A DNA stretch of 64,000 nucleotides from Pseudomaricurvus alkylphenolicus. GTDB taxonomy: Bacteria > Pseudomonadota > Gammaproteobacteria > Pseudomonadales > Cellvibrionaceae. The position numbers and the translations under genes were made by a program. Shown here piece after piece: positions 1-64,000 of the stretch. Below the pieces are notes generated by a model, which saw nothing but the letters and a program-made list of their open reading frames with translations, was not told where the DNA came from and made no database searches. Numbering within the stretch: the stretch's first letter is position 1; every line of letters starts with the position of its first letter. The stretch spans positions 1-64,000 of the forward strand of contig NZ_JAAQPI010000018.1 of assembly GCF_011683955.1 (NCBI RefSeq), given 5' to 3'.

Positions 1-820
1 GTCTGGAGAGGCTAGGAAGTGGGATTACATCAAAGAGGTCGAACTAAACCCGGATAACTCGGACCATGAGTGTGAGAAAGCAGCGTAAAAAATGAACTAA
101 TGGTGACATCTGTCTTGAAAAACGCCGACGGGGTGTGCCAATCATTTCACGGTCAAAAGGACAGCGGATATAATTCCCGTACACTTGACCGCTATGGAAG
201 TACCTTCGATGTTCTATTTTTGTCGAAGCTTGACGTGAAAGCAGCACCACGTTTTCTTTGCAAGGCGATCTATGGAAGTGCAAAATCGTGGCTGATCAAT
301 AAAAATAGAGGTGAGGATAGTGATCCGGTAATCAAAAATTACAATGGGTTCTATCACCAAAGGAGCAAAATTTGTCCGCGCAAGCACCTGAACAATGTTG
401 CCGAGTATGCGCCAAGAAATGCATTTTGGCAGTCTAGGGTATTTTTACCGTACTCGTAGGAAGCTTATCGGGCTATGGCAGTGTATCCACCGGAGTTTGC
501 TGCAGAAGGTGAGCTCAAAACCACTTCAACCGATCTTTATTAAGATAGAAGGGCGTGAGCGTCTAAGTCAAAGTGCGAACGGATTTTTGTAGATACGCCG
601 TAAGACTAACGGTGACATCTGGACAAGGGGGCTGATTTGTTTCCTGGGACCAGGATGCAGGTTTACGCCGAATGCAGTGCATCTGGTGTCTGGCGTATAG
701 TGAGCGAGACTCTAAAACTGGCCCTTGATAGGAACTGTAGGAGAAAATCATCGGGGTGTTAATGGAGAAGTACAATCCATTGAAATGAAAGGTATGCTAG
801 TGTGCTGAGCCAGAAGTTCA
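1..820. other. No supported gene
   Basis: I see no recognisable gene here. Several short open frames exist on both strands, but none has a good ribosome binding site together with a protein-like composition. The stretch lies just before a damaged transposase and is probably decayed chromosomal or mobile DNA. No tRNA or rRNA was recognised. Confidence 0.4.
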
Positions 821-874
821 TTGAATAATGGTCTATACTTACCTCAGGAAGATATCACTACTGGGGGAAGCGAC

Positions 875-1960
875 ATGACGGGTCGGCCGAAGGCAGAATT
901 GGTCCTGAATTCAGAGGAAAAAGAACAGTTGGCGTCCTGGTCTCGCCGACGGAAAACTGCACAAGCTTTGGCATTCCGCTCGAGGATTGTTCTAGAGTGC
1001 GCCAAGGGCCTAACGAATACTGAAGTTGCAGAGAAGCTCAATACGTCAAATCAGACGGTCTGCAAATGGAGAATTCGCTTTGTTCAGTACCGTCTCGAAG
1101 GACTGCAGGATTCACCGCGATCCGGCGCCCCGCGCAGTGTTGACGATAAGAAGGTAGAAGAGGTAATCACCAAAACACTGGAAAGTACACCGAAAGACGC
1201 AACGCATTGGAGCACGCGAACCATGGCTGCGCAAACTGGAGTCTCACAAAGGACGATCCAACGTATTTGGAAGGCGTTCGGACTACAACCACATCGCTAA
1301 GAAACGTTTAAGTTGTCGACGGATCCACTTTTTGTCGAAAAGACCCGAGATATAGTGGGCTTGTATATGGAACCTCCTATGAAAGCGATGGTGTTGTGCG
1401 TTGATGAGAAGAGTCAGATTCAGGCGCTCGATAGAACCCAACCGATTCTGCCTCTAGCGCCTGGAATACCAGAGCGGAGAACGCATGACTATATGCGCCA
1501 TGGCACGACGACGTTGTTCGCGGCACTGGATATTGTGACTGGAAAGGTAATTGGTGAGCTTCACCGAAGACACAGAAGCAGTGAGTTTTTGAATTTTCTG
1601 AGGACAATCGTCAAGAACACACCACCGGAGATGGATTTACACCTGGTAATGGACAACTATGGTACTCATAAGACCGAGAAAGTGAAGAATTGGCTTAATC
1701 GTCATCCTCGGTTTCATGTGCACTTTACGCCGACTTCGGCGTCCTGGCTAAACCAAGTTGAACGGTGGTTTGCAACTCTTACTCAGAAGCAGATAAGACG
1801 TGGAACTCACCGTTCAACACAAGCGTTGGAGAAATCCATCAGAGAATATTTGAAAATGTATAACGATGAACCGAAGCCCTTTGTTTGGACAAAATCAGCG
1901 GATGAGATTTTGGAGAGCATTGCTCGATTTTGTCAACGAACTTCTGGCTCAGTACACTAG
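875..1960 (+). pseudogene. IS630-family transposase, interrupted by one in-frame stop
   Basis: Both halves read in the same frame. The first (875-1300) gives a helix-turn-helix DNA-binding region of about 140 residues with motifs such as TNTEVAEKLNTSNQTVCKW. The second gives the DDE catalytic core: [15 protein letters not shown] (first Asp), [10 protein letters not shown] (second Asp) and [10 protein letters not shown] (Glu), the usual IS630 pattern. They are separated by a TAA at 1298-1300, just after LQPHR. Family members usually carry a glutamine there, so a single CAA-to-TAA change is the simplest explanation. The sequence continues in frame through [18 protein letters not shown] 875 is chosen because it begins the family-like MTGRPKAELVLN. 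The natural C-terminus runs into the MITE-like element at 1957. The gene is probably inactive unless the stop is read through. Confidence 0.85.
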
Positions 1961-2112
1961 CAGGCTGTTGAAAAAGTCGATATTTCACAATTGGAGCCAG
2001 AATTGGAAAAGTCAGATTTAAAAAATGCCTATTTTTATAGGATCAAAATTATTGCCTACTCTCCAATTCTGGATCATTTTTCAAAAAACGGACTTTTTCA
2101 ACACGCTGCTAG
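1957..2112. repeat. MITE-like element with 22-bp terminal inverted repeats
   Basis: The ends CTAGCAGGCTGTTGAAAAAG (from 1957) and its inverted counterpart (ending 2112) match at 20 of 22 positions; the two mismatches are a GC/CG swap. The interior has a further imperfect inverted repeat around CCAGAATTGG. The element is 156 bp and has no coding capacity. The core GGCTGTTGAAAAAGTC resembles the tips of IS1182-like insertion sequences; that is from memory and unverified. It begins exactly at the stop codon of the transposase, so it inserted next to, or supplied, that stop. Confidence 0.65.
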
Positions 2113-2238
2113 TAGCGATACTTGATGCTGGGACGGAGCCCTCTGCAGTGGTGGAGAAGTATTTGCATTGGAAATGGGTTGAACTGATAACATTAGACAA
2201 TCTTGTGTTTCAATGCAATTTCGAAACAGGTTAACATT

Positions 2239-2523
2239 CTGAGCGAGACAGAATCGATTTCTATTCAGGAAAGATGGATTATTGAGGCCCTTAAATTGAT
2301 TAAAACCAATAGAGGATCCGCTGGAGTTGATCAAGAGTCTATAGAGGAATTCGAAGAGTAGTCTTTGCAAAAATTGAAATGGAGGGCCTTTAGACTGCTA
2401 TTTTGCTCCTCCTATCAAAACGGTAGAAAATCCCAAAAACTCAGGTTGAGAGAGATTCCGAGTGAGAACACTGTCCGCGATAGTATTACACCGGTGATCA
2501 TCAAGCCGGAACTCGAGGGCTAA
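2239..2523 (+). pseudogene. Remnant of a group II intron reverse transcriptase/maturase
   Basis: Three adjoining fragments in alternating frames resemble the N-terminal part of group II intron-encoded reverse transcriptases. They are ALKLIKTNRGSAGVDQESIE (ending in a TAG at 2359), YFAPPIKTVENPKNSG (2399-2446), then LREIPSENTVRDS and KPELEG up to the TAA at 2521. Intact proteins carry, in order, a motif like IKxNRGxAGxDGxSIEEFE, then YxPPPVKxVxIPKxxGGxRxLGIPTVxDRIxQ, then LEPxxE. Frameshifts, a stop and missing residues show it is dead. Nothing of the catalytic YADD region remains. Confidence 0.6.
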
Positions 2524-2524
2524 C

Positions 2525-2550
2525 TAGTGCCCATTTGTGGATGGGCACTA
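2525..2550. promoter_or_regulatory. Perfect 10-bp hairpin upstream of aceE
   Basis: TAGTGCCCAT (2525-2534) pairs exactly with ATGGGCACTA (2541-2550) around a TTGTGG loop. It directly follows the reverse transcriptase remnant and ends 43 bases before the aceE start. It could be a terminator for upstream transcription, without a clear T-run, or an operator for the pdh genes. The sequence does not decide which. Confidence 0.4.
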
Positions 2551-2593
2551 ACTAGGTTAGATCGACATCCAATTACCCACAGGAGAAAAGGTG

Positions 2594-5293
2594 ATGAATA
2601 ACACTACGAGTGTCTGCAATACAGACACCTCTCAAGACGACGATGTACTGGAGATGTCGGAGTGGTGCGAATCGCTTCAGGCGCTGGTAGCAAACGCTGG
2701 CCCAGAACGGGCTCGAGAGATTCTTGATGCGGTGACCAAGATTGCTCGCGAACCATCCATCGGCTGGCAACCAGTGCACGGTACCCCCTATGTTAATACC
2801 ATCACCGTTGAGCGGCAGCCAACTTTCCCCGGAGATTTGGCACTTGAAGAAAAACTGGTGTCGATTATGCGTTGGAACGCCTTGGCCATGGTGGTACGGG
2901 CCAACCAGGCCTACGGCGAGCTTGGTGGTCACATCGCCAGTTATGCTAGCGCAGCTGATTTATTTGAAGTGGGTTTTAATCATTTCTTTCGTGCGCGCAA
3001 TCAGGATTGCACTGGTGATTTGATCTTCTATCAGCCGCATTCGGCCCCCGGTGTCTATGCTCGAGCATTTCTAGAGGGGCGCTTGAGCGAACAGGACCTG
3101 CGCCATTATCGTCAGGAGGTGACTGCCTCACGGGTGGGGGCTCAGGGCTTATGCAGTTACCCTCATCCCTGGTTGATGAGTGACTTTTGGCAATTTCCTA
3201 CTGGTTCTATGGGAGTTGGACCAATCAGTTCCATATATCAGGCGCGCTTTATGCGCTATTTGCAGCATCGGGGGCTGCAGAATGGTTCAAAGCGCAAGGT
3301 GTGGGGGGTGTTCGGTGATGGAGAAATGGACGAGCCGGAAAGTATGTCTGCTTTGACCTTGGCCTCTCGCGAGGGACTGGATAATTTGGTGTGGGTGGTG
3401 AACTGCAACCTGCAGCGTCTCGATGGCCCAGTGCGGGGCAACAGTCGTATAATTGATGAATTGGAAGCGCTGTTTAGCGGCGCGGGCTGGAATGTGGTGA
3501 AGCTGGTTTGGGGTTCGGATTGGGACGGCCTATTCGCACGAGACAACCAGGGAGCATTGGTCAGAGCCTTTGCTGATACGGTGGACGGCCAACTGCAAAC
3601 CTTTTCTGCCAAGGACGGTCGCTACAACCGCGATCATTTCTTCGGCCAGAACGGAACGCTCAAAACACTGGTTGAGGGGCTCACCGATGAGCAGATAGAC
3701 CAGCTTAAACGCGGTGGACACGACTTAGTGAAGATACATGCCGCTTATGACGCTGCGCTCAGGCATGAAGGCAGGCCCACGGTTGTGCTGGCGCAGACCA
3801 AGAAAGGTTATGGCATGGGTGAGGCGGGGCAAGGAAAGATGACCACCCACCAGCAGAAGAAGTTGGACCGTAACGCCCTGCTGGCTTTCCGAGATCGCTT
3901 CCAGCTGCCATTGAGTGATGAGCAGGCCGAATCGCTGTCGTTCTACAAGCCGGACGCAGAAAGTGAGGTCATGCGCTATCTGCACGACCAACGTCAGGCG
4001 CTTGGCGGTTACACGCCCTCGCGTTCAACACAGGTGGATACCGTTGCCATTCCTGAATTGTCAAGCTACGGAGCATTTGCACTGCAGGCTGATGGCAAAG
4101 TAATGTCCACCACTCTGGCTTTCGTAAGGATGGTATCCTCGCTGGTGAAGGACAAGCAACTAGGAGCCAGGGTGGTACCAATTGTGGCTGATGAAGCACG
4201 CACCTTTGGCATGGCGAACCTGTTCAAGCAAATAGGTATCTACTCCAGTGTCGGTCAACATTATGAACCTGAGGATATCGGTTCCATACTAAGTTACCGT
4301 GAGGCACGCGATGGTCAAATTTTGGAGGAGGGTATCAGTGAGGCCGGTGCCATCAGCTCCTGGGCGGCGGCGGCGACCAGCTACTCTGTGCACGGTATCA
4401 GTATGCTGCCGTTCTACATTTATTATTCCATGTTCGGCTTCCAGCGCATCGGCGACCTGATTTGGGCGGCAGCTGATCAGCGCGCTCGCGGATTCTTGTT
4501 GGGGGCGACTGCTGGCAGGACCACACTCGGCGGCGAAGGTCTGCAACACCAAGACGGTCACAGTCACTTGTTGGCTTCTACTGTTCCCAACTGCCGTGCT
4601 TACGACCCGGCTTTTGCCGGTGAGTTGGCGGTAATTATGGATCACGGAATGCGGCGCATGCTGGAACAGCAGAAGGACGAGTTTTACTACATTACCGTGA
4701 TGAATGAAAGCTATGCCCAACCGACCCTGCCGGAGGATGTAGCAGAAGACGTGATCAAGGGCATGTATCGCTACCACTGTGTCAGTCCAGAATTCGCGAA
4801 GGGCAAGGTCCGCCTACTGGGATCCGGCGCCATTTTGCTTGAAGTTATAGCCGCGGCTGAACTGTTGAGCGAAGACTGGCACATCGTAGCAGAAGTCTGG
4901 AGTGTCACTAGCTACACGGAGTTAGAACGCGATGCCCGCGCGAATGAGCGTTGGAATCGATTGCACCCTGATGCTGAACAGAAGAGCAGTCATTTGGCGG
5001 CCTGCCTGGGGGGATCGGAACCGGTGGTTGCGGCCTCCGACTATGTTCGAGCCGTACCACAACTGATCGCTTCCTACATCAAACCCGCTTATAGGGTACT
5101 GGGCACTGATGGCTTTGGACGCAGCGACACGCGCACGGCCCTGAGGGAGTTCTTCGAGGTTAATCGTTACCACGTGGTACTGGCTGCGCTCACCGTGCTT
5201 GCGGATCAGGAGCTTATTGAACGGGAGCTGTGTCAGCAGGCGATTCAACGTTATGAGATAAGATGTGACGCCCTGGCGTCCTGGGAGTGTTAG
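2594..5293 (+). CDS. aceE: Pyruvate dehydrogenase E1 component, homodimeric AceE type
   Basis: This is the 899-aa thiamine-diphosphate enzyme that decarboxylates pyruvate and passes the acetyl group to the E2 lipoyl arm, in the cytoplasm. The thiamine-diphosphate motif begins GDGEMDEPES at residue 241 and ends NCN near residue 270. The N-terminus (DDVLEMSEWCESLQALV) and overall length match the roughly 890-aa single-chain E1 of gammaproteobacteria, not the alpha/beta type. ATG 2594 is preferred over GTG 2591 because AGGAG lies 8 bases upstream. aceF follows immediately, so the two form an operon. No pdhR or lpd is visible nearby, so the E3 must be encoded elsewhere. Mobile-element debris lies just upstream. 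Confidence 0.95.
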   Translation: MNNTTSVCNTDTSQDDDVLEMSEWCESLQALVANAGPERAREILDAVTKIAREPSIGWQPVHGTPYVNTITVERQPTFPGDLALEEKLVSIMRWNALAMVVRANQAYGELGGHIASYASAADLFEVGFNHFFRARNQDCTGDLIFYQPHSAPGVYARAFLEGRLSEQDLRHYRQEVTASRVGAQGLCSYPHPWLMSDFWQFPTGSMGVGPISSIYQARFMRYLQHRGLQNGSKRKVWGVFGDGEMDEPESMSALTLASREGLDNLVWVVNCNLQRLDGPVRGNSRIIDELEALFSGAGWNVVKLVWGSDWDGLFARDNQGALVRAFADTVDGQLQTFSAKDGRYNRDHFFGQNGTLKTLVEGLTDEQIDQLKRGGHDLVKIHAAYDAALRHEGRPTVVLAQTKKGYGMGEAGQGKMTTHQQKKLDRNALLAFRDRFQLPLSDEQAESLSFYKPDAESEVMRYLHDQRQALGGYTPSRSTQVDTVAIPELSSYGAFALQADGKVMSTTLAFVRMVSSLVKDKQLGARVVPIVADEARTFGMANLFKQIGIYSSVGQHYEPEDIGSILSYREARDGQILEEGISEAGAISSWAAAATSYSVHGISMLPFYIYYSMFGFQRIGDLIWAAADQRARGFLLGATAGRTTLGGEGLQHQDGHSHLLASTVPNCRAYDPAFAGELAVIMDHGMRRMLEQQKDEFYYITVMNESYAQPTLPEDVAEDVIKGMYRYHCVSPEFAKGKVRLLGSGAILLEVIAAAELLSEDWHIVAEVWSVTSYTELERDARANERWNRLHPDAEQKSSHLAACLGGSEPVVAASDYVRAVPQLIASYIKPAYRVLGTDGFGRSDTRTALREFFEVNRYHVVLAALTVLADQELIERELCQQAIQRYEIRCDALASWEC

Positions 5294-5295
5294 AG

Positions 5296-6633
5296 ATGGG
5301 GGCAATACAGGAAGTTCTAGTTCCCGATATTGGCGATGTAAATGATGTTGAGGTTCTCGAAGTACTTGTTAAAGAGGGTGATCACGTAGAGATAGAACAA
5401 TCACTGATTACTCTGGAAACCGATAAGGCGACCATTGAAATCCCTTCGAGTGCCGGCGGAGTGGTTACTCGTTTGCTGGTGAATGAGGGCGGCAGAGTCA
5501 GCCAGGGTAGTGTTATTCTGGAGCTCAAAGTCCTTGAGATGGGAGTATTATCTGAAAACGAGGGGACGGAAATTGCCGCTCAGGAGACCGAGGAACAGGA
5601 GAGATCGACAACTGAGGCTGCGGACGTCGAACAAATCGCAATAAAGAACTCTTCGACTCAGCCTCAGACACAAGTGCCGCTTGCCGAAACCAAAATTGAC
5701 TTCAGTTGTCGCGAGATCATGGCTTACTCTTCGCCATCGGTGAGAAAATTGGCACGCGAGCTGGATGTGCATCTCAGTGATGTGGTGAAATTCGGATCTT
5801 GCGCACGCGTTACCAAGGAAGATATTCACGCCTATGTAACGTCGATCATGAAACAGCGGCGCAACACTGGGCATACTGTAGCCAATTCCGGGGGACCATT
5901 TCAGAATATACAGGAATGGCCGAAAGTGGATTTCGCTAAGTTTGGGCCGGTCGAGCGCCAATCGCTGTCTCGCATCCGCAAGATCAGTGGCGCCAACTTG
6001 CATCGCAATTGGGTAACCATTCCTCATGTCACCAACCATGAGGATGCTGATATTACTGAGTTGGAAAAATTACGCAAACAATTGAATGCGGAGCAGAAAG
6101 GCACTGGGGTTAAAGTAACTATGGTAGCACTGCTCGTGAAGGCGGCGGTGGCGGCGTTGAAGAAGTTTCCAGAATTCAATGCTAGCCTCGATGGTGATGA
6201 CATTGTATTGAAAAAATACTACCATATCGGTTTCGCTGCTGATACGCCCAATGGTCTCGTAGTGCCGGTGATTCGCGATGTTGATCAAAAGGGCATTCTG
6301 GAATTGACCAAAGAGATCCATCAGCTGGCTGTTAAAGCTCGGGAAGGCAAGCTAACGGTTGCGGACATAAGCGGCGGTTGTTTTTCCATTTCATCCCTGG
6401 GCGGAATTGGTGGAACTTACTTTACGCCGATAATCAATGCGCCGGAAGTCGCTATTCTGGGTGTAGCACGTGCACGCACTGAACTTAAGTGGGATGGCGA
6501 TGCTGCAGTACCGCGATTGGTGCTGCCAATGAGTCTCAGTTGGGATCATCGCGCGCTGGATGGTGTGCAGGCGGGGCTCTTCAATGCCTACCTAGCAGCG
6601 GTTCTATGTGACTTCCGACGTGCTATGCTCTAA
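5296..6633 (+). CDS. aceF: Dihydrolipoyl acetyltransferase, E2 of pyruvate dehydrogenase
   Basis: The 445-aa core protein of the pyruvate dehydrogenase complex moves acetyl groups from its lipoyl lysine to CoA. It has one N-terminal lipoyl domain with the modified lysine K44 in ETDKATIEIP, an acidic linker, an E1/E3-binding domain starting SSPSVRKLARELDV (about residue 145), and a catalytic domain ending with SWDHRALDG (His418, Asp422). Many gammaproteobacterial AceF proteins carry two or three lipoyl domains; this one has a single one. ATG 5296 lies 2 bases after the aceE stop; a GTG at 5287 would overlap aceE. The tight spacing implies translational coupling with aceE. Confidence 0.93.
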   Translation: MGAIQEVLVPDIGDVNDVEVLEVLVKEGDHVEIEQSLITLETDKATIEIPSSAGGVVTRLLVNEGGRVSQGSVILELKVLEMGVLSENEGTEIAAQETEEQERSTTEAADVEQIAIKNSSTQPQTQVPLAETKIDFSCREIMAYSSPSVRKLARELDVHLSDVVKFGSCARVTKEDIHAYVTSIMKQRRNTGHTVANSGGPFQNIQEWPKVDFAKFGPVERQSLSRIRKISGANLHRNWVTIPHVTNHEDADITELEKLRKQLNAEQKGTGVKVTMVALLVKAAVAALKKFPEFNASLDGDDIVLKKYYHIGFAADTPNGLVVPVIRDVDQKGILELTKEIHQLAVKAREGKLTVADISGGCFSISSLGGIGGTYFTPIINAPEVAILGVARARTELKWDGDAAVPRLVLPMSLSWDHRALDGVQAGLFNAYLAAVLCDFRRAML

Positions 6634-8491
6634 AGGCGTGTTCTGTCTAAAATCACCTGTAGTGATAGCGTCTGCGACCTTTGGGACAAGAAGATCTCGG
6701 TGATTTCGTTCAAGGTTGGTTTCCCTAATGTAGGGAGTTGGCCATTGTTGGTTTTGCCGAGAATCTCACCTAAGTGATAGGTTGACGATAACACAAAACA
6801 CTAAAGGACACTTCTATAAATCGGTTTTTGAACTCACGTTGTAGAGAACTCGATTCCTAATTTGGGTCGAAATGCAATTGAATGTCGTACGCATGGGTGT
6901 ATCAGTTCGTCGGTGTTCTGGGCGGGAAATTCATCTAAAATCTGGACTAATTTCCCCGTTCCTCATACTGAGGGCATGCTTAAATACTGTGGAGTGTGAG
7001 TGGGGCATCGAAAAAGTGGACGAAGCCGATCTTGAACTGGAAGCCAGCACTCAATCGTTTGATGATTGACGTTGAGGAGCAATTAGCTCCTCACATTTAA
7101 ATCGGGTGGTCACACAGGTTAGTTTACAGAAAGTCTCCTTGAGCCGCCGACTTCCGTATTTAGCGCGAAGCGGCTTTTCTGTGAGGTTTAGAGGCAGTGG
7201 GGTAAGGACCTCAGCGCCTCTCATGAACTTAATATTCCTTGACAACCAATAGGATGTCTGGTGTTAACTGTCTTGGGCGGTAACCCTAATTGTCGCCGAA
7301 CATAGGATGCTTGCTGGCTGGTCCTAAATCTAAGTCAGAATCCTCTCGATCAATTTCATACATCTGTATCCGAATCGTCGTCTAGGTGGCTAGCGTTATG
7401 ACTTCCGGTCGATATTTGCTGGGACTGAAATTCCTCTTGAGCCCATGCTTCGTCCAGCATCTGCAAAAAGCGCTCGGCTCTCATCAGTCGGTCTCCATAT
7501 GATGGCACTATTTGGAGGTTTACGATTCCTTCATTGATCGAAATGGGCGTAATAGTGAAGTACTCGCCCAGGTGAACTGGCTGATATAAGCGGCAGGGAA
7601 ATATTGGCATATCTAATTGCTCCTTGAATTACCTGTCGCTAGATGGCTAACAAGACGTTATTCGACGCTCTCATCTTTGCTGCAGGCATGTTCCTTATTA
7701 ACAAAATTACGTGGCATAGGTGTTCAGATAATGATCAGGAGGGGGTGCGCGACTGAAGTAAAGGACCACACCGATCATCGTGGGACGCCAAGCCGCACTC
7801 CAGCGCCAAAGGCGGAAGTGGAAAGAAATGCTCAGTTTCTGGTTTAACTTTATTGAAGCCGAGCGGGGGCTTGAACTATCATTCATGACAGCCTCGTTGA
7901 TACTGATCCTATCTTCGGGGTTAGCCATCTCTCGGTGTTGGCGCACCGGGGGGTGGCGATTACGTCAAGTTCACGTGATCATGATGTAGTCCTTCTCCTT
8001 TCTGTAGCTACCGTGAGAGTGCCTGTCGAAGGGGCTCGCGGAAAGCATCACGGATTTTACCGTGAACACATTTCTCTTAGGGCAGGCTGTTTGGCGGAGT
8101 ACCAACTATCGGAAGATCCTTGCCACATTCGGCTTGTTACTACCGGCCTACCTGCCCCTGTCTGCTTTACTGCCAGTACCAGTATTTGGTACTGAGGCAA
8201 TCAAAGCATCCTGTACCGTAATCGCTTTCTGTCTAAATATCAATCGAAGTGAGGTATTTAGCGACGCCAATTGAAACAGAGCCTCAAGCACAGCACGAAA
8301 ATAGGAATTATTGTAGAAAAATTGGCCAAGGTGTTCAGATAAAAGGACTGCGGGTCACGTGGTAATTGATTCAAAGCGGACTGCTGTACGACGATTGCTC
8401 TTGCGGTGACAGTGTAACCACCGGCCCGGGTCATGGCCGAACGAGGGTTTATGCTCTTACTTTGTACATTGGCTACCGGCTCAACCATCAT
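6634..8491. other. Long stretch with little convincing coding
   Basis: Apart from one possible small gene (7356-7610, minus strand) I recognise nothing here. A 14-bp direct repeat, AGGTGTTCAGATAA, occurs at 7718-7731 and 8329-8342. The stretch probably contains the chromosomal junction of the conjugative element, but no duplicated attachment site or tRNA was identified. Confidence 0.35.
7356..7610 (-). CDS. Possible small hypothetical protein (84 aa)
   Basis: This is an 84-aa frame with an AAGGAG-like ribosome binding site about 10 bases before its ATG (7608-7610). The composition is protein-like, with a mixed hydrophobic N-terminal half (ITPISINEGIVNLQIVPSYG), an amphipathic stretch (RAERFLQMLDEAWAQEEFQ) and a strongly acidic tail ending DDDSDTDV. 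I recognise no family. It is isolated between aceF and the hairpin-rich region. Reasons for keeping it are the binding site and the plausible composition; a chance frame is a real alternative. Confidence 0.35.
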   Translation of the reverse strand: MPIFPCRLYQPVHLGEYFTITPISINEGIVNLQIVPSYGDRLMRAERFLQMLDEAWAQEEFQSQQISTGSHNASHLDDDSDTDV

Positions 8492-8537
8492 CCGCCCCCG
8501 TCACTACAACCACAATGTGGTGTAGTGACGGGGGCGG
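8492..8537. repeat. Large perfect hairpin (17-bp stem plus 5-bp inner stem)
   Basis: The arm CCGCCCCCGTCACTACA (8492-8508) is perfectly complementary to 8521-8537. After one bulged base, CCACA (8510-8514) pairs with TGTGG (8516-8520). The whole structure is 46 bases. It marks the left edge of the hairpin-dense stretch that runs to the integrase-like gene. It is not followed by a T-run, so it is not an ordinary terminator. Confidence 0.7.
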
Positions 8538-8585
8538 CAACACCAGAAATTACGCGGCTTCCAGAGCAGATTTCGGGATGGATTT

Positions 8586-9519
8586 GGGGTTCAGTCTAAC
8601 TATACTGAGCCCCATCACTACGCAAACGGCTTCAAACGCGGCCACAGCGATAATGTGGATGAGGGGCTTCGCCCTTGCCATCGTAACTGGCAGAAACGGA
8701 AAACTGCGCAGCATGACCCAATGATTCCATAGCGCAAGCAACTTTCGGGTTGCGGGTCATTACAGCAACTCGGTAGCCCCGTTCTCTGCGGAATCTCTGT
8801 AATCGGATTCCAATTTAAACAGGTGGCCTGCCATCCAAACTCACACGGCCACTGCGTCGTGTATCCAACTCGGTCAAGTAGTCTTTCGCTTGGCCAGCGG
8901 TGGTCTCACGATCACCTCTATCGATGGCGTCGTGATCCGGTGTCGTTCATTCAACTCAATCGTCCTGCGACGATTCTTCAAATACGACGCGTAATCCCAG
9001 TGGTGTCGCGTCAAGGAGGTTTATAACCACTCACTCGATTCGGGTTTTCTCGAATCAGGGGCAGAACAACGCCCCACACTCGGCGACACGAATTTTTCGG
9101 TGTCACTTAACTCAACTCGATAACCTTTTGGTTATCTAAGCAAAGCAATACGGATCAATGGTGCCGTATTCGGGAGGTATCTTTACCGCCATTGCCGTTC
9201 GGGATTCATCCCGAACAACGGACAGCACACCGTCTGCAAAACCGCGGCTCGGAGCATACCGTGTCGTTTACACCCACTCAGTCGTCTTCGGATGGCTTTT
9301 AAACTCAATGCGGACTGACAGCGTCAGACCAACGGTTCCGCATGTTTGAAGGAGGTGAATGATTCACCCGTTGGTGGGGCTCTACGAGCCCTTGAGAAAC
9401 TGTCGCAGTGGGTTCCTCAGCAGAGGAGAAACTGCGTGCCTGCGGCTAGGCGTATCAGGTCGAGGGGAGTGGTGTCCCCAGACATTTCCGCGTCAGCGGT
9501 ACCATCTTGGATACGATCC
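8586..9519 (+). ncRNA. Hairpin-dense noncoding region, candidate large structured RNA or leader
   Basis: The stretch contains about twenty short, mostly perfect inverted repeats in series. Examples: 8586-8595/8604-8613 (10 bp with one G-T pair); nested 8713-8719/8754-8760 around 8738-8742/8749-8753; 8958-8964/8969-8975 (7 bp, loop CTGC); 9037-9042/9051-9056; 9058-9062/9071-9075; 9119-9125/9130-9136 (7 bp, loop TTTT); 9147-9153/9164-9170; 9197-9204/9209-9216 (8 bp, loop TTCA); nested 9308-9314/9337-9343 around 9315-9319/9323-9327; 9377-9382/9386-9391; 9464-9468/9475-9479; 9488-9491/9496-9499. Tight loops and nesting suggest selection on RNA structure. The strand is inferred from the downstream plus-strand gene. 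No known RNA family was recognised. It could be a free RNA, a long attenuator leader, or a DNA-level site such as a replication or transfer origin. Confidence 0.45.
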
Positions 9520-9557
9520 GAGAGGTAGTCACAAACACTAACCGAAAGGACTACACC

Positions 9558-10424
9558 ATGCGCGATCTGAATTACCAACTCAAACAACTGTGCCATCGAA
9601 ATCGAGACGGCAGCCACAGCACCCAAGCCAACCGAGCAAAAATCTTGTATTTGGTGGCCAATCAGCTCCAGGAGATGGGGTACCGAGGCATGGGTGTGAG
9701 ATCCTTAAAACCGAAACACGTTGAGGCGTTAAGTCAGCGCTGGATATCAGAAGAGCTGGCTCCTGGAACCATCAAGAACCGTATGAACTGCTTGCGATGG
9801 TGGGCGACTAAAGTGAATCGCGCCAACGTTGTGGCACGAACAAACGACTACTACGGTATTCCCGATCGACAATTGGTTGGTCAGGTGTCAAAGGCGCAGC
9901 AATTGACGGATGCGGCCTTGCAGAATATCGCCGATCCATACGTGCGAATGAGTCTTGAACTGCAACAGGCTTTCGGGCTGCGACGGGAAGAGGCGATCAA
10001 GTTTATTCCCAGCTACGCCGATCAAGGTGATTTTATTTGCCTCAAGGCCAGCTGGACCAAGGGGGGTAAGGCGAGACAAGTGCCCATTCTCAATCAATCG
10101 CAACGTGACGTGCTGGATCGAGCGCACAGATTGGCGGGACAACGCTCGCTGATTCCTGAGGAAAAGACCTTCATACAGCAACTGCGGTTGTATGAACGTC
10201 AGACGACAAAAGCGGGTTTGTCCAAGCTCCACGGACTCCGCCATTACTATGCACAGCAAAGGTACCAAGCGCTGACTGGGTGGGCAGCACCGGCAGTGGG
10301 CGGTCCATCCTTAAAGCAGTTGAACGCCAAGGAACGGGAGAAAGATCACCAAGTACGATTGATCGTCAGTGCCGAATTGGGTCATTTCCGCAAGGAAATT
10401 GTCGCTGTGTATCTAGCCCTGTGA
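9558..10424 (+). CDS. Integrase-fold (tyrosine recombinase-type) protein of the conjugative element
   Basis: This 288-aa protein resembles the family with a phage-integrase N-terminal domain followed by an Integrase_1-type domain, which is common in mobile elements. Visible catalytic-type residues are Arg in FGLRREEAIKF, a lysine near TKGGKARQVP, the HGLRHYY box (His and Arg), and a C-terminal ELGHFRKEIVAVYL with a candidate nucleophilic tyrosine. The start ATG 9558 has AAAGGA about 7 bases upstream and lies just after the hairpin array. These proteins often sit inside ICE backbones and are not always the enzyme that inserts the element, so its role here may be replication-, resolution- or maintenance-related. 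Confidence 0.75.
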   Translation: MRDLNYQLKQLCHRNRDGSHSTQANRAKILYLVANQLQEMGYRGMGVRSLKPKHVEALSQRWISEELAPGTIKNRMNCLRWWATKVNRANVVARTNDYYGIPDRQLVGQVSKAQQLTDAALQNIADPYVRMSLELQQAFGLRREEAIKFIPSYADQGDFICLKASWTKGGKARQVPILNQSQRDVLDRAHRLAGQRSLIPEEKTFIQQLRLYERQTTKAGLSKLHGLRHYYAQQRYQALTGWAAPAVGGPSLKQLNAKEREKDHQVRLIVSAELGHFRKEIVAVYLAL

Positions 10425-10517
10425 TTGATATTCAGACATTCAGTGAGGGGATTATGCGTATTCAAGAATAGTTGATAACGGGCACCATGGCTTGCATCAA
10501 TTTGCAGGGGGCTGATC

Positions 10518-11015
10518 GTGGACAAGGAGAACAGGCTTTTTTCGAAGGTACTTTATCCCTTTGTTATCGGAATGACATTGAATGGCAGTCCGGTGGCAAT
10601 CGCTGCCAATCAAACCGGAGCGGACACCAGTGCACATTTGCAAGTGGGTCGATATTCCCTAATGAGCACTGCGCCATCGACAGGACAGGTGGACTTACTG
10701 GCTGTCACGGTAGAGCGATCCATTCCCGAGACTGTGAAAAGCATCGGGAACGCACTGGACTGGCTACTCCAAGGTTCGGGCTACCGCTTAGCCGATACTT
10801 CTCTGTTGTCCGATGAAGCGATAGAGCTGTTCCATCTCCCGCTACCGAGCGCACACCGACAGTTTCAGGCCTTGCCGCTTCGCCAGGTATTGTCCCTCAT
10901 TGTCGGTCCAGCATTTTCCATGGTGCATGATCCTGCGCATCGATTGCTGGGGTTTGAGCGGTGTTCGAGGCAGACCCCAGAGGCCAGTGCCTCGCCCTTA
11001 ATAAAGAAGCAATAA
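10518..11015 (+). CDS. PilL-like protein of PFGI-1-class conjugative elements
   Basis: The 165-aa protein resembles the N-terminal PilL domain that opens the transfer regions of this class of ICE (TIGR03748-like). Features are a hydrophobic N-terminal segment ending NGSPVAIAA, consistent with export, then GRYSLMSTAPSTGQVDLLAVTVERSIPETVKSIGNALDWLLQGSGYRL, whose last part (DWLLQGSGYRL...PSAHRQFQALPLRQVLSLIVGPAF) is characteristic. The GTG start has AGGGGG seven bases upstream. The remaining pil genes of related elements are absent, so only the coupling-region member is kept. It probably acts in the periplasm at the mating apparatus. Confidence 0.75.
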   Translation: MDKENRLFSKVLYPFVIGMTLNGSPVAIAANQTGADTSAHLQVGRYSLMSTAPSTGQVDLLAVTVERSIPETVKSIGNALDWLLQGSGYRLADTSLLSDEAIELFHLPLPSAHRQFQALPLRQVLSLIVGPAFSMVHDPAHRLLGFERCSRQTPEASASPLIKKQ

Positions 11016-11028
11016 GAGGGAAGTACCC

Positions 11029-11256
11029 ATGGCAACGGTCATTTGCGTCTTTTTGCTGATTTGTGGGTTCGCACTGACAACCGGAGAGGGGGGCAGTGAA
11101 GAGAAAGATCCAGCTGAGCATTCTCAATCAATACACGTCGAACCTCAAAAGCCCACCGACAATGCCAGTGCTTGCGACAAATCAGGATCAATCATTATCG
11201 AGCGGGACCTACGAGTGCCTCCCGATAGTGAGGAGGTATCGAATGTCGATCAATAG
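11029..11256 (+). CDS. Small exported acidic protein of the transfer region
   Basis: This 75-aa frame has a hydrophobic N-terminus (MATVICVFLLICGFALTTGEG), compatible with a signal peptide or membrane anchor, followed by a polar acidic tail. It begins 13 bases after the PilL-like gene, with GAGGGAAG upstream, and overlaps the next gene by 14 bases, fitting the tight operon. I recognise no family. The conserved operon position in related elements would have to be compared to decide whether it is real. Confidence 0.45.
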   Translation: MATVICVFLLICGFALTTGEGGSEEKDPAEHSQSIHVEPQKPTDNASACDKSGSIIIERDLRVPPDSEEVSNVDQ

Positions 11257-12067
11257 GGTCTCAGAAAACAACCGTTGGTTGGCTATTGGATTGTGTGCGG
11301 TGTGCCTGACCGTGAGTGCAGGGCTGGTTTCGGCATCTAGAATCGACCTCCCTGAAAAGAACGAGAAAAAACTTATCGAGCACCACTCAACGGAGCTTCA
11401 CGACGTCCAGCGCCAGCGTATCGACATGTGGGGCCTGGGCAACATCGAGTGGCAACGATATCGATCATTGATGCAAGGCATACGTGGTAGCGTCAGTCCC
11501 AGTACCTTGTCGCCCATTGAGGTGTTGGGCATCCACGCCAGAACACCGACGGAACGGAGACGTTACGCTCGGATGTGGGCCAAGATGATGCGGGAAGACG
11601 CCGAACGCATCTTAACGTTCCAACTGGCGTATGACACCGCTCAGCAAGAGCTGTATCCGGGTACCTCACTCATAAATGCCGATAAATTGGCTCAGTTGAA
11701 GCAGACTACAACACCTAAGCCGCAGGAAGAGTGGCAGGCCGAAGATCGCCTACTGTTTTTTACCCAAACGGACTGCTCGATCTGCGACGTGCTTTGGGAC
11801 CGTCTGCGATCCCGCCTAGACAGTATTCGTGGTATTGATGTCTATTTCCTTGACGTTGCCGCCGGGGAAGAACCCCGCATTCGCTCGTGGGCGGCCGACA
11901 GACAATTGGATCCAGCATGGCTAAAAGAACGCCGAGTGACGCTGAATATCGACGGTGGGTTATTAAAGAAGCTGTCCGACTCACTGGATTTTGACCCCAG
12001 TGAGCGTCCCCGTGTCCTGCGCCGACGAGATGAGCAATTATCTGTTGTGCCAGCGTATCGGTTTTGA
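11243..12067 (+). CDS. ICE protein of the PFL_4693 (TIGR03759) type
   Basis: The 274-aa protein resembles a conserved family found in the transfer operons of PFGI-1-class elements. It has an N-terminal membrane segment (WLAIGLCAVCLTVSAGLVSA), the marker region QRQRIDMWGLGNIEWQRYRSLM and SPIEVLGIHARTPTERRRYARMW, and a C-terminal thioredoxin-like part with LLFFTQTDCSICDVLWDRL. That segment has a Cys-X2-Cys (CSIC), so a redox or disulfide-handling role in the periplasm is plausible. ATG 11243 is chosen because AGGAGG lies seven bases upstream; longer in-frame starts would run through the preceding small gene. Confidence 0.8.
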   Translation: MSINRVSENNRWLAIGLCAVCLTVSAGLVSASRIDLPEKNEKKLIEHHSTELHDVQRQRIDMWGLGNIEWQRYRSLMQGIRGSVSPSTLSPIEVLGIHARTPTERRRYARMWAKMMREDAERILTFQLAYDTAQQELYPGTSLINADKLAQLKQTTTPKPQEEWQAEDRLLFFTQTDCSICDVLWDRLRSRLDSIRGIDVYFLDVAAGEEPRIRSWAADRQLDPAWLKERRVTLNIDGGLLKKLSDSLDFDPSERPRVLRRRDEQLSVVPAYRF

Positions 12068-12076
12068 GGGCGGCGT

Positions 12077-12631
12077 ATGACGTTATCTTATCGCTCGACA
12101 CTGATCGTCTTGGTCTTGCTGTACTCCTGTGGGCTTCAGGCAGAACTCACGGTGATACACGATAGCGGAGATACCCAACCGCTAACGCCATACCTTGAGG
12201 TTCTGCAACAGCCACAGAATGTACGTCCACAGCGGCCTGTCGATCCAGATCAGGCGCTGCGTTCTGCCGGTCCCGCACATATCGAGAATCTGTTGCCGAT
12301 TCGTTCCCCCGGTTTACGCCCGGGCGCTTTGAGCAAATCAACATTGCCCAAGGACGTTCAAAAACGTCTAACACAGGGCATTCCCCGTCCATTCTTCTTA
12401 GTTGGCTCCGATCCACTGTCGGAACAGTGGCTGCGACAACACCGCGCAAAGCTCATTGAAATTGGCGCCGTGGGTATGTTGGTGCAGGCCGACAATGCGG
12501 AGGACGTTCGACGCATGGCGTCGGTTGGACAGGGGTTAAGGATCACCTTGGGTTCCGGCAGCGATGTGGCCAAATCGTTGGGCCTTACACAGTATCCGGT
12601 GCTGATTACGACAAAAGGATTGGAGCAGTGA
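12077..12631 (+). CDS. ICE protein of the PFL_4695 (TIGR03765) type
   Basis: The 184-aa protein has an N-terminal signal peptide (TLIVLVLLYSCGLQA) and the family-like regions LPIRSPGLRPGALSK, RPFFLVGSDPLSEQWLRQHRAKL and GAVGMLVQADN...LGLTQYPVLIT. It belongs to the cell-envelope components of the transfer system; its exact role is unknown in the family. Its final codons overlap the TraD start (GTGA), so the pair is translationally coupled. Confidence 0.8.
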   Translation: MTLSYRSTLIVLVLLYSCGLQAELTVIHDSGDTQPLTPYLEVLQQPQNVRPQRPVDPDQALRSAGPAHIENLLPIRSPGLRPGALSKSTLPKDVQKRLTQGIPRPFFLVGSDPLSEQWLRQHRAKLIEIGAVGMLVQADNAEDVRRMASVGQGLRITLGSGSDVAKSLGLTQYPVLITTKGLEQ

Positions 12632-14757
12632 GTGACCATCCAGTAGAGGCGCTGTTAAGGCCGCCTATTGAGCTTTGGTCTTCATTTGCTTCATTCGCGG
12701 TGAGCTCTATTGCTTTCACGGCTCCTTGGGCATTGATGATGCCGCCTGGTATCGCCTTTGCCTGCGGTGGGTCTTTGTTTCTGTTTGGGGCTTACCGGGG
12801 AGCACAAGCTTGGCGGGTCATTCGCTATCAACGGCATATGCGAAAGCTGCCAGAGTATCGGATGAGCTCGGACCAAGTGCCGGTCAGTCATCACAAGCTC
12901 TTTCTGGGGCAGGGTTTTCGATGGACCCAGCGCCATACTCAGCGGCTAAGGGATACGTTGAAACCCGAGGTTCAACGTTATGTGGAACCCGGTAGTCTAT
13001 ACCGATGGGCTAGGCAGAAGGAGGTGACCTGGGAGCATATCCCTGTATTGAGTTGGATCGCTCGAGGGTTACGCCGCCGCCACTGGGCAAATCCCTTGGC
13101 GCCAATGCCGCCGGTTGGTGGGAAACCCGCTCTGCACGCGGTAGAACCCCAAGAGCAACACGTGTGGATGGACCTGGGCGAGCGGGTTGGGCATACCCTG
13201 GTACTGGGTACCACACGGGTCGGTAAGACCCGCCTAGCGGAGCTATTGATCACCCAGGATATTCGACGTGGGGATGTGGTCATTGTCTTTGATCCCAAGG
13301 GGGACGCTGAGCTGTTGCGGCGCATGTACCTGGAGGCCAAAGCCTCGGATCGGTTACAGGATTTCTACGTCTTTCATTTAGGGTTTCCCGAGATCTCAGC
13401 GCGTTACAACGCCATAGGCAACTTTTCCCGCATTACCGAGGTAGCGACCCGTATCGCCAACCAGTTACCCAACGAGGGAAACTCTGCGGCTTTTAAGGAA
13501 TTCGCCTGGCGCTTCGTCAACATCATTGCCAGAGCGTTGGTTGCCTTAAATAGAAGGCCGGATTACCAGCAGGTTCGACGATACATCAATGACATAGAAC
13601 CGTTGTTCGTTGAGTACGCTGAACACTGCGCGACGAGAGAGGGTATTGAACAATGGCCCGAGACCGTGGCATCGCGGGCTGACGACATCAAAGAGCGCAA
13701 TTTACCCAATTCGTTGCGAGGGCGAAGTATGCAAGCCATCGCGGTCATGCGGTTGCTACAGGAGAATGAACTCTACGATCCGGTGATGGACGGCTTGCTG
13801 TCGGCGTTCAAATACGACAAGACGTACTTCGATAAGATCGTGAGCTCTGTTGGGCCTCTGATGGAAAAGCTAACCACAGGCAGTATTACCGGGTTGATCT
13901 CTCCCAACTACCAAGATACCGACGACCAGCGCCCGATATTCGAATGGATGGACGTTATTCAACGTAAAGGTATTGTGTATGTGGGGTTAGACGCACTGAC
14001 TGATACCACAGTGGCCGGTGCCGTGGGCAACTCCATGTTCGCGGATCTTGTTTCCGTGGCCGGGCAAATCTACAAGCATGGGGTGAGCGGAGAGGGGCAC
14101 AGTCCGCAAGAGCCCCGATCACTTTATGAGACGCCTACTATCTCGCTTCATGCCGATGAGTTTAACGAGTTGATCGGGGATGAGTTTGTGCCTCTACTGA
14201 ACAAAGCCGGAGGTGCGGGTTTTCAGGTCACCGCGTATACCCAGACCTGGTCGGATGTCGAAGCCCGAATCGGCAATCGGGCGAAGGCCGGGCAGGTGGC
14301 GGGTAACTTTAACACCTTGTTGATGCTGCGCGTCAAAGAACTGGAGACGGCGGCCATGCTCACCGATCAACTCCCCAAAGTGGAGGTGTTTTCCCTGATG
14401 AGCGTGTCAGGGGTCGATGATTCTTCTGATCCTGGGTCAGGTGTGGACTTCAAGTCCCGGAACGAAGACCGCATCAGTGTTTCCGAAGTGCCGATGTTAA
14501 CAGCGGCTGACATGGTGGCACTCCCCAAGGGGCAAGCCTTCGCACTGATCGAAGGCGGTCAGCTGTGGAAGATTCGAATGCCTCTACCGAACAGTGGATC
14601 CGAAGGTGAATTACCGCTGGCACTGGAGGAAATCGCCTCAGAGATGCGACGAACCTACGTCACCAATGATCAATGGTATCGTTCGAATGAGCACTGGTGG
14701 TACGCAGCCGGGTCTGAAGGCCTTGGGCAAGAGTTCGACAGCGAATTAAAGGTTTAA
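12628..14757 (+). CDS. traD: Conjugative coupling protein TraD, SXT/TOL type
   Basis: This 709-aa membrane ATPase recruits the DNA-relaxase complex to the type IV secretion channel. Two N-terminal membrane segments (about residues 17-55) are followed by a cytoplasmic RecA-like domain. The Walker A is LVLGTTRVGKTRL (Lys200), with FDPKGDAELL after it. The hexamer-type core and the TISLHADEFNELIGDEFVP (Walker B-like) segment fit the TIGR03743 family. The GTG start overlaps the preceding stop, with GGAG upstream. Its presence implies that a relaxase should exist, but none was found in this window. Confidence 0.92.
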   Translation: MSDHPVEALLRPPIELWSSFASFAVSSIAFTAPWALMMPPGIAFACGGSLFLFGAYRGAQAWRVIRYQRHMRKLPEYRMSSDQVPVSHHKLFLGQGFRWTQRHTQRLRDTLKPEVQRYVEPGSLYRWARQKEVTWEHIPVLSWIARGLRRRHWANPLAPMPPVGGKPALHAVEPQEQHVWMDLGERVGHTLVLGTTRVGKTRLAELLITQDIRRGDVVIVFDPKGDAELLRRMYLEAKASDRLQDFYVFHLGFPEISARYNAIGNFSRITEVATRIANQLPNEGNSAAFKEFAWRFVNIIARALVALNRRPDYQQVRRYINDIEPLFVEYAEHCATREGIEQWPETVASRADDIKERNLPNSLRGRSMQAIAVMRLLQENELYDPVMDGLLSAFKYDKTYFDKIVSSVGPLMEKLTTGSITGLISPNYQDTDDQRPIFEWMDVIQRKGIVYVGLDALTDTTVAGAVGNSMFADLVSVAGQIYKHGVSGEGHSPQEPRSLYETPTISLHADEFNELIGDEFVPLLNKAGGAGFQVTAYTQTWSDVEARIGNRAKAGQVAGNFNTLLMLRVKELETAAMLTDQLPKVEVFSLMSVSGVDDSSDPGSGVDFKSRNEDRISVSEVPMLTAADMVALPKGQAFALIEGGQLWKIRMPLPNSGSEGELPLALEEIASEMRRTYVTNDQWYRSNEHWWYAAGSEGLGQEFDSELKV

Positions 14758-14763
14758 CCTGGA

Positions 14764-15492
14764 GTGGAATCGCAGGATCCGCGTAATCGAGTTGTTCAGC
14801 GGGGCTTCTGGTCGAACCTTCTAACCGGATTCGCCCAGTGCCTAAAGTGGTTGGTGGTATCGCTGCTGTTCTCGATCATCGTGGAATGGATTGGGATGAC
14901 CTTCTGGTGGGAAGCGCAGGGCATCGACCACAGCCAGCAGATGCTCGCCAATGAGCTAAGTTTCCTGGGAACCGATGTTCAGCACAGCCTTCTAACGGAT
15001 AATCCGACCACCTATGCCGATTCACTGTCTAAGTGGTTCCATGTGCTGCTCTTCGAATACACGCGTATTTTGGAGCTGATTGAGTGGTTGTCGCCGGAAC
15101 CGGCACCTGGGGAGAAAGGGATACGGCTGGTTCTCAGAAATCTATATTGGCCAATGTCAGAGTATGTTGCCGCCGCCGTCCAGATTACGCAGGTATTCGC
15201 GGTCAGACTGGCTATTCTAACACTGGCCTCTCCTGCGTTCGGGCTGTTTGCGCTCGTTGCCTTAGTAGATGGCCTCGTCAGACGAGATCTGCGCCGCTGG
15301 GGCGGTGGTAGAGAAAGCTCGTTTGTTTATCACTACGCCAAAAAGGCGGCATTCCCCTTAATTATCTCAGCCTGGGTTATCTACTTGGCGCTGCCTGTCA
15401 GTATTCATCCCTCCTGGGTCATTCTGCCTTTTTCCATTGGTTTTGCTTTTACGGTTTCAGTGACCGCAAGTACGTTCAAGAAGTACTTGTAG
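14764..15492 (+). CDS. ICE membrane protein of the PFL_4697 (TIGR03747) type
   Basis: The 242-aa inner-membrane protein has hydrophobic segments near residues 25-45 (CLKWLVVSLLFSIIVEWIGM), 140-170 and 195-240. The family hallmarks are WIGMTFWWEAQGIDHSQQML and ALVDGLVRRDLRRWGGGRESSFVYHYAKK. It always neighbours TraD in related elements and probably helps assemble the transfer apparatus. The GTG start lies six bases after the TraD stop and its ribosome binding site is weak, so coupling to TraD is likely. Confidence 0.8.
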   Translation: MESQDPRNRVVQRGFWSNLLTGFAQCLKWLVVSLLFSIIVEWIGMTFWWEAQGIDHSQQMLANELSFLGTDVQHSLLTDNPTTYADSLSKWFHVLLFEYTRILELIEWLSPEPAPGEKGIRLVLRNLYWPMSEYVAAAVQITQVFAVRLAILTLASPAFGLFALVALVDGLVRRDLRRWGGGRESSFVYHYAKKAAFPLIISAWVIYLALPVSIHPSWVILPFSIGFAFTVSVTASTFKKYL

Positions 15493-15585
15493 AGCTGTGA
15501 TCTATGAAGAATGTAGAGCAACCTACACTAATGGTACGTAGCTGGGAGCAGGGCTACGACTTGGGTTTCTCGATAAAAGCTACTA

Positions 15586-15606
15586 TTCCCTATTGTTAGT
15601 AGGGAA
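15586..15606. promoter_or_regulatory. 7-bp inverted repeat upstream of the recombinase-like gene
   Basis: TTCCCTA (15586-15592) pairs with TAGGGAA (15600-15606) across a 7-base loop, about 50 bases before the ATG at 15655. There is no T-run, so an operator or 5'-leader element is more likely than a terminator. It marks the switch from transfer operon to cargo. Confidence 0.35.
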
Positions 15607-15654
15607 ATGAGAGGCCTATAATAGGGTGCAGTTGTATCCATATCCAGGGACGAA

Positions 15655-16404
15655 ATGGTAACAAATATGATCGGCAACAGCGGGTCTTACCTACCGGGCC
15701 CCCAGAGCCTCTTTCATCCGGTGAAGGGGCCTTCGTATGCCCCTCACTTCAAATTCGCGCAGATCGAATGGGAGCGGTTGGCCGCTAAACGGCACATGGT
15801 GCTGTATACGATCGCCGCCTTGCCGGTATACCTCTTAACGCTTGAAGCCTTTCTGTACGGAGCCAAAAAGCACCAGAAGTACCCGTTGATCTTGGAGCTG
15901 ATGTGCGCTATCTGTGCTCGGGACTCCGAAGTAATGGCCTTAACCCCTAGCGCCTCAATGGGTGACAGCTGCGACTTTGGGGTGGTCCTCAAAACCCTGA
16001 AACTGTGGCAAAGCCAGCTCACCAACGCCGTCTTACGTTGCTCCCCGAAACGTTTCATCCCCATTGTCGACCACTCCCCGAAAGACCGGATTCAGAATTT
16101 TCTGTATATGGTGTACTTTAGGAAAACCGAGCTGGCCTTTTCAATGTGGCGTCAAGTGATGAATCGGAATATTCATGTATTGGTGGAACGAACAGGGTGC
16201 GTGTTCATTGCGATTCATTTGATGTTGAATGGGCGGCTATTGAAGTATGCGAGTCAGCTGTTGGGGTACAAATTGGTCGATCGTACAGGGGTCTACACCA
16301 ATGCGGTCTCCGCGGACAGGGCGCAGTTTTTGGTTGAGGTTGATTTTCACCAAATGTCTGCTTACGACCCAAAGCGGATAGTGGATAGGTATCTTGTAGT
16401 GTGA
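15655..16404 (+). CDS. Divergent tyrosine-recombinase-like protein
   Basis: I infer a recombinase fold for this 249-aa protein from the order of motifs. First comes a segment resembling the Arg-I region (LILELMCAICARDSEVMALTP, with Arg89). Next is a basic hairpin region (LRCSPKRFIPIVD). Last is a C-terminal part (NIHVLVERTGCVFIAIHLML, then SQLLGYKLVDRTGVYTN) that aligns by eye with the usual HxLRxT...LLGHxxxxTTxxYTH stretch. His174 and Arg179 are one residue further apart than normal, the usual Gly-His is Gly-Tyr (204-205), and Tyr214 could be the nucleophile. Eroded spacing suggests either an unusual subfamily or loss of activity. It precedes the defence cargo and may have helped bring it in. 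Confidence 0.5.
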   Translation: MVTNMIGNSGSYLPGPQSLFHPVKGPSYAPHFKFAQIEWERLAAKRHMVLYTIAALPVYLLTLEAFLYGAKKHQKYPLILELMCAICARDSEVMALTPSASMGDSCDFGVVLKTLKLWQSQLTNAVLRCSPKRFIPIVDHSPKDRIQNFLYMVYFRKTELAFSMWRQVMNRNIHVLVERTGCVFIAIHLMLNGRLLKYASQLLGYKLVDRTGVYTNAVSADRAQFLVEVDFHQMSAYDPKRIVDRYLVV

Positions 16405-16486
16405 AATGTATGGTATCACTCCGTTGGTTTGATGAGGTTTATACAGAGATATTTGAGCAGACTGAGAATTTTAAGAAGAATTAATA

Positions 16487-17263
16487 ATGGATTTTATAGA
16501 AGAGCTGAATGAGCGTCCTGAAGGTAGCTTAGATGTTACTTGTCATGTTTTATCTGACAACTCTGCACAACAGCTAGAGGATTATCTTGTAGATAGGCTG
16601 GCCAGCTGTTATATCTCTCAAGAAAAACTAGAAGAGAGGGCTAACCAAACAGGCCTAGCCTATAGTGAATTGATCGCTAACAAGATTCCTGACAAGGGAA
16701 GTGTAATGTCAGGTGATTTCGGAGAAATATTTACTCTTTATTTTTTAGATAGGCAGTATGAAGATGATTTGAAACTAATTAAGAAGTGGAGATACAAGCA
16801 GGATAGGAAAAAGGCCGCGCCACACTCAGATGTTGTTTTATTTAATATTGAAGATTTGAATAATCCTTCAGAAGATGATTTTGTTATATGTGCTGAGTCT
16901 AAACAGAAAGCAACTTCTAGTACATTTGATCCTATTGCAAGTGCTATCTCAGGATATGAGTCGGATAGAACTGGCAGGCTTGCCAAAACACTTGTATGGC
17001 TTAAAGAAAAAGCCATTGATGAAGGGAATCAAGAAGATTTATCCTTAGCCTCTCGGTTTGCGGATGAATTAAATACACGTTATTCGAAGATATATCGAGC
17101 TGTTGCTGTTGTTGATAGGACGTTTCTGAATAACGAGATAACAAAAGATATTAATTTACCTGAAAGAACTCATGACTTTGAGGTCATTGTTATTGGTATT
17201 GATGATCTGAAAGAGTGTTATGAATCGGTATTTCAGCGTGCATGTGCAGAGGCAAATCTATGA
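16487..17263 (+). CDS. hamA: HamA, DUF1837 nuclease subunit of the Hachiman defence system
   Basis: The 258-aa protein has the DUF1837 pattern: GDFGEIFTLYFL (Gly76-Glu80), then SDVVLFNIED with Asp115, then CAESKQKAT with Glu137-x-Lys139. Together these form a PD-(D/E)xK-like nuclease site. In Hachiman, HamA is the effector held by the helicase HamB and released on sensing abnormal DNA during phage infection (established for the family). It overlaps the helicase gene by four bases (ATGA), as usual for the pair. The coding sequence is visibly more AT-rich than the flanking transfer genes, consistent with separate acquisition. No other Hachiman component is known to be needed. Confidence 0.82.
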   Translation: MDFIEELNERPEGSLDVTCHVLSDNSAQQLEDYLVDRLASCYISQEKLEERANQTGLAYSELIANKIPDKGSVMSGDFGEIFTLYFLDRQYEDDLKLIKKWRYKQDRKKAAPHSDVVLFNIEDLNNPSEDDFVICAESKQKATSSTFDPIASAISGYESDRTGRLAKTLVWLKEKAIDEGNQEDLSLASRFADELNTRYSKIYRAVAVVDRTFLNNEITKDINLPERTHDFEVIVIGIDDLKECYESVFQRACAEANL

Positions 17264-20181
17264 GTGAACTTCTGCGACACATGATGGCTGAGTTTGAATC
17301 CTGGGAGGCCGCAGCTGAGTTCAATATACCTCAACAGAGCTGGGCTGATTATACTGTTAATGACAGAGTGGATGATCTTTATATAGCTACTTTTTCTCAT
17401 ATATTTAGTACATTGAGGGAAGAATCCGAAGATAAGAAATCTAATCTTCTATCATGTGCTAAGACATTACTGGTTTTCTCAAAGAGTGCAGCATCAAAGT
17501 ATATAAGTGGAGTAGAGAAGAATCGTAACCTTTTGTATTCAGCGGCGCTTTATTATCTTGCAGATCAACCACCAACAGCATTTCTAATTGCAAAAGATAT
17601 TGATCCAGATATTTTTGAAATAGATCTGGAGAAATTCCTATATTCATTTTTATCTCGAATTTCTGATGAGGAAACCGAGTTATCTGTTGAATTTTTTGAT
17701 GCGGTGAGTAGGGGTGAATATCAAAGGTTTGACCATATCCTTGATATATTATCTGAGCAGGTTGCAATTGGCCTTCAGCATGATCCATTGCTTTTTGTTA
17801 GCTCAAAGTTTGCCTGTGAATGTATTGATAGATTTAAAAGTGTAAATGTTTGGAGTCTTCTTGAGCGATATTCTGACTGTGAGGATATGTCAGTATGGAA
17901 TGAGTTGCTATCGTCTAACGGAGGCCATCCTATCTGGGAGTTATTGCCCTCACAGGTAAAAGCAGTTGAATCTGGAATCCTTACTGGTGAAAAACCTGCT
18001 TATAGCATGCAGATGCCTACTTCTGCAGGAAAAACTTCACTGTGTGAAATTATCATCTTTAATGAAGTTAAAGTAAGAGGTAATAAAGTTTTATTTCTTG
18101 TGCCTTTCAGGGCGCTAGCAGCAGAGGTAAAGGCTGGAATGTATTCTAGGCTGAGTAACGTTGGTGTAGAGATTTCAGCTAGTTATGGAGGTAATATTCC
18201 CACTCGCTCTGAATCTACGACTGTAGAAAATTCTGATGTTGTTATTTCTACGCCTGAAAAGTTTGAGGCGCTCTGTCAAGTTATCCCTGATTTCATTGAT
18301 CGGTTTGATGTTTTGATTTGTGATGAGGGGCATCTAATTGATGATGGTAATCGAGGTCTACAATATGAACTATTGCTGACCAAATTTAAAAGACGAGAGA
18401 ATCCCGTAGATAAGATTGTTTTTATATCAGCTATCTTGCCAAATGTTTCAGATATTAATGACTGGTTAGGTGGAGATGAAGGCAGTTTAATTAACTCAGA
18501 TTATAAGCCTGTAGTAACAGATTATTCTTTTGTTAGATCTGTTAATGATAAGTGGTTTTTGGACTTTAACCCTCACTTGGATCAACCTTATAGTTATTTT
18601 TTAAGCGACTTCATTCAAAAAGACGAACTTAAGTTTACTAATCAAGGTACAGGAAATAGTAATCTCTTGCCAGGTTGGAGTTCACTGTTAACTTTGGCTT
18701 GTGCTTCAGCTTTTAAGGCTTCTATATCAGGTTCTGTAATTCTATTTACTACAGAGAAAGGCGGGTCTGGTGTTAGAGGTTTAGCAAATAAATGTTTAGA
18801 TATGTTGAAAAAAAATGCATTTATTACGCAGCAGTATCAAGTGGAAAATCATCCCGTAGACCTTGTTAACTATATTTCAATGCTTTTAGGCGGAGAGCAT
18901 TTGTTAACTAGATTGGTTCAGAAGAAGATTGGCTATCATCATGGAGATCTTCCTCAAGAATTGCGTCGAGAAATGGAGCAGTCAATTAATGATCAAAAAT
19001 TAAATATATTGATATGCACTTCCACTTTAGCGGAAGGCGTTAATCTCCCAATCAGAACTATAGTTTTACATACAGTCAAACGATTTAATGGGAGAATCAA
19101 GGGCTTTATTGAAAAGAGGAACATAAAAAATATTATCGGAAGAGCAGGTAGAGCGGGAAAGGAAACTCGTGGCAGAGTTATTTTTGCTAATGAGTCAGAA
19201 AGAGACTATGCCCTAGAAGTTATAAATGATGTTCAATTGGAGTCAGCTCATGGCTTTTTATTCTCGCTCATTAAAGCTCTCAAAAACTATCTAGAAGCAA
19301 TGAATTTGACCTTGAATCAGGAGTTCTTTGATTCCGATGTTGCAAAAGATATTTCTTATATCTTTGAATCTATTGATATGTCACTTTTACAGTCTTTACC
19401 AGAAGACATCCCTGAAGAAGAATTAGATACATTTTTAGATCAGATGTTATCTGAAACTTTAGCATCTAAGTTTTGCGATGAAGAGGGTTTAACTGATCTA
19501 TTAAAAATGGTTTTTTCTTTAAGGACTGAGCGAATATTTAATGAGACAGACTCTACTATGAGAGCCATAATGAGGAATACAGGTTCTTCGCTTAACTTTC
19601 TTAATTATGTTGAAGCAAGTCAGATACTTGATCAGAATATATGGCGATCTCTAACCGCTCCACAGGAACCTAACTGGTTTAACAATATAATTAAGCCAGT
19701 GTTGAACCATATTGGTTATGAGGATAGTGCTGATCTTATAATAGATGTATTAAATGGTTGGGTATCCGGCAGCTTTTATGTAGAAATAGCTGAAGATCTT
19801 GAGCAGGATGTAGATGATGTTGTTAGATATGTCTGTACAGCTATAGGTTTTGAGTTACAGCAGACATTATCTCAGCTTACACGTTTCGCAATTGAACTTT
19901 ATGAAGATGAAGTTCCTGATCATGTCGTGAATTGGCCTCAGTATATGCAATATGGTGTCAATCGTCAGATTCACTTGAGACTAATTAACTCTGGGGTTAC
20001 AGATAGGCTGGCTGTATTTGGAGTTGCTCGGTTCTTGGATTCCCTTGGGGCTCCAGAAGATGTTCGGAATCTTCGCAGGCTATTAAGGGTCAATAGAGAA
20101 GCCTTAAATAATGCCTTAGAACAAGACCCTCGTGTTCCAGCATTATCAATAAGTCGATTCTTTGATGATTACAATATTTGA
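17260..20181 (+). CDS. hamB: HamB, DEAD/DEAH-box superfamily 2 helicase of Hachiman
   Basis: The 973-aa helicase shows the superfamily 2 motifs in order: SAGKTS (Walker A, Lys258), DEGH (Asp355), SAILPN (motif III), CTSTLAEGVNLP (motif V) and GRAGRAGKE (motif VI, near residue 627), followed by a long C-terminal domain. The order and length match HamB, which scans DNA and controls the HamA nuclease. ATG 17260 overlaps the hamA stop; an upstream in-frame start would extend into hamA. All catalytic motifs look intact, so the system should be functional. Base composition is AT-rich like hamA, marking both as one imported cassette. Confidence 0.85.
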   Translation: MSELLRHMMAEFESWEAAAEFNIPQQSWADYTVNDRVDDLYIATFSHIFSTLREESEDKKSNLLSCAKTLLVFSKSAASKYISGVEKNRNLLYSAALYYLADQPPTAFLIAKDIDPDIFEIDLEKFLYSFLSRISDEETELSVEFFDAVSRGEYQRFDHILDILSEQVAIGLQHDPLLFVSSKFACECIDRFKSVNVWSLLERYSDCEDMSVWNELLSSNGGHPIWELLPSQVKAVESGILTGEKPAYSMQMPTSAGKTSLCEIIIFNEVKVRGNKVLFLVPFRALAAEVKAGMYSRLSNVGVEISASYGGNIPTRSESTTVENSDVVISTPEKFEALCQVIPDFIDRFDVLICDEGHLIDDGNRGLQYELLLTKFKRRENPVDKIVFISAILPNVSDINDWLGGDEGSLINSDYKPVVTDYSFVRSVNDKWFLDFNPHLDQPYSYFLSDFIQKDELKFTNQGTGNSNLLPGWSSLLTLACASAFKASISGSVILFTTEKGGSGVRGLANKCLDMLKKNAFITQQYQVENHPVDLVNYISMLLGGEHLLTRLVQKKIGYHHGDLPQELRREMEQSINDQKLNILICTSTLAEGVNLPIRTIVLHTVKRFNGRIKGFIEKRNIKNIIGRAGRAGKETRGRVIFANESERDYALEVINDVQLESAHGFLFSLIKALKNYLEAMNLTLNQEFFDSDVAKDISYIFESIDMSLLQSLPEDIPEEELDTFLDQMLSETLASKFCDEEGLTDLLKMVFSLRTERIFNETDSTMRAIMRNTGSSLNFLNYVEASQILDQNIWRSLTAPQEPNWFNNIIKPVLNHIGYEDSADLIIDVLNGWVSGSFYVEIAEDLEQDVDDVVRYVCTAIGFELQQTLSQLTRFAIELYEDEVPDHVVNWPQYMQYGVNRQIHLRLINSGVTDRLAVFGVARFLDSLGAPEDVRNLRRLLRVNREALNNALEQDPRVPALSISRFFDDYNI

Positions 20182-20508
20182 AACGGTTTAAACATACTTA
20201 AGGGGCACGCGCTGTCGTTCTTGGATAAATTACGGGGAAAATTTATGCCGGAATGAAGGCTTATATTGCGGGTTTAGCCGCATGTAACTCCGTGGGGGCG
20301 CGGTGCTTGGAATGATCTAGATTTAAAGGTTGATGGTATGGTGATCAATGGGATCAGAGTCATAGAAAAACTTAACGTCTGCTTCTGGCCGGATGTGAAA
20401 TTAAAGCGGCTCTTCTATGAGCTGAACACATAAAGATATGACGCTAAAAAAGCACTATTAATGTAACAATATACTAGAGATGTATGCAGTCGAAATAAGG
20501 ACTTTCAC
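20182..20508. other. Spacer between Hachiman and the membrane-protein gene
   Basis: No solid gene. A 33-codon frame beginning ATG 20338 (MVINGIRVIEKLNVCFWPDV...) may be a decayed coding fragment. The base composition shifts here from AT-rich cargo back to mixed. Confidence 0.3.
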
Positions 20509-22104
20509 GTGAGCCCCGTAGAAACATCCGCGCCAAAACATGACCTAAACAAGACAGTAGAATTCCTTCACAAAATCTACATTTTATTCTTTCGGCGTTC
20601 ATTCGCTCGCGTCGTAGCGATTACCCTGATCTCAGGTGGCATCGCATGGCTTTCACCCACCCCGATCATCTACCTTCTCAATCTATTAGCAGCAGGTGTA
20701 ACAGGAACAGATCTAGAGTGGGCTAAATTCATTAACGACACATCTGAAAGTCAAATTGGTGGCTTCACACTCATCGCCCTCGGCATTGGTGTTTTTATCT
20801 ATGATCAATATATGGTCTGGGTGAATCTTGAAAATGCTAAAAGCACACGGCGTGCATGGCTCATCGGCCTAATGGGTGTCATGTCTTTATACGGACTCCT
20901 TGCAGCAGCCTTTATTGTCGTCTCTGACCGCATTCAATATCAGGCCGAAAGAGAGCTTGCCTTGCAGGCCCAATTAAAACGAATAGCGAAAATCGAACCT
21001 TTTTTAGAGGAAGCGTCTGTGGCCGTTGATCTAGCATCGGCTGGGGTGCTATCAGGGTATTCTCGCGATCAGTGGGCCTTAATGCTATCCCCTTCCAGAA
21101 TCGAATCTTTTCTTCAGAGCAGCAGCCCATATTTTTCGACAGAAGACATCCAGCTGATGATGACGGCACTTGGAAATATCAATTTTGCTCTGGAGCAAGC
21201 ATCCTACTGTCAGACGTTGGATGATAGTACCAAAGAGGAAACTCTCATTTACGCCAACTATAAAATAGTCTGGCAACTGCTATCTAGCGCTATCGACCGA
21301 ATTAAAGGAGTTGACACATCTTCTGAAACAAGCGAGTTGGTTAGTGCATTGAGCGAGCAGTATAGTTTTGACTACACCAAACTTTATGGCACGATTTATA
21401 GTGGCTGCAAGGATGCCCGATTTACCCCTCTGGAAACAAAAGTAATCCTCTCCACCCGATATCAAGAGGGTTACGTCCACCTCGATTTCCTAACTCCAGA
21501 CATACTCGACTCTCGAGACCTTAAACTCACTGTGTATCCCTTCACTTATGTCACGCAATGGGATCTAGTTAGTGGCCATGCCTTCAGCCAGGCCTACAAA
21601 CAACAGTGCGTTCCGCAGACACCCTTTCCAGAATATTTTCTATCTTTACGGTGCAACGATACCTATAAGCTGGAAGGTATGGATCAAGCTAACCCCAACT
21701 GGCCTCATGTGATGAGGACTATGATCGTAGCGCAATATGCAAAAGAAGAACGTATCGCTGATGAAATCGTAGAAACAGTGCTTGATTGCACCGTTTATGT
21801 CGTGGATATGAAGACACGGATGGTCGAAGATACGCCCACGATTTACCGGATCAACGAAAATATGAACAGCACGCTCACTAAGTCGGTTTACGATACCACC
21901 GGCTATGCCGGAATGGGCGTTGAACCTGCCGATGACCCTCGGTTTAGCGGTTTAAGAACTCGTCAGCCCGTACCGCGCTATAGCCCCCAAAAAGACCTGA
22001 CTCTCGATGAGTTTAAAGAACAAGTTGGGGACTTTTGTTTATGGAGGTTTGGTGGTTACGTGTACCCCATTAAACCCTACGAATATCGATTAATTGGATA
22101 CTGA
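20509..22104 (+). CDS. Unrecognised membrane protein with large soluble domain (531 aa)
   Basis: Three hydrophobic N-terminal segments are visible: about residues 33-63 (ARVVAITLISGGIAWLSPTP and onward), 83-100 (GGFTLIALGIGVFIYDQY) and 119-143 (AWLIGLMGVMSLYGLLAAAF). A charged stretch follows (QAERELALQAQLKRIAKIEPFLEEA), possibly coiled coil, then a roughly 370-residue soluble domain with scattered cysteines. I recognise no family. It lies right after Hachiman and before the next transfer operon, in the cargo slot. A GTG start is chosen as the first plausible one; no strong ribosome binding site decides it. It may be an accessory or separate defence gene, but only its position suggests that. 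Confidence 0.7.
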   Translation: MSPVETSAPKHDLNKTVEFLHKIYILFFRRSFARVVAITLISGGIAWLSPTPIIYLLNLLAAGVTGTDLEWAKFINDTSESQIGGFTLIALGIGVFIYDQYMVWVNLENAKSTRRAWLIGLMGVMSLYGLLAAAFIVVSDRIQYQAERELALQAQLKRIAKIEPFLEEASVAVDLASAGVLSGYSRDQWALMLSPSRIESFLQSSSPYFSTEDIQLMMTALGNINFALEQASYCQTLDDSTKEETLIYANYKIVWQLLSSAIDRIKGVDTSSETSELVSALSEQYSFDYTKLYGTIYSGCKDARFTPLETKVILSTRYQEGYVHLDFLTPDILDSRDLKLTVYPFTYVTQWDLVSGHAFSQAYKQQCVPQTPFPEYFLSLRCNDTYKLEGMDQANPNWPHVMRTMIVAQYAKEERIADEIVETVLDCTVYVVDMKTRMVEDTPTIYRINENMNSTLTKSVYDTTGYAGMGVEPADDPRFSGLRTRQPVPRYSPQKDLTLDEFKEQVGDFCLWRFGGYVYPIKPYEYRLIGY

Positions 22105-22469
22105 ACGCGCCCTATAAGAAGAAGCTGCGTGCGTGTCTGCTGTTCTTGGGGCCTGATTATCATCGATAATGTCCGCTTTTGGCCGATAGAAGACCAATTA
22201 GGATTCTCAATTTTAGTGCATCTTCCAGAATTTCTTCTGGGGGATGACAGTCCTGGATTACCTGGAGTTGCCGGATCGTAGGGGTACACGCTTGATCGGG
22301 ATGTGGGCATCAAAGATCTCGAAGTAGGAATAAGTTGTAATCTGTAATAATGTTATTTTCACGCATTTCCGTCTGCGTAATACCCACAACGCCTGAATAG
22401 ATTTCTCATCGTTCTTCATTCGTAAATCTCGCACTATCTCCCTTAACACTACAGGGGAGGTTCAGTGCT
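22105..22469. other. Noncoding junction between cargo and transfer operon
   Basis: I see no gene here. The end of the stretch carries the GGGGAGG ribosome binding site region for the RAQPRD gene. A promoter for the second transfer operon is expected somewhere here, but no convincing -35/-10 pair was found. Confidence 0.3.
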
Positions 22470-22772
22470 ATGCGCAAATCACACTTTGTCATTGCCGGTC
22501 TGGTTTCAAGCCTATGGGTTACTCCCAGTATCTGGGCAGACGCTGATGCTGAACGAGAAACACTAGCAACTCTTCTCCACGAATTACAATCCCTCGAGTC
22601 CTTGATCAGCAAAGCCGAAGCACAACGCCACCAGGATACCCGCATCCAGTTTCGCTACGACTGGCTACGCCAGGATATAGAGCGAATCGAATCCGGAATT
22701 CAGTCGCACATCGACGCTCCCCGTTCTCAGCCACGCCGCTATGCACCTCTGCGCGGCGATTATCGCCGATAG
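22470..22772 (+). CDS. RAQPRD-family ICE protein
   Basis: The 100-aa exported protein has a signal peptide (FVIAGLVSSLWVTPSIWADA), a helical region rich in Glu and Leu (TLLHELQSLESLISKAEAQR), and the C-terminal signature APRSQPRRYAPLRGDYRR that names the family (TIGR01690-like). It opens the second block of transfer genes. A GGGGAGG sequence 10 bases upstream sets the start. It probably acts in the periplasm; its function is unknown in the family. Confidence 0.85.
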   Translation: MRKSHFVIAGLVSSLWVTPSIWADADAERETLATLLHELQSLESLISKAEAQRHQDTRIQFRYDWLRQDIERIESGIQSHIDAPRSQPRRYAPLRGDYRR

Positions 22773-22782
22773 GTCATTACCG

Positions 22783-23013
22783 ATGACCTCACTGCAAAAT
22801 TCAATGTTTCAAGCTGGTGCGGGCGTGACGCCCTCCACCTTGATGGTGGCCATCGCCTCGATGGTCATTTCACTGACCTTCATCTGGGTGATCTGGGTGA
22901 CGCTGGGTACCTTTCGAGCTTGGCAATCTGGGGAAGTCAGTGTGTTCGAACTCACGTGGAGCGTCTTGAGGGCTTGTATCGTCTTAATGGTCCTGGGGTT
23001 CTATCTGAGGTAA
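22783..23013 (+). CDS. ICE membrane protein of the PFL_4701 (TIGR03758) type
   Basis: The 76-aa protein has two hydrophobic segments (TLMVAIASMVISLTFIWVIW and LRACIVLMVLGFYL). The pattern FQAGAGVTPSTLM...TFRAWQSGEVSVFELTWSVLRA is family-typical. It is small, pilin-like in architecture and placed directly before the PFL_4702-type gene. ATG 22783 lies ten bases after the RAQPRD stop; a longer frame would overlap that gene. Confidence 0.8.
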   Translation: MTSLQNSMFQAGAGVTPSTLMVAIASMVISLTFIWVIWVTLGTFRAWQSGEVSVFELTWSVLRACIVLMVLGFYLR

Positions 23014-23054
23014 TTCCCAACTCTTTGTTGAACGTTGTAAAAAGGAACAATGCC

Positions 23055-23432
23055 ATGAATGCTGTACTTCCCGTAAATCGTAATTCCATGCAAGCCTCTG
23101 TAAATCGATTCGCTCTGGTTGGCTTGGCCGCCACGCTGTTTCATTCGCCGACTTGGTCGGCGTTACCCACACCGGTGCCGCCGAGTACGGCGCCGGCGGC
23201 GGGGGACTGGATCGGTTTGATTCAGGGCTACATTCGTGATGGCGGTTTGGTCTTGGGGCTGGCCATTGCTGTATTGGGTTTTCTTTGGGTGGCCTATCTT
23301 GGTTTCGCCAAGTTTAACGAGGCCCGGCAAGGCAAAGCGGAGTGGGCCGAAGTGGGTGTGCTCGGCATCGTTGGGGCTGTCGTTTTGATCTTCGCCAGTT
23401 ATCTGCTCACCGAAGCGGCCGGCGTTATCTAA
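23055..23432 (+). CDS. ICE membrane protein of the PFL_4702/TIGR03745 type
   Basis: The 125-aa protein has an N-terminal leader ending near TWSALPTP, a proline/threonine linker, and two membrane segments (GLVLGLAIAVLGFLWVAYLG and VGVLGIVGAVVLIFASYLL). Its two-helix small-membrane-protein layout resembles VirB2/TraA-type pilins, though that role is inferred. ATG 23055 follows AAAGGA at good spacing. Confidence 0.8.
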   Translation: MNAVLPVNRNSMQASVNRFALVGLAATLFHSPTWSALPTPVPPSTAPAAGDWIGLIQGYIRDGGLVLGLAIAVLGFLWVAYLGFAKFNEARQGKAEWAEVGVLGIVGAVVLIFASYLLTEAAGVI

Positions 23433-23459
23433 GTCGTCGGGCAGAGGGGTGTTGAAGCG

Positions 23460-23840
23460 ATGACTCAGCAGCAGGAAGTACTGGCGGACCGGCTTAACGC
23501 CGAACCCGCCATTTTCAAAGGGTGTTCATCATCGGAGCTCGGTACCATCGTCGGGCTCTCCATACTGCTTTGGTTGCCGTTGAGTCTATTGCTCGCCTGG
23601 GTATTCGGGGCGGTCACCATGGGTTTCGGGGGCGCGGGCGTGGGTGTTATCGCCACCGTTGTCGTGTCCGCGACCGTGTTTCAGCGCATCAAACGCGACC
23701 GTCCCGATGGCTACTACCAACAATTTCTGCGCATTCGTTTGCATCAATGGGGTTTGATGGGTTGCCCTTGGGTCAGACGCAGCGGTGTGTGGGATATTGG
23801 GAGGACTCGCGATGCAGCGCTATCGCTACGAGATCGATAA
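23460..23840 (+). CDS. ICE membrane protein of the TIGR03750 type
   Basis: The 126-aa protein has a short cytoplasmic N-terminus (LADRLNAEPAIFKGCSSSEL), two membrane segments (about residues 29-75), and a basic tail with RPDGYYQQFLRIRLH. It resembles VirB3/TraL-like proteins that anchor the secretion ATPase to the inner membrane; that equivalence is inferred from size and order. It overlaps the next gene by 29 bases. Confidence 0.8.
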   Translation: MTQQQEVLADRLNAEPAIFKGCSSSELGTIVGLSILLWLPLSLLLAWVFGAVTMGFGGAGVGVIATVVVSATVFQRIKRDRPDGYYQQFLRIRLHQWGLMGCPWVRRSGVWDIGRTRDAALSLRDR

Positions 23841-24480
23841 CGTCCGGGCGCATCTTCGCTCTCTTTGGGCGATCATCGGTGTCCAGTTGTTGGTCATCGT
23901 GGCGTTGTGGTTCGGCTGGAGTCAGTCGCCCAAGCAGCTGCGAGTCCATGTGCCGCCCGATCTGCGCTCCGGCGCGGTGCTGGTCAATCAAGAGGTTCCG
24001 CCGGCCAACGTCTACGCTTTCGCCTTCTATATCTTTCAGCAGCTCAACCGCTGGCCCGACAACGGTGCTGAAGACTACGGCAAAGCGATCTTCAAAATGT
24101 CCCCCTACCTCACCCCAAAGTACCGCAACGATTTGATTGAGGACATGGAGTTGAAAGCCCGACGCGGAGAGCTGGCTTTTCGGGTGCGTGGCGTGCACGA
24201 GGTGCCGGGTCATGGCTTTGAGGAGCGTCGCGTCGATGTGTTGGCATTTGATACCTGGGTGGTGTGGCTGGATCTTGATCTGTTGGAGTCGGTTAAGGGC
24301 ATGACTGTCAAACAAACCACGATTCGTTATCCGCTCCGGGTGGTGCGCCACGCCATCGATGCGGAAACCAACCCCTGGGGGTTGGCCCTGGATGGCTATG
24401 AGGGCAATGGGCCGGCACGACTCAATGAGAATGGGGTGTCTGCTACGGATAACCCATCAACAGAAAGGAAGGCCCCATGA
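23812..24480 (+). CDS. ICE protein of the PFL_4703 (TIGR03746) type, TraE/VirB5-like
   Basis: The 222-aa protein has a single N-terminal membrane segment (SLWAIIGVQLLVIVALWFGW) and a periplasmic domain including HVPPDLRSGAVLVNQEVPP and NVYAFAFYIFQQLNRWPDNG. By order and architecture it corresponds to TraE/VirB8-like channel components, though primary recognition is only to the ICE family. ATG 23812 (MQRYRYEIDN) is preferred over an upstream start because it gives the family N-terminus. Confidence 0.8.
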   Translation: MQRYRYEIDNVRAHLRSLWAIIGVQLLVIVALWFGWSQSPKQLRVHVPPDLRSGAVLVNQEVPPANVYAFAFYIFQQLNRWPDNGAEDYGKAIFKMSPYLTPKYRNDLIEDMELKARRGELAFRVRGVHEVPGHGFEERRVDVLAFDTWVVWLDLDLLESVKGMTVKQTTIRYPLRVVRHAIDAETNPWGLALDGYEGNGPARLNENGVSATDNPSTERKAP

Positions 24481-25295
24481 AAGTAATAGGTCAGTTACGG
24501 CGGTTTGCCGTTTTTATCGTTTTACTGCTGAGCGCACTGAACAGCGCTTGGGCAGAGTCCATCTCTGGTGAAAGCACCAGCGTGCTTGAACGCGTCGTCT
24601 GGCGCAAGACCCCCATCACGATATCGCTGCAGGTTGGTGAAGAACGGCTGATTCATTTTCCGGGCGCCGTGAGTATCGGGTTGCCCGCACCGTTAACCTC
24701 GGCGCTTCGCGCCCAGAGCATCGACGGGACACTTTACCTGCGGGCCCTTCAACCTTTTACCGAGAATCGATTGATGGTGAAGCCTGAAGAGGGTGGCCCT
24801 ATGGTGGTCCTGGACGTTTCTGCAACCCAGGGCAGCGGCGAGCGGTCATCTCTCGCCGATGTTCAGGTGATGATGCCGCCTTCAACGGCGCAGGAAACCG
24901 GTGACGACCCGACGTCAATCCGCGCTGAAACTGAAGCCTGGGGCTATGTTGCGTTAACGCGATTTGCGGCTCAACAGTTATACGCGCCTTCCCGATTGGT
25001 ACCCAATGAACTCGGTATCGCGCAGGTCTCGGTGGAGGATACACCCGTGCCTCTTATTCGAGGGGTACCGGTGACCGCCACGCCCGCCGCGGCGTGGAAG
25101 GCGGGCCGTTACTGGGTCACGGCGGTCAAGCTGCAAAACGACAGTCCAGAGCCGGTGGTGCTGGATCCCAGGGATATCCGCGGTCGTTGGCTGACAGCGA
25201 CCTTTCAGCACAACCGGCTGTTGCCCGCTGGGAGTGAGGCGGACACGACCACGGTCTACCTGATTTCCAATCGTTCTTTTATTGAATCCTTGTGA
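24477..25295 (+). CDS. ICE protein of the PFL_4704 (TIGR03749) type, TraK-like
   Basis: The 272-aa exported protein has a signal peptide (FAVFIVLLLSALNSAWA). Family regions are ERVVWRKTPITISLQVGEER and HFPGAVSIGLP, then a periplasmic beta-rich body ending with RGRWLTATFQHNRLLPAGSEADTTTVYLIS. It probably corresponds to the TraK/VirB9 class of secretin-like outer-envelope components. It overlaps the preceding stop by four bases (ATGA). Confidence 0.8.
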   Translation: MKVIGQLRRFAVFIVLLLSALNSAWAESISGESTSVLERVVWRKTPITISLQVGEERLIHFPGAVSIGLPAPLTSALRAQSIDGTLYLRALQPFTENRLMVKPEEGGPMVVLDVSATQGSGERSSLADVQVMMPPSTAQETGDDPTSIRAETEAWGYVALTRFAAQQLYAPSRLVPNELGIAQVSVEDTPVPLIRGVPVTATPAAAWKAGRYWVTAVKLQNDSPEPVVLDPRDIRGRWLTATFQHNRLLPAGSEADTTTVYLISNRSFIESL

Positions 25296-25315
25296 GCCTT
25301 ATTGGGAGAATCGTT

Positions 25316-26731
25316 ATGTCCATGGTTCGCAGTAATCGTCTGTTACCGCTGTTGGGATTGGTGGTCGTGGCGATCGTCAGTCTGGTGGGACTCAAGCTGT
25401 GCTCCCATGAGGAAACAGGACCGGTGATGTTGGACGCGGTGCCACAGGCGCCCCGGCCCGATGCCGACACCCCCGCTGACACCATCAACACCCTAACCGC
25501 GAACGTCAGTGCCATGACGTCGGAGCTGAAAGCGTTGCGGCGAGATAACGATTCCCTCGCGCAAACGAACCGGCAGCTGCAAGGCGATCAACGCATCATC
25601 GAGAATAACGTCTTTTCGAGGTTGCAAAGATCGCTTCAGGACAAACAAGCAGACCAAGATTCCGAGGCCTCCTGGGCCATTGCCGAATTGAGAGATGAGC
25701 TGGCCTCCTTGCGTCGATCACTGAAGCAGGCATCAAAGGCTCAGCACTCTAGCACCGACATTCCCGTTGGTGTGGGGCTAGAAAAAATCAGCGGTTTCCC
25801 ATCGGGTGCTGACGCCCTGACGTGGATTCAGCCGCTCGATGGACCCAGTGATTTGTCGAGCGACGATGATGGATTGTTGGGACGCGTCAATCGCGCGACC
25901 CAGACCGCGTTGAGTCAAGGGCAGCCGGTGGTGGAGCGTCTGGAGCGTCAAGGTCGGGAGACGTTGAACGCGTCACAACCCGTGTACACCATTCCGCGCA
26001 ACGCCACATTGATCGGCTCCACGGCAATGACGGCCTTGATTGGTCGCGTGCCTATCGGTGGTCAAGTCAATGACCCCATGCCATTCAAGGTGATCGCCGG
26101 CAAGGACAACCTGGCGGCCAATGGTCTGACCTTACCAGGGGTGGCCGGGATGATCTGGAGTGGCACGGCCGTTGGTGACTGGACCTTATCGTGCGTTACC
26201 GGGCGGTTGGAATCGGTCACCTTTGTGTTTGAAGACGGCACCCTGCAGACCTTGTCCAGCGACGATCAATCGCTGGCTGGTTCCAGTGGAAACAGGGATC
26301 AATCGCTGGGGTGGGTCTCTGACGCGCGCGGTATTCCGTGCATTACCGGTGAGCGCAAGACCAATGCCGCCGCGTTCTTATCCCAGAGCATCGCCGTGAC
26401 CGCTTTGGAAGCGGCAGGGCAGGCCGCTGCCGCCGCCGAAACCACCACCTTGGTGCACGACTCCGGCGCGACCTCAGAGGCGGTCACGGGTGATCGCAGC
26501 CAATACATTCTCGGCAACACCCTCAGCGGCGGCAGTGAAGTCATCGCCCGTTGGTTGCGCGAACGCCAATCTCAAAACTTTGATGCGGTGTTTGTGCCAG
26601 CGGGACTCGAGCTGGCGATCCACGTGGACGTCGAACTCCCCATTGATTATCACACTCACGGCAGGAGGTTACACCATGCCAACAGTCTACCGTCCAACGC
26701 CAATGCGGCTGCTCACGCTGGTCTGGATTAA
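25316..26731 (+). CDS. ICE protein of the PFL_4705 (TIGR03752) type, TraB-like
   Basis: The 471-aa protein has an N-terminal membrane anchor (RLLPLLGLVVVAIVSLVGLKL), a coiled-coil region (about residues 55-130), and a periplasmic domain with ALIGRVPIGGQVNDPMPFKV and a Gly/Ala-rich region. The layout is that of TraB/VirB10, the scaffold between the inner and outer membranes. ATG 25316 is preferred over GTG 25292 because GGGAG lies seven bases upstream. It overlaps the following lipoprotein gene by 56 bases. Confidence 0.8.
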   Translation: MSMVRSNRLLPLLGLVVVAIVSLVGLKLCSHEETGPVMLDAVPQAPRPDADTPADTINTLTANVSAMTSELKALRRDNDSLAQTNRQLQGDQRIIENNVFSRLQRSLQDKQADQDSEASWAIAELRDELASLRRSLKQASKAQHSSTDIPVGVGLEKISGFPSGADALTWIQPLDGPSDLSSDDDGLLGRVNRATQTALSQGQPVVERLERQGRETLNASQPVYTIPRNATLIGSTAMTALIGRVPIGGQVNDPMPFKVIAGKDNLAANGLTLPGVAGMIWSGTAVGDWTLSCVTGRLESVTFVFEDGTLQTLSSDDQSLAGSSGNRDQSLGWVSDARGIPCITGERKTNAAAFLSQSIAVTALEAAGQAAAAAETTTLVHDSGATSEAVTGDRSQYILGNTLSGGSEVIARWLRERQSQNFDAVFVPAGLELAIHVDVELPIDYHTHGRRLHHANSLPSNANAAAHAGLD

Positions 26732-27125
26732 CGTGCTGCTGATCGGCTGCGCCAGCAATAAGGAAACGGTCTTGCCGCAAGCCGGGCCGACCATGCAGGC
26801 GATCTATCAACAGCACATGAACGATCTCCAAGAAAATCATCGATCCCTGCAGGGTCATCGGCGCTTACCCAAAGAGGGCATTGCCCACTATCGCGGGTTT
26901 GTGCGAGAGGCCGCCAACGAGATCGACACGGTCTTTCCACGTCTGCCGAACCCCACCCTGGTGATGTACGTGTTTCCCCATTTGTCCCACCAGGAGCGAA
27001 CGCCGGTCCCTGGGTATGCCACCACCTTTCCGTTTTATGAGCGGGTGGAGTACGCACTGCCCGGTGAGATTCCTGGTTTACCACTGGAACCGGCGTCCGT
27101 TGCCTCTGAAGGGGCGTCCCAATGA
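26676..27125 (+). CDS. ICE lipoprotein of the TIGR03751 type, TraV-like
   Basis: The 149-aa lipoprotein has the lipobox VLLIGCAS (Cys near residue 26), followed by conserved TMQAIYQQHMNDLQENHRSL and later NPTLVMYVFPHLS with PVPGYATTFPFYERVEYA. It is an outer-membrane lipoprotein partner of the TraK/TraB-like core. AGGAGG six bases upstream of ATG 26676 fixes the start inside the preceding gene. Confidence 0.8.
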   Translation: MPTVYRPTPMRLLTLVWINVLLIGCASNKETVLPQAGPTMQAIYQQHMNDLQENHRSLQGHRRLPKEGIAHYRGFVREAANEIDTVFPRLPNPTLVMYVFPHLSHQERTPVPGYATTFPFYERVEYALPGEIPGLPLEPASVASEGASQ

Positions 27126-29827
27126 GCGCCCGTCGAGAGGACGTACCGCCGCTCACCACCGCCTCGGTTCGCCAACTCTACGAGCGTCCATCCTCGTTTA
27201 CCGATTTGCTGCCTTGGGTGGAATACGACCCGGACAGTCGCGCGTTTTTACTCGAAGACGGCGTGAGCCTCGGGGCGGTGTTTGAAATCAACCCGGTGGG
27301 GTGTGAGGCGAGAACGCCGGATTACATGAGGCAGTTGCGCGACGCCATCCAAACGGCGATTAATGAAACGCTGCCCGAGCGTGACGACTCGCCCTGGGTG
27401 TTGCAGGTGTACGTGCAAGACGAGCCCAGTTTGACCGCCTTTGACGAGTCCGTGGCCAGCTACCCCAAGCCTGCCGTCCGCGAGACCACCTTCACCCAGC
27501 GTTACCAAGAGACACTCTCTGAGCATCTTATGGCCATTTCTCGTCCTGGCGGGTTGTTTGAAGACAAAGCCGTGACCGGTTCTCGCTGGCAGGGACAGCG
27601 ACGGCGGGTGAGGGCGGTGATTTATCAACGCCTGGGCCATCAGGGCAGAACGCCCTCGAGCATCGAAGTGCAAGAGGCGCTGAACGATGTGGCGATCAAG
27701 TGGGAAGCCTCGCTGGCCACCACCGGGATCGGTGTTACTCGTTTGGACGGGCGTGCGTTCTACGAGTGGCTCCTGCCCTGGTTCAACCCCAAAGCGACGG
27801 AGAATGGTGAGGCCCCCAACAACCTGCTGACATTGGCACCGTACCCCGGAGACGAACACTTGCCCTTTGGCTACGACTTCGCGGAGCAATTGACGCTGTC
27901 TCAGCCAGAATCCGACAGCAAGCACGGCTATTGGCGTTTTGACGGCATGCCCCACACGGTGGTCACGGTGCAAAGTTTACGACGAGCGCCAGATGTGGGT
28001 CATTTTACGGCCGAGCGCGTTGGCGGCGATCAGATCTTCTCGCTGTACGACCGGTTGCCAGAACACACCATCATGGCCATGACGTTGACCTTTAAACCCC
28101 AGGACACCACCCGCAATCACATTGCGCAGATCAAGCGAGCGTCGGTGGGGGATTCGGCCGAAGCGGACATCACGCGGGAGCATGCCGAGCAGGTGGAGCG
28201 GGAAATGGCACACGGCAACAAACTCTACCCCTTCAGCCTGGCGTTCTATGTGCGAGGGGAGGACGACAAAATCCTGCGAGCCAACGTCAATCGTCTTAAT
28301 GCCATCCTGTTGCCTAATGGCTTGCAACCCATCACTCGAGAGGCGGAGCTGTTGGCGCTCGACAGCTACATCCGCAATCTGCCCATGGCCTTTGACGTGA
28401 ATCTGGACAAGCGCAGTCGGCGCTCTCGCTTGGTGTTTTCTCGGCACGTTGCCAATCTGTTGCCTTTCTATGGCCGTTCACGAGGGACCGGCCACCCAGG
28501 GTTGGTGTTTTACAACCGCGGCGCCGAACCCTTGGTGTTTGACCCTCTCCATCCTGACGATCGCAAGAAAAACGCCCACATGTTGATTCTGGGGCCCACT
28601 GGCGCCGGTAAGTCGGCGTTGCTGGTCTATCTGCTGCAACAGATGATGGCGCGACATCGCCCCCGTATTTTTATCATTGAGGCCGGAGCTTCGTTTTCCC
28701 TCCTCGGGCAGCATTTTGCCGATCATGGCGTCACGGTGAATCAACTGACCCTCAATCCCCAAGTGGACGTGAGTCTGCCGCCCTTTGCCGACGCCTTGCG
28801 ATTGCTCACTCAACGACAGAGCTTGGGTGGGTTTGGCTCAGAGGGATTTGATGAGATCGACGATGACGATCAGGAGTCCATTGAGGAGCGCGGCGGTCGC
28901 GATATCCTCGGGGAAATGGAAATCGCCGCCCGCATCATGATCACCGGTGGCGACGAGCGAGAGGACGCCCGCCTGACTCGCGCCGATCGTTTATTGATTC
29001 GACACGCCATTGTCCTGGCCGCCAAAACGGCAAAGGCCGAGCAGCAGTCGCAGGTGTTAACCCAACATGTGGTCGAGGCCTTCCATCAATTGTCGCACGC
29101 CGACGAGCTGCCAGAACACCGTCAGCTGAGGGCGCGGGAGTTGGGCGACGGCATGGCCCTGTTCTGTTCCGGTGTCGCGGGCCACTTCTTTAACCGACCC
29201 GGTAAGCGCTGGCCCGAAGCCGACGTCACCATTCTGGAAATGGGCATCCTGGCTCGTGAGGGGTACGAAGACCAGTTGGCGGTGGCGTACCTGTCCATGA
29301 TGAGCCACATCAATGATCTGGTAGAACGTCATCAGCACGACGAGCGCCCGACCTTGGTGGTTACCGACGAAGGTCACATTATCACCACCAACCCTCTGCT
29401 GGCGCGTTACGTGGTTAAGATCACCAAAATGTGGCGCAAGCTTGGGGCCTGGTTCTGGATCGCCACCCAAAATCTCGAAGACTTTCCCGACGCCAGTCGC
29501 AAGATGCTCAACATGATGGAGTGGTGGCTGTGTTTGGTGATGCCCAAAGAGGAGGTGGAGCAAATCGCCCGCTTCAAGGACTTGAACGACGAGCAGCGAC
29601 AGTTATTGCTCTCGGCGCGCAAGGAACCGGGCAAATACGTGGAAGGGGTGGTGTTGGCTGACAAAGTGGAAGCCCTGTTTCGCAATGTGCCGCCCCCGTT
29701 GTCTCTGGCCCTCGCCATGACCGAAAAACATGAAAAAGCCGAACGAGCCGCCATCATGCGTGAGCGCAATTGCACCGAGCTGGACGCGGTGTACGAAATC
29801 GCCCGCCGTATCGCCGACGCTCGGTAA
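27122..29827 (+). CDS. traC: Conjugative transfer ATPase, TraC/VirB4 type (PFL_4706)
   Basis: The 901-aa cytoplasmic ATPase powers pilus and channel assembly. It has an N-terminal TraC-like domain (about residues 1-450) and an FtsK-HerA-like ATPase domain with Walker A ILGPTGAGKSALL (Lys497), PTLVVTDEGHIITT (Walker B-like) and WIATQNLEDFPDASRKML. Its length matches the TIGR03744 family. The ATG start overlaps the previous stop. An acidic linker (SEGFDEIDDDDQESIEERGG) lies in the ATPase domain. Confidence 0.92.
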   Translation: MSARREDVPPLTTASVRQLYERPSSFTDLLPWVEYDPDSRAFLLEDGVSLGAVFEINPVGCEARTPDYMRQLRDAIQTAINETLPERDDSPWVLQVYVQDEPSLTAFDESVASYPKPAVRETTFTQRYQETLSEHLMAISRPGGLFEDKAVTGSRWQGQRRRVRAVIYQRLGHQGRTPSSIEVQEALNDVAIKWEASLATTGIGVTRLDGRAFYEWLLPWFNPKATENGEAPNNLLTLAPYPGDEHLPFGYDFAEQLTLSQPESDSKHGYWRFDGMPHTVVTVQSLRRAPDVGHFTAERVGGDQIFSLYDRLPEHTIMAMTLTFKPQDTTRNHIAQIKRASVGDSAEADITREHAEQVEREMAHGNKLYPFSLAFYVRGEDDKILRANVNRLNAILLPNGLQPITREAELLALDSYIRNLPMAFDVNLDKRSRRSRLVFSRHVANLLPFYGRSRGTGHPGLVFYNRGAEPLVFDPLHPDDRKKNAHMLILGPTGAGKSALLVYLLQQMMARHRPRIFIIEAGASFSLLGQHFADHGVTVNQLTLNPQVDVSLPPFADALRLLTQRQSLGGFGSEGFDEIDDDDQESIEERGGRDILGEMEIAARIMITGGDEREDARLTRADRLLIRHAIVLAAKTAKAEQQSQVLTQHVVEAFHQLSHADELPEHRQLRARELGDGMALFCSGVAGHFFNRPGKRWPEADVTILEMGILAREGYEDQLAVAYLSMMSHINDLVERHQHDERPTLVVTDEGHIITTNPLLARYVVKITKMWRKLGAWFWIATQNLEDFPDASRKMLNMMEWWLCLVMPKEEVEQIARFKDLNDEQRQLLLSARKEPGKYVEGVVLADKVEALFRNVPPPLSLALAMTEKHEKAERAAIMRERNCTELDAVYEIARRIADAR

Positions 29828-29942
29828 CGGAAACCCCAACGGCGCTTGACAGGTTTAACCCTTGGGAGAGATCCCAAACTCAGGGAATATGACCCCACAG
29901 ACATCAACGCCTCGTCGTCACACCAGGACTGGGAGAACCATC

Positions 29943-30422
29943 ATGGGATCCATCAAGGAGCAATATCGGCTGTTGGCGGCGTTCACGGCGGCCATGTTGA
30001 CCGCGCCAGTGGTCTTTGGCAAGGCGGCGAATGATCACGAACCCTTGAGCGTGGAGGTGTTTGTCGAGTCGGCCCATGCGCCGCTCTGGCAACAAGCCAT
30101 CGTTGCGCATTGCCATCCTTCACTGTCGTGCACCGTGTACGTGATCGACCGCATTGAGCAATTTCAAACGCAACTGTCTGAACAGCTGCCGAATGAACCC
30201 GAGCAGGCCAAAGCGCTGGTGCTCAAACGTTTTCAGAAAATGGATTTGGCGTATTCCCAACAACTGGAAAATTGCGCCAAAGGCCTAGCGTTGGCACTGA
30301 AGTATCAACTTGATCGATACCCGGCAATTGTGTTTGCCGGAAAGACCGTGATTTACGGGGTTCATGATCTGAAGGAAGCACTGCAGCGCTATCACACCTG
30401 GTGGGAGCAATCGTCACCATGA
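29943..30422 (+). CDS. ICE protein of the PFL_4709 (TIGR03757) type
   Basis: The 159-aa exported protein has an N-terminal signal (LLAAFTAAMLTAPVVFGKAA) and regions VEVFVESAHAPLWQQAI and ALKYQLDRYPAIVFAGKTVIYGV, the latter thioredoxin-fold-like and typical of TrbC/TraW-linked components. Two Cys pairs (around residues 54-61) could form disulfides. ATG 29943 has GGGAG upstream. A 115-base gap separates it from traC. Confidence 0.8.
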   Translation: MGSIKEQYRLLAAFTAAMLTAPVVFGKAANDHEPLSVEVFVESAHAPLWQQAIVAHCHPSLSCTVYVIDRIEQFQTQLSEQLPNEPEQAKALVLKRFQKMDLAYSQQLENCAKGLALALKYQLDRYPAIVFAGKTVIYGVHDLKEALQRYHTWWEQSSP

Positions 30423-31438
30423 AACACGTCTCTACGCTTCTTATTGGCTGTGTGTTGATCGCTGCATCGTCGATTAGCCACAGCGGGCGCATCACAACCG
30501 CGGAAATAGTAAGCCACACCACCAGCGCGGCACTGAGCTGCATGCGCTGGACGCCGGTGGGTGTGTGTTTTTGGTTGAGGTGTTCGTTGTCGGGTTGCAG
30601 CGTCCGAACGTCCATCAAGGTGGGGCACTATCAACCCGATGCGGTGGTGAGCGCCTACAATGAGCTGGGTGGCAACCCCTGGTTGGAGATTCGGGCGAGC
30701 TTGGGACTCGCGCAACGGAGTGCGGCGGACGGCGTGTTGGGGAGATTGATGTCAGTGCCCATCAACAGCGCGGGCAATCGGACCGAAGGGGGGCAGGGCA
30801 AGCGCGATCACCGCAATTTGATCTTTCGGGAAACCGATGTGATTGGTCATCCAGTCAGCGTCTTGTCGTCGATCATTACCGGTACGGGCTATCTTTGCCG
30901 TTCGCAAACTCGCCCCTTTTTTCCTTACTTCCAGTCTGGCTTGGACGCGTTGTCCTGGCGCATGGAGGTGCCAGAGATGTTCTACCCTGCCAGCGTCATT
31001 CCAGGCCTTCGGGAAATCGGTCGCTGGCCCTGGCAGACTTGGGGCAGCGTATACCCGCGCACCGGCTGGACCACGCAAACCGAAGAGCCCAAAGCGGCGG
31101 CCATCAATGCCCAACGCGCGGGCGACATTGTCACACGTCGCCGGCAACCCCATATTTACGTGCCCATTCGAGGTGGCTCCAGTTCTCGGCAACGAGTGTG
31201 GCCGCCGCGCGCTCTGGTGGAAGGGAATCCCAGAACCGGCGTGTGGCAGATGCTGTTGCCCAGACCGGAGTCGTCTTGTCGGGTGTTTGGGCAAAACGAC
31301 CTGGCCAGTTGGTCCGGCTGGGGTGGTGGCAAAGTGGACCCCGAGGGCGATTACGCCTGGAATCTGTGGCGCCCCTACAGTTGCTGCCGTGATCGCGGCA
31401 CCTTTTTGTTTGACATCAATTGGATTCGATTCCCATGA
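30419..31438 (+). CDS. ICE protein of the PFL_4710 (TIGR03756) type, TraU-like
   Basis: The 339-aa secreted protein has a signal peptide (VSTLLIGCVLIAASSISHSG) and many cysteines in CMRWTPVGVCFWLRC and later SCCRD-like positions, as in the TraU group of disulfide-rich periplasmic mating proteins. It overlaps the upstream stop by four bases (ATGA) and the next start by four, so three genes are chained. It probably stabilises the mating pair. Confidence 0.8.
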   Translation: MKHVSTLLIGCVLIAASSISHSGRITTAEIVSHTTSAALSCMRWTPVGVCFWLRCSLSGCSVRTSIKVGHYQPDAVVSAYNELGGNPWLEIRASLGLAQRSAADGVLGRLMSVPINSAGNRTEGGQGKRDHRNLIFRETDVIGHPVSVLSSIITGTGYLCRSQTRPFFPYFQSGLDALSWRMEVPEMFYPASVIPGLREIGRWPWQTWGSVYPRTGWTTQTEEPKAAAINAQRAGDIVTRRRQPHIYVPIRGGSSSRQRVWPPRALVEGNPRTGVWQMLLPRPESSCRVFGQNDLASWSGWGGGKVDPEGDYAWNLWRPYSCCRDRGTFLFDINWIRFP

Positions 31439-32778
31439 GCAAACCGTCTCCCAACTTCACGCTGGCCGGTGTCGTCATTTTGTTGAGCATCAGTTTTCCA
31501 AACCAGGCCGCCCAAGGGCCTACCGAAGACAGTTTCTGGTACTACGAAATCGGCGGAGCGGAACCGGTGTCCGTGCCGCCGAACCCCACTGTTACCTCTA
31601 TCACCCTCGGGGGATCGGCGCAATTGGGGTTGGGGTACAGCTGTGGGCAATTCGATCCGGTGGCGGCGGTCGAGCACACGCTCAACGACATCGGTCGAGG
31701 CGTCGACAATATGATGAGCGCCATGACGGCGGCGGCCACCAGCGCCATCGCCGCGTTACCGGCCTTGATTCTCCAGCGGGCGAATCCGGGTCTCTACGAT
31801 TTGTTTCAGAACGCATTAATAAAAGCGGAAGAAACCCTGGAGCTGGCCACCAAAAGTTGTGAGCAGATGGAAGCGGAAATTGCCCAGGGCAAGAATCCCT
31901 ATGCGGACCTCATCACGTTGTCCAAAGGTAACGATTGGAAGGTGCAGATGGGCATTGGCGGCAATGATGCGGTCACGGCGAAAGAACGGGTGGAAGATTC
32001 TAACGGGGACAACGGTGTGCCTTGGGTGGGTGGTCAAGCCGGAGGCTCGGGTCAGCCGGTGTTGGCCTTTACCGGCGACATCGTGGAGGCGGGCTACAAC
32101 ATCCACATGAACCGACCGCTGACAGACGACAGTCCCGCGCCAACGTCTTCGAACGCTCGTTTACCAAAAATTTGGAGCAGTCCTGCGGACGCCCGTGATT
32201 GGACCGTGGACGTGGTGGGGGAGAACATCGTGACCACCTGCGATACCTGCCGCAAAGACAGCGTCCCGGGCACGGGACTCTTACCCAAGCTGTTTCAGGA
32301 GTCGGCGGCCGTGACCACGGAGCTTCAAAATTTGGTGAGTGGCGCCACTCCACCAACACTTGGCAATCTTGAAAAAATCACTGCTCCCGGCGTGGCCATC
32401 ACCCGCCAAGTGATTGAAGCCATTCAAACCCTGCCCGCCTCCGAGCAAAGTCTGATCGTAGGTCGACTGGTGTCGGAAATCAGCACCGCACGTACCGTTG
32501 AAAAAGCGTTACTGGCTCGACGCTTATTGCTTTCCGGGCGACAGGTGCCCGAGGTCTACGCAACGGAAGTGGCGCGAGAACATGCCGACGCGTCCATTGC
32601 CGAACTCGATCAGGAAATCAATAACCTGTTGTTTGAATCGCGGGTGCGCAAGGAAGTGGTATCGGACACGGCGGCGCTGTTGCTGCAACGTGCCCGCGCT
32701 CAACAGGACAGCTCCATGACGCTGCCCGAGGCTCCAACGGTGGACCCCAAACCACTGCGTGGCGGGCGCGTTCAATAG
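31435..32778 (+). CDS. ICE protein of the PFL_4711 (TIGR03755) type, TraH-like
   Basis: The 447-aa secreted protein has a signal peptide (LAGVVILLSISFPNQAAQG). Family features include YYEIGGAEPVSVPPNPT, GLGYSCGQFDPVAAVEHTLN, and the central repeat-poor helical body with SVPGTGLLPKLFQES. It sits between the TraU-like and TraG-like genes, as in related elements. The start ATG overlaps the previous stop. Confidence 0.8.
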   Translation: MSKPSPNFTLAGVVILLSISFPNQAAQGPTEDSFWYYEIGGAEPVSVPPNPTVTSITLGGSAQLGLGYSCGQFDPVAAVEHTLNDIGRGVDNMMSAMTAAATSAIAALPALILQRANPGLYDLFQNALIKAEETLELATKSCEQMEAEIAQGKNPYADLITLSKGNDWKVQMGIGGNDAVTAKERVEDSNGDNGVPWVGGQAGGSGQPVLAFTGDIVEAGYNIHMNRPLTDDSPAPTSSNARLPKIWSSPADARDWTVDVVGENIVTTCDTCRKDSVPGTGLLPKLFQESAAVTTELQNLVSGATPPTLGNLEKITAPGVAITRQVIEAIQTLPASEQSLIVGRLVSEISTARTVEKALLARRLLLSGRQVPEVYATEVAREHADASIAELDQEINNLLFESRVRKEVVSDTAALLLQRARAQQDSSMTLPEAPTVDPKPLRGGRVQ

Positions 32779-32789
32779 TGGGTGACTCA

Positions 32790-33173
32790 ATGAACGTCCC
32801 ACGTTCTGCCACCTTGTGGCTCACGTTGTTGATGCTGTTACTGGCTGTGGTCGTCGGTACCGGCTTGATGCATCGCATCGGCGTGACCTCGCTGAATGAG
32901 GTCCGCGATACGGTTTTGCATTGGCAGCCTTTCATGGTGGTGTGTCGCTGGACCCTATTGGTCGCCACGGCGTTGATTTGGCGATCGGTGTACCTATCGC
33001 AGTGCCGGCAGGGTTCACTCTCGCCCACTCAACACAAGAATCTATTGAACAAGCGCCTATCAAACAAATACCGAATGGTCATCGTCACCCTGCTGTTGAT
33101 GGAATTGGTGATTGGGCAGCGGTGGCTCTTTCTTTTTCTGGACCAACGACTCGGTGTTGACCCATGGCGGTAG
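32790..33173 (+). CDS. Small membrane protein of the transfer region
   Basis: The 127-aa protein has an N-terminal membrane helix (LWLTLLMLLLAVVVGTGLM), a second around residues 48-65 (FMVVCRWTLLVATALIWRSV) and a third near 98-115. I know it only as the recurrent gene between the TraH-like and TraG-like genes. ATG 32790 is chosen because GGTGA lies just upstream; GTG 32778 is an alternative. It overlaps traG by 10 bases. Confidence 0.6.
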   Translation: MNVPRSATLWLTLLMLLLAVVVGTGLMHRIGVTSLNEVRDTVLHWQPFMVVCRWTLLVATALIWRSVYLSQCRQGSLSPTQHKNLLNKRLSNKYRMVIVTLLLMELVIGQRWLFLFLDQRLGVDPWR

Positions 33174-34729
33174 ACAGCTATCTGGAACTCTTTACCACCC
33201 TGTTTGGCTGGGTATTCTATGGGATGTTGTGGGACGTGCTGGTCAATACCGGTCTGGTGTACTTGCCGTTTCTGGGGATTTTGATCGACAACTGGAAAGA
33301 ACCGGCGCAAGGCGGCGAGGTGGGGCACGCCACCAGCCTGTCACTGCGGCGCATGGAAATTGACTTGTTTATGGCGCTGATGGTGGTGGTGTTGGCCGGT
33401 CAGCCGTCTGCCCTAACACCATTGAATGCCAGCGCGTTGTCTTACGCACCGCCACCGACCTTGGCCGAACCGACGCCACCCACGGCCACCGTGGGTACAC
33501 CGCAAAGCACTTATGGCGTGACGGGGTTTACCGGGGTGGCGGCCACTGTGAACGTTCCGGTGTGGTGGTACGGTGTCCTGGCCGTGAGTTCGGGCGTCAA
33601 TCACGCAGTGGTGGCGGGGCTGCCCACAACGGCGGACATGCGAACCTACGAACAGCAAGCGCATTTGGCCACCATTGCCGATCCCCGACTCAGAAAGGAA
33701 GTCAGTGAATTTTTCACACAGTGCTACATTCCGGCACGCTCCCAGTTTCAGCGAGAGAGGCCCGATACGTTAGCGGTCAACACACTGCTCACCACCTTCG
33801 GTCAAAGCGATCCCGATTGGCTGGGGTCTCACGTCTATCGGGATATCGCTGGCTACTACGATCGACTGCGTCCGATTCACGCCGTCGTCGGTTGGCCTTA
33901 CAGTGCTGCTCGGGATACGGAGTACGATCCTGCGTCACCGCCCCTTTGGGGGAAGCCCTATTGCAAGCAATGGTGGGAGGACAGCACGCGCGGGCTGCGA
34001 CAACAGCTGATCAACGAGGCGGACGCCACCTCGGCCGGATTTTCCAGTTTGGTGGTGAGTATCGCGCCTGGTTTGGCGAGCGAAGAACAACGGGACGCGG
34101 TTGCCAAAACCGTACTCAAAAACGCACCGCCGGTGTGGTCCAGTAATGAGCTAGTCCGAAACAATGCCTCTGGCGCTGGATTGGTGAACGCCGTCGGGTC
34201 GGTGGCCAAAACAGGTTTAGCCGCTGGGGGGATCGTGACCGCCTCGGCGTTGTTTTCCGTCACCATGACGGCGGTGATTCAAGCCTTGCCCATGGTGCAA
34301 GCCGTTCTACTGCTCGGCATCTACGCTCTATTGCCCTTGGTGGTGGTCTTGTCGCGTTACTCTCTGTCCATGATGGTAGTGGGGGCGATGGCGATTTTTA
34401 CGGTGAAGTTCTGGAGTGTGTTGTGGTATCTGGCCATGTGGGTGGATCAAAATTTGATTCTCTCGATGTACCCCGATGTGAAAATCTTCTTGGAGACTTT
34501 TGCCAGTCCCGGGGAGCACGATGCCAAGCGTATGCTGTTGAATATGATTACGACCAGTTTGTATTTGGGGCTACCGCTGCTGTGGAGCGGAATGATGGCG
34601 TGGGCAGGTATTAGAGTTGGTCATGCACTTGAATCCGCAACGATACCAATTAGAAAGCCTGCTCTGGATGCAGGAAATCAAGGAGGGAGTCTTGGAAAGG
34701 CAGTTGTAGGAAGAGGACTTAAACGTTAA
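33164..34729 (+). CDS. traG: TraG N-terminal-domain mating-pair stabilisation protein
   Basis: The 521-aa membrane protein has an N-terminal TraG_N-like region (MAVDSYLELFTTLFGWVFYGMLW and WKEPAQGGEVGHATSLSLRRMEIDLF), a periplasmic part (about 120-330), and a C-terminal cluster of membrane helices (AVLLLGIYALLPLVVVLSRYSLSMMVVGAM). The family supports mating-pair formation and surface exclusion. It is shorter than F-plasmid TraG, as expected for this ICE class. It ends three bases into the convergent small gene on the minus strand. Confidence 0.85.
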   Translation: MAVDSYLELFTTLFGWVFYGMLWDVLVNTGLVYLPFLGILIDNWKEPAQGGEVGHATSLSLRRMEIDLFMALMVVVLAGQPSALTPLNASALSYAPPPTLAEPTPPTATVGTPQSTYGVTGFTGVAATVNVPVWWYGVLAVSSGVNHAVVAGLPTTADMRTYEQQAHLATIADPRLRKEVSEFFTQCYIPARSQFQRERPDTLAVNTLLTTFGQSDPDWLGSHVYRDIAGYYDRLRPIHAVVGWPYSAARDTEYDPASPPLWGKPYCKQWWEDSTRGLRQQLINEADATSAGFSSLVVSIAPGLASEEQRDAVAKTVLKNAPPVWSSNELVRNNASGAGLVNAVGSVAKTGLAAGGIVTASALFSVTMTAVIQALPMVQAVLLLGIYALLPLVVVLSRYSLSMMVVGAMAIFTVKFWSVLWYLAMWVDQNLILSMYPDVKIFLETFASPGEHDAKRMLLNMITTSLYLGLPLLWSGMMAWAGIRVGHALESATIPIRKPALDAGNQGGSLGKAVVGRGLKR

Positions 34730-34956
34730 TCTTCTTCGTACCATCCAGCTGGATCATTCCCCGTGTCAAATTTCCCGGTGCGGTAATTTAAAATACCGCC
34801 CGCCGAGTTGCTAGATTCGCTTTTGTCTTCTCGTGATTCAGGCGACGAAAAAAGTGCACCAAATAAAATAGAGAAGACCTCACCAAGCAAGTGCAGAAGA
34901 ACACCCGTAAGTTTCCAGAAAGCCTTTATGACCATGTAGAGCTTTTCTTTTTTCAT
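34726..34956 (-). CDS. Small membrane protein convergent with traG (76 aa)
   Basis: The protein has a basic start (MKKEKLYMVIKAFWKL), one hydrophobic segment (LTGVLLHLLGEVFSILFGALF) and a tail NYRTGKFDTGNDPAGWYEED. Position and tail resemble the small DUF3742-like genes that follow traG in related elements, but I cannot be sure it is that family. The start with a GAAGGT site seven bases upstream is preferred over a longer frame. Confidence 0.6.
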   Translation of the reverse strand: MKKEKLYMVIKAFWKLTGVLLHLLGEVFSILFGALFSSPESREDKSESSNSAGGILNYRTGKFDTGNDPAGWYEED

Positions 34957-35021
34957 AATACCTTCACTATACACTCCATTTCTGTACAGCAACTGAATGC
35001 AAAAGAAAAACTGGCAGGCAA

Positions 35022-35705
35022 CTAAACCTTTTCGCCTTTAAAGACAATCACGCCACAAATGGTGGTTCGTTTGTCGAGTGCGGTGATTCGATCTGGCCAA
35101 TCGATATTCAACGCGGTCAAAAACTCTCGGCCTTCTTCAATAATCAGCTGTCGGAACGTGGCCTCCTTCGACCCACGTTTTTGTACCACAACAAACTGCC
35201 CATGCTTCGGTGCAACGTCAGGATCCACGAACAAAATATCGCCTTCGTTAAATCTCGGTTCCATGCTGCGCCCTTGAACGTGAAGAACAAACGCTTCTTG
35301 GCTGCATTTCACCGGGCAGGACATAAGCTCGCTTTTCTTCAACGACGTCTTGCCCTTCGACAGCTTGTGCCAGTTGGCCGCTTCCTCCCAGGAAATCAGA
35401 GGCAGCAGGCTTTGGAATTCAGGCGTTGCTCGGCCGTTTCCTTTTCGTTTCGGGGCATTCTTGTCGTGATTTTCGTCCATCCATCCTTGGGGCTTTTTCA
35501 TCCCTTCCTCCAGCTTCGTTGCCAAATCATCACCGATGGCGCGCGGAGTTCCATTCTTTGTCGGCAATTGATTACGAACTTGACTGAGGTAAGAACTGTT
35601 GGTGCCGACAGCGCGCGCCAATTGCGCAGCAGATCCGGCTTCACTGATCAGAATTTCGAGATTCTTCAGACGGGTCTGTTCGTGTTTTCGCATCATGCTA
35701 ACCAT
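35022..35705 (-). CDS. Phage CI/SetR-like repressor, HTH plus S24 peptidase-type domain
   Basis: The 227-aa regulator has an N-terminal HTH (residues about 20-50, GSAAQLARAVGTNSSYLSQV) and a C-terminal LexA/S24-like domain with the serine box QGRSMEP (Ser147). Relatives are cleaved after DNA damage by a Ser-Lys dyad. The position matching the catalytic lysine (LexA TVKRL) here reads ATFRQL, Arg185, and the usual Ala-Gly site near SWEEAANW (residues 106-112) is absent. The repressor may therefore be uncleavable. It is divergent from a Cro-like gene, with candidate operators between them, and probably keeps the conjugation genes silent. Confidence 0.85.
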   Translation of the reverse strand: MVSMMRKHEQTRLKNLEILISEAGSAAQLARAVGTNSSYLSQVRNQLPTKNGTPRAIGDDLATKLEEGMKKPQGWMDENHDKNAPKRKGNGRATPEFQSLLPLISWEEAANWHKLSKGKTSLKKSELMSCPVKCSQEAFVLHVQGRSMEPRFNEGDILFVDPDVAPKHGQFVVVQKRGSKEATFRQLIIEEGREFLTALNIDWPDRITALDKRTTICGVIVFKGEKV

Positions 35706-35712
35706 TCTAGCA

Positions 35713-35788
35713 GCTAATTTAGCAGTGTGGTAAGTAAAAATGCGACTCAGACCATTGTTTGATAATTTGCTCAGTGCTAATGTTTAGC
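35713..35788. promoter_or_regulatory. Two candidate operators between repressor and Cro-like genes
   Basis: GCTAA-T-TTAGC (35713-35723) and GCTAA-TGT-TTAGC (35776-35788) are inverted repeats with the same half site. The second ends two bases before the Cro-like start codon and the first lies just upstream of the repressor start. Such placement is what a repressor controlling both promoters would need. The differing spacers are a weakness. Confidence 0.45.
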
Positions 35789-35790
35789 TT

Positions 35791-36087
35791 ATGGAGCTGA
35801 AGGATTTTCTCAAGCTAGCAAGCAAGAAGGAACGGGCAGAAGTAGCCATCGCTTGCAACGACTCGGTATCGTATCTTTACCAGATCGCTGGTAATCATCG
35901 GTATGCCAGTCCCATCCTCGCCTTTCAAATTGAACGGGAAACGCGACGTGTTGCCAAGACGTCCAATGGACGGTTGGAAGTGGTGCCTCGCGCCACCATG
36001 GTTCGCCATCCTGAAATTTTTCTTGAGCCTGGTTGCGGTTCTCTGAGTCGTCAGTTGAATGGAGATGTTCATGACGACTCTTGTTGA
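35791..36087 (+). CDS. Cro/YdaS-like HTH regulator
   Basis: The 98-aa protein starts MELKDFLKLASKKERAEVAIACNDSVSYLYQIAGNHRYASP, a Cro/YdaS-type helix-turn-helix. It is divergent from the S24 repressor and overlaps the start of parB by 17 bases, so it opens the maintenance operon. Expected role: antagonist of the repressor or autoregulator of the operon. Confidence 0.7.
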   Translation: MELKDFLKLASKKERAEVAIACNDSVSYLYQIAGNHRYASPILAFQIERETRRVAKTSNGRLEVVPRATMVRHPEIFLEPGCGSLSRQLNGDVHDDSC

Positions 36088-37699
36088 GCCAACGAATCGT
36101 AGCGAGAAATTCGATGAGACCGTTCCAGTAGCGGGCGATGCAGATGACCAACTTAAACGAATAAGGGTCACTGACATTCGCACCTACGACCGCAATCCCC
36201 GACGGCAACTCAATCCAGAATATTTGAGAATAAAAGCGTCCATTCGAACCGGCGGTTTGGATCAACCGTTGGTGATTACCCAGGAACCCGGCGCTGAGGA
36301 TTATGTGCTACAGGCCGGTGGCAATACACGATTGCAAGTGCTCAAAGAACTGTTTGAAGAAACGGGCGATGAACACTACGGTTGGGTCAATTGTGTTGTG
36401 AAACCCTGGGCCGAAGAATCGTCGATGTTGTTTGCACACCTTCGTGAAAACGAACTGCGTGGTAATTTGCCCTTTATCGATAAAGCTCGAGCGGTGTTTG
36501 ATGCCAAAGCGCTTCTGGAAAAGGAGCTGCAAGTTGACGAACTCACGCAACGCCAATTGGAGAAGCTGTTTCGCGAACGAGGCTACAGTCTCAGCCACAG
36601 CATGATTTCCAAAATGGGCTACGCGGTCCACACCTTATGGCCCTTAATGCCGAAGGCGCTACAAAACGGTTTAGGGCGACCACAAGTGGAAAAAGTGCGC
36701 TCACTGGAACGCGCCGCACTCAAGGTGTGGTTGATCCGAGCACTGGGCGATCAATCGTCGTTCGAATCGGTGTTCGCGCAATTGTGCCAGCGCTACGACA
36801 CACCCGAGTGGGACATCCAACCGTTACGCAGCGCCCTGGAAACCGAAATCGCCGAAGCGGCCAACACCAGTTTTCAGGTGGTTCGGTTGGAGCTGGACAC
36901 CTGTCAGGCGGGCCGCCCTCTGTCCCTGATGAACCCCATCGATGGCGACAATCGCACCGATGCCGATGATCACTCGAACCGGTCAGAGAACCCACCGGAT
37001 CACCCCCTGTTAAACCCAAGCTCAACATCGGAGAATGGGGCGAAGTCGTTCACGGCACCCACGCGCACCTTACATGCTCAGAACACTGAACGTTCTTCTA
37101 CCGGCGAACACGATCACACCGCTGACCCAGTCGGTAGGGGTAAAAACAGTGACGAGAACAATGACGAGAACAATGGCGAAAACAGAGGAGAGACAGCGGA
37201 CGCTGGCTGCCACCACGCCTTCCGCACCCTGCGTCTCAAGATGGGGGCGTGCGCGCAACAGCTGGCGGAACACCATGGATTGGCGGACTGTGTGCAACGC
37301 TTGCCTGAACAGGGGTTGGGCTTTCTGCTGTTGGATGTGCCGTCACAAGACCTTCGCGACACCTTAGACCACGAGACCCTTGAACAGGTCAATAGCCTCT
37401 GGTGGTTGCTGGCCAGCTGCTGCGATCTCACCACGGCGCCGAAAGAGATTTCGCTGAACACACTGGCCCCGCCATCGGTGGTCCATCACGCGTTGGTCGA
37501 ACAAGATGTGGAACTGCTGTTGGATCACGTCAGCTTGACCGATCCCGGACGCTGGGGGGAGCAATTGTGGTCCGTCATCAGCGATGAGGACTGGCAACAA
37601 CTCCTGAATCTAATGACTCATTACCGCACCCTCAAACGCAAAGCCTGGCGGCTCAATACGCCACTGTGGCACAAGGAGAACACCGATGTCGACCAATAA
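36071..37699 (+). CDS. parB: ParB-family protein of PFGI-1-class elements
   Basis: The 542-aa protein has the ParB nuclease-like fold at residues 25-140 (TDIRTYDRNPRRQL, YVLQAGGNTRLQVL, FAHLRENELRGNL) and a long HTH domain, then a low-complexity Asn/Asp/Glu linker (DENNDENNGENRGE) and a C-terminal domain. The length and layout match the TIGR03764 family. ATG 36071 is chosen because GGAG precedes it by six bases; ATG 36059 is possible. Its usual partner ParA is not in the window. Confidence 0.88.
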   Translation: MTTLVEPTNRSEKFDETVPVAGDADDQLKRIRVTDIRTYDRNPRRQLNPEYLRIKASIRTGGLDQPLVITQEPGAEDYVLQAGGNTRLQVLKELFEETGDEHYGWVNCVVKPWAEESSMLFAHLRENELRGNLPFIDKARAVFDAKALLEKELQVDELTQRQLEKLFRERGYSLSHSMISKMGYAVHTLWPLMPKALQNGLGRPQVEKVRSLERAALKVWLIRALGDQSSFESVFAQLCQRYDTPEWDIQPLRSALETEIAEAANTSFQVVRLELDTCQAGRPLSLMNPIDGDNRTDADDHSNRSENPPDHPLLNPSSTSENGAKSFTAPTRTLHAQNTERSSTGEHDHTADPVGRGKNSDENNDENNGENRGETADAGCHHAFRTLRLKMGACAQQLAEHHGLADCVQRLPEQGLGFLLLDVPSQDLRDTLDHETLEQVNSLWWLLASCCDLTTAPKEISLNTLAPPSVVHHALVEQDVELLLDHVSLTDPGRWGEQLWSVISDEDWQQLLNLMTHYRTLKRKAWRLNTPLWHKENTDVDQ

Positions 37700-38276
37700 G
37701 GAATCTGACCTGATTACCTCCGTACTGCTCTATGCCATGCGGTGCTTGGCCGAAGGCGACCAACAAGCGCTGCGGGCGATGAACTTTGGCCCCAAGGAGC
37801 TTGAAGCCCTCAAGGAGATGAACCTGGCGGATCTCTACCGGGTTGATCAACTGCGCGCCCACTGCTTGCGCATTGGACTGAACCGAGACGTTTTCTGGCC
37901 GATGCTGGATCACCTGAAACACCAGCGGGAATCCGAAGAGCTGCAACGCGACCTCATCGTGGCCGATGCCCCCATGGAAATGATGCACACCCTGTTTGGC
38001 ATGAGCTCCCGGGAGTATTCCCGCTGGCGCCGATTACTGACCGTCACCAGCATCGTCGGACGCCCCCCGGAACCGGATGAAACGGTTTCCCACGCGTTGT
38101 GGTACGCCTGGCAAGACTACGTCAAAGACCGTGATGAACCCACGTTGTTGGCATCCGATTATTTGCATCTACACAAAAACACCCAGATTGACCTTCGTAT
38201 TGTCTGGAATCTGGTGCAACGCTGGGAAGTCTACGGCTATCACGACAATGAGGCAGCCAAACAGCATCGCGCGTGA
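37686..38276 (+). CDS. DUF2857-family ICE protein
   Basis: The 196-aa protein resembles the DUF2857/STY4526 family that follows ParB in these elements. Regions: LLYAMRCLAEGDQQALRAMNFGPKELEAL, then HTLFGMSSREYSRWRRLLTV, then VSHALWYAWQDYVKD and NTQIDLRIVWNLVQRWE. It is likely cytoplasmic and involved in maintenance; its molecular function is unknown. It overlaps parB by 14 bases, in the same operon. Confidence 0.8.
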   Translation: MSTNKESDLITSVLLYAMRCLAEGDQQALRAMNFGPKELEALKEMNLADLYRVDQLRAHCLRIGLNRDVFWPMLDHLKHQRESEELQRDLIVADAPMEMMHTLFGMSSREYSRWRRLLTVTSIVGRPPEPDETVSHALWYAWQDYVKDRDEPTLLASDYLHLHKNTQIDLRIVWNLVQRWEVYGYHDNEAAKQHRA

Positions 38277-38764
38277 TGCCCAAACAGTCCAAACCACAAC
38301 ACAACCCATCGCAGTCGCGCCGACAAAGCGCGATCCATTCGTCATGGCACCATCACCATCAAGGTGATGGGATAACCCTAATAGGAATGCCAACGCCAAT
38401 GCACACGACATTGGCCTCATCTCGACAGCTACAGACAACGCGGACATCTCAAAACCCCAAAATCCCTAGATCCAAACCCAGAAAACCCGCTGGTACCGCG
38501 GCCTCCACCCACGTTGATCACAATATCACCCTCGCAATGGCTCAACGTCCTGAGTGCTCGCTGAGCAGGGTGGACCCCATGACGGAGAAACCATCCATTC
38601 GTCCCTCATTACACTGCTGAACATTGAACGAGGTTCCACTGTCACCACCCAGGCGTGAGGCGGTTGCGCAAACGACGACACACGTTGGAGTGGTACCCCG
38701 TCGTGCATCGCGCCGAATTACGCGTTAATACCCCCATTGATGAATCGACAGACGGACCACGCGA
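38277..38764. other. Noncoding stretch with a perfect hairpin
   Basis: The frame over 38273-38620 has biased, non-protein-like composition and is not accepted as a gene. A perfect 8-bp hairpin CCATCACC/GGTGATGG (38350-38357 and 38363-38370, loop ATCAA) lies inside. It resembles the hairpins in the element's other gaps. Confidence 0.4.
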
Positions 38765-39511
38765 ATGAACACTCAACATCTCGACAGCGCCCTGAATGCC
38801 CCGTCCGCTGGCACGCCAAAAACCGCCGCCACGTTGCGCAGTCGAGTGGGCGTGGTCCTCCACACTTACCAAGCCCAAAATCTCCTGCAGGGTCGAAAGG
38901 CCCAGCCCGGCAAACCCGGCATCATGGGGCTAACGGCATTTTCAGAAAGGCTCAAAGCCCTCTGGCACGGTGCGCGTCACGACGACCCCTACGCCGATTG
39001 GTACCTTTTAAAAATAGAACGGGGCCTGAGGCATTGCGAACACCAATACCAAACCTTAATCAAGGCACTGGATCAGCACTTGGCACAGATCGAGGAGTTC
39101 GACATCACCATTGCCGATTCCGGCCAACCGCAGACACTCTCGTTGCGTTTGGCCAATCCCTACGCTTTTCAAGGGCTCAGACGGTTGGTGGAGTACGATC
39201 ACGTGATCCGGAGCGAAATGACCCTCAAGCACCTAGGGACGGTCTTGCCAGAGAGTCTCCAGGCGAAGGTGGATAACAGCGGACGGTTATTGCGACGGGT
39301 CCTGTCAGTGCCTCAGCGCTACTGCCTCCTCAATATTGATCGAGCGGCCGTGGCGCAGGGGACAGCACAGGCGAGCGTCGCCCAAAAGCGCATGGGCGTG
39401 ATTCCAGCGGATATTTTGAGCGGGCAACGACTCCCGGCTATTCGACCGCTGAGCCAAGTTGAACCGTCAACAGACGCTTCTTCCTCCAACCAGGAGGCAA
39501 CCTCTGCATGA
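38765..39511 (+). CDS. ICE protein of the PFL_4669 (TIGR03761) type
   Basis: The 248-aa protein contains the family signatures LRSRVGVVLHTYQAQNLLQGRK, GIMGLTAFSERLKALWHGARHDDPYADWYLLKIE, LANPYAFQGLRRLVEYDHVI and LLRRVLSVPQRY. It is a conserved maintenance-region gene of PFGI-1-class elements; the function is unknown. It overlaps the next gene by four bases (ATGA). Confidence 0.85.
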   Translation: MNTQHLDSALNAPSAGTPKTAATLRSRVGVVLHTYQAQNLLQGRKAQPGKPGIMGLTAFSERLKALWHGARHDDPYADWYLLKIERGLRHCEHQYQTLIKALDQHLAQIEEFDITIADSGQPQTLSLRLANPYAFQGLRRLVEYDHVIRSEMTLKHLGTVLPESLQAKVDNSGRLLRRVLSVPQRYCLLNIDRAAVAQGTAQASVAQKRMGVIPADILSGQRLPAIRPLSQVEPSTDASSSNQEATSA

Positions 39512-39897
39512 CCAAGGATCGTGATGTGGGTGTGAGGATTCGGCTGGACGCGCGAGTTCCTCTGGAGTCCATGGTGCTGAATCGCCTGCAAAACCTGCCC
39601 CGGGCACGACGCGATGAATGGTTGCGGCGGCTATTGATCCTCGGCTTTCGATCTGAGTGTCATTCGCTTAAGAGCTCCATCACATCAGAGCGATCGGCAC
39701 CCAGAGCGTTGTCACCGATCGTCACCAAAGACAAAAATCACAACGCTCGAGTCACACCGATCCGAGAGTCGCCCGGCGTAAACCCCACAGAAAAGGCCGC
39801 TCTGTGGGAAGCGGACGACAACACTGACGTGCCCCAACCGATGGCGGAAGATTTGGATTCCAAGCCATTCGCTCGACTGAGGGCAGTGATGGGGTAG
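39508..39897 (+). CDS. ParR-like small protein before the ParM-like gene
   Basis: The 129-aa protein has an N-terminal conserved-looking part (VRIRLDARVPLESMVLNRLQNLPRARRDEWLRRLLILGFRSE), which resembles the ribbon-helix-helix or ParR-type adaptor motif of plasmid segregation proteins, and a disordered tail. It lies directly upstream of a ParM-like actin, so I infer an adaptor role. The order is reversed relative to classical parMRC. An alternative is an unrelated DNA-binding protein. Confidence 0.5.
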   Translation: MTKDRDVGVRIRLDARVPLESMVLNRLQNLPRARRDEWLRRLLILGFRSECHSLKSSITSERSAPRALSPIVTKDKNHNARVTPIRESPGVNPTEKAALWEADDNTDVPQPMAEDLDSKPFARLRAVMG

Positions 39898-39946
39898 GGC
39901 GCGCAACCGGACAGCAGACCTGATCGATCGATAATACGGAACCGAT

Positions 39947-41068
39947 ATGATGAGTACCGCAAGACAAGACAACAGCCTAGAGCCACAACGACTGCCGATG
40001 GAGGAAATTTCGACGGACGTGTCCGTGGCCCAAGTGGGAATGGATGATGGCTACGCCGACACCAAAGTCGCGCTGCCCGACGGGCGTCTGGTCTCGATCC
40101 CCTCAAGAGCCCGCGTCGGGCAGGCGGGTGTCACTTGGATACGGGAAACCGCTCAAAGCATCTTCGAGTACAAGACGGAAGGCACTGTGTACTCCGTCGG
40201 TGTCGTCGACGGCGAACCCACACAATTCGATGAATACCCGACGTCCGGGCTCAATCGCGTCATTGTCCAACACGCCCTCCATCAAGCCGGGCTGTCGGGC
40301 CGTTCCGTTCACCTGGTCTCCGGCTTACCGGTGGGTCGCTTTTACCGCAAAGACGGGCAACGCCGCCAAACGCTCATTGACCAAAAGTGCGACAGTTTGA
40401 AAAAGACCGTGGAACCCCTGACGCGAGAGGGCAACCCCGACGGCTCTCGCCTAAAAACCTCGGTGGCCTTCCACGAAGTGATTCCCGAAGCGCTGGCGGC
40501 CTGGTACGACCACGTCATTGACTGCGACAAAGAGAATGTGCGCCTCGACACCGAAAAACTCAGCGCCCCCATTGCCATCGTCGACATCGGTGGGCGAACC
40601 ACGGACTACGTCGTGGTGCAAAATCAGGCGGTGGTGCATGGCGCCTCGGGGTCTCTCAACCGTGGCTTACTGGACGTCAAAGCCTGGGTCAGCAACGGCA
40701 TCGAAGAACACTTTGATGTCGTCAACATCGGCGAACAACGACTGGACCACGCCGTCAAAGCCAACACACTCCGATTGCACGGCAAAGCATACGACGTGAC
40801 AGACTTGGTCAAGTCCGCCAAGCACGAACTGGTCGAACGTCTCTATATGGAAACCCGCCGCCAATTGGGGCAGGGCGCGGAACTGGATCGCATCCTGTTT
40901 GTGGGTGGGGGCAGCGCCGCACTGGCCACCGACATCGCCGACTGGTTTCCGAACCAAACCATCGCCGATCACGCCGCCTTCGCCAACGCTCGCGGCATGC
41001 TCAAGTATCTCCAATACGTGTGCGACGACCGAATTACGCCTGGGCACAAGCCCGACGATAATGAGTAA
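39947..41068 (+). CDS. ParM/StbA-like actin-type segregation ATPase
   Basis: The 373-aa protein has actin-like ATPase motifs: a phosphate-1 loop VGMDDGYADTKVA near residue 30, phosphate-2 IVDIGGRTTDYVVVQ (about residue 208) and adenosine motif ILFVGGGSAAL (about residue 317). It resembles ParM/StbA proteins that push plasmid copies apart. In an ICE it would help keep an excised circular copy. It follows the ParR-like gene by 49 bases. Confidence 0.85.
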   Translation: MMSTARQDNSLEPQRLPMEEISTDVSVAQVGMDDGYADTKVALPDGRLVSIPSRARVGQAGVTWIRETAQSIFEYKTEGTVYSVGVVDGEPTQFDEYPTSGLNRVIVQHALHQAGLSGRSVHLVSGLPVGRFYRKDGQRRQTLIDQKCDSLKKTVEPLTREGNPDGSRLKTSVAFHEVIPEALAAWYDHVIDCDKENVRLDTEKLSAPIAIVDIGGRTTDYVVVQNQAVVHGASGSLNRGLLDVKAWVSNGIEEHFDVVNIGEQRLDHAVKANTLRLHGKAYDVTDLVKSAKHELVERLYMETRRQLGQGAELDRILFVGGGSAALATDIADWFPNQTIADHAAFANARGMLKYLQYVCDDRITPGHKPDDNE

Positions 41069-41107
41069 ATACAGTCAAAGTACACAAAAGAAACGACTTT
41101 GTACGTG

Positions 41108-41238
41108 GCCACTGCGGTCTCAGTGGCAAAGAAGGTATCAACGGGGTGTGCAACCGATACCGCGGCTCTGCCGTCACCCCACGCTCAGGACTCCTCCTGA
41201 GATAACTCACCCTGCCGGGAAGTGTGTTCCCGCCAGGG
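41108..41238. promoter_or_regulatory. Cluster of perfect hairpins before the DUF3577 gene
   Basis: Four inverted repeats in 131 bases: GCCACTG/CAGTGGC (41108-41127), GGTATC/GATACC (41134-41161), CTCAGGA/TCCTGAG with loop CTCC (41184-41201), and CCCTGCCGGGA/TCCCGCCAGGG (41210-41238; 10 paired bases and one C-C mismatch). They resemble the hairpin array at 8586-9519 in style. They lie between the ParM-like gene and DUF3577, so an RNA leader or transfer/replication site is possible. Confidence 0.5.
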
Positions 41239-41281
41239 AAGCGCTGTCGCCGGTATTCGTCTGATTCATGGAGAACAACGT

Positions 41282-41722
41282 ATGACCAGTAATCAACCTG
41301 CACCCGCGCAAACCCCGAAGGCTTCTGACCCAGCGAAGTATTTCGATCTCGACATCAAAGGCATCGGTTACCTCAACCGCATACGCGAAGTGAACCCGGA
41401 TGGTGGCACATCGTTCATCGGGGTTTCCATCGCCGCACTCAGAGGCAAAGCCGACGACGTCCGCTACACCCACTTTGACTGTGTGGTGTCGGGCGAAGAA
41501 GCCAAAGATTTGGTGCGCCAACTCGGACCCGCTGTCGCCGCCGACATGAAAGTGTTGGTGGGTTTTCACCTCAGCAATTTGGAAACCGATTGGTTCACCT
41601 ACAAACAAGGCGTACGGGCCGGACAAACGGGCGTCAGCCTCAAGTCCCGCCTACTGCGCTTTCAATGGATTCGGATAGACGGCCACCCGTTCTACCCAGC
41701 CGAGCAAGAATCGGCGGCCTGA
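41282..41722 (+). CDS. DUF3577/STY4534-family ICE protein
   Basis: The 146-aa protein contains YFDLDIKGIGYLNRIREV, SIAALRGKADDVRYTHFDCVVSG, LVRQLGPAVAADMKVLVGFHLS and VSLKSRLLRFQWIRIDG. This matches the STY4534/DUF3577 group with an OB-like fold seen in the maintenance part of these elements. GGAGAA seven bases before ATG 41282 sets the start. The likely role is in replication or DNA processing of the excised element. Confidence 0.82.
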   Translation: MTSNQPAPAQTPKASDPAKYFDLDIKGIGYLNRIREVNPDGGTSFIGVSIAALRGKADDVRYTHFDCVVSGEEAKDLVRQLGPAVAADMKVLVGFHLSNLETDWFTYKQGVRAGQTGVSLKSRLLRFQWIRIDGHPFYPAEQESAA

Positions 41723-41743
41723 CCCTCCCAATCCACACACTCA

Positions 41744-41798
41744 ACGTGCCATGCAGCAATTTGGCACGTCACCTTCCACCCAGCGGGGAATCCTCCCC
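41744..41798. promoter_or_regulatory. Two perfect hairpins before radC-like gene
   Basis: ACGTGCCA (41744-41751) pairs with TGGCACGT (41762-41769), and GGGGA (41785-41789) pairs with TCCCC (41794-41798). Both lie between the DUF3577 and RadC-like genes. No T-run follows. Confidence 0.4.
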
Positions 41799-41838
41799 AA
41801 TGGGACGGTTCTCCTCGCCAACAACCTGGAGAATCACC

Positions 41839-42357
41839 ATGGAAGACAACTCGTCAACTACAACCACGACAACAGAAATCAATCGTTTTACGGAGTTCAC
41901 CCAGAACCAGCTGAACGATAGTGAACAACAAACGGTCATTGATCTGGCGTTCGACGTGCTCAAAGCCAGACATCGACCCGGCCAACCCCTAACCTGTCCG
42001 CAACAGACCCGCAATTTCTTGCGGTTACTGTTGGCGGACCGCAAAGTGGAAATCTTTGGCTGCCTGTACTTGGACACTCAACACCGCGTCATCGACACGG
42101 TGGAATTGTTCCAAGGCACCATCGACGGCGCTTCGGTCTACCCCAGGGTAGTGGCACAGCAGGCGCTGGAAGCCAATGCGGCTGCCATCCTGCTGTTTCA
42201 CAACCACCCCTCCCAGGTGGCTGAACCCAGCAGAGCCGACGAACGCATCACTCAACGCCTGCAGAAAGCGTTGGAGCTGATCGACATTCGAGTGCTGGAC
42301 CACTTTGTGATTGGCGCAAACGACACAGTGTCGTTTGCAGAACGTGGCCTTCTTTAA
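41839..42357 (+). CDS. RadC-like JAB-domain protein of the ICE
   Basis: The 172-aa protein has a RadC/JAB metallopeptidase-type core with LLADRKVEIFGCLYLD, VYPRVVAQQALEANAAAILLFHNHPS and EPSRADERITQRLQKAL, where HNHP and the downstream Asp are the metal-site residues. RadC proteins are common in mobile elements; the biochemical role is unsettled. It is the last recognised gene of the element on this side. Its 3' end contains a perfect palindrome. Confidence 0.88.
   Translation: MEDNSSTTTTTTEINRFTEFTQNQLNDSEQQTVIDLAFDVLKARHRPGQPLTCPQQTRNFLRLLLADRKVEIFGCLYLDTQHRVIDTVELFQGTIDGASVYPRVVAQQALEANAAAILLFHNHPSQVAEPSRADERITQRLQKALELIDIRVLDHFVIGANDTVSFAERGLL
42316..42338. repeat. Perfect 11-bp palindrome inside the radC-like 3' end
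   Basis: GCAAACGACAC (42316-42326) and GTGTCGTTTGC (42328-42338) are exact complements around one base, within the final codons of the RadC-like gene. A second hairpin, GGCCTT/AAGGCC (42346-42361), follows. It may be a recombination or protein-binding site at the end of the element, or part of a terminator. Confidence 0.4.
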
Positions 42358-43270
42358 GGCCTAAACTCAACCCCACGTGATTGACATTTATGCGTGGGGA
42401 AACTAATTTGATTACATCCCGCATTCAAGGCTAAGCACAGGCTCAAGCGAACATACGTCTGATTGAGCATCAGAATAATGGGATTTAATTAAACGGAATT
42501 TTCTTGATGATAGAGCTGGCCCCAGTTACCGAAATGTTCTCTTTACCGGGAATCCAGATTTATCAGACTGGGTTCGTCGTGTTGAAGTATGGCCGAATGA
42601 CCGAATGACCTAAACGAACACGGAGCTTTTGGCGCGACAAAATAGCGACACAAAGTGAAAATTCGGCACGAAGCAGAAGGATTTTCACTTCTGGCCTCCG
42701 GTATCAAACGCTCGCACTGATTCCCGCGGATATCCAAAAAAAGCACCGTAAATTATGTTCTGTTTTGAGACTCGGAGCAGATTCTTGGCTAGTTTAACAG
42801 TGCACAACGTAGAGCTCGGTATAAAAATGGATCTTGTCCAGACCTCTTAAAGAGGTGGAATCATTAAGTCAAGCTATGCTGCTTCTTTGTACCCTGGCTA
42901 CTGGTTCCCCGGTGTTACATTTCGTTTTGGGTGTGAGGTATTTGGGAGAGGGTTTGGCAAACGCCTCATCGGCTGATGTTATAACGGCTTTACTAAAATC
43001 ATAGAACAAGGAGGAGGCGGCGAAGATTGGAGTGATCGGTGAGCAGTAGAAAGGTGGACTTGTTCTGCTGTGTCTTAAAGCGTTTACCATCGATAGGCCT
43101 ACGCTAAGCGCCGTCGTCAAGTCGAAAAATCCAGGAAGCCAATATGTGGATGGGCCTGAACGCCGGCTATCCGATGCCGTTGACGCAATCGCTGAGTAAC
43201 TGATGGAGTAGCAAGAAAAAGACAGCTGCGGAAAACGAGCAGCGGAACGTTTGAGTTTTACCGATCGTGC
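42358..43270. other. Gene-free junction between the ICE and the catabolic cluster
   Basis: It begins with a CCCCACG/CGTGGGG hairpin (42371-42377 and 42393-42399), possibly a terminator. No ORF with convincing coding was found, and no tRNA or duplicated attachment site was recognised. Expected content is the element's end and scrambled chromosomal sequence. Confidence 0.35.
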
Positions 43271-43942
43271 CTAATCTTGAGTTGTAACTCCGGGTTTCAG
43301 TGTTTCACATAGAATCCAAACACCGATTTTAATGAGATAGGCCTGAAAGTCTGGATCGCAAATCTTTTCAGGATACAGCTCCAGTGCTGTAAAAAATTGA
43401 CTCTTTATTCCTTGCAGTAAGAAAAACCCCGCTGCCTTGGCCTCTTCAAACGACGCGTCAGGGTACTCTTTTCGTATCAATGGCACAAAGTAATCTTCGA
43501 CAAAATTGAGCACGCCATAGCTCTCGCCATAGATCTTGCCTATGTCGTAGTGGGAGCCATAGCGATTGTGAAATGATGAATGCAGGAGCCGGAGTCTCTC
43601 ATGGGTGGTAACGCTACTCTCGATCATGTCTTCCAGTAGCGATTCCAGAGTCATCTCCGGATGACTCGAGGTTGACGTTAGCTGAGCGAGGGTGTCACGT
43701 ATCGCTGTTTGACATTCGCGTTCATAGAGAGCGGCAACGATAGCCTCTAGGCTAGGAAAGTATTGATAGATGGAGCCTTTCCCTGCGCCGGAAACGTGTT
43801 CCAGCAATGGTAGTGTCAAAGCTTGTTCGCCGTGCTCTGAGAGTATCTTTAGGCAGGCGTCTAAAATTGCCGTAACCATATGTTGAGAGCGACTTTGCTG
43901 GGGCTTTTTTCGAGGCTGTGGAGGCGGGGGTTGTTCGAGCAT
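43271..43942 (-). CDS. TetR/AcrR-family regulator
   Basis: The 223-aa regulator has an N-terminal HTH (LTLPLLEHVSGAGKGSIYQYFPSLEAIVAALYE) with the KGSIYQYF recognition helix region, and a ligand-binding C-terminal domain that I cannot assign. It is divergent from the aldehyde dehydrogenase gene, so it probably controls that promoter, with the 8-bp inverted repeat at 44026-44055 as a possible site. Confidence 0.85.
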   Translation of the reverse strand: MLEQPPPPQPRKKPQQSRSQHMVTAILDACLKILSEHGEQALTLPLLEHVSGAGKGSIYQYFPSLEAIVAALYERECQTAIRDTLAQLTSTSSHPEMTLESLLEDMIESSVTTHERLRLLHSSFHNRYGSHYDIGKIYGESYGVLNFVEDYFVPLIRKEYPDASFEEAKAAGFFLLQGIKSQFFTALELYPEKICDPDFQAYLIKIGVWILCETLKPGVTTQD

Positions 43943-44025
43943 GTAAATGGCTCCGTGTTGCCTGCTGAAGTTGAATCTTAAATGCGACCCGAAAGTTGTT
44001 TGTATTCGAGTGGTTCCAGCAATAA

Positions 44026-44055
44026 TGGGTTATCAGATCATTACCGAATAACCCA
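44026..44055. promoter_or_regulatory. Inverted repeat upstream of the aldehyde dehydrogenase gene
   Basis: TGGGTTAT (44026-44033) and ATAACCCA (44048-44055) are exact complements separated by 14 bases, 20 bases before the ATG at 44075. It could be a TetR site or a leader hairpin; spacing is long for a single dimer site. Confidence 0.35.
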
Positions 44056-44074
44056 AGTGAGAAGAAGATATCCT

Positions 44075-45553
44075 ATGCAAAGATCACTCCGAAATCAATT
44101 GTTTGTCAATGGTCAGTGGCTCGACAGCGCCCACTTACAGTGCCAACCCATCATCAACCCGGCCGACGAAAGCATCATCACCGAGGCACCACTGGCGGGT
44201 GACGAAGAGGTGGAGCATGCGCTTGTGGCCGCTCGCAGCGCCTTTGATCAGGGGCCCTGGCCGCAGATGTCGAATCAGCGGCGGGTTAGCCACTTGCGCG
44301 ACTTTCACACTTACCTCTTGTCGCAAAGGGAGCGTATTATAGAGCTGATTGTTGCTGAGTGCGGAGCGACACAGATGGCAGCAGCGGTAATGCATTTTGA
44401 TATGAGTATGAAACATGCTGCTAAATTGCTTGAAGAGGCATTGTCTCTGAAGCCTGAATCGGTAGCGCTGGAGCTGTCGCCAGCGATGGACGGCACAACG
44501 ATGTTGGGTGGGGCGCAATCGGTCTATGAGCCGGTCGGTGTGGTTGCGGCCATCACCGCCTATAACTTTCCCTACTTCTTAAACATCGTGAAACTGTTTC
44601 ATGCGTTGACAACGGGCAACGTGGTTATTCTTAAACCTTCCCCCTATACACCGTTGCAGGCGTTCGTACTGGGGGAAGCGGCGGTGGCGTGTGACCTGCC
44701 AGCGGGGGTGTTGAATATACTCAATGGAGAGCTGTCAGTGGGTGAGCGTTTGACAACCGATATACGCGTGGACATGGTCAGTTTTACCGGCTCGGATGTG
44801 GTAGGTTCAAGCATCATGCAACAGGCTGCACCAACTCTGAAGCGGTTGCATATGGAGCTCGGTGGCAAGTCTGCATTGATCGTAAGGAGTGATGCAGACT
44901 TGCAAAGAGCGGCGCAGGCGGGACTGATGAGTTTTACGCTGCAAGCAGGACAAGGTTGCGCTCTAACCACGCGGCATCTGGTGCACAACGATGTGCGAGC
45001 TCAGTATGTGGATTTATTGCGGCAAATGGCCAGCCTTGTGAACGTCGGGAATCCCCGTCAGCCAGATGTCACCATGGGGCCTCTAATTCGTGCAGCGGCT
45101 CGGGAGCGGGTGGAGCGCTATATCTCAGCAGGCATCGATAGCGGCGCAAACCTGGTATTTGGTGGTGACCGGCCAGCGGCGCTCAACCAAGGTTACTATC
45201 TCAATCCGACGCTGTTTGACAACGTGGATCACAATGCGTCTATTGCGCAAGAGGAAATATTTGGACCAGTCGGGGTGGTTATAGGTTTTGACAGTGATGA
45301 AGAGGCACTGGGCCTTGCGAACGAATCAGACTATGGGTTGGGTGGCATGATTTACTCGGGTGATGCCGGTCAGGCCTACCGCATGGCGTTGCAGATGCGC
45401 ACGGGCGGTGTGGCCATCAACGGTGGTGCCGGGACCATGTTGTCAGCGGCACCATTCGGAGGATATAAGCGTTCTGGATTTGGTCGTGAGTTGGGAAAGC
45501 ATGGCTTGCTTGATTTCTGCCAGATCAAAAACATAAGCTATCACGCTGGCTAA
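44075..45553 (+). CDS. NAD(P)-dependent aldehyde dehydrogenase
   Basis: The 492-aa oxidoreductase shows the aldehyde dehydrogenase fold: EPVGVVAAITAYNFPYF, then MELGGKSALIV with Glu261 and GQGCALTTRHL with catalytic Cys295. It would oxidise an aldehyde from the catabolic pathway. ATG 44075 gives MQRSLRNQLFVNGQW, a typical family start; a longer frame upstream is not needed. It is convergent with the GMC gene, with a strong hairpin between. Confidence 0.9.
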   Translation: MQRSLRNQLFVNGQWLDSAHLQCQPIINPADESIITEAPLAGDEEVEHALVAARSAFDQGPWPQMSNQRRVSHLRDFHTYLLSQRERIIELIVAECGATQMAAAVMHFDMSMKHAAKLLEEALSLKPESVALELSPAMDGTTMLGGAQSVYEPVGVVAAITAYNFPYFLNIVKLFHALTTGNVVILKPSPYTPLQAFVLGEAAVACDLPAGVLNILNGELSVGERLTTDIRVDMVSFTGSDVVGSSIMQQAAPTLKRLHMELGGKSALIVRSDADLQRAAQAGLMSFTLQAGQGCALTTRHLVHNDVRAQYVDLLRQMASLVNVGNPRQPDVTMGPLIRAAARERVERYISAGIDSGANLVFGGDRPAALNQGYYLNPTLFDNVDHNASIAQEEIFGPVGVVIGFDSDEEALGLANESDYGLGGMIYSGDAGQAYRMALQMRTGGVAINGGAGTMLSAAPFGGYKRSGFGRELGKHGLLDFCQIKNISYHAG

Positions 45554-45561
45554 GGGAGGTC

Positions 45562-45592
45562 GCTCAGTCGGTATCGATTAAACCGACTGAGC
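45562..45592. terminator. Bidirectional terminator-like hairpin
   Basis: GCTCAGTCGGT (45562-45572) pairs exactly with ACCGACTGAGC (45582-45592) around a 9-base loop, between two convergent genes. T-runs are weak on either side, so termination is inferred from position. Confidence 0.55.
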
Positions 45593-45601
45593 TCGATCTT
45601 G

Positions 45602-47239
45602 CTAGCGGCTGGTGATCACGTCTTCGAGTATCATTCCGGCGGCGTGCCGGGCAACCGCCATGGTAGGAGCATTGGTGTTACCAGAGGGCAGGCGTGGGAA
45701 AATAGAGGTGTCGACTACCCTTAATCCTGTAACTCCTCGCACTCTAGTGCGGATATCCACCACAGAGTCAGGATCATTGCCCATGCGGCAAGTACCGGCA
45801 ACATGGAAGGCGGTCATGCCATTCTTCATATAAAACTCCAGTAACTCTTCATCGCTTCCCGCTGCGGCGCCCGGGTTCAGCTCCTCTTTGATATGGGTGG
45901 CGAGTGCGGGTTGCTGAGCGATATTTCTGATTTGTCGCAACATGGCCACCGCCGTTTCCTGGTCCTCTTGAGTCTGTAGAAAATTGGCTTTGATTAAGGG
46001 GGCGGTGTCAGGGTTGGATGACTGCAGACGCAGAGTGCCTCGTGAGGTGGGATGCATCGGGTAGCCACCAATCGTAATGCCTGGCTGATTGTCGGGCAGG
46101 GGAGGGAACTGGTTCGGTTTGAGCGAGTACAGACCTACTCCCAGCTGACAATCGGGTTGATTGACGTGAGGGCGGCTGCGGGTATAGGCGATGATTTCCT
46201 GTGCCGCATGACCCATTGGGCCCTGGCGTTTGATCAGATAACGCCATAAGCTTCGAGCCAACCCCAGACCTTGAAACGCGGCATTTAAGCTACCATCACG
46301 GACTCGAAATTGGGTCTGGATGTAGTAGTGCTCCTGAAGATTGTTGCCCACCTGCGGTGCGTGATGAATTTTCGGAATAGACAGCGACTGCAACTGTTTA
46401 TTGTCCCCGACGCCGGATAACAGCAGCAACTTCGGAGATTCGATGGCACCGGCGGAAAGAATGATTTCTCGGTGAGCCTTCAGACGCCGGTTTCTGTGGC
46501 GATGTTGAACATCAAGTGCCACGGCACGGTTGTTTTCAAACACAATGCGCTGTGCCTGGCATTGATGCATCACCGTCAAGTTAGAACGTTCCATGGCGGG
46601 TCTGAGAAAGGCCGCCGCAGCGCTGCAACGTTTACCGTCGCCGATGGTACGAGGTTGATAGCCCGCGCCGTCCTGCTTCAGTCCATTGGTGTCTTCGGTG
46701 GTAGCGATGCCGGCATCCGCCATGGCCTTAAGTAGCGCATCACCCAACCGTCGAACTGCTGGACCACTGCTGTTCTTCGGATGCGTAGTGACCCGTAACG
46801 GTCCGCTAGAGCCACGTTCATCACTGGCGCCCAGTTCGTGCTGTTCGTGAGTGATAAAGTGGGGTAGAAGATCACGCCATCCCCAGCCTTCGCAACCCAG
46901 GGATTGCCACTGATTGTAGTCTCTAGCGAAACCTCGAGCATAGATCATTCCGTTAATGCTGCTGGATCCTCCCAGGACACGACCCTTGAGCCAGGTTTCA
47001 TGGTTTTGAGCGCTGTCCTTGGGCAGTTCCTTGATACCCTTGTCAATCTGGTATTGCCACACATAGGGACTTTCCGGGTTGAGTATTTTTCCGATACCTC
47101 GAGGCATGTTGATCAGAAAATTATTGTCCTTGGGTCCGCTTTCAAGCAGCAAAACCTGGTGTTTGCCGTCGCGACTCAAAGCTTCTGCCAGTACACAGCC
47201 GGCCGAGCCAGCGCCAACAATAATGTAGTCGTAATCCAT
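45602..47239 (-). CDS. GMC-family FAD oxidoreductase (alcohol/choline dehydrogenase-like)
   Basis: The 545-aa flavoenzyme has an N-terminal FAD site DYIIVGAGSAGCVLAEALS, the GMC region SSINGMIYARG, and the C-terminal catalytic pair His479 (FHVAGTCRMG) and Asn523 (SGNTNAPTM). It oxidises an alcohol, probably to the aldehyde handled by the neighbouring dehydrogenase. ATG at 47239 is chosen because it starts directly before the FAD motif, with AAGGGC upstream; a longer frame adds an implausible leader. Confidence 0.9.
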   Translation of the reverse strand: MDYDYIIVGAGSAGCVLAEALSRDGKHQVLLLESGPKDNNFLINMPRGIGKILNPESPYVWQYQIDKGIKELPKDSAQNHETWLKGRVLGGSSSINGMIYARGFARDYNQWQSLGCEGWGWRDLLPHFITHEQHELGASDERGSSGPLRVTTHPKNSSGPAVRRLGDALLKAMADAGIATTEDTNGLKQDGAGYQPRTIGDGKRCSAAAAFLRPAMERSNLTVMHQCQAQRIVFENNRAVALDVQHRHRNRRLKAHREIILSAGAIESPKLLLLSGVGDNKQLQSLSIPKIHHAPQVGNNLQEHYYIQTQFRVRDGSLNAAFQGLGLARSLWRYLIKRQGPMGHAAQEIIAYTRSRPHVNQPDCQLGVGLYSLKPNQFPPLPDNQPGITIGGYPMHPTSRGTLRLQSSNPDTAPLIKANFLQTQEDQETAVAMLRQIRNIAQQPALATHIKEELNPGAAAGSDEELLEFYMKNGMTAFHVAGTCRMGNDPDSVVDIRTRVRGVTGLRVVDTSIFPRLPSGNTNAPTMAVARHAAGMILEDVITSR

Positions 47240-47566
47240 GGTTATGCCCTTTGGGAATCTATTATCAACCCAAAAATCTACCTTTCGTAGGACAGACTCA
47301 CAACGAGTTTTGTGTCGCATTTGAGAGACTTGAGGGAGGTGTCGAGCGAAATGCGACCGGCCCAAGTGCTGTCATAGAAATTCCTTAAAAATCAAACGCG
47401 TAGCGACATTTTATACCAATCCAAAAGAGACACCGATACGTTTTCGGATGGCGTTTATAGCGATTAGCATAGGTCCAGTATTACCGTCTGGTTCGGATGA
47501 CGGAGCTATAGCCCAAATCTGATCGAAAATTTTAACTATAACGATACACGGAGAGAACATTTTCCT
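47240..47566. other. Divergent promoter region
   Basis: It separates the GMC gene from the TonB-dependent receptor and should hold promoters for both. No clear operator or riboswitch was recognised. Confidence 0.3.
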
Positions 47567-50008
47567 ATGCTTACTTCAAGAATTTCCAGTTACTTACCTC
47601 GATCTATCTTGTTCAGCAGCTTTATGACGTTTGCTCAAATCTCGCAAGCGAATGAGAATGAACACATGGAATTGATATCGAGTATTGAAGAAATAGTCGT
47701 CAGTGCCAGGAGAAAAGAAGAGAGTTTGCAGTCTGTACCGGTTTCTGTGGTGGCTTTCGATGCCGATGCCTTGCGTGAAGCCAATATCACCACCACCTCT
47801 GATCTTCAAAGAGCGGTTCCTGGCGTATATCTCGGCGGAAGCGGTGGTGCGCAGAATCCACTCTACGTCGTCCGGGGGCAATCCAAGGGGCTGATTGGAA
47901 CAACATCCCCAGCCGTAGTTAGCTATTTTGCCGAGGTCCCGCAACCGGCATGGGGCAGTGCAGTACCGCAGTTTGACATGTCGAACATTCAAGTTTTAAA
48001 AGGACCGCAGGGGACGTTGTTTGGTCGCAACACCACGGGCGGCGCCATTTTGTATAACCCCCAAGCGCCGGTGCACGAGCTTGAGGGTTATATCGATCTG
48101 GTACTTGGTGATTATCAACATCAACGTGTTCGTGGGGCCTTCAACCTACCGATTATAGAGGATAAGGTCGCCCTGCGGATCGCTGGAGATATTAATCAGC
48201 GAGATGGCTATACCAAAAATGTTGGCATAGGTGGGGACCTCGATCGCGTTGACACCAATTCTTGGAGGATTTCACTGCTGACAGACGTTCAGAATTTCAG
48301 GAATACTCTTATTGTTGATCAGTACAAGAGCGATAACGATGGATTCAATATCTCAGTCTCGGAAACTTTTACGCCCTCAGGACTAAATGCTCTGGCTATC
48401 GTCGATCAGGTGCAGTCGGACGCTGCGACGCAAAGGGAGCGAGGCCCCTTTGTCAACAGCCCATCATTCGACCAGTTTGAAACCAATGAACGATTTAGTA
48501 TTGTTAACCGAACAGAATACGATTTCTCAGATAATTTAAGTTTTCTTAATATTGCGGCTTACCAAACCACTGATCTAGCGTACGGTCCCAATATCGATGG
48601 TTTGGGCATCTATGATAGCCCGGTGGTTCGCGGCGGGTTCGAGAGTGCTGGTCTCACCGTTTCAGGAGTCGAGAGTACACTGGTAAAAGCAGTGTTGATT
48701 GATCAAACTGTACAATTGAGTAATGAGATACAGTTGCGTGGTTCTGCATTTGAAGATCGATTTGAGTGGTTGGTGGGGGCTTTCTATCTAAAGTCTGAAC
48801 CTGATGGTAGCGGTCAGGTTAATGGCACAACGGTTTTTCAGTCTCGTGTTGGCACGGAGGAGTTGGGGCAGCTCTATACCAATGGCGGGGCGCAGCACTT
48901 TTTTCTGAACGACACATCCAAGGCGGTGTTTTTTCACGGAGAACTTGCTTTAACCGACAACCTATCGTTAGAGGCTGGTGTGCGGGCTACTGAGGACAGC
49001 TTTGAGCTCTGTCTTGGTTCAGGTGCAGCTCCAGCGTTTAACGGTGAGCGACCTGCCGAGGTTAGTGAACGCGCCTGTCGTCAGCGAGACAGCAGTAAAA
49101 TTGTCAATGCGGCGGTGGTTGAACAAGAGTCCAATGCGACTACCTGGTCATTGGGTCTTAATTGGCAAATCTCTGATGAGTTTTTTACCTATATCGTTGC
49201 CCGTCATGGTTACCGGGCAGGTGGAGCAAATGGTCCTATCTTTGATGGAGATCTTTCCAGCTATCAAACATTCGATCCCGAGATCGTTGACGACTATGAG
49301 TTTGGTTTGCGTGCAGATTGGAATCTGGGCAGTGTGCCGCTACGGACCAATATTTCCTATTTCGAGGGTGAATACTCAAATGCTCAGGCTGATCTGGCCG
49401 GAGGTGTGACAACACCGCAAAATTGCAACTTGGCAGTCGGTACAAATATTGGGCCGGATGGGGATTGTGACGGTGCGGATGACCCAACCGGCGGTGCGAT
49501 AGTATTGAACGTCGGTGACACTGCAGTGTCCGGGGTAGACATTGAGTTTCAGGCCATGCTGACTGACAATTTTTCGGTGAGCCTCAATGCGACTGTTCAG
49601 GATGCAGATATTAAGAAACTTGACGCTCAGTCTAATGAATTTATTGAATCCAGAAAGCATAGCGCTATACCGTTTTTGCATTTTGCCAATAGTATGATTC
49701 AGGCGAATATGAATTATACAGTCCCGTTCGGGGCCTATGCGGATGAGTTCTCACTCAATGTCAATCACTACCGAACTGCCGACACGGGCCGAAAAGCAGT
49801 TCCGATTCGTGCCTACCATCTCACCAATGTGCGCGCTGACTGGCGCGGGCTAGCGGGTACCAGGATGGACGTGGCGGTTTACGTTAATAACGTTACCGAT
49901 GAGGTATACGCCAGCTCACCTTCCATGACAAGTGAAGCCCTTGGGGTAACTGCGTTTGTCTACGGTCCTCCTAGAATGTGGGGTGTTGAAGCACGCTACA
50001 ATTTTTAA
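47567..50008 (+). CDS. TonB-dependent outer-membrane receptor
   Basis: The 813-aa outer-membrane receptor has a signal region ending near FAQISQANE, a TonB box-like EEIVVSARRKEESLQ, a plug domain (SVPVSVVAFDADALREANI, IQVLKGPQGTLFGRNTTGGAI) and a long beta-barrel ending in the aromatic residue (ARYNF). It is of the type that imports hydrophobic substrates in marine and catabolic bacteria. Cluster context suggests it takes up the pathway's substrate. The hairpin after it may end its transcript. Confidence 0.92.
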   Translation: MLTSRISSYLPRSILFSSFMTFAQISQANENEHMELISSIEEIVVSARRKEESLQSVPVSVVAFDADALREANITTTSDLQRAVPGVYLGGSGGAQNPLYVVRGQSKGLIGTTSPAVVSYFAEVPQPAWGSAVPQFDMSNIQVLKGPQGTLFGRNTTGGAILYNPQAPVHELEGYIDLVLGDYQHQRVRGAFNLPIIEDKVALRIAGDINQRDGYTKNVGIGGDLDRVDTNSWRISLLTDVQNFRNTLIVDQYKSDNDGFNISVSETFTPSGLNALAIVDQVQSDAATQRERGPFVNSPSFDQFETNERFSIVNRTEYDFSDNLSFLNIAAYQTTDLAYGPNIDGLGIYDSPVVRGGFESAGLTVSGVESTLVKAVLIDQTVQLSNEIQLRGSAFEDRFEWLVGAFYLKSEPDGSGQVNGTTVFQSRVGTEELGQLYTNGGAQHFFLNDTSKAVFFHGELALTDNLSLEAGVRATEDSFELCLGSGAAPAFNGERPAEVSERACRQRDSSKIVNAAVVEQESNATTWSLGLNWQISDEFFTYIVARHGYRAGGANGPIFDGDLSSYQTFDPEIVDDYEFGLRADWNLGSVPLRTNISYFEGEYSNAQADLAGGVTTPQNCNLAVGTNIGPDGDCDGADDPTGGAIVLNVGDTAVSGVDIEFQAMLTDNFSVSLNATVQDADIKKLDAQSNEFIESRKHSAIPFLHFANSMIQANMNYTVPFGAYADEFSLNVNHYRTADTGRKAVPIRAYHLTNVRADWRGLAGTRMDVAVYVNNVTDEVYASSPSMTSEALGVTAFVYGPPRMWGVEARYNF

Positions 50009-50028
50009 AACTGGGCTGCGTAGAAAAT

Positions 50029-50053
50029 GGACACGAGATAGTATCTCGTGTCC
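50029..50053 (+). terminator. Perfect inverted repeat after the TonB receptor
   Basis: GGACACGAGATA (50029-50040) pairs with TATCTCGTGTCC (50042-50053). The 12-bp arms follow the stop by 20 bases. T-runs are not obvious. Confidence 0.5.
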
Positions 50054-50087
50054 GTTGGCTGTTAATTAACTCAAGGTCCCTCTAATC

Positions 50088-50930
50088 ATGAAAACAGAAA
50101 TTGTTGACACCACCTGCCTTGTGCTTGGGGGCGGTGGGGTTACGGGTATCAGCTGGATGACCGGCGTACTTTGTGGTTTAAGCGACGGCGGATGGCGTGT
50201 AAAGGACGTGGGACGCATTATTGGTACTTCTGCCGGGGCAACCGTCGGGGCTCAGATCTGCAGCGATCAGTCCATGTCGGCATTGTTTCAGCAACAAATT
50301 GAACCCGGTTTGCAGTCTATTGAAAGAATGCCGAGCCTCAATTATCTGAGGTTGTTGTTTTCCTTGATGCCTGCCATCGTCACTTATCGGCAACCACTTG
50401 AATTTCGACGTCGACTTGGAGCCATGGCTGCCGCAGCCAGGACCCCTGGCCTGGATGAGCGTCGGAGTATAGTTGCTTCGCGTCTGTCGACGTTACGTTG
50501 GCCAGATAAAGAATTGCAGTTGGTCGCAGTTGATGCAAAGAACGGGAACGAAAAATGTTTTAACAGATCGAGTGGAGTTAGCTTGCTTGACGCTGTCATG
50601 GCAAGCTGTGCTGTCCCAGGTGTATGGCCTGTGGTGCCTGTGCAGTCATCGATCTATATGGACGGCGGTATGCGTTCTGCCTGCAATGCGGACCTTGCGG
50701 CTGGGGAAGACGCGGTACTCGTTATCGCTCCTATAGCCAATATTGGCCTCAAGCGTCAAGTTGAGTCACTTCGTCAGCAAGGCAGTCGTGTCGTTATGAT
50801 TGCGCCGGACAAACGTTCTAGACAGGCGATCGGACTCAACCCGCTTAACCCTGAAAGACGAATTGGCGCGGCTTTAGCGGGAAAGGAGCAAGGCCTGTTC
50901 GAAGTCTCAAGGTTATCGGGGGTAGTCTGA
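50088..50930 (+). CDS. Patatin-like phospholipase/esterase
   Basis: The 280-aa hydrolase has the oxyanion glycine run LVLGGGGVTG, the nucleophile motif GTSAG with Ser48, and the second dyad Asp192 in MDGG. It probably hydrolyses lipid or ester bonds of the imported substrate or of membrane lipids. It sits between the TonB receptor and the ferredoxin/P450 pair. No signal peptide is visible. Confidence 0.85.
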   Translation: MKTEIVDTTCLVLGGGGVTGISWMTGVLCGLSDGGWRVKDVGRIIGTSAGATVGAQICSDQSMSALFQQQIEPGLQSIERMPSLNYLRLLFSLMPAIVTYRQPLEFRRRLGAMAAAARTPGLDERRSIVASRLSTLRWPDKELQLVAVDAKNGNEKCFNRSSGVSLLDAVMASCAVPGVWPVVPVQSSIYMDGGMRSACNADLAAGEDAVLVIAPIANIGLKRQVESLRQQGSRVVMIAPDKRSRQAIGLNPLNPERRIGAALAGKEQGLFEVSRLSGVV

Positions 50931-50960
50931 TTGCTGGCGGCTATGATGCTAAGTTGAGCA

Positions 50961-51281
50961 TCATAATTGATTTTCCGGCAGTCGAACCACCAATCCATTC
51001 AGATTTTGGTTGAGCTCCAATTGGCACGACAAGCGGCTGTTGGTATTGACTTCAGCTGCACACTCCAACAGATCTTTTTCAATGTCCTCCGGTGGTGGAA
51101 ATCTGTTTTTCCAGGCATCCTCTACATAGGTGTGGCAGGTAGCGCAGGCGCCTGCTCCGCCACAATCTGCGGAGATTCCGGGAATGGCAGCACCGGTAAT
51201 GGCCTGCATCAGAGATTGATCATGCTCCGTTTTCACTATGTGCACTGTCCCATCGTGTTCAATCACGGTAATGTCTATCAT
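50961..51281 (-). CDS. 2Fe-2S ferredoxin (adrenodoxin type), likely P450 partner
   Basis: The 106-aa ferredoxin has Cys40, Cys46, Cys49 (DCGGAGACATC) and Cys86 (SRLSCQL), the CX5CX2CX36C spacing of vertebrate-type ferredoxins. It is divergently placed from the cytochrome P450 gene, so it probably delivers its electrons. No ferredoxin reductase is encoded nearby. Confidence 0.88.
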   Translation of the reverse strand: MIDITVIEHDGTVHIVKTEHDQSLMQAITGAAIPGISADCGGAGACATCHTYVEDAWKNRFPPPEDIEKDLLECAAEVNTNSRLSCQLELNQNLNGLVVRLPENQL

Positions 51282-51585
51282 CGGTTACCTCGTCTATTAC
51301 CTACATTCGTGCCCATCAGCAAAGCGCTAGGGAACTTTTGTTCTTTGAACGGCTACTTGCAGTCTCTAGGCTAAGTGATTTGCCTATTGAGGCCAATATT
51401 CTTCGTTTTACCGAGAGTCAACCTCGCGTTTCCTCTTATAAATGCTGAGGGCGGTGTTGTTAGATTACTGTTAATAGCCAGTTGGACAACCGGTAAAACT
51501 GTAGTCCAGCACGGGGAATTGGAATTTATTACACTGGTTATCGGTTTCCAATACAGATGTTTCGACAACGATAACAGGTGACGCT
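51282..51585. other. Divergent promoter region for ferredoxin and P450
   Basis: The 304-base stretch must carry both promoters. I found no strong inverted repeat or riboswitch. Confidence 0.3.
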
Positions 51586-52866
51586 ATGACCGAATCAACA
51601 ATAGAAGATATGAAGCTGGAAAATGCCTATTCAGCCGTTTCTGCGACTTATAAAGGTACGGATATTGATATCCATGAGGCGTGTCGTGAGATGCGTGAAA
51701 CCACACCCGTATATGAGGGAGATTTTATTGCCCAGTTTGGTGTTCCTACAAACGCGGGTTTGGCTCTAGGGACACGCCCCAACTTTGCACTCTTCAAATA
51801 CAATGATGTGATGTCCGTATTACGCGATGGCGATACCTTTACCAACGGCTTTATTGCTAAAGGATTCGGTGAGGCGTTTAACGGTTTGACTATTTTGGCA
51901 ATGGACGGAGACGAGCACAAAAGCGTCCGTCAATTATTACACCCAGCGTTTATGCCCGCTTCGGTTAACAAGTGGCACGACCGTATTGACGAAGTGATCC
52001 GTCGCGACTATATCCTACCGATGGTGGCGGATAAGAAGGCGGATTTGATGACGTTTGGATTGGATTTTCCTCTGCGAATTATGTACGCACTGATGGGTTT
52101 TCCCGAGGATGACGCGGAGAAATACCGAAAATACGCGGCTTGGTCGTTGGCGATGGTTGGCGGAAATCAAATTGATCCGGACAAAGTAGATGACGCCAAA
52201 ACGACGGCGAAACAAGCAAGTAAAGCGCTGTATCAAGCGATTAATGAAGTGGTGGTTTCTCGCCGTGCCGCTGGTAGTGAGGGAGACGACCTGATCGGAC
52301 GTTTGTTGCGCGCAGAGCATGAAGGACGCATGTTAAACAACCACGAAGTCGTGACATTCGCAATGATGCTGCTGCCCGCGGCGGGTGAAACAACGACTCG
52401 AACGTTGAGCTCAGTATTGACCATCATGTTTACTACTCCGGGCCTGTTAGAGAAGGTGCGTGACAATCGAGAACTGATTCCGAAGCTGATTGACGAGACC
52501 GTACGCTACGAGCCCGTAGCGACCTTTAAGGTACGCGAAGTCGCCAAAGATGTTGAAATTCGAGGCGTCAGTATTCCCAAAGGCTCTTTCGTCCAGTGTA
52601 TGGTGACGTCGGCCAACCGCGATGAAGAAGCGTTTGAAAATGGAGAAACGTTCGACGTAGACCGCAAGGCGAAACCTTCATTCGGCTTTGGCTTCGGACC
52701 GCACATGTGCATTGGTCAGTTTGTTGCTAAACTGGAGCTGAAAAACGCACTCAACGCCATTTTTGACCTGCTACCAAACATTCGTTTGGACCCCAGCAAG
52801 CCGGCTCCAGTCATCGAAGGTGCTCAGCTACGAGGCGCGTCTTCAGTGCATGTGATTTGGGACTAA
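51586..52866 (+). CDS. Cytochrome P450
   Basis: The 426-aa soluble monooxygenase has the I-helix AAGETTTRT (Glu268, Thr269-270), the K-helix ETVRYEP (Glu304 and Arg307), and the heme loop FGFGPHMCIGQF with Cys375. It is a bacterial class I P450, using the ferredoxin encoded divergently, and would hydroxylate the pathway's hydrophobic substrate. The sequence alone does not identify the substrate. Confidence 0.93.
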   Translation: MTESTIEDMKLENAYSAVSATYKGTDIDIHEACREMRETTPVYEGDFIAQFGVPTNAGLALGTRPNFALFKYNDVMSVLRDGDTFTNGFIAKGFGEAFNGLTILAMDGDEHKSVRQLLHPAFMPASVNKWHDRIDEVIRRDYILPMVADKKADLMTFGLDFPLRIMYALMGFPEDDAEKYRKYAAWSLAMVGGNQIDPDKVDDAKTTAKQASKALYQAINEVVVSRRAAGSEGDDLIGRLLRAEHEGRMLNNHEVVTFAMMLLPAAGETTTRTLSSVLTIMFTTPGLLEKVRDNRELIPKLIDETVRYEPVATFKVREVAKDVEIRGVSIPKGSFVQCMVTSANRDEEAFENGETFDVDRKAKPSFGFGFGPHMCIGQFVAKLELKNALNAIFDLLPNIRLDPSKPAPVIEGAQLRGASSVHVIWD

Positions 52867-52874
52867 CGAACCTG

Positions 52875-52899
52875 GGCTGAACGGCGTTGCCGTTCGGCC
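52875..52899. terminator. Terminator hairpin between P450 and DapB-like genes
   Basis: GGCTGAACGGC (52875-52885) pairs with GCCGTTCGGCC (52889-52899), an 11-bp stem with one G-T pair and loop GTT, between two convergent genes. Weak T-run. Confidence 0.55.
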
Positions 52900-52945
52900 G
52901 CGTGATAAGATGAGAGTGTCGCAAAATTCTTGGTCACACGAATTT

Positions 52946-54049
52946 TTACTGAGGAACACTGTCACGCAAGTCTTGCATCCAATGCAGACTGGGGTCGAAG
53001 GAGGGTAGAAGCCCCGGTTCAGCTGCCACCACATGGGGGATGGCTTGCATACAGGGGACAATGGTTGCCAGGTAACTGGGTTCCACCTTCATGTCTCCGA
53101 GGTGAAAGAAGCGCTCATCGGAGTTGTTGGATACCGAATAATCCAATGTCATTTTGAGCGACGGACGCCCTTCGATGGTGGCGACGTAGTATTGGCCGGG
53201 TTCAGTGCCCTCGGGAAGCATGGTGTCGCCCACCAACCAATGGTATTCGATGGTAAACAGTGGCGTTTCGCCGATGCGGTCAACAAACCCTTCCATACGG
53301 TGGGTAATCCGACCTACCGTGCCGGCCTTGATGAGGAAGGGTTCGTGGATATCAACTGGGGCGGGGATATAGTCATGGCTTTCTATTACTCGGTCATACT
53401 TAACGCCAAGTACCTTTTCCGCGGTGTGAACGATGGCACGGGTGAAGTTGGCGGCCATGGTCTGAGAAACCTTAATGCCTTCAGCTTCTTCAGGAGGAAG
53501 GCCAAACCCAATGTATTTCAAGGGACCAGGGTCTGCCTCGCTGCAATCCCAGTTTTCCTGCAAACGGATGGATTTAACATCAGCACAGCCACCGGTGAGG
53601 CCCAACAAAATCCGGTTTGGAATCAAGTCGGGGTCAATACCTCCTGCGTAGAACACCGAACCACCCTTGTTGCAGGCCGCTCTCAGTTTGTTGACGAACT
53701 CCGCTTCGCGAAAAAGGTGAGCGTTCTGGTAGGGCAGCGGGGTAACAAGGTTCTTGCCCGACGCCAGTATTCTTAGAATTTCGTCGTCGGTGTGATAGGT
53801 GCCCTCATCATGGGCGGTGTAGACGACGCAGTCACAATCGATCTCAAGCAGTTGGTCGACGTCAGTGCTGGCAATTACCCCAACCGGTTCAATGCCGATG
53901 ATTTCACCGGCATCTTTTCCGTTTTTGCTATCGCTGTAGGCCCTGACACCCACCAGTTCGAAGGCCGCCGAATGTACGATTTCCCATATACAGATACCGC
54001 CCATTCTGCCAGGTCCCCAGACCATGATTCGATACGGTTTTTTCATCAT
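52946..54049 (-). CDS. DapB-like NAD(P)-dependent dehydrogenase
   Basis: The 367-aa protein has an N-terminal nucleotide-binding motif VWGPGRMGGICIWEI and DSKNGKDAGEIIG. It resembles the dihydrodipicolinate-reductase-like and diaminopentanoate-dehydrogenase-like family that often appears in steroid and terpenoid clusters. It is unlikely to be lysine-biosynthetic DapB: it is longer and lies in a catabolic context. Reaction unknown. The start ATG has GGA at short spacing. Confidence 0.75.
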   Translation of the reverse strand: MMKKPYRIMVWGPGRMGGICIWEIVHSAAFELVGVRAYSDSKNGKDAGEIIGIEPVGVIASTDVDQLLEIDCDCVVYTAHDEGTYHTDDEILRILASGKNLVTPLPYQNAHLFREAEFVNKLRAACNKGGSVFYAGGIDPDLIPNRILLGLTGGCADVKSIRLQENWDCSEADPGPLKYIGFGLPPEEAEGIKVSQTMAANFTRAIVHTAEKVLGVKYDRVIESHDYIPAPVDIHEPFLIKAGTVGRITHRMEGFVDRIGETPLFTIEYHWLVGDTMLPEGTEPGQYYVATIEGRPSLKMTLDYSVSNNSDERFFHLGDMKVEPSYLATIVPCMQAIPHVVAAEPGLLPSFDPSLHWMQDLRDSVPQ

Positions 54050-54094
54050 TTGAGTCCATGCTTGTGCTGTGTTAATTGATGACTTGCGAGAGCT

Positions 54095-54442
54095 CTAATT
54101 GTTGCTGATAAATATGCGAGCGCTCAGCTTTCCATCCTTTAGGGTATAGAATTCCAGTGTCCGCGTACCTGGGTTATCGTTGTTGCGAACGTTGTTATGG
54201 TGGCTGGCGGATTCGTTGCCACAGACTACGCAGGCAACTACGTCAATGCGAACATTGGGCTGTTCTCGCCACATGCCCTCTAACATCAACCAGGGATCCT
54301 GCGATGGCTGGCCAACATACTCGATACTGAGTCCATTGGGAGCAATGTCTTTGTAACATTGCAAGAACCCTGCCTTGTCGCTGTTATTCCAACATTCAAC
54401 CTGACGATGTAAAAAAAATTCCAATGATTTTGTATTGTTCAT
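54095..54442 (-). CDS. SnoaL/NTF2-like small protein
   Basis: The 115-aa protein has the NTF2-like fold pattern: SLEFFLHRQVECWNNSDKAGFLQCYKDIAP, WLMLEGMWREQPNV and TRTLEFYTLKDGKL. Such proteins act as isomerases, hydratases or accessory subunits in catabolic pathways. ATG 54442 is chosen with AGGAAAAAC upstream. It probably shares a transcript with its neighbours. Confidence 0.75.
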   Translation of the reverse strand: MNNTKSLEFFLHRQVECWNNSDKAGFLQCYKDIAPNGLSIEYVGQPSQDPWLMLEGMWREQPNVRIDVVACVVCGNESASHHNNVRNNDNPGTRTLEFYTLKDGKLSARIFISNN

Positions 54443-54490
54443 CGTTTTTCCTGTGTCTAAGTGCGCTGCGTTTCTATTTCGAAGGGACAA

Positions 54491-55216
54491 TTAGAGGAAC
54501 TTCGGACGCCACCAATTGAGGCTTTCTGCATGGTGGGCAAGTTCCCGCCAGGCGCCGGCTACGGCTTTTTCACTGTCTGGCAGTGATGCTCCACACCCCA
54601 ACAAGATACGAGCAACCAATTCCTCTATATAGCCTTGGTCGAATCTGTCGCTGTGCATAACACGCCGCAGTCCTTCAAGAGTGGTGCCGATAACGAGATC
54701 GGTGGCCACTTCCAGGGAGGAGAAATACAATGATCCGGAATCGCGAGCATTTTCCAGACTGGCGTTTACCACCTGCCATAATCGGTTTTCTCGAGAGAGA
54801 TAGTCGACATAGTCCACGCGGGATGTGAACGCAACTCGTCTGGGTTGCATCGCCGCGTGTGTAAGCGATAATAAAGGACCCGCGGCGACACGCGCAATCG
54901 GGACTTGTAATCGGGAGAACACCCGTTCATAGGTGCCGATCATATCATCGGCCATCAGCTTTCCGAGTTCACAGAGCACGGTTTCAAGGGAGTCGAAGTA
55001 CTTGTAAAAGGTACCTCTTGATACACCTGCTGCTCGGACCACGTCGTCAATAACGGGCGGATTGGTAAGGTCTTTGGTCCAAAAGACATCAAGCGCTGCG
55101 AACAATAGGCGTTTTTTCATACGCTCACGTTTGTTTTTTGCGACCTGGCTACGGAAATCTTCACCTTCCTCTACCAGAGACGTGGCCATCGTTTCGCTGT
55201 TGATGCGCTGGGTCAT
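54491..55216 (-). CDS. TetR-family regulator in the HsaA-like operon
   Basis: The 241-aa regulator has an HTH (NPPVIDDVVRAAGVSRGTFYKYFDSLETVL) and a C-terminal domain of unknown ligand. It lies eight bases downstream of the HsaA-like gene on the same strand, and the operon promoter carries the palindrome at 56456-56477, a probable autoregulatory operator. ATG 55216 is chosen because a longer frame would overlap the upstream gene heavily. Confidence 0.85.
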   Translation of the reverse strand: MTQRINSETMATSLVEEGEDFRSQVAKNKRERMKKRLLFAALDVFWTKDLTNPPVIDDVVRAAGVSRGTFYKYFDSLETVLCELGKLMADDMIGTYERVFSRLQVPIARVAAGPLLSLTHAAMQPRRVAFTSRVDYVDYLSRENRLWQVVNASLENARDSGSLYFSSLEVATDLVIGTTLEGLRRVMHSDRFDQGYIEELVARILLGCGASLPDSEKAVAGAWRELAHHAESLNWWRPKFL

Positions 55217-55224
55217 GGCAAGGC

Positions 55225-56439
55225 TCACCTGTAACTGATATCGGGTAATTGGGTCATATTGGATGGCTGTTGCAGCAGGGCGCGGCCGTAGAGTTCCAAT
55301 GACAATTGGCTGTTGAGGTAGTTGTGACGACTGCCAACATTGAGATCCCGCCATAGACGTTGCAGCGGGTTTACATTGGCGAAGCCACCTGGACCGGAGA
55401 TGTTCATCAGTCGGTCTCCGGCGCTCCGAAGTTGTTTCATCGCGTAGCCGCAGTCGGCTTGGATACGGGCTTTTTCAAAACCAGTTAATAGTCTAGCGGG
55501 GGCGATGTCATCCAGCATCGCGGCTGCGCGTTTGACATGCATCCAGGCAGAATCGATCTCCATGCTGGCCTCTCCAAACTGCTGAACAAATACTTGAGAA
55601 TCAGCTTGGGACTGATAGTTCCAGGCAACCACCGGGCGTTTGTCCATGGTGGTTTGTATCAACTCGCGAATGCCTTCTGCGGCGCCGAGCATTGGGGCCA
55701 GGACCACCAGAGGAAACAGGGGCTCCATGGGCCAGTGGTCGCGGGGTTCCATCGCTTCACGGTTGGCTGCTGGAGATTGGTCAGCCGCCAATTTCCCGAA
55801 TTGGATAACTCTTGATTGCGGTAGCTCCAGGTTATCAACGATTACGGTGTTACTGCCGGAACCGCAGACCCCTGCAACCTGCCAGGTGTTTTTGATCGTT
55901 ACGCCGGTCGTTTTTCGCAGGGGGATAATCGCAAAACCAACGTCCTCTGTATTGCCGTCTGTGTCAACTACTCGGATGCCATTTAGCGCGTAGTCGGCGT
56001 GAAGACAGCCCGATGCATAGCCCCATTTCCCGCTGACGATATAACCTTTTTCGGTGCGAGTAGCAGTACCGGTTTGGGCGGCCACGCTACAGAGTAGTTC
56101 ATCTCCCTGGGAAAAAACAGATGCGGAAATTTGTTCCGGCATGGAAGCGACTGACGCCGATACACTGGAGAGTAAGCCAAAGGCCCAGGCTGTTCCTGGG
56201 CAGGCCTTTGCCATCTCGGCAACCGTTTTCGTGTGAGAGATCAGTGGCAGACCGACACCTCCAGCCCTCTTTGGGAACATCATCTTAAATAGGCCAGTCC
56301 GCTTTAGTTCCGCAAAGACTTCAGGGTGGATTTTGGCCTCCGCCTCGCATTGCGTCGCGTGCTTGGCGAGCAATGGACGCATAGTTGACGCAATGGTGAC
56401 GGGATCGGTAAGGGTTTGTTGGTTTTGTGCCTGATTCAT
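55225..56439 (-). CDS. HsaA-like flavin-dependent monooxygenase/acyl-CoA-dehydrogenase-fold protein
   Basis: The 404-aa protein has the acyl-CoA dehydrogenase fold of group D flavin monooxygenases: TGLFKMMFPKRAGGVGLPL, WAFGLLSSVSASVASMPEQ, GYIVSGKWGYASGCLHADYAL and a C-terminal ISGPGGFANVNPLQRLWRDLNVGSRH. The family includes HsaA and 4-hydroxyphenylacetate 3-monooxygenase oxygenase components, which need reduced flavin. No reductase partner is nearby, so an outside one is implied. Confidence 0.78.
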   Translation of the reverse strand: MNQAQNQQTLTDPVTIASTMRPLLAKHATQCEAEAKIHPEVFAELKRTGLFKMMFPKRAGGVGLPLISHTKTVAEMAKACPGTAWAFGLLSSVSASVASMPEQISASVFSQGDELLCSVAAQTGTATRTEKGYIVSGKWGYASGCLHADYALNGIRVVDTDGNTEDVGFAIIPLRKTTGVTIKNTWQVAGVCGSGSNTVIVDNLELPQSRVIQFGKLAADQSPAANREAMEPRDHWPMEPLFPLVVLAPMLGAAEGIRELIQTTMDKRPVVAWNYQSQADSQVFVQQFGEASMEIDSAWMHVKRAAAMLDDIAPARLLTGFEKARIQADCGYAMKQLRSAGDRLMNISGPGGFANVNPLQRLWRDLNVGSRHNYLNSQLSLELYGRALLQQPSNMTQLPDISYR

Positions 56440-56455
56440 CGCTTGATGCTCATTA

Positions 56456-56477
56456 AGAATGACAGTTCTGTCATTCT
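56456..56477. promoter_or_regulatory. Perfect 22-bp palindrome, likely TetR operator
   Basis: AGAATGACAG, TT, CTGTCATTCT is exactly symmetrical over 10-bp arms. It lies 17 bases upstream of the HsaA-like start codon. Size and position suit a TetR-type dimer site, most simply bound by the TetR encoded in the same operon. Confidence 0.6.
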
Positions 56478-56551
56478 ATTGGAATGCTTTCGCGACAAGC
56501 TAGCGCGACACGAAATCGTTGTTTGTCGCCGAGTCAAACGAATCAGCGAGG

Positions 56552-57478
56552 TTAGCGGGGTAACTTTGCCGTGATCTTGGCGTGGGGACCGGAGCTTTGT
56601 GCTTCCCAGGCTTCACCGGCCTGGTCAAAATCGTAATCCTTGTAATCGATGTCGATACTTTCTTTGGTGGCGATGTCCAGCAGCCGATGCCAGATCACTT
56701 CACGTTCTGGTGCGGGGCGCTGGCCGGTGCCGATGGTTGAGAGGGTACGAAATAGAAGATGCGCCATATCCAATTCAATCACGCGTCCGGCGCCAGTACC
56801 GATGGTGATGATACGTGATCCCCAACGTGTGGCTTGCAGGGCATTTAGCAACGGTTGGCCGCAGACCAGGTCCAGCACCACATCGTAACCTTCGCCAGCT
56901 TCGGCTTTCAACGCCGCGATATCGTCAGAGCCGTCAAGACAAACACAGGCGTCGGCAATACCTCGTTGTTGCAGCCGTGTTAGTGCTGAGAGATTACGTG
57001 CAGCGGCGACGACCTTACCCGCGCCCATGTATTTGGCCAGCTGTAGAGCGATCTGCCCGAGAGTGCCTGTAGCACCAAGTATCAGCACGGATTCGCCATC
57101 TTGGATATTTGCCTGCTCCAGGGGCACAAAAGCACCGGTTGCGGCGATCCCCATAGCAATAGCGGTTTTATCGTCGATGTGATCTGGGACATCCCATACT
57201 TCTTCGCTGGGCACCAATGTCTTTTCTCCCCAAGAGCCCCAGGGGCTGATCGAGCGTTCTCCAAAGTAAACCCGGCGCCCATCTGGCGCACGACCCACTC
57301 CCTCTCCACGGATTACACAGGGAAATTCGACACCCAGTCGATAGGCGCCTAGAACATCCCAGCCGCCGAGACCAGTGGTGTCTACATCAATCAACACCGC
57401 TCCGGCTTGTGACTGTGGTTCGGGGAAGTCCTGGACCACAGGGGTGGCTCCACGTTCCATAATGACTGCTGCTTTCAT
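56552..57478 (-). CDS. Zinc-type/quinone oxidoreductase (MDR family)
   Basis: The 308-aa enzyme has the MDR N-terminal fold with FPCVIRGEGVGRAPDGRRV and the nucleotide-binding segment SVLILGATGTLGQIALQLAKYMGAGKVVAAAR. No clear zinc ligands are visible, so it is probably a quinone-oxidoreductase-like reductase using NAD(P)H. It would reduce an enone or quinone intermediate. It precedes the HsaA-like operon on the same strand. Confidence 0.85.
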   Translation of the reverse strand: MKAAVIMERGATPVVQDFPEPQSQAGAVLIDVDTTGLGGWDVLGAYRLGVEFPCVIRGEGVGRAPDGRRVYFGERSISPWGSWGEKTLVPSEEVWDVPDHIDDKTAIAMGIAATGAFVPLEQANIQDGESVLILGATGTLGQIALQLAKYMGAGKVVAAARNLSALTRLQQRGIADACVCLDGSDDIAALKAEAGEGYDVVLDLVCGQPLLNALQATRWGSRIITIGTGAGRVIELDMAHLLFRTLSTIGTGQRPAPEREVIWHRLLDIATKESIDIDYKDYDFDQAGEAWEAQSSGPHAKITAKLPR

Positions 57479-57530
57479 TTGGGTCTCCTGTTACCTGATG
57501 GGAAAGAAATGGCCGTTTCAGGCTTTAAGT

Positions 57531-57559
57531 TTGACATATTTCCAATATCTGTTTAAATA
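57531..57559 (+). promoter_or_regulatory. Sigma-70 promoter of the CoA ligase operon
   Basis: TTGACA (57531-57536), 17-base spacer, TAAATA (57554-57559). ATATT-TCC-AATAT (57536-57548) is an inverted repeat inside the spacer, so a repressor might bind there. It drives the ligase and probably the Rieske genes. Confidence 0.6.
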
Positions 57560-57675
57560 ATAGCTCAGTTATGAGGAAGCCCACAAGCTTTCGCCACCAG
57601 ATCTTCTATTTCAATTACAACCGTTCGATGGAAAAGCCAGAGCTGTTTCATCGATTGATATCGAGAGAGTTATCT

Positions 57676-59307
57676 ATGACAGGTATGGGAAACCCAGAAA
57701 CGTGGTCATTGGGTGAACAGGACACGGTCATCGCGGCCCTGGATCGAGCCGTCGCCGCGCATCCGGATCGGGTTCTGTTGGACTTTAGTGGTGATTTGTA
57801 TACCTATAAAGAGGTTGATACTCTCGCGACTAAACTGGCGAACGCCCTCAGGGCGCTTGGCGTTAGTAAGGGACAGACGGTTGTCACCATGCTTGACAAC
57901 AATATTGACGCTGTTGTGAGTTGGTTGGCAGTCAACAAATTGTGCGCCATCAGCGTTCCCATTAACACAGCGCTGCGAGGTCAATTTTTACAGCATCAAA
58001 TTTCAGATGCGGCCACTGAAATTGTTATCTGTGAAGCGGCATATGTCGACCGAGTCGCACAATTGACGCCGCAACTGGCGACCCTCAAGCGCGTGCTTTA
58101 TCGCGATAGTCTTGACGTCGTGCCTGGTAGTGAGATTCCGCTGGTGCCACTGGACGAGCATCGAGGACAGGATGCAACTCCATTGATGGAAAAACCCGAG
58201 CCCTCCGATCTCGCTTGTATTATCTATACCTCCGGTACCACGGGTCCTTCCAAAGGTTGTATGCTCAGTTACAACTTCATGTGCAGTCTGGCACGCCTGC
58301 AGCTAAGGGCAGGACCTGCCACCGCTGATGACGTGACCATTACGCCCTTGCCATTGTTTCACATGAATGCGCTTTGTGTCGGTATACTCTCAAACATTAT
58401 GGTGGGCGCGCGGGTAGCCATTGTGCCGCGTTTTTCAGTATCAAAATTCTGGCCGGAAGTCCGTCGTTCTGGAGCGACTATCGCCTCGATTCTCGGCAGT
58501 ATGGGCGGCTTGCTCGCTCAGGCCGATGACAACGTGGATATGAAAGCCTGTCATGGACAAATCCACACGGTGCGGGGAAACCCGTTCACGGAAGAGTCAA
58601 AAATGATCTGGCGTCAGCGTTTCGGTGCCCGTCAGGTCGGTGGTAACGGCTATGGTTTGACGGAAGCCTGTGTTATCACCTCGCTACCCGGTGGAGAGTA
58701 CGCGGCTCCGGGCTCCTCAGGTAAACGTATCCCCGAGTACGATGTGCGCATTGTCGATGACCTGGATCGAGAATTGCCCACCAACACGGCCGGAGAAGTC
58801 GTGGTACGGCCAAACCATCCGGATATCATGTTTATGGGGTACTGGAATCGCCCGGAAGAAACCCTGAAACTGATGCGCAATATGTGGTTTCACACCGGTG
58901 ACATCGGGAAATTTGACGATGATGGTTTTTTCTATTTTGTTGACCGAAAAAAGGACTATTTGCGTCGCCGAGGTGAGAATGTCTCCAGTTTTGAGATGGA
59001 GTCCGCCTTTGCGGGTCATAGCGATATTGAAGAAGTAGCTGTGCATGCGGTGCCCTCGGACAAGGGTGAAGATGATGTCAAAGTCACTGCAATTCTCAAT
59101 CACGGAAGTGATCTGACGGCAGAGGCACTGTTTTATTGGGCTGTCGATGTGGTGCCCTACTATGCTCTGCCGCGCTATATCGAATTTCGTCAGGAGCTTC
59201 CCAAAAACCCTCAGGGAAGGGTGCTCAAGTACCTGTTGCGCGACGAAGGTAAGACGGCTGATACCTGGGACCTGGAAGATACCGATATCAAGGTGAGTAA
59301 GCGATAG
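57676..59307 (+). CDS. AMP-forming acyl-CoA synthetase
   Basis: The 543-aa ligase activates an acid to its CoA thioester. Motifs: IIYTSGTTGPSKG (ATP loop), GGNGYGLTEAC, YWNRPEETLKLM, HTGDIGKFDDDGFFYFVDRKKD and a C-terminal GRVLKYLLRD. The P-loop, adenylate and hinge motifs are intact. ATG 57676 is preferred (MTGMGNPETWSLGE); ATG 57628 or 57571 are possible longer starts. It opens an operon with the Rieske genes. Confidence 0.9.
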   Translation: MTGMGNPETWSLGEQDTVIAALDRAVAAHPDRVLLDFSGDLYTYKEVDTLATKLANALRALGVSKGQTVVTMLDNNIDAVVSWLAVNKLCAISVPINTALRGQFLQHQISDAATEIVICEAAYVDRVAQLTPQLATLKRVLYRDSLDVVPGSEIPLVPLDEHRGQDATPLMEKPEPSDLACIIYTSGTTGPSKGCMLSYNFMCSLARLQLRAGPATADDVTITPLPLFHMNALCVGILSNIMVGARVAIVPRFSVSKFWPEVRRSGATIASILGSMGGLLAQADDNVDMKACHGQIHTVRGNPFTEESKMIWRQRFGARQVGGNGYGLTEACVITSLPGGEYAAPGSSGKRIPEYDVRIVDDLDRELPTNTAGEVVVRPNHPDIMFMGYWNRPEETLKLMRNMWFHTGDIGKFDDDGFFYFVDRKKDYLRRRGENVSSFEMESAFAGHSDIEEVAVHAVPSDKGEDDVKVTAILNHGSDLTAEALFYWAVDVVPYYALPRYIEFRQELPKNPQGRVLKYLLRDEGKTADTWDLEDTDIKVSKR

Positions 59308-59331
59308 ATTCTGCTGAAAAAAAGGGAAGCA

Positions 59332-60297
59332 ATGGATAACAAACAATACTGGACTGCAGTTGCGACCAGCGAATATATCAAAGGCGATAAGCCCATCGGC
59401 ATTGTGGTTCACGGCATAGAGTTGGTGCTTTTTCGTGATCAGAACCAATGCGTTAGAGTGTTGGAAGATCGTTGTCCACATCGTCGAGTGCCCTTGTCAT
59501 TGGGCACGGTTTGTGAGGGCCGTATTCGTTGTGCGTATCATGGCTGGTCGTTCGATGGTTCTACAGGTGCATGTGTTGATATTCCCAATCTGGATCGCGG
59601 AGAAAGAATATCTCCTCGTTATCGGGTGAAGACCTTTCAGACCTGCGAGCGGGACGGTTTTGTGTTCGTGGCACCGTCGAGTGAAAAGAGTGAGCCCCCG
59701 GGGGTAGATGTGGAGAATAATCCTCCATCCGAACTCAATGAGCTCTACGGCAACAGTTGCATTGCCATGCCAGTGACAGAATATGTGGCAGCTCTATTGG
59801 ATGGCCCTGAGACGTTGCTGAGGTTTGGGGGGGTTGGGGTTTCTGACTTTTTCCTCGGGGATCCCGTTTATCGCGGAAACTGGCTGGTCTGTGATCGAGA
59901 AGCAAGCTGGGATCGTGGTTCGAAACCCCCCGGCATAAAGGCGATTAGTCGTCCATTGATTCTGCGGGTGGAAATAGAGCGCCACAAGTGCGCGGCGAAG
60001 GTATGGCTGTTGAATGCCGATGAGGAGCCTCTGGCTGTGGTTACCATGGGCTTTTCTTCGGGGATGCGCTCCACCACCACCTTATGTTGGCGCTACCGCC
60101 AATTTCCGGCCTGGCGCCACAACGCACCGGTATGGCTACGGTTATTCCAGCTGCTGGGGCTATCAGCGGTAGATGTCTACACCAGCATTCCCGGAGACGG
60201 CATCGCGGGTTTGCTGAAGGGGCCTTCAAGGCATTTGGAACTACATGTGATGGATCAACACAAGCAAGTAGAGAGCGGAGGAGAGCTGTCATGCTAA
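59332..60297 (+). CDS. Rieske 2Fe-2S protein lacking the mononuclear iron motif
   Basis: The 321-aa protein begins like a Rieske oxygenase and has complete cluster ligands, CPH (Cys48, His50) and CAYH (Cys67, His70), within DRCPHRRVPLSLGTVCEG and IRCAYHGWSFDGSTG. The C-terminal part, where oxygenases carry the DxxHxxxxH iron motif, instead reads VAALLDGPETLLRFGG and shows no such pattern. It overlaps the next gene by seven bases, and the next gene has the reverse defect. I infer that it supplies electrons to its partner. Confidence 0.85.
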   Translation: MDNKQYWTAVATSEYIKGDKPIGIVVHGIELVLFRDQNQCVRVLEDRCPHRRVPLSLGTVCEGRIRCAYHGWSFDGSTGACVDIPNLDRGERISPRYRVKTFQTCERDGFVFVAPSSEKSEPPGVDVENNPPSELNELYGNSCIAMPVTEYVAALLDGPETLLRFGGVGVSDFFLGDPVYRGNWLVCDREASWDRGSKPPGIKAISRPLILRVEIERHKCAAKVWLLNADEEPLAVVTMGFSSGMRSTTTLCWRYRQFPAWRHNAPVWLRLFQLLGLSAVDVYTSIPGDGIAGLLKGPSRHLELHVMDQHKQVESGGELSC

Positions 60298-61346
60298 CGG
60301 TAGCGCAAAAGTCCAAAAAGCATAGTGCTATCGTGGGCGCCAGTGATCCTCATGAGTGGGTACCCACCTGCTATGAATTGCGTGATACCTGGTTTGCGAT
60401 TGCTCATTCCGTGGCGGTAGGCACACGGCCTTTACGGCGAATTGTTCACTCGCAGCCCTACTTTATCTGGCGCGACAACGGTCATCTGCAAGCCGCGGAG
60501 TTTCACCCTCAGAGACCGACAGCTTCCGGTACGTACACCGAATTTACTGCCGGCAGCGGTTACTATCCCGTGGTCGAGCGCTTTGGTTATGTGTGGGCTT
60601 GGTACGGCAATCCGGATGTTGCGGATGTCGATTTGATTCCCGATATACCTTTTTTGCCACGAGATGGCCGAGGTATCCCCGGTTATATGCACACCACCGT
60701 ACGATTTGATGGTTGTTCCAGTTTGTCGGTGGAGAATCTACTCGACCTCACTCACGCCGACTTCCTGCACGGTGAAGTTATTGGCGGAGAAGGTGAAGCG
60801 GACTCCGATGAAGTTACCTTTGAGTGTACTTCCGAGACTCTCACGCGAACGCGATGGGTAGTGGGTAAGCCGGTGTCACCGATTATGCGCTGGGTCGGTG
60901 GAGTGCGAACCAAGTATCAAGAGTTTCGTTCAACACTTCATGTACATTTGCGCAATAATATGTGCATTTCCTACCCACGGTTCCGACCCGGTTTTGATAT
61001 TCCCAATGCTCAGCCGTTTATTCCCAACGGAAGCTATCGTTCGCTGGTCAATCAGATATTCAACCTTAATGCTGCGCCCACGCCATTTCGGCAGGTTATG
61101 CCGCGTATGGCCTATACCATCGGGCCGCAAGACAACTACGCCGTTCGACCCCAGAATCCCAGGTACCTGGAGGGTGAGAGTCAGACGGATTTTCACTCCC
61201 GGTTCGACGCACCGGGGGTGCGCTATCGCCATTTGATGAAGAAGCTCTGGCAGCGTCAGGCGGAAGGCGATTTCAGCTATTTGGCCGATTCTGACCCAGG
61301 TGGAGACATTACAACCTTACTGGGGATGGAAAATAGAGTTGAGTAG
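60291..61346 (+). CDS. Rieske-oxygenase-like protein with catalytic iron motif but no 2Fe-2S ligands
   Basis: The 351-aa protein keeps an oxygenase catalytic domain with the iron motif ENLLDLTHADFLH (Asp152, His155, His160). Its N-terminal domain follows the usual Rieske fold (IWRDNGHLQAAEFHPQR, then VVERFGYVWAWYG), but the CxH box is FHPQ and the second CxxH box with the intervening loop is missing, so no cluster can bind. It overlaps the cluster-bearing gene by seven bases, with GGAGGAG eight bases upstream of ATG 60291. The pair is best read as a split oxygenase. Confidence 0.85.
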   Translation: MLTVAQKSKKHSAIVGASDPHEWVPTCYELRDTWFAIAHSVAVGTRPLRRIVHSQPYFIWRDNGHLQAAEFHPQRPTASGTYTEFTAGSGYYPVVERFGYVWAWYGNPDVADVDLIPDIPFLPRDGRGIPGYMHTTVRFDGCSSLSVENLLDLTHADFLHGEVIGGEGEADSDEVTFECTSETLTRTRWVVGKPVSPIMRWVGGVRTKYQEFRSTLHVHLRNNMCISYPRFRPGFDIPNAQPFIPNGSYRSLVNQIFNLNAAPTPFRQVMPRMAYTIGPQDNYAVRPQNPRYLEGESQTDFHSRFDAPGVRYRHLMKKLWQRQAEGDFSYLADSDPGGDITTLLGMENRVE

Positions 61347-61489
61347 GGCCGAACGGAAAATTAAACTGAACAAAAAAAGATCTTTTGCTCAATAATGCAA
61401 GAACGATTATCATGTACTTAGTATGGAGTCCTGAGGTAAAGCCTCGTTGGGCGGGTGTTTCAATATCGATCAACAGGCAGAGTTATTGA
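61347..61489. other. Promoter region of the third TetR gene
   Basis: The stretch separates the Rieske operon from the TetR gene. I see no clear operator. Confidence 0.3.
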
Positions 61490-62092
61490 GTGAACAGTAT
61501 AAATACGGCAGTTTCCAAGCCCAAACGACGCAATAAGCGCTCCGAAAACACCAAAAACGTTATTTTGGCGGCAACGGAGAGGGTTATCCTCAAGACCGGT
61601 GTAGATCGGGTTTCGATTTTAGATGTGTGTAAAGAGGCGAGAATATCCCGAGGGACTTTTTATCGATACTATTCATCTCAGGACGAGCTGCTGGACGCCT
61701 TCTCGCGCTATCGACGTAATCAATTCCACACTAAGCTAGTCGAAGCACTTGAGCCCTATACTGACCCTGATGAACGTTTCGATGCATTCGTTAATTTCCT
61801 TGATGCCTTTCTGCAAAGAGGTGAGCCTCGGCAAATGTTGATTGTGGCGCCAGCCTATTCAATTGGATGGTATCAGCGGATATTTCATGATTCCATCAAC
61901 CGGTTTGAACAGGAACTCAGCGTTGTCTTTGATGCATGGGAGGAGCGCAGCGGCGTAGCAATCGACCGTGAGCTCGTGTGTGAGATGATTCTTCGTTACA
62001 TTATCAGCCATCAATTGGTACCAGCCAACGAGCAGGAGCGACGTGCCTTGCCGAGTCGTATCAAGCGTTTGGTCCGATCTGTTTCCGTTTAA
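61490..62092 (+). CDS. TetR-family regulator
   Basis: The 200-aa regulator has an HTH (VSILDVCKEARISRGTFYRYYSSQDELL) and an unassigned ligand domain. It starts at GTG 61490. It lies between the Rieske genes and the phytoene-desaturase-like gene, so it probably controls one of them. No inducer can be predicted. Confidence 0.85.
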   Translation: MNSINTAVSKPKRRNKRSENTKNVILAATERVILKTGVDRVSILDVCKEARISRGTFYRYYSSQDELLDAFSRYRRNQFHTKLVEALEPYTDPDERFDAFVNFLDAFLQRGEPRQMLIVAPAYSIGWYQRIFHDSINRFEQELSVVFDAWEERSGVAIDRELVCEMILRYIISHQLVPANEQERRALPSRIKRLVRSVSV

Positions 62093-62292
62093 TTCACGCT
62101 CTAAATGATATGCACTCCAGCTTCCGGGCTTGTCGTTGAGCCTTTGCTGTAGCTCCTTTGAAATACTTGATCGGCATCTCTATTTCCTTTCAGCTGTTTG
62201 ACTCTCCGTCAAACAGCTAATTCAAACCGTATCAACAGCCGTGTTTTAATAGGTTTCTTACGTGATGAAGAAAGCAACCTAGGAAATAGCCT
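62093..62292 (+). other. Intergenic region before the desaturase-like gene
   Basis: It contains the inverted repeat at 62192-62218. No gene is seen. Confidence 0.3.
62192..62218 (+). terminator. Perfect 11-bp hairpin
   Basis: AGCTGTTTGAC (62192-62202), loop TCTCC, GTCAAACAGCT (62208-62218). The stem is perfect and follows the TetR gene by about 100 bases. No T-run follows, so the terminator label is tentative; an operator is possible. Confidence 0.5.
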
Positions 62293-63879
62293 ATGGCATA
62301 CGAAGCAGAATACGATGTCGTTATAGTGGGCGGAGGTCATAACGGTTTGACCTCTGCGTGCTATCTTGCGGCAGAGGGTAAAAGAGTTATTGTGGTCGAG
62401 GCGCTGGAGAGTCTTGGCGGTATGTGCTCATCTGGGGCGTTCATTCCTGAGGCGCCGGAGCACACTATCCACCCTTGTTCGTTAGATCTGATGTCATTGC
62501 GAGTGCACCCAATGATGCCGCAGGAATTACAGCTGCAGCGCCATGGTTTCCGCCAGGAAGAAGTAAATCCAGGTTATGTGTATTGCCACCCGGATGGCAA
62601 TACGCTGGTGTTTGGTCGCTCACCGGAGCAGACCGCAAAGGAGATTCGCCGTTACTCCGATAGCGATGCCGATGCGTTCTTACAGTTGATGAAAGCAGTC
62701 TATGCGTTTATTGATATGGCCGTACCGCAGATGCGAGTCGACCCTGCGTGTTTCAACCTGGGAGCCAAGCTGAAGTCATTAGCGGTTTTACTGAAGAACC
62801 GCCACCTCAAGCCCGAAATTATGGCGTTGATCAGTAGCCCCGCGTATAGCTCGATCATGGAGCGATTTGAACACCCGGTTATTCAATCGGCACTCTGCGC
62901 TTTACTGGGCGCCGCAGGCCCCATTACCGCTGAAGCAACGGGTGTCTATTTTGCGCTGCTGGGATTTCTGCATAAGTATGGTATCGGGCGTGCTATCGGA
63001 GGAATGCAATCGATAGCCGATGCTCTGGAAGCGCGGTTGAAGGAGCTGGGCGGAGAAGTACGCGTGTCCACCCGGGTTGAAGAAATCGTTTCACACAACA
63101 AAACGATTCGAGGTGTACGCTTGGCGGATGGCAGCCTGTTGAAGGCTAAGGCAGTGATTTCCTCGATTCATCCAAAACACGCCTTGGAGATGGTGAGTAC
63201 TGGAGAACTCGACAGGGGTACTCTCACTAAAGTTGCCTTGGCTCCCGCCAATGCCCACGGCGCTTCCCCTCTGAAGGTGGACCTTGCACTCAGCGGCCAG
63301 GTGGATTACCGAAAGCTGGAAGAGCAGCGCCCAGACAACCTGAGTTTGCGCAGGTCAGTACTGTTGATCGGTACGGTCGAAGGGGTCTTGGACAATTTTC
63401 GCTGTGCGGCACGGGGGGAGGTTTCCCCGAAGCCCTATCTGTGGATGACCGCGCCAACGGCCATGGATCCAAGCCAAGCGCCAGAGGGACAAGACGTAGC
63501 GTATCTGTATCCGGTGGCGATGCCGGTAAAACCCAAAGAAGGGTGGGATCAGATCCGCGCAACGGTGGCGCAGCAAGTGATTGATCAAGCCGCTGAGTAC
63601 ATGAATGGTCTCAAGAAGTATGAGATTGGCAGGCGCATTGAAGCGGCTCCGGATTTGGCCAGTCGACTGAGCGTACACAACGGCTGTGTGGTACACATTG
63701 ATACCGCAACCACGCGCTCCGGCACCATGCGCCCTGCATCGGGTCTCGGTGGTGATACTCTGCCGGTCAGTGGATTATTTCTCGGTGGTGCAGGCAGTCA
63801 CCCTGGCGGAGGGGTCAATGGTATGCCAGGGCGAATTGCCGCTGGAAGAGTTAAGCGATTCTTAAAGAAAATCAGCTAA
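62293..63879 (+). CDS. Phytoene-desaturase-like FAD-dependent oxidoreductase
   Basis: The 528-aa flavoprotein has an N-terminal FAD motif VVIVGGGHNGLTSACYLAAEGKRVIVVEA and C-terminal FAD segment LFLGGAGSHPGGGVNGMPGRIAAGRV. It matches the NAD(P)/FAD-dependent oxidoreductase group related to phytoene dehydrogenases. No carotenoid genes are nearby, so it probably oxidises the cluster's substrate. ATG 62293 is the first in-frame start before the motif. Confidence 0.88.
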   Translation: MAYEAEYDVVIVGGGHNGLTSACYLAAEGKRVIVVEALESLGGMCSSGAFIPEAPEHTIHPCSLDLMSLRVHPMMPQELQLQRHGFRQEEVNPGYVYCHPDGNTLVFGRSPEQTAKEIRRYSDSDADAFLQLMKAVYAFIDMAVPQMRVDPACFNLGAKLKSLAVLLKNRHLKPEIMALISSPAYSSIMERFEHPVIQSALCALLGAAGPITAEATGVYFALLGFLHKYGIGRAIGGMQSIADALEARLKELGGEVRVSTRVEEIVSHNKTIRGVRLADGSLLKAKAVISSIHPKHALEMVSTGELDRGTLTKVALAPANAHGASPLKVDLALSGQVDYRKLEEQRPDNLSLRRSVLLIGTVEGVLDNFRCAARGEVSPKPYLWMTAPTAMDPSQAPEGQDVAYLYPVAMPVKPKEGWDQIRATVAQQVIDQAAEYMNGLKKYEIGRRIEAAPDLASRLSVHNGCVVHIDTATTRSGTMRPASGLGGDTLPVSGLFLGGAGSHPGGGVNGMPGRIAAGRVKRFLKKIS

Positions 63880-64000
63880 GGGAGAGATTTCAGGGGCCTG
63901 TTTGTGTGAGGCATACGTTGAACTTTAGCGTATAAGTCCATATTGGATTCGACGTGACCCGGCACGCTCATATGTGCCAGGCTCGCTTATCGGCGGTAGA
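63880..64000. other. Window end, no gene seen
   Basis: The last 121 bases contain no recognisable coding sequence or RNA gene. Confidence 0.4.

What the first reader, a model, noticed from the sequence alone, without database searches (positions are those of the whole stretch)
59332..61346. Split Rieske oxygenase: cluster and catalytic iron on two overlapping genes
The first gene has all four 2Fe-2S ligands (Cys48, His50, Cys67, His70) but no DxxHxxxxH motif. The second has that motif (Asp152, His155, His160) but its CxH box reads FHPQ and the CxxH box is absent. In ordinary Rieske oxygenases both centres sit in one chain, and electrons pass between subunits from a cluster to the neighbour's iron. 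A heteromer of these two halves could therefore work. A partial precedent is the caffeine demethylase NdmC, which lacks its own Rieske cluster and uses one carried by NdmD. A pair of mutually complementary oxygenase-like proteins is, to my knowledge, not a described class.
Basis: partly seen in the sequence, partly recalled or inferred. Interest (0 to 1): 0.8.

Follow-up and report, generated by a model that had tools for sequence, protein, structure and literature searches.

The report
Two-gene split Rieske oxygenase
Two neighbouring bacterial genes each encode a Rieske-oxygenase-like protein that has lost one of the enzyme's two metal centres, and because the two were found together wherever either was seen they very probably make one enzyme only as a pair, as is known for one algal enzyme.

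Summary
Gene A (59332-60297) keeps all four [2Fe-2S] ligands and lacks the iron site. Gene B (60291-61346) keeps the iron motif D152-H155-H160 and lacks both cluster boxes. It is no sequencing error: the same pair occurs 17 times in 9 genomes of one order and in 4 plasmid records of Alpha- and Betaproteobacteria, A directly upstream of B each time. In all 19 aligned pairs A keeps its cluster ligands and B its iron ligands. A and B each form one clade, with largely matching trees. A is predicted to keep a full-length oxygenase fold, and an artificial A-B fusion is predicted with fairly confident relative placement. Best reading: an obligate heteromer in which A's cluster feeds B's iron across the subunit contact. 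The complex, its stoichiometry, the 12-angstrom distance, the substrate and the reductase are not shown. The novelty claim is too strong: Micromonas chlorophyllide a oxygenase already lies in two chains, and NdmC/NdmD is a looser precedent. This is a new bacterial variant of that kind; my literature searches found no description. A C3 ring cannot alternate A and B, so the quaternary structure is a real question.

The parts
59332..60297 (+). Gene A: cluster-bearing, iron-less Rieske oxygenase alpha-like subunit, 321 aa
60291..61346 (+). Gene B: iron-site-bearing, cluster-less Rieske oxygenase alpha-like subunit, 351 aa
60291..60297 (+). 7-base overlap of A and B, suggesting translational coupling (inference)
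59473..59481 (+). A: first cluster box CPH (Cys48, His50)
59530..59541 (+). A: second cluster box CAYH (Cys67, His70)
59794..59829 (+). A: decayed iron motif LLDGPETLLRFG; Asp157 kept (aligned with B Asp152), both histidines absent
   Evidence: the places of the lost histidines are read without gaps from Asp157
60498..60512 (+). B: remnant of the first cluster box (EFHPQ); the second box is deleted
60744..60770 (+). B: Asp152-x2-His155-x4-His160, bridging aspartate and two iron ligands
   Evidence: roles of the residues from family knowledge
61131..61133 (+). B: Asp281, invariant; probable third iron ligand
   Evidence: role inferred from family knowledge
57571..59307 (+). Acyl-CoA ligase directly upstream; relative at the same place in LSUCC0057, Ww380 and both same-genus pairs
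61490..62092 (+). TetR-type regulator directly downstream; relative in LSUCC0057, Ww380 and L102
50961..51281 (-). 2Fe-2S ferredoxin ORF, 106 aa, 8 kb upstream; a possible but unproven electron donor

Best explanation
A and B are the two obligate subunits of one Rieske non-heme iron oxygenase. Shown: each keeps exactly one of the two metal sites, and they were found encoded together in every case seen. Predicted: A keeps a whole oxygenase fold and the two can sit against each other. Inferred: a reductase or ferredoxin reduces A's [2Fe-2S] cluster; A's Rieske domain packs against B's catalytic domain as in the head-to-tail contact of ordinary Rieske oxygenases; the electron crosses through B's Asp152 to the iron held by His155, His160 and probably Asp281; B binds and oxidises the substrate. 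The genes may have arisen by duplication of one complete oxygenase followed by complementary loss, and then spread as a unit into several gene clusters.
For: Pairing: 17 full-length A matches (320 bits or more) and 17 full-length B matches in 9 genomes, always adjacent; the next A-profile match falls to 130 bits and covers only positions 4-163 of 323 (B; A; adjacency). 4 of 4 plasmid records with near-full-length B at 39% identity or more also hold an adjacent A. Ligands as above. Distance matrices of A and B over 16 pairs correlate, r 0.76, 0 of 10000 permutations as high; A and B are each one clade, 100/100, with largely matching subclades; A plus B as one clade is not rejected, p-AU 0.546. 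A's Rieske part is 48% and its C-terminal part 25% identical on average, and 20 of its 23 invariant positions lie in residues 21-106. A alone: pLDDT 83.7, pTM 0.81; the 50 best Foldseek matches listed are Rieske oxygenase subunits. A-B fusion: pTM 0.74, against 0.49-0.57 computed for two halves of uncertain relative placement, assuming 0.85 within a half. Intersubunit transfer over about 12 angstroms is the rule in the family (PMC12445004 and PMC7948474, passages). Two-chain algal CAO is active with VanB (PMC9615114, passages).
Against: No physical complex, activity or metal content is known. The cluster-iron distance was not measured. The fusion tethers the chains, so its pTM may reflect either of two interface types or a tether effect; its alignment has 22 rows, only 2 of them fused. 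Foldseek alignments of A have TM 0.48-0.66 and rmsd 5-12 angstroms, so A's fold match is clear in kind but loose in detail. B's dead N-terminal domain is not less conserved than its catalytic half (52% against 45% mean identity), so conservation does not simply track the living metal site. A closed three-membered ring cannot alternate A and B. No dedicated reductase was seen beside the pair. Matching trees are expected of any co-inherited neighbours.
Confidence: 0.82

Rival explanations
1. NdmCDE-like: A is a separate electron carrier that meets B only transiently or in a larger complex with a reductase, and is not a stoichiometric oxygenase subunit.
For: NdmC lacks a Rieske cluster and uses one carried by NdmD (PMC4408171, passages). 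A's C-terminal half has no Pfam match in 16 of 16 members and evolves fast.
Against: A's model is matched by complete oxygenase subunits over 275-365 alignment columns in the 50 rows listed, where a carrier would need only about 110 residues. No reductase domain in A. The fusion model is fairly confident in relative placement.
Confidence: 0.1
2. B is an iron enzyme that gets electrons by another route (a complete Rieske oxygenase of the same genome), and A is a structural or regulatory partner.
For: The own genome holds 36 Rieske matches, so spare clusters exist.
Against: A's cluster ligands are invariant and its Rieske part is its best-kept part. No other own-genome place matches B closely (next match E 2.6e-12 over residues 91-174). 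G135 (LSUCC0057) has only three other A-profile matches at E 1e-8 and still keeps the pair.
Confidence: 0.05
3. Decaying or non-functional genes.
For: Each lacks one canonical centre.
Against: Open frames and invariant ligands at 32% (A) and 45% (B) mean identity over 16 pairs, and the same in Beta- and Alphaproteobacteria.
Confidence: 0.03

Closest known systems
Chlorophyllide a oxygenase of Micromonas pusilla, in two polypeptide chains (CAO1 with the Rieske motif and CAO2 with the iron motif: names and assignment recalled)
   Same: One Rieske oxygenase in two chains; active in vitro with VanB; an architecture such as a trimer of dimers was suggested (PMC9615114, passages). Complementary centres: recalled.
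   Different: A eukaryotic alga, pigment synthesis. Here it is a bacterial gene pair with overlapping or adjacent genes. I did not compare the sequences.
NdmC/NdmD/NdmE 7-methylxanthine demethylase
   Same: Oxygenase chain without its own Rieske cluster; the cluster comes from a partner (PMC4408171, passages).
   Different: The partner NdmD is a reductase with an extra cluster, and a GST-like NdmE is needed. Here the partner is itself an oxygenase-like chain.
DdmC dicamba O-demethylase, GxtA/SxtT, and 7QWT guaiacol O-demethylase
   Same: Among the nearest solved relatives of A by sequence or fold; DdmC and 7QWT nearest for B.
   Different: One chain carries both centres; DMO, SxtT and GxtA are alpha3 trimers (PMC12445004 table).
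NdmA/NdmB alpha3-alpha'3 complex
   Same: A Rieske oxygenase complex of two different alpha-type chains (PMC12445004 table).
   Different: Both chains carry a Rieske cluster and act on their own methyl groups (PMC4408171, passages).

Membership tests
Rieske non-heme iron oxygenase, ordinary alpha subunit | CxH...CxxH cluster ligands in the chain | tested here: not met
   Met by A (16 of 16), not by B (0 of 16)
Rieske non-heme iron oxygenase, ordinary alpha subunit | DxxHxxxxH plus a distal carboxylate in the same chain | tested here: not met
   Met by B (16 of 16), not by A (no A has both histidines at the aligned site)
Rieske non-heme iron oxygenase, as a two-gene unit | Both centres supplied by the encoded unit | tested here: met
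Rieske non-heme iron oxygenase, as a two-gene unit | Rieske-plus-catalytic fold in A | tested here: met
   Model and Foldseek, TM 0.48-0.66
Rieske non-heme iron oxygenase, as a two-gene unit | Rieske-plus-catalytic fold in B | tested here: inconclusive
   Catalytic half: VanA_C in 16 of 16. N-terminal half: only the profile match to A and strands in the fusion model; B was not folded alone
Rieske non-heme iron oxygenase, as a two-gene unit | Cluster about 12 angstroms from the neighbour's iron | not testable with these tools
   No coordinates returned; fusion pTM 0.74
NdmCDE type | Rieske domain fused to a reductase, GST-like third subunit | tested here: not met
   A has only Rieske matches; among the neighbours that got a name none is a reductase-Rieske fusion or a GST (some neighbours got no name)
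Two-chain CAO type | Complementary cluster-only and iron-only chains, both required | tested here: inconclusive
   Complementarity met; mutual need not tested; sequence relation to the algal pair not tested

The most novel reading that the evidence does not exclude
A rare but taxonomically spread bacterial family of obligate hetero-oligomeric Rieske oxygenases that cannot use the classical C3 homotrimer ring in full: the A-to-B contact forces another quaternary architecture (an AB dimer, a trimer of dimers, or a mixed ring with one working site), in which every productive electron transfer is intersubunit by construction.
Probability: 0.4. Interest if true: 0.78.

Novelty: new variant of a known kind. 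Interest (0 to 1): 0.66.

Why it matters
Intersubunit electron transfer is the accepted mechanism of Rieske oxygenases, but it is usually studied in oligomers where both centres sit in every alpha chain. A natural system with cluster and iron on different genes lets each be mutated, labelled or titrated on its own, fixes the direction of transfer, and raises a sharp question about stoichiometry. It would also be a bacterial case of complementary loss between two halves of an enzyme, and it means that genes annotated simply as Rieske protein and oxygenase should be tested together.

Tried and rejected
Frameshift or assembly error: rejected; 15 junctions show A stops with B in frame relations 0, 1 and 2 and two more pairs were read. 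Solo A or B genes: none found in the 9 genomes; the own genome also gave two partial B-profile matches (E 7.6e-25 and 1.1e-21), which lie in oxygenases that also carry the cluster boxes and were not counted. A second kind of cluster-only oxygenase in the own genome: 30 of its 36 Rieske matches were fetched; of the ORFs with a cluster but no DxxHxxxxH, 7 own-genome ones other than A were read: 6 carry ExxHxxxxH instead, and one reads as a desaturase-Rieske-reductase fusion (by eye, no family search). A dedicated reductase beside the pair: not seen among the named neighbours; the genome holds 38 Fer2 matches. An alignment of all A and B rows to the fusion was useless because A rows aligned to the B half; a subset of 22 rows worked. 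Whether A and B are sister groups is not settled: the free tree parts them, the held tree is equally good, and the branches are long.

Full report
What is there. The window carries two ORFs on the + strand. A (59332-60297, 321 aa) has Cys48-His50 and Cys67-His70 and a Rieske match; B (60291-61346, 351 aa) has Asp152-His155-His160 and a VanA_C match. The likely start of B is the ATG at 60291, inside the end of A; the genes overlap by 7 bases in different frames.

It is a conserved pair. B was sought in genomes held by the tools. In the own order, full-length relatives occurred in 3 of 293 genomes including the own one (E 0.001; 64 of 293 had some match, the others to ordinary oxygenases over part of the length). 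At E 1e-20, only the own genome rang among 274 of the class and 398 of the phylum; 1 of 2 in the family of G029; 5 of 112 in the family of G135; 3 of 120 in the own family, all in the own genus (B profile). Leaving out two partial own-genome matches, that gives 17 B genes in 9 genomes. Each has an A gene directly upstream on the same strand (15, 2). An A profile over the same 9 genomes found 17 full-length A genes, beside the B genes, at 320 bits or more; the next match had 130 bits and covered positions 4-163 of 323.

It also lies on plasmids of other classes. Of 72,556 plasmid records, 78 matched B; 5 covered at least 80% of it, and the 4 with 39% identity or more were Massilia putida, two Croceicoccus marinus strains and Novosphingobium resinovorum SA1 (the fifth has 25.6% identity). 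In three of them the annotated gene upstream is a Rieske protein, and B is called oxygenase or dioxygenase alpha subunit. In the fourth, which has no gene annotation there, the A match lies beside B by coordinates. So the family is rare but spans Alpha- and Betaproteobacteria and Gammaproteobacteria.

The complementary loss. In 16 distinct pairs (the proteins of G135 and G978 are identical, so 17 pairs give 16), the four cluster ligands of A are 16 of 16, and E148, N149, D152, H155, D157, H160, Q280 and D281 of B are 16 of 16. The A column opposite B's first histidine holds a His in 1 of 16 (L103), the column opposite the second in none; Asp157 of A is kept in 15 of 16. Profile comparison places A's LLD on B's LLD (hhalign probability 97, E 8e-11); the columns after it are gapped there, so which A residues stand for the lost histidines rests on reading the alignment without gaps. 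B has no CxH or CxxH in its N-terminal domain in 16 of 16, and the second box is missing from the alignment. The three annotated plasmid pairs, aligned with four others, show the same by eye; the fourth was not aligned. Against a simple picture, B's dead N-terminal domain is as conserved as its catalytic half (52% and 45% mean identity), whereas A's dead half is poorly conserved (25% against 48%).

History. In a tree of 16 A, 16 B and 29 complete oxygenases, chosen as best profile matches among 42 found in fetched loci, A and B are each one clade (100/100) with largely matching subclades; L067 and L091 are placed less consistently. Their distance matrices correlate (r 0.76; 0 of 10000 permutations). 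One common clade for A plus B is not rejected (p-AU 0.546), so one duplication is possible but not shown. Outside the window's own lineage and a few sister pairs the gene neighbourhoods differ, so the pair has moved or multiplied as a unit; one genome holds four.

Structure. AlphaFold2 models A alone with pLDDT 83.7 and pTM 0.81. The 50 best solved matches listed are Rieske oxygenase subunits (DdmC, GxtA, SxtT, 7QWT, KshA, carbazole dioxygenase, NdmA) over 275-365 columns, TM 0.48-0.66 by query length, with rmsd of 5-12 angstroms. A therefore looks like a full-length oxygenase chain with a dead catalytic domain, not a mere ferredoxin. To ask about contact, A and B of the L031 locus, which lie in one frame separated by one TGA, were read as one 656-residue chain with that TGA as Trp. 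The model has pLDDT 80.9 and pTM 0.74. By the pTM formula two good halves of uncertain relative placement would give about 0.49-0.57. This supports contact, but does not say which interface, and the tether may help. No coordinates are returned, so the 12-angstrom test was not done.

Mechanism. In Rieske oxygenases the cluster of one subunit lies about 12 angstroms from the iron of the next and about 45 from its own (PMC12445004, passages; 12.2 and 44 in CntA with a bridging carboxylate, PMC7948474, passages). The pair keeps the two faces of that contact: the cluster loops on A, and the bridging aspartate with the iron ligands on B. Electron flow from reductase to A to B is the natural reading. 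The donor is unknown. A ferredoxin ORF lies 8 kb upstream, and 2Fe-2S protein genes lie four and three genes upstream of A in the annotated Croceicoccus and Novosphingobium records; this is a lead only. The substrate is unknown. The neighbours (acyl-CoA ligase, TetR, FAD proteins; a P450, acyl-CoA dehydrogenase-like and crotonase-like proteins within about 14 kb downstream) point to catabolism, perhaps of a larger hydrophobic acid, by inference.

Architecture. Structurally characterised oxygenases are C3 oligomers (PMC12445004, passages). A three-membered ring cannot alternate A and B, so a mixed trimer would have one productive contact; a dimer, a trimer of dimers or another form is needed for more. 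This follows from geometry and is untested.

What is known. The principle is not new: the Micromonas chlorophyllide a oxygenase lies in two chains, is active with VanB and was proposed to form an architecture such as a trimer of dimers (PMC9615114, passages). The original Kunugi 2013 paper is not held; which chain bears which motif is recalled. NdmC/NdmD is a looser case (PMC4408171, passages). My searches for a bacterial split oxygenase of this kind found none (listings only), in a library that lacks most subscription papers. I rate it a new variant of a known kind.

Noticed in passing
window 50961-51281 (-) and 51586-52866 (+): A 2Fe-2S ferredoxin ORF beside a gene with relatives near the pair in L070, L096 and L102 (64-69% identity); its distant relative in L069 (27%) is a Pfam p450, so it is probably a cytochrome P450.
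   Followed up: partly
L105 and L106 (Croceicoccus marinus and Novosphingobium resinovorum plasmids): F420 biosynthesis genes (cofC and cofD in L105; cofC, npdG and cofH in L106) and LLM-class or F420-dependent oxidoreductases lie within 10 kb of the split pair.
   Followed up: no
L067:7630-9057 (+): A complete Rieske oxygenase (Rieske plus Ring_hydroxyl_A) lies just downstream of one split pair, so split and ordinary oxygenases stand side by side there.
   Followed up: no
own genome G000, 8.9 Mb: The genome holds 36 Rieske and 38 Fer2 matches; contig C9, on which the window lies, holds three of the Rieske matches.
   Followed up: no
window 59332-61346 and relatives: A evolves faster than B (mean identity 32% against 45% over 16 pairs), mostly in its dead catalytic half, while B's dead Rieske-like domain stays as conserved as its living half; why is unexplained.
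   Followed up: partly
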